From Candidatus Didemnitutus sp. (GTDB lineage Bacteria > Verrucomicrobiota > Verrucomicrobiia > Opitutales > Opitutaceae): DNA of 38,436 nt. Every line of letters starts with the position of its first letter. The first letter of the stretch is position 1. This document shows positions 1-38,436 of the stretch, in pieces. The notes beneath the pieces are model-generated. The model was not told the origin of the DNA. It did no database searches and saw only the letters and a list, made by a program, of their open reading frames with translations. The DNA lies in the NCBI GenBank assembly GCA_030681265.1, contig JAUXXD010000134.1, positions 1 through 38,436 of the forward strand, given 5' to 3'. The position numbers and the translations under genes were made by a program.

Positions 1-2273
1 TTGTAACCGTTCCACGGCATGAACGCGACGAGCACGTTGCGGCCGAGCGCGAGTTCGCCGTGATCGGTCGAAGGACCGTCGGCGATGCACTGACCCTTCT
101 TAACCTTCTGCCCCTTCTTGACGATGGGCTTTTGGGTGAAGCAGGTGCCGGCATTCGAGCGCATGAATTTGCGGAGCTCGTAAACGTAGGTGCCGTGCTT
201 CGGGTCGTGTTTCGGATTGCGCGGGAGTTCACCGGATTCGGTGACGACGATCTGCTTCGCGTCGACGGAGGCAACAATACCGGCGGCTTCGGCAACCACG
301 ACGGTCTTCGAGTCGCTGGCGAGACGGCCTTCCAAACCGGTGCCGACGAACGGCGCTTCGGTCTGCAAGAGCGGCACGCCTTGGCGTTGCATGTTCGAGC
401 CCATCAGCGCGCGATTGGCGTCGTCGTGCTCGAGGAACGGAATCAAGCCGGCCGCGACGGACACGACCTGCTTCGGCGAAACGTCCATCAGGTCCACTTC
501 GTCCGCGGCGACTTCGAGGAAGTTGCCGGAGTTACGTGCGGTTACCTTGCCGATGAAATTACCCTTTTCGTCCACTTCGGCGTTCGCTTGCGCGATCGTC
601 TTGCCTTCCTCTTGGTCGGCGGTGAGGTAAACGACTTTGTCGGTGACGCGGCCCTTTTCCTTTTCGACGACCCGATACGGTGCTTCGATGAAACCGAATT
701 CGTTGACGCGAGCGTAGGTGGAGAGCGAGTTGATCAGACCGATGTTCGGACCTTCCGGCGTTTCAATCGGGCAGATGCGACCGTAGTGCGATGGATGCAC
801 GTCGCGGACTTCGAATCCGGCGCGTTCACGATTCAAACCACCAGGTCCGAGTGCGGACAAGCGGCGCTTGTGCGTCAGCTCGGCGAGCGGATTGATTTGA
901 TCCATGAACTGCGACAACTGGCTGCGCGCGAAGAAATCGCGGATAACCGTCGTCAGCGCCTTCGGGTTGATCAGCTTTTGCGGCGTGATCGAATCGACGG
1001 ATTGATCGTAAAGGGTCATGCGCTCGCGAACGAGACGCTCGGTGCGGCTGAGGCCGACGCGACATTGGTTGGCGAGGAGCTCGCCCACCGTGCGGACGCG
1101 GCGGGAACCCAAGTGATCGATGTCATCGACGATCCCGTCATTTTTCTTTAGGCGAACGAGATACTTGGTGGCGGCGACGATATCGGCCGATTCCAAGATG
1201 CGCATCTCAAGGTCAGTCTTGAGATCCAGCTTTTGGTTCATCTTATAGCGACCGACGCGACCGAGGTCATAGCGCTTGGCGTCGAAGAACAGACGCTTGA
1301 GCAACGCCTTCGCGTTGGCCGTGGTCGGTGGTTCGCCCGGACGGAGCTTTTTATAGATCTCCTTGAGCGCTTCTTCTTCGTTGCGCGTCGGGTCTTTCTT
1401 GAGCGCGCGGATGATCGCGCCTTCGTCGGCGGTCGTGTCGATGACGCGCATCGACTTGATGTCGTGCTTCTCGAACGTGCGCACGATTTGCTTCGTCAGC
1501 GGCTCGAACGCGCGAGCGAGAACGACGCCCTTTTGGGCATCGATCACGTCTTCAACGAGCACGAGGCTCGAGACGTTTTCGATGTCGAGGGCTTTCGCGA
1601 CCTTGATGTCCTGCACTTCGTAGAAGAGATTCAGGATGTCGAGATCGTTGCTGTAGCCGATGGCGCGCAGCAGGGTCGTGATCAGGAATTTCCGACGACG
1701 ACGACGGCGATCGAGATAAACGTAAAGCAGGTCGTTGTTGTCGAACTGCAGTTCGAGCCACGTGCCACGGTCCGGGATAATGCGGAAGGAATGCAGCAGC
1801 TTGCCGTTCGGATGCGTGGCAACTTCGAAGCAGATGCCGGGTGAACGGTGGAGTTGCGACACGACGACGCGCTCGGCGCCGTTGATGATGAACGAGCCGC
1901 GCTCGGTCACCATCGGGATGTCGCCCATGAAAATTTCTTCGTCCTTGATGAAGTCCTCTTCGCGGAGGCGGAGCTTCACATAGAGCGGCACGGCGTAGGT
2001 GATGCCTTCGCGCAAGCACTCGATTTCGGAGCTCTTGGCGTCGCCGATGGTGTAGGAGACGTATTCGAGCGTCAGGCGCTCGTCATACGACTTGATGGGG
2101 AAAACTTCACGGAAAACCGCCTCGAGCCCGACGGGCTTGCGCTGCTTCTCGGCAGTATCTTTTTGGAGATACTCGAGATAGGAACTGATTTGCAGTTCAA
2201 TGAGGTTGGGCGGCTGGATGACTTCGCGAAGTTTACCAAAGTTAACGCGTTCGTGTTGAGTGCGGTCGGCCAT
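1..2273 (-). CDS. rpoB: DNA-directed RNA polymerase beta subunit, partial (C-terminal part outside window)
   Basis: Catalytic core subunit of RNA polymerase. Reading the minus strand from the ATG at 2271-2273 gives about 757 uninterrupted codons to the window edge; the family is usually 1150-1400 residues, so roughly the last third is missing. The start is preceded by a GGGAG Shine-Dalgarno. The rifampicin-pocket cluster lies at about 850-946 (around residues 443-475), with the segments [22 protein letters not shown] and [19 protein letters not shown]. The residues matching E. coli D516, H526 and S531 are the sensitive-type ones, while the N518 position is Ile. It is the last visible gene of the rplKAJL-rpoB cluster; rpoC is expected beyond the left edge. 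Identification is secure. Confidence 0.98.
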
Positions 2274-2399
2274 GAATGCTCCCGGTGGATGGATTATAAG
2301 AAAGGGACAGACTCAGTTCGCGCCAAGGGTGGCAGCGGAACTGGCAGTGGGGGCGTGCGGATTCGAGAACCTCGTCACGCCGAGAAAGAACAATGGAAA

Positions 2400-2440
2400 A
2401 GCCGGAGCACAGGCCGCGTAGTGCGCAGCCTGTGCCCGGT
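2400..2440 (-). terminator. Terminator-like hairpin (attenuator) between rplL and rpoB
   Basis: On the minus strand an 8-bp perfect stem (GCACAGGC at 2428-2435 pairing with GCCTGTGC at 2407-2414) is flanked by a second CCGG/CCGG stem (2436-2439 with 2402-2405) across one bulged base. It is followed directly by C and TTTT. It sits in the 200-bp gap after rplL. By analogy with the partial terminator between rplL and rpoB in E. coli, it probably reduces rather than ends transcription into rpoB. Confidence 0.6.
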
Positions 2441-2475
2441 TTGAGAGACTAATTGCGTGGGGGTGAGCCAAGTGG

Positions 2476-2856
2476 TTACTTGAGCTCGACCTTCGCGCCT
2501 GCGGCCTCGAGCTTTTTCTTAACTTCTTCGGCTTCGGCTTTGTTGATGCCTTCCTTAACAGCCTTCGGGGCGCCTTCGACGAGATCCTTGGCTTCTTTGA
2601 GGCCCAAGCCGGTGAGGGCGCGGACTTCTTTGATGACGCCGATCTTGTTCGCGCCAGCCTCGACGAGGACGACATTGAACTCGGTCTGCTCGATTGCCGT
2701 GGCAGCAGCGGCACCGCCAGCAGCGGGAGCGGCGGCGACAGCAGCGGCGGCGGAAACGCCCCACTTAGCTTCGAGGTCTTTAACGAGGGCAGCGAGTTCG
2801 AGGATGGGCTGTGCGGACAGCCACTCGATAACTTGGTCTTTGGTGATGTTGCTCAT
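2476..2856 (-). CDS. rplL: 50S ribosomal protein L7/L12
   Basis: Stalk protein of the large ribosomal subunit that recruits translation factors. The 126 residues match the usual length. The N-terminal dimerisation domain (residues 1 to about 33) is followed by an Ala/Gly-rich flexible hinge (about 34-55) and the conserved C-terminal domain containing EKTEFNVVL-like and [12 protein letters not shown] segments. The ATG has an AAGGAAA Shine-Dalgarno at normal spacing. It lies 135 bp downstream of rplJ, with which it forms the stalk complex, and upstream of the rpoB attenuator-like hairpin. Identification is secure. Confidence 0.98.
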
Positions 2857-2991
2857 AGTATATTTCCTTGAAGTGCTAGCGGCGGCGAGAGGCCGCGCAT
2901 TTAAGAGACGTGTCTCCTAGCTGAACTCCGTTGGATGTTGGGCTCTCGCACCCACCGACGAAGGATTGTCGGCGAAAGTGCGAAAATTGGT

Positions 2992-3480
2992 TTAGGCGGC
3001 CGGTTGCTCCTTCTTGACCTTTTCGTTGAGGACGCGGACGAACGCGGCTCCTTGCATGGTGAGCATGCCGAGGAACATCGAACGCAGGCCGTCGAACGAC
3101 GGGAGGTCGGCCAACTGAGCGAGCTCAGCGGCGTTCATCAGTTTCTTGTCGAGGGAGCCGATTTTGACTTCGAGCTTTTGCTTCTCTTGGACAAAATTCT
3201 TCAGCACCTTCGCGACACCCGCCGGATTTTTGCCACCGACAACGACGGCCGTTTGGCCAGCCAGTGCGGATTCCATGTCAGGCAGGCCGAAGGCCTTGGC
3301 CGCAACGCGGAAGGAGCTGTTCTTGACGACGTGGAACTCGGCACTCTCAGGAGCGAGGCGCTTGCGGAGTTCGGCCGTGTCGGCGACCGTCATTTTCGTG
3401 AAATTGGCGAGGATGACGTAGTCGGACTTCTTCAGATGCCCGGTGACTTCTTCGATCAGGTATTTTTTTTCTGCTCTCAT
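2992..3480 (-). CDS. rplJ: 50S ribosomal protein L10
   Basis: Anchors the L7/L12 dimers to 23S rRNA. The protein is 162 residues, close to the family norm of 165-175. The N-terminal half contains the typical LANFTKMTVADTAELRK segment and a basic rRNA-binding region with VVKNSSFRVAAK. The C-terminal helix is short and ends KKEQPAA. The start ATG at 3478-3480 is preceded by a clean AAGGAG. Only 12 bp separate it from rplA, so the long untranslated leader through which L10 autoregulates in enterobacteria cannot lie in this gap; any such control site would have to be inside rplA. Confidence 0.97.
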   Translation of the reverse strand: MRAEKKYLIEEVTGHLKKSDYVILANFTKMTVADTAELRKRLAPESAEFHVVKNSSFRVAAKAFGLPDMESALAGQTAVVVGGKNPAGVAKVLKNFVQEKQKLEVKIGSLDKKLMNAAELAQLADLPSFDGLRSMFLGMLTMQGAAFVRVLNEKVKKEQPAA

Positions 3481-3492
3481 GGTGCGGGCTCC

Positions 3493-4185
3493 TTAGAATT
3501 TGCTGAATTCGCTGCTCGCCAGTTTAACTCCAGGACTCATCGAGGAGGAAATGGTGACGCGTTTGATGTAGTGACCTTTGAACGCCGCCGGCTTCGCCTT
3601 GCCGATCGCTTCGAGAACTGCGTTGGCGTTCTCGAGGATCTGGGCGGAGGTGAAGGAGCGCTTGCCGACGCCAACACCGATGTTGGCGGTCTTGTCGACT
3701 TTGAATTCCACGCGACCGGCCTTGACGGCCTTGATGCCACCGGCGACGTCGTCGGTGACCGTGCCGGACTTGGGGTTCGGCATGAGGCCTTTCGGACCGA
3801 GGACGCGGGCGAGGGTGCGCACTTGCTTCATGGCGTCGGTGGTGGCGATGGCTACGTCGAAATCGAGCCAACCGTCGCTGACTTTCTTCATCAGGTCGGC
3901 CATACCGGCATGGTCGGCACCGGCGGCGAGCGCCTTTTCGGCGTCTTCGGTAAAGACGATCACGCGGATTTTCTTACCCGAACCATTGGGCAACGGCGTG
4001 GTGCCGCGGACCATCTGGTCTCCTTGCGCCGGATCAACTCCGAGGCGGAAGGAAAGTTCGACGGTTTCGTCGAACTTGGTTTTCGGGAATTTCGAAAGAA
4101 TTTCCACGGCTTCCGCCAGTGAATATTCCTTCGTCAGGTCGGCGACCTTGACGGAGCTTTGGTATCTTTTGCTGTGTTTTTCCAT
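3493..4185 (-). CDS. rplA: 50S ribosomal protein L1
   Basis: Large-subunit protein of the L1 stalk, also a translational repressor in many bacteria. I chose the ATG at 4183-4185 (230 residues) over an in-frame ATG seven codons upstream because AAGGAG stands seven bases before it and the product MEKHSKRYQSSV matches the family N-terminus. The signature segment with TLARVLGPKGLMPNPKSGTV is present at about residues 122-142. It lies 65 bp downstream of rplK and 12 bp upstream of rplJ in the same transcription unit. Identification is secure. Confidence 0.97.
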   Translation of the reverse strand: MEKHSKRYQSSVKVADLTKEYSLAEAVEILSKFPKTKFDETVELSFRLGVDPAQGDQMVRGTTPLPNGSGKKIRVIVFTEDAEKALAAGADHAGMADLMKKVSDGWLDFDVAIATTDAMKQVRTLARVLGPKGLMPNPKSGTVTDDVAGGIKAVKAGRVEFKVDKTANIGVGVGKRSFTSAQILENANAVLEAIGKAKPAAFKGHYIKRVTISSSMSPGVKLASSEFSKF

Positions 4186-4250
4186 TATCGACTCCTTGCG
4201 GTGCAAACGTCCGGTGCCGGACTCCCGCGGTGAGTGTGTGGTTGGTGAAA

Positions 4251-4676
4251 TTAGTCGACGACTTCGATGCCCATGTTGCGGGCCGTGCCGGAGATCATGC
4301 GGATGGCGGCTTCTTCGCTGTTCGCGTTGAGGTCTTTGCCCTTCAGCTTGATGATCTCGATGATTTGTTTCTTGGTGACCTTACCGACCTTGTCTTGGTT
4401 GGGCTTGGCCGAACCGGAAGCCACGCCTGCGGCCTTCTTGAGAAGGACGGAAGCCGGTGGCGACTTGGTGATGAAGGTGAACGATTTGTCCGTGTAAACC
4501 GTGATGACGACCGGAATGATCATTCCGGCCTGGTCCTTGGTCTTGGCGTTGTATTCTTTGCAGAACGCCATGATGTTGACGCCTTGAGCGCCGAGTGCGG
4601 GACCAACCGGGGGCGCAGGATTTGCGGCACCGGCAGGGAGTTGAAGGCGGACGTAGCCTTGGATTTTTTTGGCCAT
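4251..4676 (-). CDS. rplK: 50S ribosomal protein L11
   Basis: GTPase-associated-centre protein of the large subunit. At 141 residues it is the standard length. The N-terminal domain includes [17 protein letters not shown] and the [13 protein letters not shown] segment; the C-terminal rRNA-binding domain ends with [10 protein letters not shown]. The ATG is preceded by an A-rich stretch (AATTTAAAAC) with no recognisable Shine-Dalgarno, unlike rplA, rplJ and rplL downstream. It lies 46 bp after nusG. Identification is secure. Confidence 0.98.
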
Positions 4677-4722
4677 GTTTTAAATTGGGCTTGGTAGTGG
4701 CAGTTGGATGGTGGGCGGCGGA

Positions 4723-5301
4723 TCAGCTTTCAGAGGCGCGCTGGACCTGCCAGTATTCGAGTTCGACGGGCGTAAACCGTCCGAAAATGGAGACTGAGAT
4801 TTTGAGTTTGCCGCGTGTCGGGTCGATTTCATCGACGCGGCCGGTCAGATTGGCGAAGGCGCCATCGGTGATCTTAACTTCCTCGCCGACTTCGAAGGAA
4901 ACCTTCGGCACTTCTTTGCCGGTAGCGGCTTCGATGCGCGCCTTGATTTCGTCGATCTCGGTCTGGCGCAGCGGCGCGGGGCGATCACCACCGACAAAAC
5001 CGATGACTCCAGCGGCATCTTTCACAAAATAGAAAGGCTTGATGATGATCTGGCCCTCTTCGAACAACTTGATGTTCACGAAAACGTAGCCCGGATAGAG
5101 CTTACGCACTTTCGTGGATTTTTTCCCGCCCTTCACTTCCGAAATCACTTCCGTAGGTAAAAGAATTTCGAAGACGTGGTCGTCGAGCTCTTCCACCTTC
5201 TTGAATTTCTCCAAGTAGTTTTTCACCTTCTGCTCCTGGCCGGAGAGAGTGTGAACGGCGAACCATTGGGCGCCGATCGGCGTGGTAGTCGAAGTGGACA
5301 T
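4723..5301 (-). CDS. nusG: Transcription termination/antitermination factor NusG
   Basis: Binds RNA polymerase, suppresses pausing and links transcription to Rho or the ribosome. An open frame extends further upstream into secE, but the ATG at 5299-5301 gives MSTSTTTPIG followed at once by the NGN-domain start QWFAVHTLSGQEQKV, so that start was chosen (192 residues; family about 180). The NGN domain includes KLYPGYVFVNIKL; the C-terminal KOW domain includes VSFEVGEEVKITDGAFANLTG (about residues 132-152) and ends near RFTPVELEYWQV. No Shine-Dalgarno is seen. It starts 17 bp after the secE stop. Identification is secure. Confidence 0.97.
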   Translation of the reverse strand: MSTSTTTPIGAQWFAVHTLSGQEQKVKNYLEKFKKVEELDDHVFEILLPTEVISEVKGGKKSTKVRKLYPGYVFVNIKLFEEGQIIIKPFYFVKDAAGVIGFVGGDRPAPLRQTEIDEIKARIEAATGKEVPKVSFEVGEEVKITDGAFANLTGRVDEIDPTRGKLKISVSIFGRFTPVELEYWQVQRASES

Positions 5302-5318
5302 GGTGGGATTGGTGCGCC

Positions 5319-5522
5319 TTAGCTGACCCAGGTAGTGAACAAGTCCACCACTTGGTAGAGGGCGAAATCGCTCACGCTGGTGAACAGGCCGAGGAGGATG
5401 CACGCCACGATCACGACGATCGTGGAGTCCTTGAGTTCTTCGCGAGTCGGCCAACTGGCCTTCTGCAACTCTGCGAAGAGTTCACCGAAGAAGATACGGG
5501 CACTGCGGAATGGATTTGCCAT
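5319..5522 (-). CDS. secE: Preprotein translocase subunit SecE
   Basis: Small essential subunit of the SecYEG channel. The 67-residue protein is the short single-spanning form found in most bacteria. An amphipathic segment with ELQKASWPTREELKDST (the conserved WPTR motif near residues 24-28) precedes one transmembrane helix at about residues 35-60. The start at 5520-5522 lacks a Shine-Dalgarno. Its position between tRNA-Trp and nusG is the widely conserved order. Identification is secure. Confidence 0.96.
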   Translation of the reverse strand: MANPFRSARIFFGELFAELQKASWPTREELKDSTIVVIVACILLGLFTSVSDFALYQVVDLFTTWVS

Positions 5523-5547
5523 GTGAGACGCTAGATCGGGCGGATGG

Positions 5548-5623
5548 TGGCAGGGGCGGAGGGAATCGAACCCCCAACCAACGGTTTTGGAGACCGCTAC
5601 TCTACCAATTGAGCTACACCCCT
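5548..5623 (-). tRNA. tRNA-Trp (anticodon CCA)
   Basis: A full cloverleaf can be drawn on the minus strand: acceptor AGGGGTG pairing with CGCCCCT, D arm with AGCTCAATTGGTAGAGTA, anticodon loop CTCCAAA giving anticodon CCA, and T arm GGGGGTTCGATTCCCTC. The 3' CCA is encoded at 5548-5550, after discriminator G. It lies between tuf and secE, a conserved location for this tRNA. Confidence 0.95.
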
Positions 5624-5701
5624 GTGGTTATTTCGTTTAGACGACGCAGCCGGAGTCCCAAAAGAGACCCCGGCGCGTGAATCCTTAAGGTGATTAAACG
5701 C

Positions 5702-6892
<1,191 letters not shown>

Positions 6893-6960
6893 GTGGAGGT
6901 ATGTGTTTGTGGTTGAAGTTGTTGACTATTATTAACGTCGGTAGTCGACGACGTTTGCCG

Positions 6961-7036
6961 TGGAGCCCAGAACCGGATTCGAACCGGCGACCTCGTCCTT
7001 ACCAAGGACGTGCTCTGCCAACTGAGCTATCTGGGC
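6961..7036 (-). tRNA. tRNA-Thr (anticodon GGT)
   Basis: On the minus strand the acceptor GCCCAGA pairs with TCTGGGC. The D arm is TAGCTCAGTTGGCAGAGCA, the anticodon stem-loop is CGTCC-TTGGTAA-GGACG (anticodon GGT), and the T arm is CCGGTTCGAATCCGG. CCA is encoded at 6961-6963. It is the first gene of the tuf-rpoB transcription unit. Confidence 0.95.
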
Positions 7037-7071
7037 AGACCAAGGCATAGGCAAAAAACAAAGAGAACGAC

Positions 7072-7101
7072 TAGAGAACGATTCCCAAAAATTGTCGTCA
7101 A
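7072..7101 (-). promoter_or_regulatory. Possible sigma-70 promoter of the tRNA-Thr/tuf/rpoB unit
   Basis: On the minus strand TTGACG (7096-7101) stands about 60 bp before the mature tRNA-Thr. It is followed after 18 bases by TCTCTA (7072-7077), a poor -10 element. The -35 match is good but the -10 match is weak, so the placement is tentative. A promoter is expected here because this is the head of the cluster. Confidence 0.35.
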
Positions 7102-7128
7102 CTGTATTCTTGCACTTCCGCCAAAAAT

Positions 7129-7857
7129 CTACGGCCCGATCGTTATGCGATAACGTCCGGGTGCGAGAACAGACCCAATCCGCAACGTCTTCGCAAGGTA
7201 ATCCCGAAAGAATAAATCAATCTCGTCGCGGCCCGAGCCCGCGGCGAGCAACGGACCGCCCGTGATTCCGCTCGCCCCGATCGCAACCACGAATTCGAGT
7301 GGCGCAAAATCTGCGCGCGGCAAAGTGATCCCGGTCAAGTTTATTTCACGCAACTCACCATCTGTCATGCGCTTAATTTGCACAAACGCGTTGCGTTGCT
7401 CTAGGGCTACGGGGCGCGGTGCCTCTTCGCCAAAACCCGCGAACGGCACTTCGCTGGCCCGCGCGAGGATCTCCACGACGTTCTCGGCCGCCCCGAGATT
7501 CTCGGTGCCGTAATTCGCCAAGCCTCCCTCAGCAAAATTTAATTTGGCCTCGAAGTTCGCGAACACCTGACCGGGTTGCTTCACTAAACGCGGCGGCAAG
7601 CCACTTTGCCCGAAATTCCGCGCCGTCGGAATAAAGAGCGGGGCGGGATCGAAATAGTCGGCGCGCTCCCGCAACACTTGGTCGGGTGTCGCCTGCCCTC
7701 CCCCAGCCAATTGCACAAAAGGCTTCTTACCCATTGCGCCGCTCTCACTCGTATTGCTGAGCCCATAGTGCGACCAAAGCCCCCAGACGCCCGTCACGAT
7801 CAACGCCAACGTAGCCCCGACAAAAATCCGCCGCTTCACTCGAAAAGGTTCCGCCAT
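7129..7857 (-). CDS. Unknown single-pass membrane protein at the end of the ExbB/ExbD operon
   Basis: Function not recognised. The 242-residue protein has a short basic N-terminus (PFRVKRR), one transmembrane helix at about residues 10-28 and a long, probably periplasmic, remainder. The C-terminal part (about 165-242) contains LPRADFAPLEFVVAIGASG and RIGSVLAPGRYRITIGP and looks like a compact beta-rich domain. The start lies 8 bp after the exbD stop, so it belongs to the TPR-exbB-exbD operon. The membrane topology and position are those expected of TonB or TolA, but there is no proline-rich spacer and no recognisable TonB C-terminal domain. A role as partner of the proton channel is inferred from context only. 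Confidence 0.75.
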   Translation of the reverse strand: MAEPFRVKRRIFVGATLALIVTGVWGLWSHYGLSNTSESGAMGKKPFVQLAGGGQATPDQVLRERADYFDPAPLFIPTARNFGQSGLPPRLVKQPGQVFANFEAKLNFAEGGLANYGTENLGAAENVVEILARASEVPFAGFGEEAPRPVALEQRNAFVQIKRMTDGELREINLTGITLPRADFAPLEFVVAIGASGITGGPLLAAGSGRDEIDLFFRDYLAKTLRIGSVLAPGRYRITIGP

Positions 7858-7865
7858 GGGATCAT

Positions 7866-8339
7866 TTAGCGTCGCGCTGGCACGAATTGCGGCGCGTTGT
7901 TTTCTGCCTGCTCGGCCGCGACGAGCACATTAGCAAAACCCGTCTCGCGGGCCAGATCGCAAAGCTCCAAGAAGCCCTGCATCGAAACTTGTTTATCGAC
8001 CCGCACCAACAGTGATGCGCCGGGCCGCGCCTCTGCGTATCGCTGCAAGACGCTACGGAAATTTGCGAATTCGTAGATACCGCCCTCGAATAAAATCATA
8101 TTGTCGCGCCGAAAACTCACCACGACCGACGTCGTCCCTTGCTCGGCTGACGCCACGCGGGGCAATTCCAATTCCGCCGTCTCGTTCACGCCCACCGCCA
8201 TTCCCGGTGCGAGCACGAACCGCGAACCGAGCAACGCGAAAAACAAGCAGATCACCCCGACGTTGACCCAAAACACGACGTCGAAGTCCCGCGGAGGCCG
8301 CGCCAGTTGCGCGCGCAAATCGAGCGGCCGTGTAATCAC
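7866..8339 (-). CDS. Biopolymer transport protein ExbD/TolR family
   Basis: Membrane-anchored partner of an ExbB/TolQ proton channel. The reading frame continues upstream over exbB, but the GTG at 8337-8339 overlaps the exbB stop as GTGA, indicating translational coupling; this yields 157 residues. A cytoplasmic N-terminus of about 20 residues leads into one transmembrane helix (about 21-42, starting DFDVVFWVNVG with the conserved Asp) and a periplasmic domain ending near LVAAEQ. The helper pattern of ExbD (LLVRVDKQVSMQGFLELCDLARETG) is present at about 110-134. Whether it serves TonB-like, Tol-like or other work cannot be told from the sequence. Confidence 0.85.
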   Translation of the reverse strand: MITRPLDLRAQLARPPRDFDVVFWVNVGVICLFFALLGSRFVLAPGMAVGVNETAELELPRVASAEQGTTSVVVSFRRDNMILFEGGIYEFANFRSVLQRYAEARPGASLLVRVDKQVSMQGFLELCDLARETGFANVLVAAEQAENNAPQFVPARR

Positions 8340-8989
8340 TGGCCGGTCTCCTCGGGGCGCTTGGAGGGTCGATGTTCCCGCAACAGGTAACGCATGAGCT
8401 CGTTGCCTACCCACTCCATGTCGTGCACGAGCGCGCGCACGCGGCCCGTGAGAAAATGCCGCCCGAGATGCGCCGGGATTGCGACCGCCAATCCGACCGC
8501 TGCCGTGAGCAACGCCTCCCACACGCCGCCGGCGAGCACCGCCGGTGTGGCGTAGTTTCCGGACTGATTGAAGAGCCAGAACGTTTTGATCATGCCGAGC
8601 AATGTGCCGAGCAAACCCAACAACGGCGCGATTTGCGCGATCGCCGCCAGCGCACCGATGCGCCGCTCCAACGCGGGAATTTCCGTCAGCGCCGCTTCCT
8701 GCACCGCAAAGCGCAGCCCTTGTTCGTCGTCCGCCGAGTGACGCAGGCCCGTCTTCACGACCGCGGCCACTGGTCCGGGGGTATCTTCGCAGAGTGTCAA
8801 CGCCTCCATCAAGCGGTCGCGTTGCAGGAGATTCTTGATCCCGTTGAGAAACTCCGTGGAACGAATCTGTCCGCGATGCAGATAGAGCGCGCGCTCGACG
8901 AAGATCACGAGCCCGGCGATGCCGACGAGCACGAGCAGCCACATTACGGGACCACCTTTGGCGAAGAGACTGTAGCTAAATGCTGTCAT
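8336..8989 (-). CDS. MotA/TolQ/ExbB proton channel family protein
   Basis: Inner-membrane proton channel subunit. The 217-residue protein has a first transmembrane helix at about residues 13-33 (GGPVMWLLVLVGIAGLVIFVERAL). A cytoplasmic loop follows, then the family signature with APLLGLLGTLLGMIKTF at about 122-138, and a third helix around VWEALLTAAVGLAVAIPAH at about 156-174. The TolQ/ExbB fold and the T residues in these helices fit proton conduction. It starts 55 bp after the TPR gene stop and overlaps exbD by four bases. The subfamily is not resolved. Confidence 0.9.
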   Translation of the reverse strand: MTAFSYSLFAKGGPVMWLLVLVGIAGLVIFVERALYLHRGQIRSTEFLNGIKNLLQRDRLMEALTLCEDTPGPVAAVVKTGLRHSADDEQGLRFAVQEAALTEIPALERRIGALAAIAQIAPLLGLLGTLLGMIKTFWLFNQSGNYATPAVLAGGVWEALLTAAVGLAVAIPAHLGRHFLTGRVRALVHDMEWVGNELMRYLLREHRPSKRPEETGQ

Positions 8990-9044
8990 GCGAAGTGGCG
9001 CGCATCATGCGCGTGCGCAACTGGGCGTAAATCCGAAAGCGTGT

Positions 9045-11636
9045 TCACGGCTTCGCCTCCAAGACAGCGCGGAAGCGTTGCAACTTCGCCTGCGCTTGGA
9101 CGGCTCCGCCCAACTTGTGATCAACCACCATCTGGTAAGCGCGCTGCGCTTCGTCGAAACGCCCCGCCTCTTCGAGCGACTGACCGAGTTCGAGCAACGT
9201 GCGCGAAATCCAATAACGCCCCGTCGCCCCGAGCCGCGTCGCCATCGCGCCATCGAGCAAAAACGCATCCACCACCGACCAGTAAATTCTGCGCGCCACC
9301 ACCGCCTGCCCGCGCCGCGCTTGCGCGTAAGCCCACTTGAAGCCCGCTTCGACCCGGAGATCGACGGGGGCCGTCGGCAAATCGTGCAAACGCTCGAAAA
9401 GTGCCGCCGCCGCTTCGTAATTGCCGGGGTTGTTGCCGCCTTGCGCGAACAAACAATCCGCGAGCGCCAACTGCGCGAGAATCACATCGGCATGCTGGCC
9501 GCGATTGTTGATCAAATCTTCATACACGAGACGCGCCGCGCCGAAATCGTTCAGCTTGCGCAGCAGGTCCCCTTGCTTCAGCCGCGCATAGAACACGAGT
9601 TCATCGCGCGGATAACGCGTCACGAGACGCTCCAAACGCTCGAACGCATCACGCAAATTGCGATCCAAACCCAGCCGCTCCGCATAAATCGCCGCCTCGA
9701 AAAGTGCGAACGGCGCATACTCACTCGTGCCATTGGCATCGACCATGTCGACGAGGGTCTTCTCCGCGAGGGCGAGTTCACCGCGTTTCGCCTGCCGCGC
9801 CGCTTGCACAATGTAAGAATACACGGCGACTTTCGCGTCACGATTGGTTGAACGCAGTTGCGCCAGAATCGTCGTCGCCTCCGCATCGCGCCCGAGATCG
9901 AGCAATGCCTGCGCTTTGAGCAAATGCGCCGTGCTCTCCACCTCCGCGCGCAACGCCGCTTCGAGCCGCGCATTCACCAACGCCGCGAGCAATTCGTCCG
10001 CCTGCCGCGTGGCCGCTTCCGGTTGGTCGTTGTCGAAGGAAAGTTTGGCGCGCAACCACAGCAACCGCACGCGCAACTCGTCCGGCACCGGCGTGGGCGC
10101 CGCCGTCAACCGCTCGACGCGGGCCTGCGCTTCCACCACGCGGCCACGCGCCTGCAATTCGCGCACGAGATTCCACTCCGCCTGCCAGCGATTCACGATG
10201 TCGAAAGCCGCGCTACCCGCCATCTCATCGAGCAACACCGCCGCTTCCGTCAAGCGATCCGCCCGCACATCGGAGAGCACGCGTTGAAAAATCAACCCGC
10301 CCGTCGGCATCACTTGCGGCGCCTCGCGTAAGGCGGCGTCGTAGGCATCGGCGGCATTCTTGAAATCGCCGGAGCGGAAAAACGTTTCCGCCAGCAACAC
10401 GCCGAGCTCCGAGCGTTCGCGCCCGGGCGCCAATACGGTGCGCAACTGCGTGCACACATCCGCCGCCGTGCGATAGAGCCGCGCGTCCCACGCCACACTC
10501 AGCCGCACGCCGAGCGCCGCGGCCTTCAACGGCGAACCCGGGAAACGATCCAGCAACGCGCGCGCGTCTTCTTCCGCGATGTTGGCTTGTTTGTCCGCCA
10601 AGGCCGCCTGCGCGCGCACGAGCAACAAATCCTCGATAATCGGGTGCGGGCGCGGAGCGTTAATCAGTTCGCTCAAATCGCGTCGCAGTTGCTGCCGCTC
10701 GGTCGCGGTGCGCGTGCCGCGTGCCAACGCATAGAGTGCGGTGCGCTGCGTTTCCACCCGCTGTCCATCGCGCACTAATTCGCGAAAAGCCCGGCGCGCT
10801 GCGGCACTGCTTTCTCCGGCGATCAATCCGATCAACAAACGAAACTGATCCGCCACATTGCGCTCCGTCGGGGGCAGCGCCGCCAGTTGCCGTTCCAGCA
10901 CGGCGAGCGCGTCGGTAGTGCGGTTCACGCGCGCCAGTCCCGCCGCATAGTAACGTGCCGCGTCGAAGCCCACGCGTTGCCCGACGAAACGCTCCATGTT
11001 GGTGCGCCACGCGTTCAATTCCTGCTCCGTCGGCGTGCTGCCGCGCAAGATCGCCTGCGCTTGCCCAAGCGTGAAGCGCGCGCGCTGCTGATCGGACACC
11101 GCCGCTTGCACGGCTTGTTCATAGAGTGCATTCGCCCGCTGCACCTCGTTGTCAAAATCCGCCACTTGCGCCTGCAAAAAATACCACCAGCCGCGTTCGC
11201 CGGCTGCCAGTTGGTCCGTGAGGATATCGCCGAGTGCCGCCTTGGCCGACGCGCCGCGCCGCGCGTGAATTGCCAGCAAGCCTGCGCGCAAGAGGTAGGA
11301 ACTGCCGCGCGGTCCTTCGATTTTTTGCAGCTCTTGCTCCGCCGCCCGCACATCGCCCGCATCGAGCAGGGCAGTGACAAGCGCGAGTTGCACGCGTGGT
11401 CGCGCCTCGTCGGGCAACGCTGCGTCGGCCAGAATGCCGCGATAATAGCCGGCCGCCACCAGTGGGAAACCGGCCTGCAAGGCGCTGTTGGCGCGCCCTT
11501 CCCCGACGAACCAGCCGCCGGGCACGAGTTCCGCCGCGGCGCGTTCGCTCGCCAACGGACTTTGACTCGCCGGCTGCGCCAGCAGCATCGTCGACCAGAA
11601 ACACGCCCCGCCTATCGCACACACCAATTTTCTCAT
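9045..11636 (-). CDS. Large secreted tetratricopeptide-repeat-like protein of the ExbBD operon
   Basis: An 863-residue protein dominated by alpha-helical hairpin repeats rich in Ala, Leu and Arg, such as AAGYYRGILADAALPDEARPR and ADALLAALV-type units; this looks like TPR or Sel1-like solenoid architecture. I chose the ATG at 11634-11636 because it yields a classic signal peptide (MRKLVCAIGGACFWSTMLLAQ), whereas an in-frame ATG 43 codons upstream would hide it. After export it would lie in the periplasm or on the outer membrane. The final units (GRFDEAQRAYQMVVDHKLGG) resemble YbgF/CpoB-type tail repeats. It is the first gene of the operon, so it probably works with the proton channel. The partner is unknown. 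Confidence 0.85.
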   Translation of the reverse strand: MRKLVCAIGGACFWSTMLLAQPASQSPLASERAAAELVPGGWFVGEGRANSALQAGFPLVAAGYYRGILADAALPDEARPRVQLALVTALLDAGDVRAAEQELQKIEGPRGSSYLLRAGLLAIHARRGASAKAALGDILTDQLAAGERGWWYFLQAQVADFDNEVQRANALYEQAVQAAVSDQQRARFTLGQAQAILRGSTPTEQELNAWRTNMERFVGQRVGFDAARYYAAGLARVNRTTDALAVLERQLAALPPTERNVADQFRLLIGLIAGESSAAARRAFRELVRDGQRVETQRTALYALARGTRTATERQQLRRDLSELINAPRPHPIIEDLLLVRAQAALADKQANIAEEDARALLDRFPGSPLKAAALGVRLSVAWDARLYRTAADVCTQLRTVLAPGRERSELGVLLAETFFRSGDFKNAADAYDAALREAPQVMPTGGLIFQRVLSDVRADRLTEAAVLLDEMAGSAAFDIVNRWQAEWNLVRELQARGRVVEAQARVERLTAAPTPVPDELRVRLLWLRAKLSFDNDQPEAATRQADELLAALVNARLEAALRAEVESTAHLLKAQALLDLGRDAEATTILAQLRSTNRDAKVAVYSYIVQAARQAKRGELALAEKTLVDMVDANGTSEYAPFALFEAAIYAERLGLDRNLRDAFERLERLVTRYPRDELVFYARLKQGDLLRKLNDFGAARLVYEDLINNRGQHADVILAQLALADCLFAQGGNNPGNYEAAAALFERLHDLPTAPVDLRVEAGFKWAYAQARRGQAVVARRIYWSVVDAFLLDGAMATRLGATGRYWISRTLLELGQSLEEAGRFDEAQRAYQMVVDHKLGGAVQAQAKLQRFRAVLEAKP

Positions 11637-11782
11637 GAGCGGAGCGAGCGTGCGCGGCGCCGCGACAACTGGCAAGCTCGGCATCCAAACCCCGGCCCGC
11701 TGTGTAACTGAATACTGCTCGCACATCGCGAATGAATGGGACAACAATCCGCCCGTTTCGTTCAACCTTACTTACTCCGACC

Positions 11783-12373
11783 ATGATTACTTATCTCATT
11801 CTCGCTGGTGTTGCCTTGGTCTTGTTCTTCTGGATCGCGGGCTCCTACAACGCTCTCGTCACGCTGCGCAACCGCTTCAAAAACGCCTTCGCGCAAATTG
11901 ATGTGCAGCTGAAGCGCCGCTATGACCTCATCCCGAATCTCGTCGAGACGGCCAAAGGTTACATGAAACACGAGCGCGAAACGCTCGAAGCCGTCATCGC
12001 CGCGCGCAACACCGCCTACGCCGCCTCGAAAGCCGCCGCCGCCAACCCCGCCGATGGCAGCGCCGTCAAAGGCCTGATGGGCGCCGAAGCCGGACTCGGT
12101 GGCGCACTCTCCCGCCTCATGGTCGTGGCCGAACAATATCCCGAACTGAAGGCCAACCAAAACATGATGCAGCTCACCGAAGAGCTGACTTCGACGGAGA
12201 ATAAAATCTCGTTCTCCCGCCAAGCCTTCAACGACGCCGTAACCGCCTTCAACACCAAGCGCGAACTCTTCCCGACCAACCTCATCGCGGGCATGTTCAA
12301 CTTCAGCGAAGCACAACTCTTCGAAGTGGACAGCGCCAGCGAACGGCAGGCGCCGCAGGTGAAGTTCACCTAA
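11783..12373 (+). CDS. lemA: LemA family membrane protein
   Basis: Conserved bacterial protein of unclear biochemical role, usually found beside a membrane protease. The 196-residue product has one N-terminal transmembrane helix (MITYLILAGVALVLFFWIAG) and then the LemA helical domain, with the family segments YNALVTLRNRFKNAFAQIDV, LKRRYDLIPNLVETAKGYM, TENKISFSRQAFNDAV and ending near FNFSEAQLFEVD. The ATG at 11783 is preferred over one 17 codons upstream because it starts directly at the membrane helix. It is divergent from the TPR gene and about 95 bp upstream of an M48 metalloprotease, which is the usual pairing. Confidence 0.93.
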   Translation: MITYLILAGVALVLFFWIAGSYNALVTLRNRFKNAFAQIDVQLKRRYDLIPNLVETAKGYMKHERETLEAVIAARNTAYAASKAAAANPADGSAVKGLMGAEAGLGGALSRLMVVAEQYPELKANQNMMQLTEELTSTENKISFSRQAFNDAVTAFNTKRELFPTNLIAGMFNFSEAQLFEVDSASERQAPQVKFT

Positions 12374-12380
12374 GCAAAGG

Positions 12381-12467
12381 AGTGGGTAGTGAGTAGCAAG
12401 TAGCGAGCATCGCGCCAACGGACTTCCGACTACTCGCTCCCGCCTACCCGCTCCTCGCTCCCGCTAC
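12381..12467 (+). repeat. GAGTAG/CTACTC inverted low-complexity repeat between lemA and the protease gene
   Basis: The 95-bp gap contains short tandem GTAG-type units on its left (12381-12407) and CTACTC/CTCGCT-type units on its right (12430-12467). GAGTAG at 12391-12396 can pair with CTACTC at 12430-12435, and GGGTAG at 12384-12389 with CTACCC at 12444-12449, so a hairpin is possible. There is no U-tract, so it does not look like a normal terminator. Confidence 0.5.
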
Positions 12468-12468
12468 C

Positions 12469-14418
12469 ATGGATTTCTTTGAAGCCCAGGCCCGCGCCCG
12501 CAATCGGACGAACCGGCTCGTGCTGCTCTTCGTGGCCGCGGTGCTCGGCACGATCGGCGCGGGTTATTTGGCCGCGCTTTTCATTCATGGTTCGATGGTG
12601 CGCCAAGAAGCTAGTTTTGGCGCAACGTCTCCTTGGCTCTATTGGAACGCGGACCTCTTCATACCCGTCGCGCTCATCACGGTGGCGGTTGTGGGAGTGG
12701 CATCGTTAATCAAGTGGACGCAGATGCGCGCCGGCGGGGCGGCCATCGCCGCTTCAGTCGGTGGCCGCGCCATCAGCCCGCAAACCACCGATCTGCACGA
12801 GCGTCGTTTGCTCAACATCGTCGAGGAAATGGCGATCGCGTCCGGCGTGCCCATCCCCGCCGTCTTCGTGCTCGAAGGCGAACAAAGCATCAACGCCTTC
12901 GCCGCCGGACTGAAAACCACCGACGCCGCCGTGGCGGTCACCCGCGGCACAATGGAAAAACTCAGCCGCGACGAACTCCAAGCCGTCGTCGCGCACGAGT
13001 TCAGTCACATTCTCAACGGCGACATGCGGCTCAACGTCAAGTTGTCCGCCATCGTCTTTGGCATCCTCGTGATCGGCATCATGGGGCGCGGCCTCTTGTA
13101 TTCACTCGGCCGCGGACGCGTGCGCGGTGGTGGCGGCAAAGATAAGGGCGGCGGCATCGCCTTCCTCCTCGCGATCGGAATCGCCCTGATGATTGTCGGT
13201 TACATCGGCTATTTTTTCGGACGCCTCATTCAGGCCGCCGTGTCGCGGCAGCGTGAGTTTCTCGCCGATGCGTCCGCCGTGCAATTCACGCGCAACCCCG
13301 CCGGCATTTCAGGCGCATTGAAGAAAATCGGCGGCTACGCGCTCGGCTCACAAATGACCCACGCCAACTCCGCCGAGATCGGCCATTTCTTTTTCGCGCA
13401 AGGTTTCCGCTCCAACTTCGGCGGCCTCTGGGCCACCCACCCGCCGCTCGCAGATCGTGTGCTCGCCGTCGAGCCGCGCTGGGATGGCAAATTTTTTGAG
13501 CCACCTGCCGTCGTCGATGTTGCGCGCGAGTCATTCGCCTCCGCCAAAATTGGCGGCACCCCGCCGCTGCATCGCGAAGTCCTGCCATCGGCGCGCATTC
13601 CGTTTGTGCCGATGGCCGTCATCGCGGAAATCGGCGCGTTGACCGAGGCGCATTTCCAGCGCGCGCAAACAGCGCTCGCCGCCATTCCCGAATCATTGCG
13701 CACCGCGGCGCATGACCCATTGCGTGCGGCAGCGCTTGTTTACGCGCTGCTCCTCGATGCCACCGAGCCCACGCAGGCGAAACAATGCGGCCTCATCACC
13801 CACCACGCCGGCGACGCCACCGCCGAAACCACGCGCGCGCTGCATCCCGCGACGCTCACCGTCGAACCGAGCGGCCGCCTGCCCTTGTTGCAACTTTGCC
13901 TGCCGACGCTCCGCACCTTGTCGCGCGAAGCGCTCGCTCAATTTGTCACCACGCTCGACGAGCTCATCCACGCCGACGGCCAGGTTTCGCCCTTCGAATT
14001 TGCGTTGCAGAAGATGCTCGTGCACCAACTCGAAGCGTTGCGCACGCCGTCGGCCGCCGTGGCGTTTCATTCGTTTAAAGCCGTCGAAAAGGACATCGCC
14101 GTCGTGCTTTCGGCTTTGGCCTATTTAGGCAGTGGTGATGACCGCGACGCCGTTCGTCGTGCCTTCGGCATGGGCGCGCATCAAGTTAAGCTCCTCGACG
14201 AGCTGGCATTGCTCCCGCGCCCAGCGTGCGGCCTCACGCAACTCGACGCCGCACTCACGCGCCTCGCGCAAAGTTCGCTACCGATTAAACAACGGGTGCT
14301 CGCCGCCGCGGCGCACGCCATCGGCGCCGACGGCACCGTGACAATCGAGGAAGGCGAACTCTACCGCGCCATCGCCGCGAGTCTCGATTGTCCTGCGCCT
14401 GCGTTGGCTGGCGCTTGA
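12469..14418 (+). CDS. M48 family membrane zinc metalloprotease with C-terminal TerB-like domain
   Basis: Likely membrane-bound protease (HtpX/Ste24-like) that clips or degrades membrane proteins. The 649-residue protein has membrane helices at about 17-40 and 62-82, then the catalytic HEFSH motif (His176, Glu177, His180) and a Glu at about 263 in QREFLADAS as the third zinc ligand. Two more helices lie at about 192-212 and 230-252. The family is usually 280-330 residues; here about 320 further residues form a soluble tail. Segments such as LDELIHADGQVSPFEFALQ and AHAIGADGTVTIEEGELY near residues 500-520 and 620-640 resemble TerB/DjlA acidic helical units. It is paired with lemA upstream. Confidence 0.9.
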   Translation: MDFFEAQARARNRTNRLVLLFVAAVLGTIGAGYLAALFIHGSMVRQEASFGATSPWLYWNADLFIPVALITVAVVGVASLIKWTQMRAGGAAIAASVGGRAISPQTTDLHERRLLNIVEEMAIASGVPIPAVFVLEGEQSINAFAAGLKTTDAAVAVTRGTMEKLSRDELQAVVAHEFSHILNGDMRLNVKLSAIVFGILVIGIMGRGLLYSLGRGRVRGGGGKDKGGGIAFLLAIGIALMIVGYIGYFFGRLIQAAVSRQREFLADASAVQFTRNPAGISGALKKIGGYALGSQMTHANSAEIGHFFFAQGFRSNFGGLWATHPPLADRVLAVEPRWDGKFFEPPAVVDVARESFASAKIGGTPPLHREVLPSARIPFVPMAVIAEIGALTEAHFQRAQTALAAIPESLRTAAHDPLRAAALVYALLLDATEPTQAKQCGLITHHAGDATAETTRALHPATLTVEPSGRLPLLQLCLPTLRTLSREALAQFVTTLDELIHADGQVSPFEFALQKMLVHQLEALRTPSAAVAFHSFKAVEKDIAVVLSALAYLGSGDDRDAVRRAFGMGAHQVKLLDELALLPRPACGLTQLDAALTRLAQSSLPIKQRVLAAAAHAIGADGTVTIEEGELYRAIAASLDCPAPALAGA

Positions 14419-14441
14419 GCAAGGCGCAGCGCGCGGACACG

Positions 14442-14741
14442 TTAGTGCCGGATCTGGTTGATCAAAATCGCCAGCACGACGGAGCCCAATAGAACACCCC
14501 GCGCGATCACGACGCGTTGCTTTTCTACCGGCAGCCACGTGGTTTCCTTTCTCGCCAGCCAACGGAAAAGCAGCGCCGGCAAAATCACGACGTAGAGCCA
14601 ATGCACGCCGAGCGAGGTCAGCAGTTTGCCCACCCCACCCGCCACCGACGCACCGAGCACGAACGAGGCGAACAACACCGCAAACGTCACGCTGTGCCCG
14701 CGCAAGCCGCGCCAAAACCATGCGATTGCGCCGATTTCCAT
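14442..14741 (-). CDS. Small hydrophobic membrane protein, unknown
   Basis: Not recognised as a named family. The 99-residue product begins at the ATG at 14739-14741; the frame continues upstream, but that part overlaps sufE on the other strand and reads as shadow sequence. It has probable transmembrane helices at about residues 18-38 and 45-65, and a third at about 82-97. It converges with the protease gene (23 bp gap) and is divergent from sufE, whose start lies 64 bp away. Length and membrane content are clear; function is not. Confidence 0.6.
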   Translation of the reverse strand: MEIGAIAWFWRGLRGHSVTFAVLFASFVLGASVAGGVGKLLTSLGVHWLYVVILPALLFRWLARKETTWLPVEKQRVVIARGVLLGSVVLAILINQIRH

Positions 14742-14805
14742 GCGCGCAACTTCGCGCAGCCGACCACGGCTTGCAAGCCGCGCCTGGGTCCGCACGCTTG
14801 ACCGC

Positions 14806-15222
14806 GTGAACCTGGCGGAAAAACAGCAACAGTTGCTCGAAGATCTCCTGCTCATCGAAGATGCGCAGGAGCGCCTTTCGGTGATCGTCGCGCGCGCGGG
14901 CAAGCCGCCCGCCCTCACTCCCGAAGAGCGCACCGACGCGCGACGCGTGCCGGGTTGCGTTTCGCTGGTGTGGCTCGTGCCGACAATCACGGATGGACGT
15001 TGCCACTTCCGCTGCGAAGCTGACTCGCCGGTCGTGCGCGGACTCGTGCAGCTGTTGTGCGAACTTTACAGCAAATGCCCGCCGCAGGAAATCGTCGCCG
15101 TCGAACCGACGCTCATCGAAGGTTTGGGTTTGCCGCGTCAACTTTCGCCAACGCGCCTCAACGGACTGCGCAGCGTGCGGGCGTGCATTCGCGATTTCGC
15201 GGCGCGGCAGCTCCACGCATAA
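14806..15222 (+). CDS. sufE: SufE-like cysteine desulfurase sulfur acceptor
   Basis: Accepts persulfide sulfur from a SufS-type cysteine desulfurase for iron-sulfur cluster assembly. Starting at GTG (14806-14808) gives 138 residues, the family length, and puts the acceptor Cys at residue 51 in RVPGCVSLVWL, which coincides with the active Cys51 of E. coli SufE. An upstream ATG would add unrelated sequence overlapping the divergent membrane gene. The rest matches the fold, with DSPVVRGLVQLLCELYSKCPPQEI and the closing RACIRDFAARQL. No SufS gene lies nearby in this window. Confidence 0.85.
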   Translation: MNLAEKQQQLLEDLLLIEDAQERLSVIVARAGKPPALTPEERTDARRVPGCVSLVWLVPTITDGRCHFRCEADSPVVRGLVQLLCELYSKCPPQEIVAVEPTLIEGLGLPRQLSPTRLNGLRSVRACIRDFAARQLHA

Positions 15223-15231
15223 CCCGTGCGT

Positions 15232-15684
15232 TTACGGTCCGAGTAGTTTTGTGTCGGAGCCCGGCCCGCCTTCGTCGTCCCAGCCACCGGAAAGAACCGG
15301 TTGGCGCGCCTCGAGAAAACGCCGCCCATGCGCGTATTCCCAGAGCCAGCAGCATCCGTCAAAGCGATCGTGCACTAACATGAACTCCGGCGGCACCTCC
15401 TCCGACTTGCTGCGAATGCTGAAGCGATTCTCGGTGATACGCTCAACGATTTCGCGCACGCTGCGCAGCAGCGGCACATCATCCAGCGTCACACTCCAGT
15501 GGCCGGACACCACAATGGGAAAAGCGCCGGCAAAATAGTAGCCAATGAACCGCGTCGGATCGTAGCGTCCCGTGATGCCGAGGCGGCGGGCGTGTTCCTC
15601 TACTGCCTCGATGAACTTCACCCGCTTCGCGAGATCGCGCGGGAGTCGTAGTTCAGGTAATTCGATGAGTAGATTGTCCGTCAT
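15232..15684 (-). CDS. Conserved-looking hypothetical soluble protein (150 aa)
   Basis: I do not recognise this family. The chosen ATG (15682-15684) gives 150 residues; the frame stays open far upstream, but that part is antisense to the tatD gene. The product contains an N-terminal helix (RDLAKRVKFIEAVEEHARRLG) and an aromatic central stretch (FIGYYFAGAFPIVVSGHWSVTL). A second helix (VREIVERITENRFSIR) and a tail with DRFDGCCWLWEYAHGRRFLEA follow. No signal peptide or membrane helix is seen. It converges on sufE with only 9 bp between stops and is divergent from tatD. Confidence 0.6.
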   Translation of the reverse strand: MTDNLLIELPELRLPRDLAKRVKFIEAVEEHARRLGITGRYDPTRFIGYYFAGAFPIVVSGHWSVTLDDVPLLRSVREIVERITENRFSIRSKSEEVPPEFMLVHDRFDGCCWLWEYAHGRRFLEARQPVLSGGWDDEGGPGSDTKLLGP

Positions 15685-15795
15685 GGACGTGGTTCCTTCC
15701 GTGGTTGCCCTCCATAACGGCACCAGTGCGCCTGAGTTTAGCCCGGGGTTTGCTTTCGGCTGTTTTCTCTTCTGCCAAACCGCTACCGTGCGACC

Positions 15796-16641
15796 GTGCC
15801 GCCGCTCTTCGACGCTCATAATCACTTGCAGGACGACTGGTTGACGCCACACCTCGCGTCGATCGACACCGACCTGCGCGCGTGCGGCGTGCAACGCGTG
15901 GTCGTCAACGGCACTTGCGAAAACGATTGGTCCGCCGTCGCCGCCCTCGCCAAGCGTTTCGCGTGGGTATTGCCCAGTTACGGCGTGCATCCGTGGGACG
16001 CGGGCAATCGCAGCGCGAACTGGCTCACTACTCTCCAAGCGCAACTCGCCGCCGATCCGCGCGCGGGCGTCGGCGAGATCGGCCTTGATCGTTGGATCCT
16101 CGACAGCGCAAAACCCGACGATCCCCGTCTCGCCGGTCTGCGTCGCGCGCCGCTCGGGGAGCAGGGTGAAGTTTTCCTCAAACAACTGGCGCTCGCCGCC
16201 ACCGAGAATCGCCCCGTGTCGATCCATTGTTTGCAAGCGTTTGGGGCGCTCGCCGGTTTGCTGCGACACGTCAACACCCCCGCGCGCGGTTTTCTGCTGC
16301 ACGCCTACGGTGGTCCGGCGGAAATGGTCGCCGCCTTCGCCGAGCGCGGCGCATATTTTTCGTTCAACGGTTCCTTCCTCGCGCCGCGTCACGAGGCGCG
16401 ACGCGCCGCTTTTCGCGTTGTGCCGGCGGAGCGACTGCTCGTGGAAACCGACGCGCCCGCGATACCGTTGCCCGCGGAACTCGCGCAATTTGTGCTGCCT
16501 CCTTCGTCCGACGGTGGGGCGATCAATCATCCCGCAAACCTCCGCGCCACGTATGCCGCGCTCGCGGAGTTGCGCGGCGTATCGCTCGCGCAATTGACCG
16601 CGCAAGTCGCGGAAAATTTTTCGCGTTACTTCATCGCATAG
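15796..16641 (+). CDS. TatD family metal-dependent hydrolase
   Basis: Probable metal-dependent deoxyribonuclease-type hydrolase with a TIM-barrel fold. Starting at GTG (15796-15798) gives 281 residues, near the family norm of 260-270. Metal-ligand motifs appear in order: DAHNHL (about 6-11), GVHPWD (about 63-68), GEIGLD (about 93-98), SIHCLQ, LHAYGG and VETDAPA (near residue 220). The DXH pattern is retained in the first motif. No neighbouring partner gene is obvious. The exact substrate is not predictable from sequence; E. coli TatD paralogs act on DNA ends. Confidence 0.87.
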   Translation: MPPLFDAHNHLQDDWLTPHLASIDTDLRACGVQRVVVNGTCENDWSAVAALAKRFAWVLPSYGVHPWDAGNRSANWLTTLQAQLAADPRAGVGEIGLDRWILDSAKPDDPRLAGLRRAPLGEQGEVFLKQLALAATENRPVSIHCLQAFGALAGLLRHVNTPARGFLLHAYGGPAEMVAAFAERGAYFSFNGSFLAPRHEARRAAFRVVPAERLLVETDAPAIPLPAELAQFVLPPSSDGGAINHPANLRATYAALAELRGVSLAQLTAQVAENFSRYFIA

Positions 16642-16814
16642 CGAAATTCCCCCTGTAGCTGCGCGCCAAAGCGCAAGCGAATGGCAAGAAACCGTCTTTT
16701 TACATGACGGGGAAATATCCGCAAAAGCCGATTCGGCCCTTCCCATCCGTCGCGGAATCCGAGGTAATCCTTGTTCGTTCGTCCCCCTACGCAGCGCGGC
16801 GCGCGACCTTTATT

Positions 16815-18248
16815 ATGCTCAATCCACTCATTATCCAAGGCGGCATGGGAGTCGCAGTGTCCGGATGGCGCCTCGCCCGCGCGGTCTCCGTGACCGGCCA
16901 ACTCGGAGTGGTTTCGGGCACTCTCCTCGCCGTCGTGCAATCCCGCGTCTTGCAACAGGGTGATCCGGGCGGCCACTTGCGCCGCGCTTTCGATCACTTT
17001 CCGATCCCGGCGATCGCTGAACGCGTCTGGAAAACCTACTACGTGCCCGGCGGCCTGCCGCCCGGTGCACCGTTCAAGCTCAGCCCGATGCCGAATCTGC
17101 CCGCGAGCACCGCTTTCACCGAGCTCACCGTCATCGCCAATTTCGCAGAAGTGTTTCTCGCCAAGCAAGGCCACGACGGCCTCGTCGGCATCAATCTCCT
17201 CGAAAAAGTGCAACTGCCCAACTTGCCCTCGCTCTATGGCGCGATGCTGGCGGGCGTTGACTATGTGCTGATGGGCGCCGGTATTCCGCGGACGATTCCC
17301 GGGGCACTTGATGCGCTCTCACGCGGTGAAGTCGCAGAGCTGAAAATCGACGTCGAAGGCGACAAGCCCGACGTGCAGACTTTCCTCCGTTTTGATCCAA
17401 GTGCTCTCTTTGGCGCACCCGCTCCGGCGGCAAAGCGTCCGCAATTTCTCGCGATCATCACGTCCGCCACGCTCGCAATTACTCTGGCCCGCAAATCCAC
17501 CGGTAAAGTCAACGGCTTCGTCGTCGAAGGCGCTGTCGCCGGCGGCCACAACGCGCCGCCGCGCGGCATCTTGCAACTTTCCGGCGAGGGCGAGCCGATC
17601 TACGGCCCGCGTGATTTGCCGGAGCTGCCCAAAATTCGCGATCTCGGCCTACCCTTCTGGCTCGCGGGCTCCTACTCGTCCGCGGAACGCGTGGCCGAAG
17701 CTGTTTCGCTCGGCGCAGCGGGGGTGCAAATTGGCACGGCCTTCGCGTTCTGCGACGAATCCGGAATCCTACCCGAGTTGAAGCGCCGTGTGCGCGAGCT
17801 CATCCGCAGCGGCAAGGCGCGCGTCTTCACCGACCCGCTCGCCTCGCCGACCGGCTTTCCTTTCAAGGTCGCCCGGCTCGCCGAAACACTCTCCGAAGCT
17901 GCCACCTACGCGGCGCGCACGCGCATTTGCGATCTCGGCTATTTGCGGAATCTCTTCCGCCGCGCCGACGGTTCGCTGGGCTACCGTTGCGCGGCCGAAC
18001 CTGACCCCGATTTTCTCCGCAAGGGCGGCGAAGCCTCCGAACTCTTCGGTCGCAAATGTCTCTGCAACGGTCTCGCGACGACGGTCGGCGTCGGGCAAAC
18101 TCGTGACGGGTTGGCGGAGTTGCCGATTCTCACGGCCGGCGACGAACTCCCGAATCTCGCCCGCTTCTTCCGCAGCGACCGCGATGGTTATTCCGCCGCC
18201 GACATCGTGCGCGCGCTCCTCGGCACTTCCGTTGCGCAGCCCGCGTAG
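16815..18248 (+). CDS. Nitronate monooxygenase / 2-nitropropane dioxygenase-like FMN protein with Cys-rich tail
   Basis: FMN-dependent TIM-barrel enzyme of the nitronate monooxygenase/FabK-like group. The ATG at 16815 puts MLNPLIIQGGMGVAVSG at the N-terminus, the usual family start, and gives 477 residues; an upstream ATG adds 37 unlikely residues. Flavin-binding stretches include IIQGGMG (about 5-12), a VEGAVAGGHNAP segment at about 238-249, and LGAAGVQIGTAFAFCDE at about 299-315. Plain family members are about 310-370 residues. The extra about 100-residue tail contains RICDLGYL, YRCAAEPD and KCLCNG, with several Cys. PfaD-like proteins of polyunsaturated fatty acid synthesis share the fold, so the substrate is open. 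Confidence 0.8.
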   Translation: MLNPLIIQGGMGVAVSGWRLARAVSVTGQLGVVSGTLLAVVQSRVLQQGDPGGHLRRAFDHFPIPAIAERVWKTYYVPGGLPPGAPFKLSPMPNLPASTAFTELTVIANFAEVFLAKQGHDGLVGINLLEKVQLPNLPSLYGAMLAGVDYVLMGAGIPRTIPGALDALSRGEVAELKIDVEGDKPDVQTFLRFDPSALFGAPAPAAKRPQFLAIITSATLAITLARKSTGKVNGFVVEGAVAGGHNAPPRGILQLSGEGEPIYGPRDLPELPKIRDLGLPFWLAGSYSSAERVAEAVSLGAAGVQIGTAFAFCDESGILPELKRRVRELIRSGKARVFTDPLASPTGFPFKVARLAETLSEAATYAARTRICDLGYLRNLFRRADGSLGYRCAAEPDPDFLRKGGEASELFGRKCLCNGLATTVGVGQTRDGLAELPILTAGDELPNLARFFRSDRDGYSAADIVRALLGTSVAQPA

Positions 18249-18260
18249 TGCGCGTGCGCG

Positions 18261-19043
18261 CTATTCGCCCGCCGCGATGCGGCGCACCACTTCACCGGCA
18301 GCCGCAAACCCAAACGCTCCGGTGACAAACACCGCCGTGCCCAAGCCCGTCGCGCAATCCAAACGCAGACTCGAACCCGGCTCCTGGTCAGTCGAACACG
18401 TGCCGTCGGCCCACGGAAACGTCAGTTTCTCGTCCGAGTAAACACAGGGAATGCCGTAATCGTTGCCCTCACCGCGCGCGAAGCCGTGATCGCGGCGCAG
18501 CTTGCGCCGCACCAAACGGAGCAACTCGTCGCCTTGCGCCTCGCCGAGATCGCCGACGCGAATGCGTGTCGCGTCGCGCTTGCCGCCCGCGCCGCCAATC
18601 GTCACCAACCGTTGCTGGTGCTCCGTGCAGGCCGCGATCAACGTCGCCTTGTTCGTCATGCCATCCACCGCATCGACCAACCAATCGAAACGCGTCGCCA
18701 ACAGCCGCGTGGCCGACGGCGCGGAGAAAAATTCCGTCACCACCGTAACGCGACAATCGGGATTAATCGCCTGCACGCGCTCCGCCATCACGGTCACTTT
18801 GGCGCGCCCCACCGTGGCCGCCAACGCGTGCGCCTGACGGTTCGTGTTGGTGATGCACACATCGTCGAGATCAATCAACGTTAGCGCGCCCACCCCAGAA
18901 CGGGCCAGTGCCTCCGCCGTCCACGAACCGACGCCGCCGATGCCGACTACGGCCACGTGCGCCGCGTGCAAACGCGGCAGCGCCGCCGCTCCATAGAGGC
19001 GGCCCAGCGCAGCATAACGGGCTTGGTAAGTGTCATCCAGCAA
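18261..19043 (-). CDS. tcdA: tRNA threonylcarbamoyladenosine dehydratase (ThiF/MoeB superfamily)
   Basis: E1-like enzyme that cyclises t6A at tRNA position 37 in ATP-dependent fashion. The 260 residues match the TcdA/CsdL length. The nucleotide-binding GIGGVGSWTAEALARSG lies at about residues 34-50, followed by LIDLDDVCITNTNRQAHA at about 56-73. These are typical of the TcdA branch rather than MoeB, ThiF or UBA-type E1s. The C-terminal part has the usual DCATGLGTAVFVTGAFGF. The stop is 12 bp from the convergent flavoprotein gene; the start faces the malic enzyme across about 210 bp. Confidence 0.9.
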   Translation of the reverse strand: MLDDTYQARYAALGRLYGAAALPRLHAAHVAVVGIGGVGSWTAEALARSGVGALTLIDLDDVCITNTNRQAHALAATVGRAKVTVMAERVQAINPDCRVTVVTEFFSAPSATRLLATRFDWLVDAVDGMTNKATLIAACTEHQQRLVTIGGAGGKRDATRIRVGDLGEAQGDELLRLVRRKLRRDHGFARGEGNDYGIPCVYSDEKLTFPWADGTCSTDQEPGSSLRLDCATGLGTAVFVTGAFGFAAAGEVVRRIAAGE

Positions 19044-19253
19044 CGCGCCACTGAATGTCCGACCGCGTTACTCCGCCACTCATTTTTTGCGAATCGGTGC
19101 CCGCCCCCGCACTATTAGCCGACTGACATCGCGCAAAATTATTTGGTGATGAACGCACCGCAGCGGCTCGGGGAACTTCTTTCCGCGCCCGACCACGGCT
19201 ACGCTTCGGTCACGACTCGCCCATTTCGAGCGCGTCACCCCGGAGTCTTCGCT

Positions 19254-20894
19254 ATGACAACTGTGCACCTACAAGGAAAACGCGGCCTCGCCATTCTACA
19301 AAACCCACTGCTCAACAAGGGCACGGCGTTCACGGAAGAGGAGCGCGATACGCTCGGTCTGCGCGGGCTCTTACCACCACGCGTGACGACGCAGGAACAG
19401 CAACTCGTGCGCGTGCTCGACAATTATCACCGCAAAGAAAGTCCCCTCGAAAAATACATCTACCTCATCTCGTTGCAGGAGCGTAACGAAGCACTTTTCT
19501 ACCGGCTCGTGATGGCGAACCTCGAGGAGATGATGCCGATCATCTACACGCCGACGGTTGGTCTCGCCTGCCAGAAATACGGCCACATCTTCCGCCGTCC
19601 GCGCGGTCTCTACATCACGCGCAACGACCTCGGTCGCGTGAAATCACTACTCCAGGCTTGGCCGCAAGCGGACGTGCGCATCATCGTCATCACCGACGGC
19701 GAACGCATCCTCGGCCTCGGCGATCTCGGCGCCAACGGCATGGGTATTCCCGTCGGCAAGCTGTCGCTCTATACCGCTTGTGCCGGAATCGCTCCAGCAC
19801 AATGCCTGCCCATCATGCTCGATGTTGGCACCAACAATTCTGCGTTACTCGCTGACCCGCTTTACCTCGGCGTGCCCGAGCCGCGTCTGCGTGGTGCCCA
19901 ATATGATGAACTCATCGGCGAATTTGTTGACGCCGCGCAACAGGTATTTCCGAAGGCGTGCATCCAGTTCGAAGATTTCGGTAACGCCAACGCGTTCCGC
20001 TTGCTCCACCGTTTTCGCGATGTGGCCTGCACGTTCAACGACGACATCCAAGGCACCGCCGGCGTCACCCTCGCGGGCTTGCTCTCGACGGAACGCCTCA
20101 CCGGCATCCCGCTTGCACAGCAGAAAATTCTCTTCCTCGGCGCAGGCGAGGCCGGTATCGGCATCGGCGACCTCATCGTCGAGGCGTTGAAACTGCAAGG
20201 CGTGCCCGAAGCAACGGCACGGCAGCAATGCTGGTTCGTCGATTCGAAGGGACTCGTCGTGCAAAGCCGCCCGGACTTGGTGGAACACAAACTCCGCTTC
20301 GCCCACGATCATGCGCCGGTGATGACGTTGCTCGCAGCGGTTGAAGCGCTGCAACCCACCGCGCTCGTCGGCGTTTCCGGCATGCCCCAAACCTTCACCG
20401 AGGAAGTCGTCCGCGCGATGGCGCGCATCAACCAACGTCCCGCCATCTTCGCGTTATCCAATCCCACCGCCAACGCGGAATGCACCGCCGAACAATGCTA
20501 CACGTGGAGTGAAGGAAACGCCATCTTCGCGAGCGGCAGTCCGTTTGCGCCGGTCACCTTCAACGACATCACGCACGTCCCCGGCCAAGGCAACAACAGC
20601 TACATCTTCCCGGGCGTTGGTCTCGGTGTCATCGCCAGCGAATCAACGCGTGTGACGGACGAAATGTTCTATACCGCCGCGCGTGTGCTCGCGGATTCGG
20701 TGACCGACGACGACTTGAAACTCGGCCGGATTTACCCGGATTTGAAACGCATTCGCGAAGTCTCCGCCGCCATCGGCACCGCCGTCGCGCAAGTCGCGTT
20801 TGACCGTGGCCTCACCGCCTCGCTTTGCCCGACAGACCTGCGCGGCTACGTCGAGAGCACGATGTTCAACCCGACGTATCCCGACTACATCTAA
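19254..20894 (+). CDS. NAD-type malic enzyme
   Basis: Oxidative decarboxylation of malate to pyruvate with NAD(P). The ATG at 19254 gives 546 residues; a longer form starting at 19143 is possible but adds no family sequence. Active-site motifs are present: IIYTPTVG with catalytic Tyr99, GIPVGKL with Lys169, CTFNDDIQGTAG for metal and malate binding, and the nucleotide fold LGAGEAGIGIGD. The C-terminal part has ALSNPTANAECT and SGSPF, as in the MaeA/eukaryotic-like class (about 540-565 residues). Cofactor choice between NAD and NADP is not decided here. It is divergent from tcdA. Confidence 0.93.
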   Translation: MTTVHLQGKRGLAILQNPLLNKGTAFTEEERDTLGLRGLLPPRVTTQEQQLVRVLDNYHRKESPLEKYIYLISLQERNEALFYRLVMANLEEMMPIIYTPTVGLACQKYGHIFRRPRGLYITRNDLGRVKSLLQAWPQADVRIIVITDGERILGLGDLGANGMGIPVGKLSLYTACAGIAPAQCLPIMLDVGTNNSALLADPLYLGVPEPRLRGAQYDELIGEFVDAAQQVFPKACIQFEDFGNANAFRLLHRFRDVACTFNDDIQGTAGVTLAGLLSTERLTGIPLAQQKILFLGAGEAGIGIGDLIVEALKLQGVPEATARQQCWFVDSKGLVVQSRPDLVEHKLRFAHDHAPVMTLLAAVEALQPTALVGVSGMPQTFTEEVVRAMARINQRPAIFALSNPTANAECTAEQCYTWSEGNAIFASGSPFAPVTFNDITHVPGQGNNSYIFPGVGLGVIASESTRVTDEMFYTAARVLADSVTDDDLKLGRIYPDLKRIREVSAAIGTAVAQVAFDRGLTASLCPTDLRGYVESTMFNPTYPDYI

Positions 20895-20975
20895 GCGTAA
20901 CGCACGAGTGCCTGCGGTGCCGCGACTTCTCGCTTTCAACGCGGAAGCGAATCGGCTCGCGCGCCCTTTCGTCCA

Positions 20976-21515
20976 TCACGCTCGATCTCGCATAAGACGC
21001 TGGATCGCCTCGTGCGCAACTTGCTCCCGTTTTGCCCAATCGCCACTGACAACCACGTAAGGCAATCCCTGACTCTCCAGCGCGCCGCGCCAGATGCGGC
21101 GGCATTTTTCGCGATCTTCCGCAGACGGAAAACACCGCTGTGGATCTGCGACAAACGCCACATCCGAATCGAGTAACAAATAGAGCGCGTAACGACGGGT
21201 GCGCTTTTGGGCTATGCGCCGAACTTCCTCTGGACACGTTCCATAAAGCAAATCGCTCCACAGCACCGTCGTCAGCGCCTCTGTGTCACAAATCACCAAT
21301 GGCGCCCCATTCGCGATAGCCGCGTCTTCACGACGCCATTGTTCGCGGGCAATCGGCGCGATGTCCTCCAGGGCAATCGCACCGTGCTCGTCCCAAAATT
21401 CGCGTGCATATTCCAACACCAACGGTGCGCGAAAATGCCCCGCCAACTTCGTCGCGAGCTCCGTCTTGCCCGTCGACTCCGGCCCAAACACGGCGATGAG
21501 GAGTGGCTCGCTCAT
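20976..21515 (-). CDS. Nicotinamide riboside kinase-like protein (NadR C-terminal domain type)
   Basis: Likely phosphorylates imported nicotinamide riboside to NMN. The ATG at 21513-21515 overlaps the pnuC stop as ATGA, giving 179 residues. The Walker A P-loop GPESTGKT is at residues 11-18 and is typical of the NadR-family AAA kinase domain. Further matches are VLEYAREFWDEHG, ICDTEALTTVLWSDLL and LLLDSDVAFVADPQR. The adenylyltransferase domain of full-length NadR is absent, so the NMN-to-NAD step needs another enzyme. Coupling to pnuC supports the role strongly. Confidence 0.85.
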   Translation of the reverse strand: MSEPLLIAVFGPESTGKTELATKLAGHFRAPLVLEYAREFWDEHGAIALEDIAPIAREQWRREDAAIANGAPLVICDTEALTTVLWSDLLYGTCPEEVRRIAQKRTRRYALYLLLDSDVAFVADPQRCFPSAEDREKCRRIWRGALESQGLPYVVVSGDWAKREQVAHEAIQRLMRDRA

Positions 21516-22084
21516 GTTGTCTGACGCGACATCGTGCGGCGCCACTCCCGCCAACCCCACACCGACATCAGCCAGAAAATCACGTAGAGCCCGGCGGTGA
21601 GTTGCAAGTCCTTCACCCAATACACGCCGATCGCCACCGTGTTCACAGCCAGCCAGCCGGCCCAGCATTCGATGCGCTTGCGCGCCTGCCACCATTGCGC
21701 GAGCAGACTGAAAACCAAAATAAACGCGTCCCATTGCGGCAACGCCGCATCCGTCGTGCGCTGCATCAACGTGCCCCATGCGACCGTCAAAATTCCGCCG
21801 CCCAAAATCCAGAGCCCCAACGCGCGCGGACGGAGTCGCGTGACCGGCATGGTGCTGATGGCGGCGCGATGTGCCCCACGCGACCAATGCGCCCAGCCGT
21901 AGGCTTGGATCACAAAAAAGCACACCTGCAGCAGCGCGTCTGAATAGAGTTTCACATCGTAGAACACCCACGTGTAAATCGCCACTTGCACGAGCCCAAT
22001 CGGCCAGCCCCAGATGTTCTGCCGAATCATCAGGGCAACGCCAATGACGCCTAGGACGGTGCCGATTAATTCCCACGGGCTCAT
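21512..22084 (-). CDS. pnuC: Nicotinamide riboside transporter PnuC
   Basis: Integral membrane facilitator for nicotinamide riboside. The 190-residue protein has about six to seven hydrophobic helices. It carries the family segment ELIGTVLGVIGVALMIRQNIWGWPIGLVQV near the N-terminus and closes with GLYVIFWLMSVWGWREWRR. The ATG at 22082-22084 begins MSPWELIGTVLG, as expected for the family, although the length is a little short. Its stop overlaps the start of the adjacent kinase gene, so transport is coupled to trapping by phosphorylation. Confidence 0.92.
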   Translation of the reverse strand: MSPWELIGTVLGVIGVALMIRQNIWGWPIGLVQVAIYTWVFYDVKLYSDALLQVCFFVIQAYGWAHWSRGAHRAAISTMPVTRLRPRALGLWILGGGILTVAWGTLMQRTTDAALPQWDAFILVFSLLAQWWQARKRIECWAGWLAVNTVAIGVYWVKDLQLTAGLYVIFWLMSVWGWREWRRTMSRQTT

Positions 22085-22212
22085 CTCGCGAGTGGAGCGA
22101 GCGCATCGCGGGTTGTCGAGCGCGCCGACGCCGCCTCACTTTCCCTGCCCGCGCAGCGGCCCACACGCGCGAATCTTCATGCGGTCGTTGCAACCTAATA
22201 CGTGACAAACTT

Positions 22213-22243
22213 ACGCGCCACGCGGGTGGGCATGCGTGGCGCT
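22213..22243 (-). terminator. Hairpin directly after hslO
   Basis: A perfect 9-bp inverted repeat (GCGCCACGC at 22215-22223 with GCGTGGCGC at 22234-22242, loop 10 bases) starts right after the hslO stop. The following minus-strand bases (GTAAGTTTGTC) hold only a short T run, so a weak intrinsic terminator or a transcript-stabilising hairpin is possible. Confidence 0.5.
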
Positions 22244-23043
22244 CAGCTTGATTGCGCGAGGAATGCTTCCATCGCCTCGCGCGTAATGAGGTGCATCGCA
22301 GCGCAGCGCGGACATTGCACGCGGATCGATTCGTCGTCGCCAAAGAGCGAGGCCAGGCTGTCGCGGGCGGCTGGAGCAAGTGCGCCCATGATTTTTTGCT
22401 GCGAACACCCGCAGGACCATTGATAGGCGCGGCGGTCAATGCGCGCCAATGTCTCGGTTTCAGCGAGTGCGCGCACACCCTCTGTTTCGAGCGCGCGCAA
22501 CCACGATTCGTCGCAATCGGGATGCGACAGCAGCAACGCGAACTGATCGCCGCCCAAATCAAAGAAACGCGCCAAGCGTTGCTCGCTCGTAGCGTAGTAG
22601 GACTCGACTGCGCCGCACAGGTTCGCCTCGGTGAAATTTACCACGCTGCGCCGTTTCTCCGTGCCGCGCCGCGGCATGAGCTCGGCATAGAAAACATTTT
22701 GCTCCGCTTCGCGCACGTTCTCGGTGAAGAGGCGTCCCGTGACGGTGCAATCCTCGTTGTCGCCCGCGAAAAAGAGATTCACGCGTGGCTCCTGCAAATT
22801 GACGGTCCACGCCAGATGCTCGTGGCGCGGACGCGACGCGGTATGAAGAACGAAAGCCGCCAAGCCGTCGCGAAACGCGGTCGCCGCCGCCGGTTCATAC
22901 TGCAATTTTTGATCAGCCAAGTGCAGGTAGTAATCCACGAGGAGTGAACTGAGGTCCCCGCGCACGAGCAGCGTATTGCGGTGACGCACGAAATCGATCG
23001 TCACTTCAGTGCCAGACGGGGCAGCGGGTAGAGCTTCAGCCAT
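22243..23043 (-). CDS. hslO: Hsp33 redox-regulated chaperone
   Basis: Cytosolic holdase activated by oxidative unfolding. The ATG at 23041-23043 gives 266 residues (family about 280-295); an upstream ATG adds only 21 unconserved residues. The zinc-binding redox switch is visible as CGC (Cys211, Cys213) and CPRC (Cys244, Cys247), with 30 residues between, as in the CXC-X27-32-CXXC signature. N-terminal family segments include FVRHRNTLLVRGDLSSLLVDYY. It is divergent from the giant surface protein (143 bp between starts). Identification is firm. Confidence 0.93.
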   Translation of the reverse strand: MAEALPAAPSGTEVTIDFVRHRNTLLVRGDLSSLLVDYYLHLADQKLQYEPAAATAFRDGLAAFVLHTASRPRHEHLAWTVNLQEPRVNLFFAGDNEDCTVTGRLFTENVREAEQNVFYAELMPRRGTEKRRSVVNFTEANLCGAVESYYATSEQRLARFFDLGGDQFALLLSHPDCDESWLRALETEGVRALAETETLARIDRRAYQWSCGCSQQKIMGALAPAARDSLASLFGDDESIRVQCPRCAAMHLITREAMEAFLAQSS

Positions 23044-23186
23044 GGCGCGCAGTGTAACTCGAATTGAGGAAAAGCAACCCTGCGCGTGGGCCCCGCGGTG
23101 AGACATTGCGCCGAGTTGTCCTTATCTCCCAGGCCATCTGTCCACTAGAGGACGCGGTCAATTGCGCACACGATGCCAGCACGACG

Positions 23187-26100
23187 ATGAAACCGCACCC
23201 ACGCCTTCGCCTCCTCTGTCTTGCCATTGTCCTGTTCGTCACGCCGCTGACGTGGTCGCAAACGTCGCTTTACTGGGATATCAATGGTGCGACTGCCGGC
23301 TCCTCCGCTGGCGACACGGCGGCCGGCCTCTGGGATGCGGCCAATCCTCACTGGAGCACCGACGTCAACGGCACCGCGGCAACGCAGGTGTGGTCGGCGA
23401 TCGGTCCGGCGATTTTTTCGGCCGGCACCAACGCCACCGGCACCTACATCGTCACCGTCGATGGCGTGCAAACCGGCACGAGCCACGGGTTGCAAGTGGA
23501 GCGCGGCACCGTGACGTTCACCGGCGGCACGCTCGCGGATTTCGGCAAAGTCACCGTCGCCGACGGACTCACCACCACCATCGCGTCAACCTTCACGACT
23601 TCGCTCGCGTTCACCAAAGACGGCTCCGGCACCTTGGTGTTGTCGGGCAACAACACTTTCAGCACCGGCCTCACGCTCGCCAGCGGCACCTTGCAATCCA
23701 CTTCCACCGGCGCATTGGGCAGCGGTCCGGTGACGTTCGCTGGCGGCACGCTCGCGGTGACGAGCGGCAGTCCGACCTTGCCCACGTTTTCGGTCGGTCA
23801 GGGATCCGCGACGATCAGCAACGCCGGCACCGTGCTCACCAGCAGCAACTACGCCGAGGCCGGCCGCGATGGCGGCGGCGCCATCAACGTCACCGACGGC
23901 GGACGCCTCGCCATCGCCACCAGCATCGCGGCCGGATTGAATACCGGCGACACCGGCACGATCACGGTCACGGGCACCGGTTCCCGCATGGAAGCAGGGA
24001 GCTTTCTCGCCTTGGCCTATACTTCCGGCACGACCGGCGCGCTCAGCGTCACCGACAACGCTTCCGTCCAAATCGACACTTATGCACTCGTCGGCTACCA
24101 GGGCGCCGGCATGCTCAACGTCACTTCTGGCGGCACGTTCACGACGACGCAGGATTTGAACATCGCCAACACGGCGACGGCGCAAGGCACGCTCAACGTC
24201 ACCTCCGGCGGCACCGTCACCACCACCACCAACGCCTATGTTTCCTACGGCAACGCCGCGACAGCGAACGCGACTGTCACGGGCGCGAACTCGGCATGGA
24301 ACATCAGCGGTTTCCTCGAAGTCGGCCACGACGGCACCGGCACTCTCAACGTCACCGACGGCGGCAGCGTCACCGCGGCGCAAAGCACCGCCCTCGGCGT
24401 CACTTCCAGCGCGACCGGCAACATCCTCGTCTCCGGCACGGGCTCCGCGCTGAACACCGGCACCGCGTTCTATCTCGGCCACACCGGCGCGGGCAATCTC
24501 ACCATTGCCTCCGGCGGCGCCGTGGCCGCCGACAACTTCAACGTTGGTTTCGCCGCCACCGGCGTCGGCACGCTCAACCTCAACAGTGGCGGCACGCTGC
24601 GCATCGGCGGTCTCACCCAAGGCAACGGGAGCGGCACGCTCACTCTCGCCGGCGGCACACTTGAAGCGATCAACCGCTCCTTCAGCAGTTCCGTTCCACT
24701 CGTGCTCGCCTCCGCCACCAACTCCACCGTCTCCATCAGCGGCCTCGCCGTGCAACTCGACGGTCTCATCTCCGGCGCCGGCGGATTAACCAAAACCGGC
24801 GTCGGCATCCTCACACTCGGCGGCAATAACACCTTCTCCGGCGGCACGACTTTGAGCGGAGGCTCCCTCATTCTCGCGCACAACGCCGCGCTCGGCTCAG
24901 GCGCGGTCACGCTTGCGGGAGGCCTGCTCGATCTCGGTGGCTTCTCGCCGACGTTGCCGTCCGTCGTTTTCAACGGCGGCACCTTCACCAACGGCTCACT
25001 GGAAAACGCCACCGCTTTCGAAGTCCAGTCCGGCTCCCTCAGCGCCGCGCTCACCGGCAACGCCGCGTTGACCAAAACCACGGCGGGCACCTTCACCCTC
25101 AGCGGCGACAACACCTACTCCGGCGGCACGACCATCAACGCCGGCACCCTGACCCTCGGCCACGCCAACGCCCTCGGCACCGGCGCAACCTCCATCGCGA
25201 CGGACGGCACGCTCGATCTCGGCGGCTATGTCCCCTCTGCGGGCAACCTCACGCTCGACGGCGGCACCTTGCAGGGCGGCTCGCTTTCCCCGACCGCACT
25301 CACTCTCAATTCCGGCACCGTCGCCGCCACGCTCACCGGCACGGGCGCGTTGACCAAGTCCGGCGGCAGCACGATCACGCTCGGCGGCAACAACACCTAC
25401 TCCGGCGGCACGGCATTGAGCGGCGGCTCCCTCGTCATTGCGCACAATGCCGCACTCGGCACTGGCACGGTCGCCATTTCCAACGGTGCAGTCATTGACG
25501 CGAGCCCCCTCGCGAATCTCGTTTTCGGAGGATCAGGTGCCACGCAGAGCGTGACGGTTACGGGCGCGGGATCACAGCTCTACACCGCTAACGGTCTTAC
25601 CTTCGGCAACGCGGGAAACAGCACTGTTGAAGTGACGGGAGGCGCGAGCGTGACCAGTTTGGGCACCACCTCGTTCGGCGTAGGTTCCGGCATCGGAGCA
25701 GGTGTGGTTACAGGCACCGGGAGTGTGTTGGAGGTCTCTAATACTTTGAACGTTGGCGCATTCGGCGGCACTGGTGTTCTCACCATCGGAGCCGGTGGCA
25801 CGGTGAACGCACACAAAGTCCAACTCGATACCGCCGGTGGCGGCAGCGGAACGATCAATTTGAACGCCGACGGCACCCTCCGAGTCATGACCAGCGCAGG
25901 AATCGTGATGGACTCGATCGCCAATGCCTCCGTCAACCTGGCAGGGGGAACTCTGAGCTTGGACGGTAACAACTCTTCCAACGTTCCGCTGCAATTGGCC
26001 GCAGGGACCGTTTCAACCATCACGACCACGAGCGGGACCACCACCTACTCAGGCAGCATTTCCGGCGAAGGCTCACTGCTCAAGAATGGTTCCGGAGCAT

Positions 26101-29100
26101 TGACGCTTACGGGCGATAATTCTTTCAGCGGCGGACTCACGGTTAACCGAAATATCGTTTCAATCGGCCACGCCAACGCGCTCGGCACCGGTGGTGCCAC
26201 GATCGGCCCCAATCTCGTAATCAATTCCAACGTGTTTCCGACCACCCTTGACCTCGGGGGATTTTCCATCAGCTCCGGTCCCTTCCTGATCGCTGGCGGC
26301 AATTTGATCAATGGATCAATCCCCGTGGCATCACTTGCGGCGAACTCGCTCGGCACGGTTGCCGCGACTTTGACGGGCGCTGGCACCTTCACCAAATCCG
26401 GGGCCGGAACTTTGCTCTTCTCCGGAGCCAATACCTACACTGGCGGCACAGCGGTCACTGCGGGCACCTTGGCCATCGGCCACATTTCCGCTCTCGGTGC
26501 GGGCGAAGTCGAGATTACGGCGGACGCCATCCTCGACTTGGGCGGGCTCAACCCCGCCAACACACTCAATCTCACCGGAGGCACGGTGCAGAACGGCACC
26601 GTCTCGCCTTCCGCTCTCTCCGGATTCCATGGCACGGTCACCGCCTTGCTCGCCGGCCCAGCAGCCCTCGAGAAAACTGGTGCCAGCACGTTGGAACTTA
26701 CGGCCAATAATAGCTATTCGGGCGGCACCCTGCTCAGTGGCGGCACCCTGCGCATTGCTCATGCCGCTGCCTTGGGAACCGGCGATATCAGTATCAACAA
26801 CGGACACCTCGACGGCGGCTCTGCGAACTTGTTTTTCCAACGCGCTGGCAGCGCCCAGACCGTTACCCTCAACGGCACCAGTTCATCGCTGACCACCACC
26901 GGCTCGGTGGAAATTGGTCGCGAGGAACTTGGTGCTCTCAACCTGACAAACGGCGGAACTGCGACCAGTGGCACATCGTTCTCCATTGGTGTCAGCGGTG
27001 GCTCGGGCATTGCCCAAGTAACCGGCACAGGCAGCGGGTTGACTGCCGGAACGACCATCCACTTGGGTGCGTCCGGCGGCTCGGGTGTGCTCGACATCGG
27101 CAGCGGCGGTTCAGTGACCGCACACCGAATCTCTTTTGGTTCCGGGGGTAATGGTTCGGGCACACTCAACCTCAACCCCGGCGGGACGCTCACGCTCATA
27201 TCATCAAACGATGCCGACACTATCGTCGCTGAACCGGGAGCGACGGCACTCGTCAACCTCGCCGGTGGCACGCTCCGCCTTGTCGGAGGCACGAACGCAG
27301 TGCCATTCCAGCTAGCGACCGCCTCTCAATCTACGATCGAAACCCATATAGTGCTCAGCACAATATCCGGCTCCATCTCCGGCACCGGCGCGCTCCTCAA
27401 AACGGGCCCCTCAACGCTTCTGCTTTCGGGCAACAACACGTTCAGCGGCGGCATGACCATCGCCAGCGGCTACCTCGAATTCGCCTCTCCCAGCCATCTT
27501 GGCACCGGTAGCCTCACACTAAACGGCGGCGGCCTGCGCTGGGCCTCCGGCAACACCGCCAGTCTCTCCGGTCGCCAGCTTGTCGTCGCCACGAACGGCG
27601 CATTTTGGGATACAAACGGCAATGACGTCGCGCTTGCTTCCGCTTTCTCCGGCACAGGCGTCGTGCACAAAATCGGTGCCGGCACGCTGTCGCTGAGCGG
27701 CAATAATACGGTCGCAGGTTTGCAGATCGAGGACGGCCAACTGTCAGTCCCCACTGGTGCCATCCTCGGGGTAAGTGGCCCCAACAACCTCAATGTAAAC
27801 TCCGGCGCGTTGCACCTCGCCGGCGGCACACTGCAGGTGCATTCCGCCAATCTGACCGGCAATGCCGTTCCTGTGCTCGCCGCCACCACCACGTCGCTTT
27901 TCAACACCAACGGCTTCTCGGCCACTCTGGCAGGATTCTCCGGCGAGGGCGCGCTCTCCAAAGTCGGCGCCGGCACCCTCACGCTTTCAGGCAATAACAC
28001 TTTCTCCGGTGGAATGAGCGTGCAACAGGGCACCCTCGCCTTCGCCGGTGCGTCCTCCCGCATTGTCACGACCCTTGCGCCCACCTTCGGCACCAACCCG
28101 TCCGCCACCTTGACCGTCGCGGCAGGGGCCTCATTTACTTCGCAAGCCTCCGTTACTGTGGGCGACAATCAAAGCGATGCCGGCACGCTCCTGATTGCCG
28201 ACACCGGTTCCGAGTTTGCAACCGCCGGTTCCCTCACCGTCGGTCACAGCTCCGCCGGCACCTTGACGATCTCCTCCGGAGGCCAAGCGACCGTCGCACT
28301 CGATGCCGATTTCGGCCGCAACAATCAATCAGGCGGGCCCGGCACTCCCGACATTTTTGGCAGTGGCACGGTCACTGTTACTGGAGCGGCGAGCCGCCTC
28401 ACGATCGGGGGGAATCTCATCAACGCCGACCGTGGCACCAGTGTGCTCACCATTTCTGCTGGCGGCAATTTAACCGTTACCGGCAACACAACGCTCGCTC
28501 GGGACGGGGCTAGTGCTAACGGCCAACTGCTTGTTACCGGCACCGGCAGCAATTTTCTCGCGAGTGGTTCTCTGGACCTCGCAGCGGGAACCGCATTACT
28601 ACGGGTTGAGCAGGGCGGCTCGGCCCAGATTGGCGGCGACGCATCGGTGGCGACGCAGATTGCAAACAATAGCAGCATCGTTGTGACCGACATGAATTCG
28701 CTACTCGAAATCGGCCAGAATCTAACTGTCGGACACCGCTCCGCTGGCAGCTTAATTATTGAGGCAGGCGGACGCACAGTCGTTGGCAGCAGCGTTACTC
28801 TGGGCGTCCAGAACGGCCCGCCACTCCAATTGCCCGGAGGTTTCTCCATGCCGGGAGCAAGATCGACCGGTGAAATATCAGTGTCCGGAAGCAGTAGCCT
28901 ATTCGAAGTAGCCGGAAATATCGCCGCCGGTATCGAATCGGACGGCAAACTCACCCTCGCCAACGGCGGAACGGCCATGATTAACGGGCACTTCGTGCTG
29001 GGCACCCAAACTGGCTCCGTCGGCACCATTCACTTGGATACCGGCGGAACATTGGCGATCGGTGGCGATGACGCCTTGCGGTCAGGTGCCGGCGCGGCCG

Positions 29101-29882
29101 TGCTCAATTTCGCCGGCGGAAACCTCAAAGTGATCAACAGCCCACTCACCTCGTCCGTCCCCGCCACGCTCACAAACACCACCTCCGTGGATACCAACGG
29201 TCTCTCCGCCATCCTTTCCGGCGTGCTCTCCGGTTCCGGTGGCCTCACCAAGATCGGCGTCGGCACGCTCACTCTCTCCGCCGAGAACACTTATAGCGGC
29301 AACACTTCCATCAACATCGGCACGCTCCGGCTCGCCAACACCTCCGGCAGCGCCTTCGGCTCCGGCACCGTCACGGTAAACTCCGGCACCACCCTCACCG
29401 GCGACGGCAGCTTCACCGGCGCCTTGCTGCTCGCCGCTGGTGGCACGTTCTCACCCGGCAATTCTCCCGGCCTCGTCACGATTGGCAGTGGATCCGTTTT
29501 CAACGGCCTCACGCTGATGGAAATCAGCGGCCTCGACCGCGGCGTATCCTACGACGCCATCAATGTCGGCGGCGCCGGCTCCATTACCTTTGGCGGCACG
29601 CTGACGGTTTCCCTCCTCAACGGCTTCATGCCCTCAGCCGGCTCAAATTTCACCTTGTTCGGCATCACTGCTTCTTCCGGCCTGTTTGATGCCATCAACC
29701 TGCCGTCGCTCACCAACGGCCTGCAGTGGGACACCACCGCGCTCTACTCCAACGGCCTGTTGAGTGTTGACGTATCTCCGATCCCCGAGCCCTCCACCTA
29801 CGCCGCGTTGCTCGGTGTGGGCGCGCTCGCGTGGGTCGCGTTGCGCCGCCGTCGCCGCAACGCGGTCTCACTCCACCGGTAG
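23187..29882 (+). CDS. Giant PEP-CTERM protein with autotransporter-associated repeats
   Basis: A 2231-residue exported surface protein. I chose the ATG at 23187 because it yields a signal peptide (MKPHPRLRLLCLAIVLFV, cleavage near WSQ) followed by TSLYWDINGATAG, the usual start of such proteins; upstream in-frame codons read as non-family sequence. Two repeat families alternate. Eleven autotransporter-associated units of the LTKTGAGTLTLSGNNTYSGG type begin near 23604, 24781, 25064, 25346, 26074, 26380, 26658, 27388, 27660, 27950 and 29240. T5SS/PEP-CTERM-associated beta-helix stretches lie between. There is no beta-barrel domain; the end is VSPIPEPSTYAALLGVGAL followed by RRRRR, the PEP-CTERM sorting signal. 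Exosortase is not in the window. Adhesive or structural role inferred. Confidence 0.92.
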   Translation: MKPHPRLRLLCLAIVLFVTPLTWSQTSLYWDINGATAGSSAGDTAAGLWDAANPHWSTDVNGTAATQVWSAIGPAIFSAGTNATGTYIVTVDGVQTGTSHGLQVERGTVTFTGGTLADFGKVTVADGLTTTIASTFTTSLAFTKDGSGTLVLSGNNTFSTGLTLASGTLQSTSTGALGSGPVTFAGGTLAVTSGSPTLPTFSVGQGSATISNAGTVLTSSNYAEAGRDGGGAINVTDGGRLAIATSIAAGLNTGDTGTITVTGTGSRMEAGSFLALAYTSGTTGALSVTDNASVQIDTYALVGYQGAGMLNVTSGGTFTTTQDLNIANTATAQGTLNVTSGGTVTTTTNAYVSYGNAATANATVTGANSAWNISGFLEVGHDGTGTLNVTDGGSVTAAQSTALGVTSSATGNILVSGTGSALNTGTAFYLGHTGAGNLTIASGGAVAADNFNVGFAATGVGTLNLNSGGTLRIGGLTQGNGSGTLTLAGGTLEAINRSFSSSVPLVLASATNSTVSISGLAVQLDGLISGAGGLTKTGVGILTLGGNNTFSGGTTLSGGSLILAHNAALGSGAVTLAGGLLDLGGFSPTLPSVVFNGGTFTNGSLENATAFEVQSGSLSAALTGNAALTKTTAGTFTLSGDNTYSGGTTINAGTLTLGHANALGTGATSIATDGTLDLGGYVPSAGNLTLDGGTLQGGSLSPTALTLNSGTVAATLTGTGALTKSGGSTITLGGNNTYSGGTALSGGSLVIAHNAALGTGTVAISNGAVIDASPLANLVFGGSGATQSVTVTGAGSQLYTANGLTFGNAGNSTVEVTGGASVTSLGTTSFGVGSGIGAGVVTGTGSVLEVSNTLNVGAFGGTGVLTIGAGGTVNAHKVQLDTAGGGSGTINLNADGTLRVMTSAGIVMDSIANASVNLAGGTLSLDGNNSSNVPLQLAAGTVSTITTTSGTTTYSGSISGEGSLLKNGSGALTLTGDNSFSGGLTVNRNIVSIGHANALGTGGATIGPNLVINSNVFPTTLDLGGFSISSGPFLIAGGNLINGSIPVASLAANSLGTVAATLTGAGTFTKSGAGTLLFSGANTYTGGTAVTAGTLAIGHISALGAGEVEITADAILDLGGLNPANTLNLTGGTVQNGTVSPSALSGFHGTVTALLAGPAALEKTGASTLELTANNSYSGGTLLSGGTLRIAHAAALGTGDISINNGHLDGGSANLFFQRAGSAQTVTLNGTSSSLTTTGSVEIGREELGALNLTNGGTATSGTSFSIGVSGGSGIAQVTGTGSGLTAGTTIHLGASGGSGVLDIGSGGSVTAHRISFGSGGNGSGTLNLNPGGTLTLISSNDADTIVAEPGATALVNLAGGTLRLVGGTNAVPFQLATASQSTIETHIVLSTISGSISGTGALLKTGPSTLLLSGNNTFSGGMTIASGYLEFASPSHLGTGSLTLNGGGLRWASGNTASLSGRQLVVATNGAFWDTNGNDVALASAFSGTGVVHKIGAGTLSLSGNNTVAGLQIEDGQLSVPTGAILGVSGPNNLNVNSGALHLAGGTLQVHSANLTGNAVPVLAATTTSLFNTNGFSATLAGFSGEGALSKVGAGTLTLSGNNTFSGGMSVQQGTLAFAGASSRIVTTLAPTFGTNPSATLTVAAGASFTSQASVTVGDNQSDAGTLLIADTGSEFATAGSLTVGHSSAGTLTISSGGQATVALDADFGRNNQSGGPGTPDIFGSGTVTVTGAASRLTIGGNLINADRGTSVLTISAGGNLTVTGNTTLARDGASANGQLLVTGTGSNFLASGSLDLAAGTALLRVEQGGSAQIGGDASVATQIANNSSIVVTDMNSLLEIGQNLTVGHRSAGSLIIEAGGRTVVGSSVTLGVQNGPPLQLPGGFSMPGARSTGEISVSGSSSLFEVAGNIAAGIESDGKLTLANGGTAMINGHFVLGTQTGSVGTIHLDTGGTLAIGGDDALRSGAGAAVLNFAGGNLKVINSPLTSSVPATLTNTTSVDTNGLSAILSGVLSGSGGLTKIGVGTLTLSAENTYSGNTSINIGTLRLANTSGSAFGSGTVTVNSGTTLTGDGSFTGALLLAAGGTFSPGNSPGLVTIGSGSVFNGLTLMEISGLDRGVSYDAINVGGAGSITFGGTLTVSLLNGFMPSAGSNFTLFGITASSGLFDAINLPSLTNGLQWDTTALYSNGLLSVDVSPIPEPSTYAALLGVGALAWVALRRRRRNAVSLHR
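23798..29301 (+). repeat. Four-fold super-repeat: T5SS-type stretch, linker, PATR unit
   Basis: Each super-module has a T5SS/PEP-CTERM-type beta-helix stretch, then a linker of the form xNLxxGGTL...LAGGTL...VPxxLA...GxISGxG, then a xLTKTGxGTLTLSGNNT unit. Linker-to-PATR joints lie at about 24568-24845, 25855-26135, 27165-27452 and 29028-29301. Spacing is irregular because additional PATR units are inserted between modules. Confidence 0.65.
24818..25474 (+). repeat. Near-identical DNA repeat pair, 188 codons apart
   Basis: About 90 bases starting at 24818 and at 25382 read almost the same DNA (CGGCGGCAAnAACACCTnCTCCGG onwards, through GCGCACAAnGCCGC). The offset of 564 bases is a multiple of three, so recombination between them would keep the frame and remove or add two PATR units. 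They encode the GGNNTFSGGT/GGNNTYSGGT units. Confidence 0.6.
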
Positions 29883-31241
29883 TTCAATCCAGAACGTCGC
29901 TCCGCGCCCCGCCTCCGCGTCGCACCCGACGCGCCCGCCCATCGCCGCGGCCAACCGCTTCGTCACCGCCAGCCCGAGCCCGTGACTCGACTCGCCTCCC
30001 GTGGGCCGCGCGCTCCCGCGGCCAAATTTGCGAAACACCTGCTCCACCTCCTCCGGCGCGACACCCGGCCCTTCGTCGCGCACTTGCAAACGCGCGCAGC
30101 TGCCGTCGTCCGCCACAGCCACCGTCAGCGTCACCGTGGAATCGGGCGGCGAAAACTTCAGCGCGTTGCTCACGAAATTATCCGCCACCTGACCGAGTAG
30201 CGCCGCATCCGCGCGCACCATCACCGGCGCCCCGCCATCCACGCGCAACTGCTGCCTTTTGCCCGTCGCCGTCACCGCCTGCCGCTCCGCCACCGCCTGC
30301 GCTGCGGCGCGCAAATCCACGCGCTCCGAGCGCACCGGCAACTGCCCAGTCTCTGCCGCATGCGTGCCGAGGTAGTCATTCACCAGCGCCAGCATGCTCC
30401 CCGTCAGTTCGTGGATCGCCTCGTGCGCCCGCCGGCGTTTCTCCGGCTCGGCGAGTCGCTCCGACCGCAGCAAATCCGCCAGCCCGCGCACCGACGCCAG
30501 CGGCGCCCGCAAATCGTGCGCGGCGATCGCCATGAATTCATTTTTCTCCGCATTGAGGCGCGACAACTCGTCATTCAACCGCCGCACCTGCTCACGTTGC
30601 GCAAACGTGCGCCGCTCCGCTCCTTCGCGAAACCAACTCAACACCACCGTCAACAACGCCACGCCCGCGAGCGAGAACGCGATGTTGCGCGCGTCGTTGC
30701 CGCGCGCCGCCGCCGTCGTCGCGAGAAACAACGCGCTCACGCCCGCCACCGACGCCAGCGCAGTAACCGCCACCGCACCGAAGCGCATCGGCAACGCCGC
30801 CACCGAAACCAGCAACGCCACGAAAATATCCCCCGTGACGATCCCCGACAGTTCGCGCTCCGGCACGTGCCAGCCGAAGTGCCATTTGATCAAACCCAGT
30901 GCCCAGCAAATCATCACCGTCCCCGCCGCAAAAACCCAATCGGCCCGCTCGCGATGGCCCTTCACCCACGTCGAGGCCGCCATCAGCAACCACAACGGCG
31001 CCACAATCAGAAAACGCAGCGTCAACGCCGATTCCAAATACTGCGGCAACACCCGGCCAACGTTCGCCACTTCCACCACGCCAAATGCCCCCACCACCAA
31101 CGCGCCCGCCACCATCATCACCCGCGCGCGCGTCAAACCCAGCGCCTGACGCTCATCGTGAAAGCGCCGCTCCAACGCCGCGTCGGAAAACCGCAATCGC
31201 AACGCCTCGCGTTCCAATGTGGCCGGTTGCTGCATGAGCAT
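29868..31241 (-). CDS. Membrane sensor histidine kinase
   Basis: Two-component sensor. The ATG at 31239-31241 overlaps the regulator stop as TGATG and gives 457 residues. About six hydrophobic segments span residues 40-60, 73-92, 102-120, 135-175 and 186-204. A short coiled segment (residues 208-235) links to the HisKA domain with phospho-acceptor His242 in FMAIAAHDLRAPLASVRG. The ATPase domain shows the N box (DNFVSNALKFSPPDS), G1 (DEGPGVAPEE), F box (VFRKFGRG) and G2 (HGLGLAVTKRL). The membrane part has no large extracytoplasmic loop, so the signal may be intramembrane. Its 3' end overlaps the convergent surface-protein gene by 15 bp. Confidence 0.9.
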   Translation of the reverse strand: MLMQQPATLEREALRLRFSDAALERRFHDERQALGLTRARVMMVAGALVVGAFGVVEVANVGRVLPQYLESALTLRFLIVAPLWLLMAASTWVKGHRERADWVFAAGTVMICWALGLIKWHFGWHVPERELSGIVTGDIFVALLVSVAALPMRFGAVAVTALASVAGVSALFLATTAAARGNDARNIAFSLAGVALLTVVLSWFREGAERRTFAQREQVRRLNDELSRLNAEKNEFMAIAAHDLRAPLASVRGLADLLRSERLAEPEKRRRAHEAIHELTGSMLALVNDYLGTHAAETGQLPVRSERVDLRAAAQAVAERQAVTATGKRQQLRVDGGAPVMVRADAALLGQVADNFVSNALKFSPPDSTVTLTVAVADDGSCARLQVRDEGPGVAPEEVEQVFRKFGRGSARPTGGESSHGLGLAVTKRLAAAMGGRVGCDAEAGRGATFWIELPVE

Positions 31242-31915
31242 CAGCCGGTTTGCGTCCGCCAGAATTTCACCGCTGCTTCCGTGCGCGTGCGCACCCGCCA
31301 CTTCGCATAGATCGACGTCAGGTTGTTCTTCACCGTCGAACGCGAAATCCCCAGCCGCGCCGCCACTTCCTTGTCCACCGCACCGCCCGCCACCAGCTCC
31401 AACACTTCGCGCTCGCGCGGACTCAGTGCCGCCAACTCCGTCGCCCCGCCCTTGACCGCCTGCCGCATCATGCCCAACACGCGCCGCGCAATCGCGGGCG
31501 ACATCGGCGCGCCACCCGCCAGCGCATCCTCGATCGCCGCAAAAATTTCCTCCTCTCCCCCTCCTTTCAACACGTAGCCGACCGCGCCACCGCGGATTGA
31601 TTCGAGCACCGCCTCGTCATCCGTCGTCGCCGTCAGCATCACGATCAACGCCTGCGGTTGCCGCGCCGCGAGTTCCGCCACCGCCGCCGAGCCGCGCCGC
31701 CCCGGCAAGCCCACATCAAGCAACACCACGTGGATCCCCGCTTCCGTTGGCCAGCTCAACGCCGCCTCCGCTGTCGCCGCCGTCGCCACTACCTCGTGCC
31801 GCCCGCTCGCGCCCAACAGCGATTCCAGATAAAGCATGAAATGCGGGTCGTCATCGACCACACCCACGCGGATTCGCGGCGGTGCTTTCGGGAAAATCGC
31901 TCCGGTCTCGGCCAT
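31241..31915 (-). CDS. NarL/FixJ-family response regulator
   Basis: DNA-binding partner of the adjacent histidine kinase. The ATG at 31913-31915 gives 224 residues; an upstream ATG adds 29 unconserved ones. The receiver domain has acidic residues Asp21-23, phospho-acceptor Asp67 in VVLLDVGLPG, a Thr at about 95 and Lys117 in GYVLKGG. The C-terminal LuxR-type helix-turn-helix (about 165-220) shows SPREREVLELVAGGAVDKEV and LGISRSTVKNNLTSIYAKW. It lies just upstream of the kinase and is coupled to it by TGATG. The targets are not visible. Confidence 0.92.
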   Translation of the reverse strand: MAETGAIFPKAPPRIRVGVVDDDPHFMLYLESLLGASGRHEVVATAATAEAALSWPTEAGIHVVLLDVGLPGRRGSAAVAELAARQPQALIVMLTATTDDEAVLESIRGGAVGYVLKGGGEEEIFAAIEDALAGGAPMSPAIARRVLGMMRQAVKGGATELAALSPREREVLELVAGGAVDKEVAARLGISRSTVKNNLTSIYAKWRVRTRTEAAVKFWRTQTG

Positions 31916-31998
31916 GCCGCGGATAGAAAGCAAAGTCCCACCCCCCTGACTATCCCAAAATGGCCTGCACCCTCCCGCTGACTCACGCCGCGACTGGT

Positions 31999-33030
31999 TC
32001 ACGCGCAGACAAGAAAATCCCGTCCCTCACTCCGGCCCGTGGCGCGCAACTGCCGGCGGATATCCTCCCGCGCGCCGCGGTTGCCCACGTAACTCAGCAC
32101 AAAACTCGTATGCACCGGCGGTAATTTTTGCGGCGCCACCACCGGCACGCCGCCCACGCGATGCCCGATTTTCTTCGCATCGATGTCGATGTAGCCGGCC
32201 ACCCGCACGCCGTGCTCCGCTAGCTTCGCCGCCCGCTGCCGCGTCGGCCGTCCCGCGCCCCACACCCAGATTTCCCGCGACGGCGGTAACTCGCGCCGCA
32301 GCCACGCCGCGATCCATTTCGCCTTCAATTGATAAAACGCCTCCACCGCATAACGCGCATCGCACCGCGACAACCGCCCGGGCAAATCGTGCCACGTCAG
32401 CAACGTCTCCGGCAGTTTCGCCATCTCCACGCCGGCATCGAGCCAGCGCAGCCACAATTCGTAATCCTCCGGAAAATTTCCTTCCCGATAACCCCCGTGG
32501 TCCTCCACCAATGTGCGCCGAAACAACACGCTCGGATGCGCGAGCGGTGCTTCGACGAAACGGTTCAACGCAATCTGCTCCGGCGTCAGCAGCGAGTTCG
32601 TCCAGTCCACGTGCAACGCGTAGCCCGCGCTCTTCGTGCGGTCGCCGCCGAATGCCACCGCGCAACTCACCAGCCCGCACGCCGCGTGCTTTTGCAAATA
32701 CTCCACCTGCGCCGCCAAGCGCTGCGGATGCGATTCGTCGTCCGCATCCATCCGCGCAATGAACTCCCCGTTCGCCGCTGCGATACCTTCATTCAGCGCC
32801 GCGACGATCCCGTGCCGGGCGATGTTCAACACGCGCAAGCGCGGATCGTTGAGCGCATACTCCAGCAGAATCTCGCGCGTCGTGTCGGTCGAGCCGTCAT
32901 CGACCACCACCAATTCCCAATCCGCCAATGTCTGCGTCTGCACGCTCGCCACCGCGCGCGCGACTGTCGTCGCAGCGTTGTGCAACGGCATGACCACCGA
33001 AACCAAAGGCATCTCCCGCTTCTGGCGCAT
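31999..33030 (-). CDS. Family 2 glycosyltransferase with C-terminal nucleotide-binding-like tail
   Basis: Inverting glycosyltransferase that probably builds a surface polysaccharide or glycan. The 343-residue form starts at 33030; a second ATG at 33012 is equally plausible. The GT-A fold shows VSVVMPLHNAATTVARAVASV, VVDDGSTD and the metal-binding DXD-like MDADDE at about residues 95-100, with FPEDYELWLRW later. After about residue 245 the sequence changes to WVWGAGRPTRQRAAKLAEHG...GYIDID, a Rossmann-like strand-helix pattern, an unusual tail for a simple GT2. No glycan gene cluster surrounds it. Confidence 0.87.
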   Translation of the reverse strand: MRQKREMPLVSVVMPLHNAATTVARAVASVQTQTLADWELVVVDDGSTDTTREILLEYALNDPRLRVLNIARHGIVAALNEGIAAANGEFIARMDADDESHPQRLAAQVEYLQKHAACGLVSCAVAFGGDRTKSAGYALHVDWTNSLLTPEQIALNRFVEAPLAHPSVLFRRTLVEDHGGYREGNFPEDYELWLRWLDAGVEMAKLPETLLTWHDLPGRLSRCDARYAVEAFYQLKAKWIAAWLRRELPPSREIWVWGAGRPTRQRAAKLAEHGVRVAGYIDIDAKKIGHRVGGVPVVAPQKLPPVHTSFVLSYVGNRGAREDIRRQLRATGRSEGRDFLVCA

Positions 33031-33125
33031 TCGCCGCGCGGCGGCGAGCTACAACACGCCGCCCGCTGCCGCCCGCACCACTGCGGCCACCTTACGTGCT
33101 CCGCCGGACCGGCGACTGCGCGCGC

Positions 33126-33752
33126 TTACTTCGCCACGCGATCCGTGGCGATCACACCCTTCTGCTGCAGCTTCTTCACCTTTGGCTTGATCACGAAGGT
33201 GCAGTAACCGGCGTTCGGGTTGTTCTTAAAATAATCCTGATGGTAAGCCTCGGCTTCGTAGAATTTTCCGAGCGGCGTGATCTCGGTCACAATCGGGTCA
33301 TCCCAGATTTTTTGCGCGGCCCCCTTGCCGGCCTCGGCCGCGACGCGTTGCGCCTCACTCGTGTAGAAGATCGCCGAGCGATACTGCGTGCCCTCGTCCG
33401 CGCCCTGGCGGTTCAGCGTCGTGGGATCGTGTGAATCGAAAAACACTTCGAGCAATTGCGCGAAGCTCACCACGGCCGGATCGAACTCGATGCGCGTCAC
33501 CTCGGCATGTCCGGTCGTTCCGGTGCAGATTTGCGCGTAAGTCGGATTCGGCACCTGGCCGCCGGTGTAACCGCTGACGACGCGCTTCACGCCGGGCACG
33601 CGTTCAAACACCGCCTCGGTGCACCAAAAGCAACCGCTGCCAAACACGGTGATTTCCGTCGTCGAAGAGGCCGCATCGGCGGCAGAGGGAGAAACTGTGC
33701 TCATAAAGAAGAAGGCCGCGACGAGCGCTGCGAAATGGGAGAATCGTTTCAT
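33126..33752 (-). CDS. msrA: Exported peptide methionine-S-sulfoxide reductase MsrA
   Basis: Repairs S-methionine sulfoxide in oxidised proteins. The 208-residue product has a signal peptide (MKRFSHFAALVAAFFFMSTV, cleavage near AADA) followed by the MsrA catalytic domain with GSGCFWCTEAVFE, catalytic Cys41 (Cys44 also present) and Cys184 near the C-terminus in AGYCTFVIKP as likely resolving residue. The segment GHAEVTRIEFDP is typical. Export implies a periplasmic role. No msrB is adjacent. The stop lies about 95 bp upstream of the glycosyltransferase on the same strand. Confidence 0.93.
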   Translation of the reverse strand: MKRFSHFAALVAAFFFMSTVSPSAADAASSTTEITVFGSGCFWCTEAVFERVPGVKRVVSGYTGGQVPNPTYAQICTGTTGHAEVTRIEFDPAVVSFAQLLEVFFDSHDPTTLNRQGADEGTQYRSAIFYTSEAQRVAAEAGKGAAQKIWDDPIVTEITPLGKFYEAEAYHQDYFKNNPNAGYCTFVIKPKVKKLQQKGVIATDRVAK

Positions 33753-33793
33753 TAACAGTGAGAGAACACGCCCGGCACGGTATTCCTGCGGGC

Positions 33794-34180
33794 TTAGTGC
33801 GCGCGTTGGATCAACTCGACTTCGTAGCCTTCGGGCGCGTCGATGAAGGCGATGCGGTTGCCACTGCCGGATGGCGACGGACCGTCGCTGAGTTTGAAGC
33901 CCTTCGCTTCCAACTCGGTCACGAACGCGGCCATGTCCTCCACCTCAAACGCGAGGTGCATCAAGTCAGGTTGCACTTGCACGGGCGTCGCGCCGGCGGG
34001 CATTTGGCAGAGTTCGATTTCCTCTTCGCTGTTCGGGGTCGCGAGAAACACCAGTTGCGCGCCGCGCGGCGACGTATGCCGCCGGGTCGCTGTGAGACCG
34101 AGCGCGTTTTCGTAGAAGCGCACGCTGGCTTCGATATCGTTTACCCGCATCCGCGTATGGAGAAGCTTTTTGACTGACAT
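33794..34180 (-). CDS. Glyoxalase-I-like VOC family metalloprotein
   Basis: Likely lactoylglutathione lyase or a close relative. The ATG at 34178-34180 gives 128 residues beginning MSVKKLLHTRMRVNDIEASVRFYENALGL, a start typical of GloA; the frame extends further upstream only by unrelated residues. All four metal-ligand positions of the GloA type are present: His8, Glu56 (EIELCQ), His75 (LMHLAFEV) and Glu122 (YEVELIQ). The last stretch is FIDAPEGYEVELIQ. Start sites of this gene and the divergent dehydratase lie only 37 bp apart. Confidence 0.85.
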   Translation of the reverse strand: MSVKKLLHTRMRVNDIEASVRFYENALGLTATRRHTSPRGAQLVFLATPNSEEEIELCQMPAGATPVQVQPDLMHLAFEVEDMAAFVTELEAKGFKLSDGPSPSGSGNRIAFIDAPEGYEVELIQRAH

Positions 34181-34217
34181 GCGCCGCAACGTAGCCTCGG
34201 CTTCGTCAAAAGCAAAC

Positions 34218-35171
34218 ATGTCCCTCGCCCTCGCCGACATCCGCGCCGCCGCCAACCGCATCGCGCCCCATGTGCAACGCACGCCGGTCCTGTCCAATGC
34301 CGCGCTGGATCACGCGAGCGGCGCTCAGTTGTTTTTCAAATGCGAAAGCCTACAGGCCGCTGGCGCGTTTAAATCGCGCGGCGCGTGTAACGCCGTTTTT
34401 GCGCTCAGTGACGCCGCCGCCGCTCCGGGCGTCGTCGCGCACAGTTCGGGCAACCACGGGGCGGCGCTCGCCCGCGCCGCCCAGCGTCGCGGCGTGCCGT
34501 GCACCATCGTCATGCCGCACAACGCCTCGGTCGCCAAGGTGCGCAACGTCGAGAGCTACGGCGGCCGCGTCGTTTTTTGCGCCCCGAGTCTCGCCGCCCG
34601 CGAAGCAGCGTGCGCGGGCCTCATCGCCGACTCCGGCGCGACGCTCGTGCATCCCTTCGACGATTACCACGTGATGGCCGGGCAAGGCACCGCGGCGCTG
34701 GAGTTGCTGGAGGAAGTGCCGGAGCTCGATTTGATTCTTTGTCCGGTGGGTGGCGGCGGATTGATTTGCGGCACCGCGGTTGCCGCCAAAGGAGTGCGGC
34801 CCACCCTGTCCGTGATCGGCGTCGAACCGGCGCTCGGAGACGACGTCACCCAATCGTTCCGCACCGGCCGGCGCGTCGCCATCGCCACGCCCGCCACGAT
34901 TGCCGACGGCTTGCGTTCCAATGTCACGGGCGAACGCAATTTCCCGCTCATCCAACAACACGTCGACGACTTCGTCACTGTGACCGAAGCGGAAATCGTG
35001 GCGGCGATGCGGCTCGCGTGGGAAGCGTTGCACGTCGTGATCGAACCTTCGTCCGCGGTCGCGTTCGCTGCCGTGCACGCGGAAAAAATCGCGGTCCGCG
35101 GAAAAAAGGTGGGCATCATCCTCACCGGCGGCAATGTCGACCTGGACAAACTCCCCTGGCTGCACTCGTGA
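34218..35171 (+). CDS. PLP-dependent serine/threonine dehydratase or serine racemase
   Basis: Fold-type II PLP enzyme acting on hydroxy-amino acids. The ATG at 34218 gives 317 residues, the length of catabolic threonine dehydratase or serine racemase without the ACT regulatory domain of IlvA. The PLP lysine is Lys52 in AAGAFKSRGAC; SSGNHGAALA (about 76-85) and the glycine loop CPVGGGGLICG bind the cofactor. The final ILTGGNVDLDKLPW is typical. The next gene starts within its stop codon, so the two are translated together. Confidence 0.88.
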   Translation: MSLALADIRAAANRIAPHVQRTPVLSNAALDHASGAQLFFKCESLQAAGAFKSRGACNAVFALSDAAAAPGVVAHSSGNHGAALARAAQRRGVPCTIVMPHNASVAKVRNVESYGGRVVFCAPSLAAREAACAGLIADSGATLVHPFDDYHVMAGQGTAALELLEEVPELDLILCPVGGGGLICGTAVAAKGVRPTLSVIGVEPALGDDVTQSFRTGRRVAIATPATIADGLRSNVTGERNFPLIQQHVDDFVTVTEAEIVAAMRLAWEALHVVIEPSSAVAFAAVHAEKIAVRGKKVGIILTGGNVDLDKLPWLHS

Positions 35172-36322
35172 GCTCCGTTTTCCCCCACCGCCCCACTCCC
35201 ACGCTTGAACGTCTCGCCACGCCCTGCCTCGTGCTGGAACGCGGTAAGTTGGCGCGCAACCTCATCCGCATGTCCGCCGCGCTCTCGATGCGCGGCGTCG
35301 CGTTGCGGCCACACCTCAAGACTGCGAAATGCGTCGAGATCGCGCGCCTCGCCGCGGCGAAGCCGCCCGGCCCGATCACCGTCTCCACACTGCGCGAAGC
35401 GGAGTATTTCGCGCACCACGGTTGGAAGGATATTTTTTACGCCGTCGGCCTCGGACCGGGAAAATTGGATCGCGTCGTCGCGTTGCTGCGCGCCGGCGTG
35501 CGGCTCGTCACGCTGGTCGATCATCCCGACGCCGCCGCGGCCATCGCTGCGTGCGCCAAGCGCGAGGCAGTCAGGTTTCGCACGGTAATCGAAATCGATT
35601 GCGGAGAACATCGCGGCGGGATTGCGCCCGGCAGCGCGGCGTTGGTGACGATTGCGCAGATGTTGGGTGCGAATTTCGCGGGTGTCGCCACGCACGGCGG
35701 GCAATCCTACGGCGAACGCACGAAGGAAGGTTTTGCGCAAGTCGCCGAGGCGGAAGTCACGGCCTTGCGCACGGCGGCGCTGCGATTGCACGCCGCGGGT
35801 TTCACGAGCGAGATTCGCAGTCTCGGCTCCAGTCCGACCGCGCTCGTCGGCGTCGATTTAGCGGGGGTGACCGAGCTGCGCGCGGGCGTGTATATGTTTG
35901 GGGACGCGTTTCAGGCGGGCATCGGCGCGTGTTCGCTCAACGACATCGCCCTCAGTGTGCTGGCCGAAGTCATCGGCCGCCCGGCGGCGCGTCCCAACGA
36001 ATTCCTGGTCGATGCCGGAGCGTTCGCGCTCTCCAAAGATATTTCGACTGCCGCGTTGCCCGCCGAGCAAAACGCCGGTTACGGCTGGGTCTGCAATCTC
36101 GCGGGCGAACGCCTCCCCGGGCTGCGCATGACGCGCGTCTGGCAGGAACACGGGCTCGTGGTCAGCACCACACCATTGCCGAGTGATGCGTTTCGCATCG
36201 GTGATCGCGTGCGGATTCTGCCGAATCACGCCTGTCCGACCGCGGCGGCGCATGATCGGTATTTCGTCGTCGCCGGTTCGAATGAGATCGTCGGCGAGTG
36301 GACGCGCGTAAACGGCTGGTAG
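35168..36322 (+). CDS. D-serine dehydratase / D-threonine aldolase family PLP-zinc enzyme
   Basis: Fold-type III PLP protein related to eukaryotic-type D-serine dehydratase (DSD1) and D-threonine aldolase. GTG at 35168-35170 overlaps the upstream stop as GTGA and gives 384 residues. The N-terminal RPHLKTAKCVEIA contains PLP lysine 51; the zinc pair His354 and Cys356 is present in NHACPTAA near the C-terminus, as in DSD enzymes. LVLERGKLARNLIRM and VDAGAFALSKD fit the family. No signal peptide is visible. It probably deaminates D-serine or cleaves D-threonine. Confidence 0.88.
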   Translation: MSSVFPHRPTPTLERLATPCLVLERGKLARNLIRMSAALSMRGVALRPHLKTAKCVEIARLAAAKPPGPITVSTLREAEYFAHHGWKDIFYAVGLGPGKLDRVVALLRAGVRLVTLVDHPDAAAAIAACAKREAVRFRTVIEIDCGEHRGGIAPGSAALVTIAQMLGANFAGVATHGGQSYGERTKEGFAQVAEAEVTALRTAALRLHAAGFTSEIRSLGSSPTALVGVDLAGVTELRAGVYMFGDAFQAGIGACSLNDIALSVLAEVIGRPAARPNEFLVDAGAFALSKDISTAALPAEQNAGYGWVCNLAGERLPGLRMTRVWQEHGLVVSTTPLPSDAFRIGDRVRILPNHACPTAAAHDRYFVVAGSNEIVGEWTRVNGW

Positions 36323-36335
36323 TGGCGATCGGAAC

Positions 36336-36794
36336 TTAGCTGACGGCGAAGCGCGGCAGCCGAATGCGGAAGCGCAGACCTTCGCGCACGACGACGCGAT
36401 GCTCCAACCAACGACGGCAAGCATCCCAATGCACGTAAGCTGTGACAAACGTCACCGCGCCCAACACATCCGCCGCCCAGTCACCGAAATCGCACACGCG
36501 CCCTGGCGTGAAGGCTTGGTGCAACTCGTCGGTGATGCCGAAAACCGACACGATCACGATCGCCGACATGGCACCGAGCGGCATTTTTTCCTGCACGAAG
36601 CGCAAGCGGGCAATCAAGAGTGCCATCACGCCGAAGACGCAAAAATGGACGACCTTGTCCGCCTTGCACATGAACTCAGCGAGCACCGGCGAAACCGGTT
36701 GCCCAGACGCCACGACAATCGTCGCCGCCAGCATGACCGGCAGGAGGACGCGCCAATGACCTTCAGGTGATTCTTTGAGTAAGGAGTGTTTCAC
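36336..36794 (-). CDS. VanZ-family membrane protein
   Basis: VanZ-type proteins are small membrane proteins; the prototype is in teicoplanin-resistance clusters, but most are of unknown role. Starting at the GTG at 36792-36794 gives 152 residues; a longer ATG form starting at 36929 would add 45 unlikely residues, so the start is uncertain. Helices include RVLLPVMLAATIVVASG and the family segment CKADKVVHFCVFGVMALLIA with its conserved His, followed by VSVFGITDELHQAFTPGR and GDWAADVLGAVTFVTAYV. It is convergent with the DSD gene, 13 bp away. Confidence 0.75.
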   Translation of the reverse strand: MKHSLLKESPEGHWRVLLPVMLAATIVVASGQPVSPVLAEFMCKADKVVHFCVFGVMALLIARLRFVQEKMPLGAMSAIVIVSVFGITDELHQAFTPGRVCDFGDWAADVLGAVTFVTAYVHWDACRRWLEHRVVVREGLRFRIRLPRFAVS

Positions 36795-36989
36795 GGAAAA
36801 CCGGCTAGCTGGAGGCTTGCCGCCCCACCCCGCAATGCGGAAATCATGCCAATCCCTCCTAGGACGAAGATTGTGCCCTCCCTCATATTCCCCACCACGC
36901 GACTTATTAACATCATCGCAACGGAACATATCATTAATCGTTTATTATAAATTGTTTCCGCGCCGACATCGTGCGCCGCAGGAACTGGG

Positions 36990-37238
36990 ACAGCCCCTGT
37001 GCACCGATCGCTATGAGCGGGCGCGTCCTCGACTGGCGATGAACCCAAACAGGAGTCGCAAGAGCAACGGCTTGGATAACGCGGCCATTGAGTCCTGCAA
37101 CGGACGTTACAAAAGCGGCTTGGTGCGCGACTATGCTTTCACCGACGAGGCAAAATAGCGCGCCAACGCCTTTGAAACATCGAAGTTTCCGACAACCGCC
37201 ACCGCAAACACGCCTCCTTCTGTAGTTCCGCTCAATCT
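36990..37238 (+). pseudogene. Decayed IS3-family transposase fragment
   Basis: The 471-bp gap between the VanZ gene and the isomerase gene holds a relic of an IS3-type integrase core. In one frame (37039-37158) MNPNRSRKSNGLDNAAIES resembles the SRKGNxxDNAxxESFFG motif with the catalytic Glu, followed by CNGRYKSGLVRDYAFTDEA. After a stop at 37156-37158 and a shift of reading frame, EVSDNRHRKHASF (about 37180-37220) matches the typical YNRRRRHSALG end. The upstream DD part of the catalytic triad and the terminal inverted repeats are not recognisable, so it is inactive. Confidence 0.7.
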
Positions 37239-37265
37239 AGTGCCGGCAGAGGTGCACGGCGCCGC

Positions 37266-38066
37266 TCACCACCACTTCCGCTCCGCCGCCATGTGCAAGG
37301 CGCAGTCGAGTGTCGGCAAATACGGATGCCAAAGGCGTTCCCATTCGAGACTTACTACGCCGGAGAATTCCCGCGCGAGCACGTCTTGGATTCCGGCCAT
37401 GGGAAATCCGCCGTCGCCGGGGAGCACATAGGTAAAGGGGTGCCGTGCCGACGGCTGCGGCACGCTGTCCTTGACATGACAATGCACCACTAGCGGTCGA
37501 ATCCCTGTCCACGTCACCACCGGATCTTCACCGCCTTTTTTCCATGTGTGATGCGTGTCCCACAATATCGCCGGCTTCAGCACGGTCTCGGCAAACTGCT
37601 GGATGGCGGCGGCCGTGAAAAGCGAGTCGTGCGTTTCGATCATCACATCGGACTTCCAACCGTTCGTCGTGCGGTGGGCACGCCACCACGCGAGTGAATC
37701 TGCCATCTCCTGTTGCGTTGCGGCATCGTTCGGTTTGCCGCCGTCGAACACGCGCAACCACGGCACCCCAAGTGCCTCGGCCCACGGGATAAATTCGAGA
37801 AACGCCTCGCGGTCACCCGGCTTGGCTCCGGCAAGTTTCCATGAAGTGTCGAACGACACAAGCCGCACGGGAGACTGGCTCAGCTTCTCGGCCAATACCG
37901 TGGGCGTGCCGTAGCGCTCAGCCAACAAGCGCGGCAAATCCACCGTGCCTTCGAGCGCGCGCAACTCCACCGCCTCTAATCTGTGGCGCGTGGCCAGTGC
38001 GAGCACTTCGTCGAGTGTAGACTCGTGGCATCCGAGAGTGGAAATGGCGCGGTGGTAAGTCGGCAT
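37266..38066 (-). CDS. Sugar phosphate isomerase/epimerase (xylose isomerase-like TIM barrel)
   Basis: AP endonuclease 2/xylose-isomerase-like TIM-barrel protein, usually an epimerase or isomerase of sugars or hydroxy acids. The ATG at 38064-38066 gives 266 residues; an upstream in-frame ATG adds 32 unconserved ones. Metal-ligand-type residues fall in VMIETHDSLF (Glu), ILWDTHHTW (Asp-His), VHCHVKD (His) and VSLEWERLWHPYL (Glu), the order seen in this fold. PGDGGFPMAGI is also typical. No sugar operon surrounds it, so the substrate is unknown. Confidence 0.85.
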   Translation of the reverse strand: MPTYHRAISTLGCHESTLDEVLALATRHRLEAVELRALEGTVDLPRLLAERYGTPTVLAEKLSQSPVRLVSFDTSWKLAGAKPGDREAFLEFIPWAEALGVPWLRVFDGGKPNDAATQQEMADSLAWWRAHRTTNGWKSDVMIETHDSLFTAAAIQQFAETVLKPAILWDTHHTWKKGGEDPVVTWTGIRPLVVHCHVKDSVPQPSARHPFTYVLPGDGGFPMAGIQDVLAREFSGVVSLEWERLWHPYLPTLDCALHMAAERKWW

Positions 38067-38116
38067 GGCTGAGTAAAAATCGTGCGGTGGAAGCGACGGG
38101 GTGGCAAGCGAGTGAA

Positions 38117-38148
38117 CAAAAAAAGGCCGCTCCTTGCGGGAGCGGCCT
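38117..38148 (-). terminator. Strong rho-independent terminator
   Basis: A perfect 9-bp stem (GGCCGCTCC at 38125-38133 with GGAGCGGCC at 38139-38147, loop TTGCG) is followed on the minus strand by seven T residues (A at 38118-38124 on the plus strand). It lies 25 bp after the TonB-receptor-like stop, so it ended that gene's transcript. Confidence 0.85.
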
Positions 38149-38171
38149 CGAAATATTACCAAGCGCGCGCC

Positions 38172-38357
38172 TTAGAACTTCACTCCGACGCTCATAATCA
38201 CGCGGCCGGGTTGGCCACGGGCTTGATTGGCGTAGAAGTATTCTTTGTCGGCGATGTTCTTCCACGCGATAGTGCCAGACCAATCGGCGCCGGCCATCTC
38301 AGAGCGTTCTGATTCGCCGTAGCGCGAATCGGGACGCTGGTTGAACAAGCCCGGTCA
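38172..38357 (-). pseudogene. TonB-dependent receptor C-terminal fragment
   Basis: On the minus strand the last 61 codons before TAA at 38172-38174 read PGLFNQRPDSRYGESERSE through WKNIADKEYFYANQARGQPG to RVIMSVGVKF. The closing pattern (NxADKEYFYANQARGQPGR and terminal aromatic Phe) resembles the last beta-strands of TonB-dependent receptors. The frame is interrupted by TGA at 38355-38357, and the sequence beyond it does not continue as receptor barrel, so this is a truncated or frameshifted copy. A sequencing error cannot be excluded. Confidence 0.6.
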
Positions 38358-38436
38358 CGAGTGAGGTTCGCCGCCGCGAGAGCGCTTATGCGCTTTGTGT
38401 TTGGCGCGCGGTGAGCGGAAGAAATCGGCGAAGGCG

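Follow-up and report, generated by a model that had tools for sequence, protein, structure and literature searches.

It is not yet settled how a single aspartate, by binding a proton, drives the Ton, Tol and flagellar-type motors, and an operon of Candidatus Didemnitutus sp. (Verrucomicrobiota, Opitutaceae), in which an asparagine stands in the place of this aspartate, raises the related question of what such a motor is kept for when its usual power source appears to be gone. The operon lies in the window analysed here, the whole stretch of 38,436 nucleotides of contig JAUXXD010000134.1 (assembly GCA_030681265.1). We consider it rather probable that its products form a machine derived from the Ton/Tol systems that has no canonical proton coupling and is still in use.

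The four genes occupy positions 11636-7129 of the minus strand in the order TPR protein, ExbB, ExbD and a 242-residue protein (Table 1). The reading frames and the tight spacing given in a preliminary description of this DNA were reproduced when re-read from the sequence, with a gap of 55 bp between the TPR and ExbB genes, a 4-bp overlap of ExbB and ExbD, and a gap of 8 bp before the gene of the 242-residue protein; a search of 6900-12000 revealed no promoter-like site. The ExbB and ExbD products both score above the Pfam cut-off of their families (PF01618 and PF02472, respectively). The 863-residue protein, to which several Pfam TPR models match, begins with the signal-peptide-like stretch MRKLVCAIGGACFWSTMLLAQPA, in agreement with the earlier claim, and has no obvious lipobox (both by reading). 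Elsewhere in this genome there are four more matches to ExbB and seven to TonB_C. The operon is distinct from these other Ton-type loci and its genes are co-conserved, which bears out the proposal in so far as the four genes look like a separate envelope machine.

Table 1. Features of the operon in the window (positions are those of the whole stretch).
Feature	Position	Strand	Basis
Secreted TPR-repeat protein, 863 aa	9045..11636	-	Translation; Pfam TPR models; first operon gene in relatives
ExbB/TolQ-like protein, 217 aa	8336..8989	-	Pfam MotA_ExbB 1.9e-27; alignment to TolQ chains; residue tables
ExbD/TolR-like protein, 157 aa, GTG start	7866..8339	-	Pfam ExbD 1.3e-08; E. coli ExbD 6tyi alignment; residue tallies
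ExbD Asn26 codon (aac), essential-Asp site of energised relatives	8262..8264	-	Sequence and alignment
Divergent TonB/TolA-type transducer (probable), 242 aa	7129..7857	-	AlphaFold2, structure comparison, profile links, family alignments

Of 288 sampled genomes from the phylum, 41 were matched by a profile of the 242-residue protein, all of them from the window's order. The survey of gene order that had been proposed in the preliminary description showed the four genes to be co-conserved, with the same order in three overlapping sets of fetched loci (26 of 29, 77 of 80 and 28 of 33), the relatives being limited to the best 80 of 209. The loci fetched first supplied the operon profiles, and the later counts are accordingly biased towards sequences that resemble them. 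Family f15 has all four genes too, but at dispersed sites. Judged from these sequences, the operon is common to most of the order; TPR matches at the class level, mostly without an adjoining ExbB, were left out of the evidence. Two apparent exceptions did not hold: the absence of ExbD from genomes G181 and G206 was rejected, as ExbD is located elsewhere, with Asn (by reading), and the argument that the 0.9-Mb genome G030 keeps the TPR protein alone was dropped because an ExbD-like frame there reaches the contig end, so that ExbB may sit in the gap. Within the window's family the operon is retained in 23 of 25 and in 25 of 25 genomes (two samples), and dN/dS against the nearest relative is 0.08-0.14 for all four genes, which look to be under purifying selection. 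Both observations make a functionless, decaying operon extremely improbable, although residues essential in known motors have been lost from it.

The preliminary description had seen in the 242-residue protein a single N-terminal membrane helix, no TonB proline-rich region and no TonB C-terminal domain, and had proposed a distinct proton-driven machine in which this unrelated protein, or the TPR protein, takes the transducer's place. The AlphaFold2 model has a confident N-terminal helix (residues 8-32) with a hydrophobic core, as in the one-helix TonB/TolA transducers, a middle part of low confidence and, from about residue 155 to 242, a C-terminal domain modelled with confidence. The linker carries a conserved FDPAPLFIPT (69-78; family alignments) and is not proline-rich (by reading); the model shows no more than two short helices there, at low confidence. 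The first two points thus stand. As to the third, sequence searches were indeed blank: there was no Pfam match at E<=1 (the vWA domain included), nothing relevant in NCBIfam and PADLOC for the family, no TonB_C match listed among 29 scanned members, and only two weak, irrelevant matches in a profile search of PDB sequences, while hhalign of the C-terminal part against 32 TonB_C domains stayed at shuffle level (17.4; best of 60 column shuffles 16.7). Foldseek alone likewise gave no significant match for the models (TolA domain III was at rank 28, E 3.8, in the second list), and these results would favour a replaced transducer.

Two lines of evidence nevertheless speak for a TonB/TolA-type domain, the predicted fold and an intermediate family. 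A second-look structure comparison with PDB entries, by an aligner that takes its candidates from Foldseek, placed TolA domain III first (Z 5.0; domain alone 5.5), the globular domain of TonB second (4.6; 5.2) and a TonB CTD third (3.7; 3.9), all at moderate Z, followed by a row at 2.7 (3.4). For the domain alone, the third of these rows (TonB, Z 3.9) ties with an unrelated one (3.4). In order f77, which has the same operon, one fourth protein has a sub-threshold match to Pfam TonB_C (E 0.014), and the f77 fourth-protein family aligns by hhalign both with the 32 TonB_C domains (37.0; best of 50 column shuffles 16.9) and with the 242-residue family (60.3; best shuffle 18.4). From the structure matches and this intermediate family, the 242-residue protein is very probably a divergent TonB/TolA-type transducer, the tied third row keeping us from a firmer statement; the TonB/TolA fold of its predicted C-terminal domain is supported but unproven. 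A clear TonB-like C-terminal domain was what the preliminary description had itself named as evidence against its proposal, and the fold prediction largely amounts to that. A proton-driven machine with an unrelated protein or the TPR protein as its transducer is therefore very unlikely, the more so as the ExbD Asp is missing.

The window ExbD has Asn26 at the position of the essential E. coli ExbD Asp25 (profile alignment, 6tyi), a feature that the preliminary description does not mention. Among 130 distinct operon rows this site reads N in 101, D in 25, S and L in one each, and is unreadable in two; the non-operon ExbDs have D in 32 of 32 distinct sequences, mostly the best-scoring ones, read at 34 loci. 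Parsimony on a 69-row tree requires five changes at the site, one of them at the root of the crown clade (41 rows). This is a quick tree with L064 and L229 on long branches, so the independent losses may number below five. The crown rows hold Asn nearly invariantly (96 of 97), and the first pore Thr of ExbB (Thr148 in E. coli, aligned with TolQ T145 and with Thr129 of the window) persists in 99 of 101 Asn rows, which argues for a constrained site rather than a simply decaying one. The corresponding D25N change is reported to inactivate E. coli ExbD (PMC11658791), and MotB D22N to mimic protonation (PMC9389320).

Two further proton-handling residues of the machine have changed alongside. The second pore Thr (TolQ T178, ExbB T181) is Ala163 in the window; a hydroxyl residue occupies this position in 22 of 22 readable Asp rows vs 51 of 101 Asn rows. 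The tree has seven changes there, none required among Asp rows, and the Asp-less part makes up 51% of its length (0.51^7 = 0.009, a rough branch-length argument rather than a proper test). For TolQ T178A, moderate defects only are reported in PMC12965293. A TonB-type His in the middle of the transducer helix occurs in 0 of 101 read rows without the ExbD Asp; within Opitutales it is found in 15 of 21 Asp rows vs 0 of 96 Asn rows, and in only one of the four f77 Asp rows. These counts refer to the inner 13 residues, to which the criterion was narrowed after the first tally; with the original 21-residue helix core, His is present in 18 of 25 Asp rows and 6 of 100 Asn rows, in the latter at the helix end. 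The window is among these six: its inner helix contains neither His nor the SHLS motif, and there is one His at the helix end. E. coli TonB H20A is reported to be inactive (PMC11658791). Independent-pairs tests of these companion losses had two usable pairs and gave no significance. With Asn in ExbD, Ala at the Thr181 position and no mid-helix His, the earlier description of the machine as proton driven finds no support in this genome. Contrary to expectation, the Pro of the coupling network (TolQ 187) is present in 95 of 97 Opitutales Asn rows vs 1 of 18 Asp rows, and none of 126 rows has the Trp of this network; the Asp rows of the operon are therefore not textbook motors.

The complex might still be ion driven if the proton path had been rebuilt, with ExbB His174 replacing the ExbD Asp in proton transfer. 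This residue, which could carry protons, is near-invariant in the crown (90 of 97 rows, against 1 of 18 Opitutales Asp rows), residue 119 of ExbB is Gln in 97 of 97 crown rows but Arg, Lys or His in 17 of 18 Asp rows, and Asn26 and Thr148 remain constrained. We consider such a path unlikely, given that His174 is 11 residues from the Thr181 position, which would move the proton site far, that it is missing from 7 of 97 crown rows and is Tyr in the four f77 Asn rows and in L064, and that Thr181 drifts. Gln119 coexists with Asp in f77 and L061 and is thus not specific; a compensatory role of the charge change at residue 119 was dropped on the same ground. Mixed complexes, with an Asp-bearing ExbD from elsewhere in the genome as the partner of the operon ExbB or ExbD and as the source of the proton site, appear slightly less likely still. 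The genome does encode four other ExbDs, all with Asp, and cross-complementation of E. coli Ton and Tol parts is reported (PMC12215075), but the operon retains an ExbD of its own that looks to be under purifying selection, and a borrowed one would not explain the missing pore Thr181 and transducer His.

We therefore return to a machine without its usual power source, as the replacement of proton-handling residues in conserved genes suggests. By homology, an ExbB pentamer would surround an ExbD dimer (5:2) in a Ton/Tol-type trans-envelope machine, with the TonB/TolA-like transducer joined by the large periplasmic TPR protein as a putative partner. Within the order, the ancestral form of this machine was probably powered by protons. 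In the crown Opitutaceae, including this genome, the motor would have been taken off the proton gradient through replacement of the proton-binding Asp by an Asn resembling a permanently protonated Asp, alongside a transducer lacking the mid-helix His and a drifting second pore Thr. Since the genes are still selected, the most likely role of the complex would be that of a tether or scaffold, passive or driven by thermal motion, that links the inner membrane with the TPR protein and the outer envelope. The observed gene order, ExbB/ExbD homology, residue changes and purifying selection are compatible with a more specific reading, for which we see the balance as even: a family-wide, naturally de-energised Ton/Tol motor under purifying selection, which lost the Asp several times and serves as a passive trans-envelope tether or gate. 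If true, the crown complex carries natural changes of the kind that halt the E. coli machine (ExbD D25N and loss of the TonB His), and the motor architecture has a use besides proton flow. The Asp and Asn versions of one operon are paired natural experiments by which the structural and the energetic role of the motor can be told apart.

Compared with the Ton system (ExbB-ExbD-TonB), the operon shares motor genes of the ExbB and ExbD families that stand ahead of a transducer gene, and a transducer with a single N-terminal helix and a probable TonB/TolA-like C-terminal domain. It differs in the three residue changes, in the composition of the linker, in a C-terminal domain too diverged for Pfam, and in the dedicated TPR protein; a probable TonB-like transducer and a TPR partner are thus placed in a widely kept envelope operon. 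With Tol-Pal (TolQ-TolR-TolA-TolB-Pal-CpoB) it has in common TolQ as the best ExbB match in NCBIfam and PDB, TolA domain III as the best structural match of the 242-residue protein, and a periplasmic TPR protein (CpoB there). Unlike in Tol-Pal, the proton residues are changed, the immediate neighbours are tRNA-Thr, tufA and LemA, together with an M48 peptidase, and the TPR protein matches tol_pal_ybgF (NCBIfam) weakly, far below the cut-off (44.8 vs 90.1 bits). Of the 5:2 motors MotAB, AglRQS and GldLM treated in PMC9389320, the first two share the motor superfamily; MotB and the Agl proteins are described there as keeping the conserved Asp, unlike the window ExbD, and the peptidoglycan-binding or gliding parts of these systems are absent from this operon. 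The PVC operons reported in PMC12204202 have a vWA C-terminal domain, a heterologous TolR-like pair and a His helix motif, in contrast to the single ExbD, the TonB/TolA-like domain and the helix without such a His found here; both run from a TPR gene through TolQ-like and TolR-like gene(s) to a one-helix transducer.

The four genes lie on one strand in the order TPR protein, ExbB, ExbD and a 242-residue protein (see the table), with intergenic distances of 55, -4 and 8 bases. An EF-Tu start motif was present in 111 of the 142 fetched loci (duplicates counted), and in one locus (L181), where the 242-residue gene is separated from the other operon genes, it still adjoins tufA.

Features of the operon region and its surroundings
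Feature	Position	Strand	Remarks
tufA	5702-6892		downstream of operon; assigned by reading
tRNA-Thr gene	6961-7036		downstream of operon
242-residue protein	7857-7129	minus	gene 4 of 4
ExbD	8339-7866	minus	gene 3 of 4; Pfam match
ExbB	8989-8336	minus	gene 2 of 4; Pfam match
TPR protein	11636-9045	minus	gene 1 of 4; TPR repeats (Pfam)
LemA and M48 peptidase genes	11732-14418		upstream, divergent from operon
2272-residue frame	23064-29882		11 stretches of passenger-associated transport repeat plus a PEP-CTERM motif; apparently a large surface protein

A search of 38 relatives detected the 242-residue protein in 30, and its family profile matched 41 of the 288 genomes of a phylum sample, all 41 from the order of the window (the listed genomes without a match include the order members G163 and G240; 227 other genomes without a match are unlisted). 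All four genes kept their order and strand in 26 of the 29 loci fetched by this protein (exceptions: L055, L064 and L056, a fragment at a contig end; L051 carries a 2-kb insert), in 77 of the 80 fetched by the TPR protein (the best 80 of 209 relatives; the exceptions L094, L099 and L116 are each truncated by the contig end) and in 28 of 33 additional loci. The last five exceptions are three loci of taxon group f15 with the 242-residue gene alone and two of f16 with only ExbD and the 242-residue gene; in f15 (G134, G181, G206) all four genes are present, but dispersed. These locus sets overlap, and their 148 alignment rows reduce to 130 distinct ones.

Ten genomes across the relatives and the phylum sample had no match to the 242-residue protein. 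A clear TPR match was nevertheless seen in seven of them (G024, G163, G240, G026, G027, G035, G030), with ExbB adjoining in six, and a repeated search around these six loci with an earlier profile revealed the fourth protein in G024, G163, G240 and G026 and did not find it in G027 and G035. Of the other three, G025 and G029 gave no more than weak TPR matches, and G011, a 74% complete genome, had no such match. In the 0.9-Mb genome G030, also of the order, the TPR protein has no ExbB beside it (contig C26, L319), and an ExbD-like frame on contig C16 (L323) is cut by the contig end, ExbB being either absent or within an assembly gap.

The 242-residue protein, preliminarily described as lacking a TonB C-terminal domain, has no Pfam match, yet its predicted fold and its family comparisons indicate that it is very probably a divergent transducer of the TonB/TolA type. 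The AlphaFold2 model (66 sequences) has a helix at 8-32, a low-confidence middle and, from about residue 155, a confident domain in which four strands and a helix precede a final strand. Foldseek gave no significant match with this model; a second-look aligner, applied to candidates from Foldseek's list, ranked first TolA domain III (1lr0; Z 5.0, rmsd 2.9, 70 aligned), then the TonB globular domain (9dc4; Z 4.6, rmsd 3.3, 66 aligned) and the TonB CTD (6fip; Z 3.7, rmsd 3.6, 69 aligned), with the following row at Z 2.7. Modelling the last 100 residues on their own gave the same top three (Z 5.5, 5.2 and 3.9; following row 3.4). All of these are moderate Z values, and the aligner itself warns that Z < 8 may reflect no more than a common arrangement.

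In f77, a group from another order of the class, the gene for a fourth protein of similar size comes after those for TPR, ExbB and ExbD; relatives of this protein were found in 9 of the 11 genomes of that order, and one of these proteins has a Pfam TonB_C match below the cut-off (E 0.014). In pairwise comparisons, as distinct from database searches, this family reached a score of 37.0 (45 columns) with a set of 32 TonB_C domains, where shuffles gave at most 16.9, and of 60.3 (184 columns) with the 242-residue family, where the highest shuffle gave 18.4. A linker motif (FDPxPLFxPT and FDPSLMSLPS) is common to the two families and sits at the position of the reported TonB/TolA 'motor box' (PMC12204202); by analogy we would guess that it has the same role. 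The same paper reports PVC operons in which TPR, TolQ-like and TolR-like genes precede those for vWA transducers; 'Opitut' is absent from its main text, and the passages considered here make no mention of a loss of the Asp discussed below. Among the literature matches listed (titles and abstract starts, with subscription journals mostly outside), neither the four-gene operon nor natural ExbDs without this Asp were described.

In a profile alignment, Asn26 of the window ExbD corresponds to E. coli ExbD Asp25, a residue reported to lie near ExbB Thr148 and Thr181 (PMC6778125); their TolQR counterparts D23, T145 and T178 are proposed proton residues (PMC12965293). The 130 distinct rows carry Asn in 101, Asp in 25, Ser and Leu in one each, and two are unreadable; by reading, six further order members have Asp and two f15 rows Asn. 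A quick tree of 69 rows (every Asp row having ExbB and part of the Asn rows), in which the window groups with Opitutaceae MAGs (L036 nearest), places one Asp loss at the base of a clade with 41 rows (support 100), hereafter crown Opitutaceae, adjoined by the Asp row L127 (support 91). Parsimony requires five changes, at the crown base, L064, L229 and two f77 groups, of which L064 and L229 are long branches of unsure placement; most f77 rows contribute only ExbB columns. Outside the crown, Asp is kept in members of the window family (L061 and L207; G024 by reading); within it, Asn occupies the position in 96 of 97 rows.

Asp is present in all 32 distinct non-operon ExbDs from the own genome and relatives (34 loci), a baseline made up mostly of the best-scoring ExbDs, 30 of the 34 loci being those returned by the ExbD search. 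That the crown complexes form with another ExbD seems quite unlikely.

Companion residues were compared between Asp and Asn rows. ExbB Thr148 is kept in 22/22 Asp and 99/101 Asn rows, whereas Thr or Ser at the Thr181 position occurs in 22/22 versus 51/101, the other Asn rows having Ala (43, including the window), Val (5), Leu (1) or Phe (1); T178A in TolQR reportedly has moderate effects (PMC12965293). On the tree, seven changes of the Thr181 hydroxyl are required, and no Asp row needs one; 51% of total tree length belongs to the Asp-less part. Four f77 rows (L233, L234, L235, L237) have Asn for the ExbD Asp, yet keep the neighbouring Pro and ExbB Thr181. In the transducer helix, the inner 13 residues include a His in 15/21 Asp, 0/96 Asn and 0/1 Ser rows of Opitutales (f77: 1/4 Asp, 0/4 Asn); with an initial, looser 21-residue definition the counts were 18/25 and 6/100, the six Asn-row His, including that of the window, lying at the helix end. 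TonB His20 is reported to contact ExbB Ser34 and Trp38 (PMC12215075), and the TolQ Ser touching the transducer His is Ser in 16/18 Opitutales Asp rows versus 3/97 Asn rows. Two observations run against a simple story: the Pro of this network is kept in 95/97 Asn rows versus 1/18 Asp rows, and its Trp is absent from all 126 rows.

The changes fixed in the crown version are thus of the same kind as those that stop known motors (E. coli ExbD D25N and TonB H20A are inactive; PMC11658791), yet this version is conserved. Comparison of the window with its nearest relative gave a dN/dS of 0.08 for the TPR protein (last 652 codons), 0.10 for ExbB, 0.09 for ExbD and 0.14 for the 242-residue protein, values that are only rough because dS exceeds 1. 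A proton path rebuilt through ExbB His174, which is common to 90 of 97 crown rows, appears unlikely. The near-invariant Asn and Thr148 are in keeping with a pore that is packed and neutral. MotB D22N is reported to mimic the protonated state (PMC9389320). On balance we favor, by analogy, a Ton/Tol-derived crown complex that would have lost canonical proton coupling and may act as a passive scaffold or tether; the TPR protein would be its periplasmic partner.

Relative genomes contain up to 27 TonB_C matches each, and single frames with several such matches, that is, tandem TonB C-terminal domains, occur in four of them (G001, contig C12; G005, C384; G006, C9; G007, C1).
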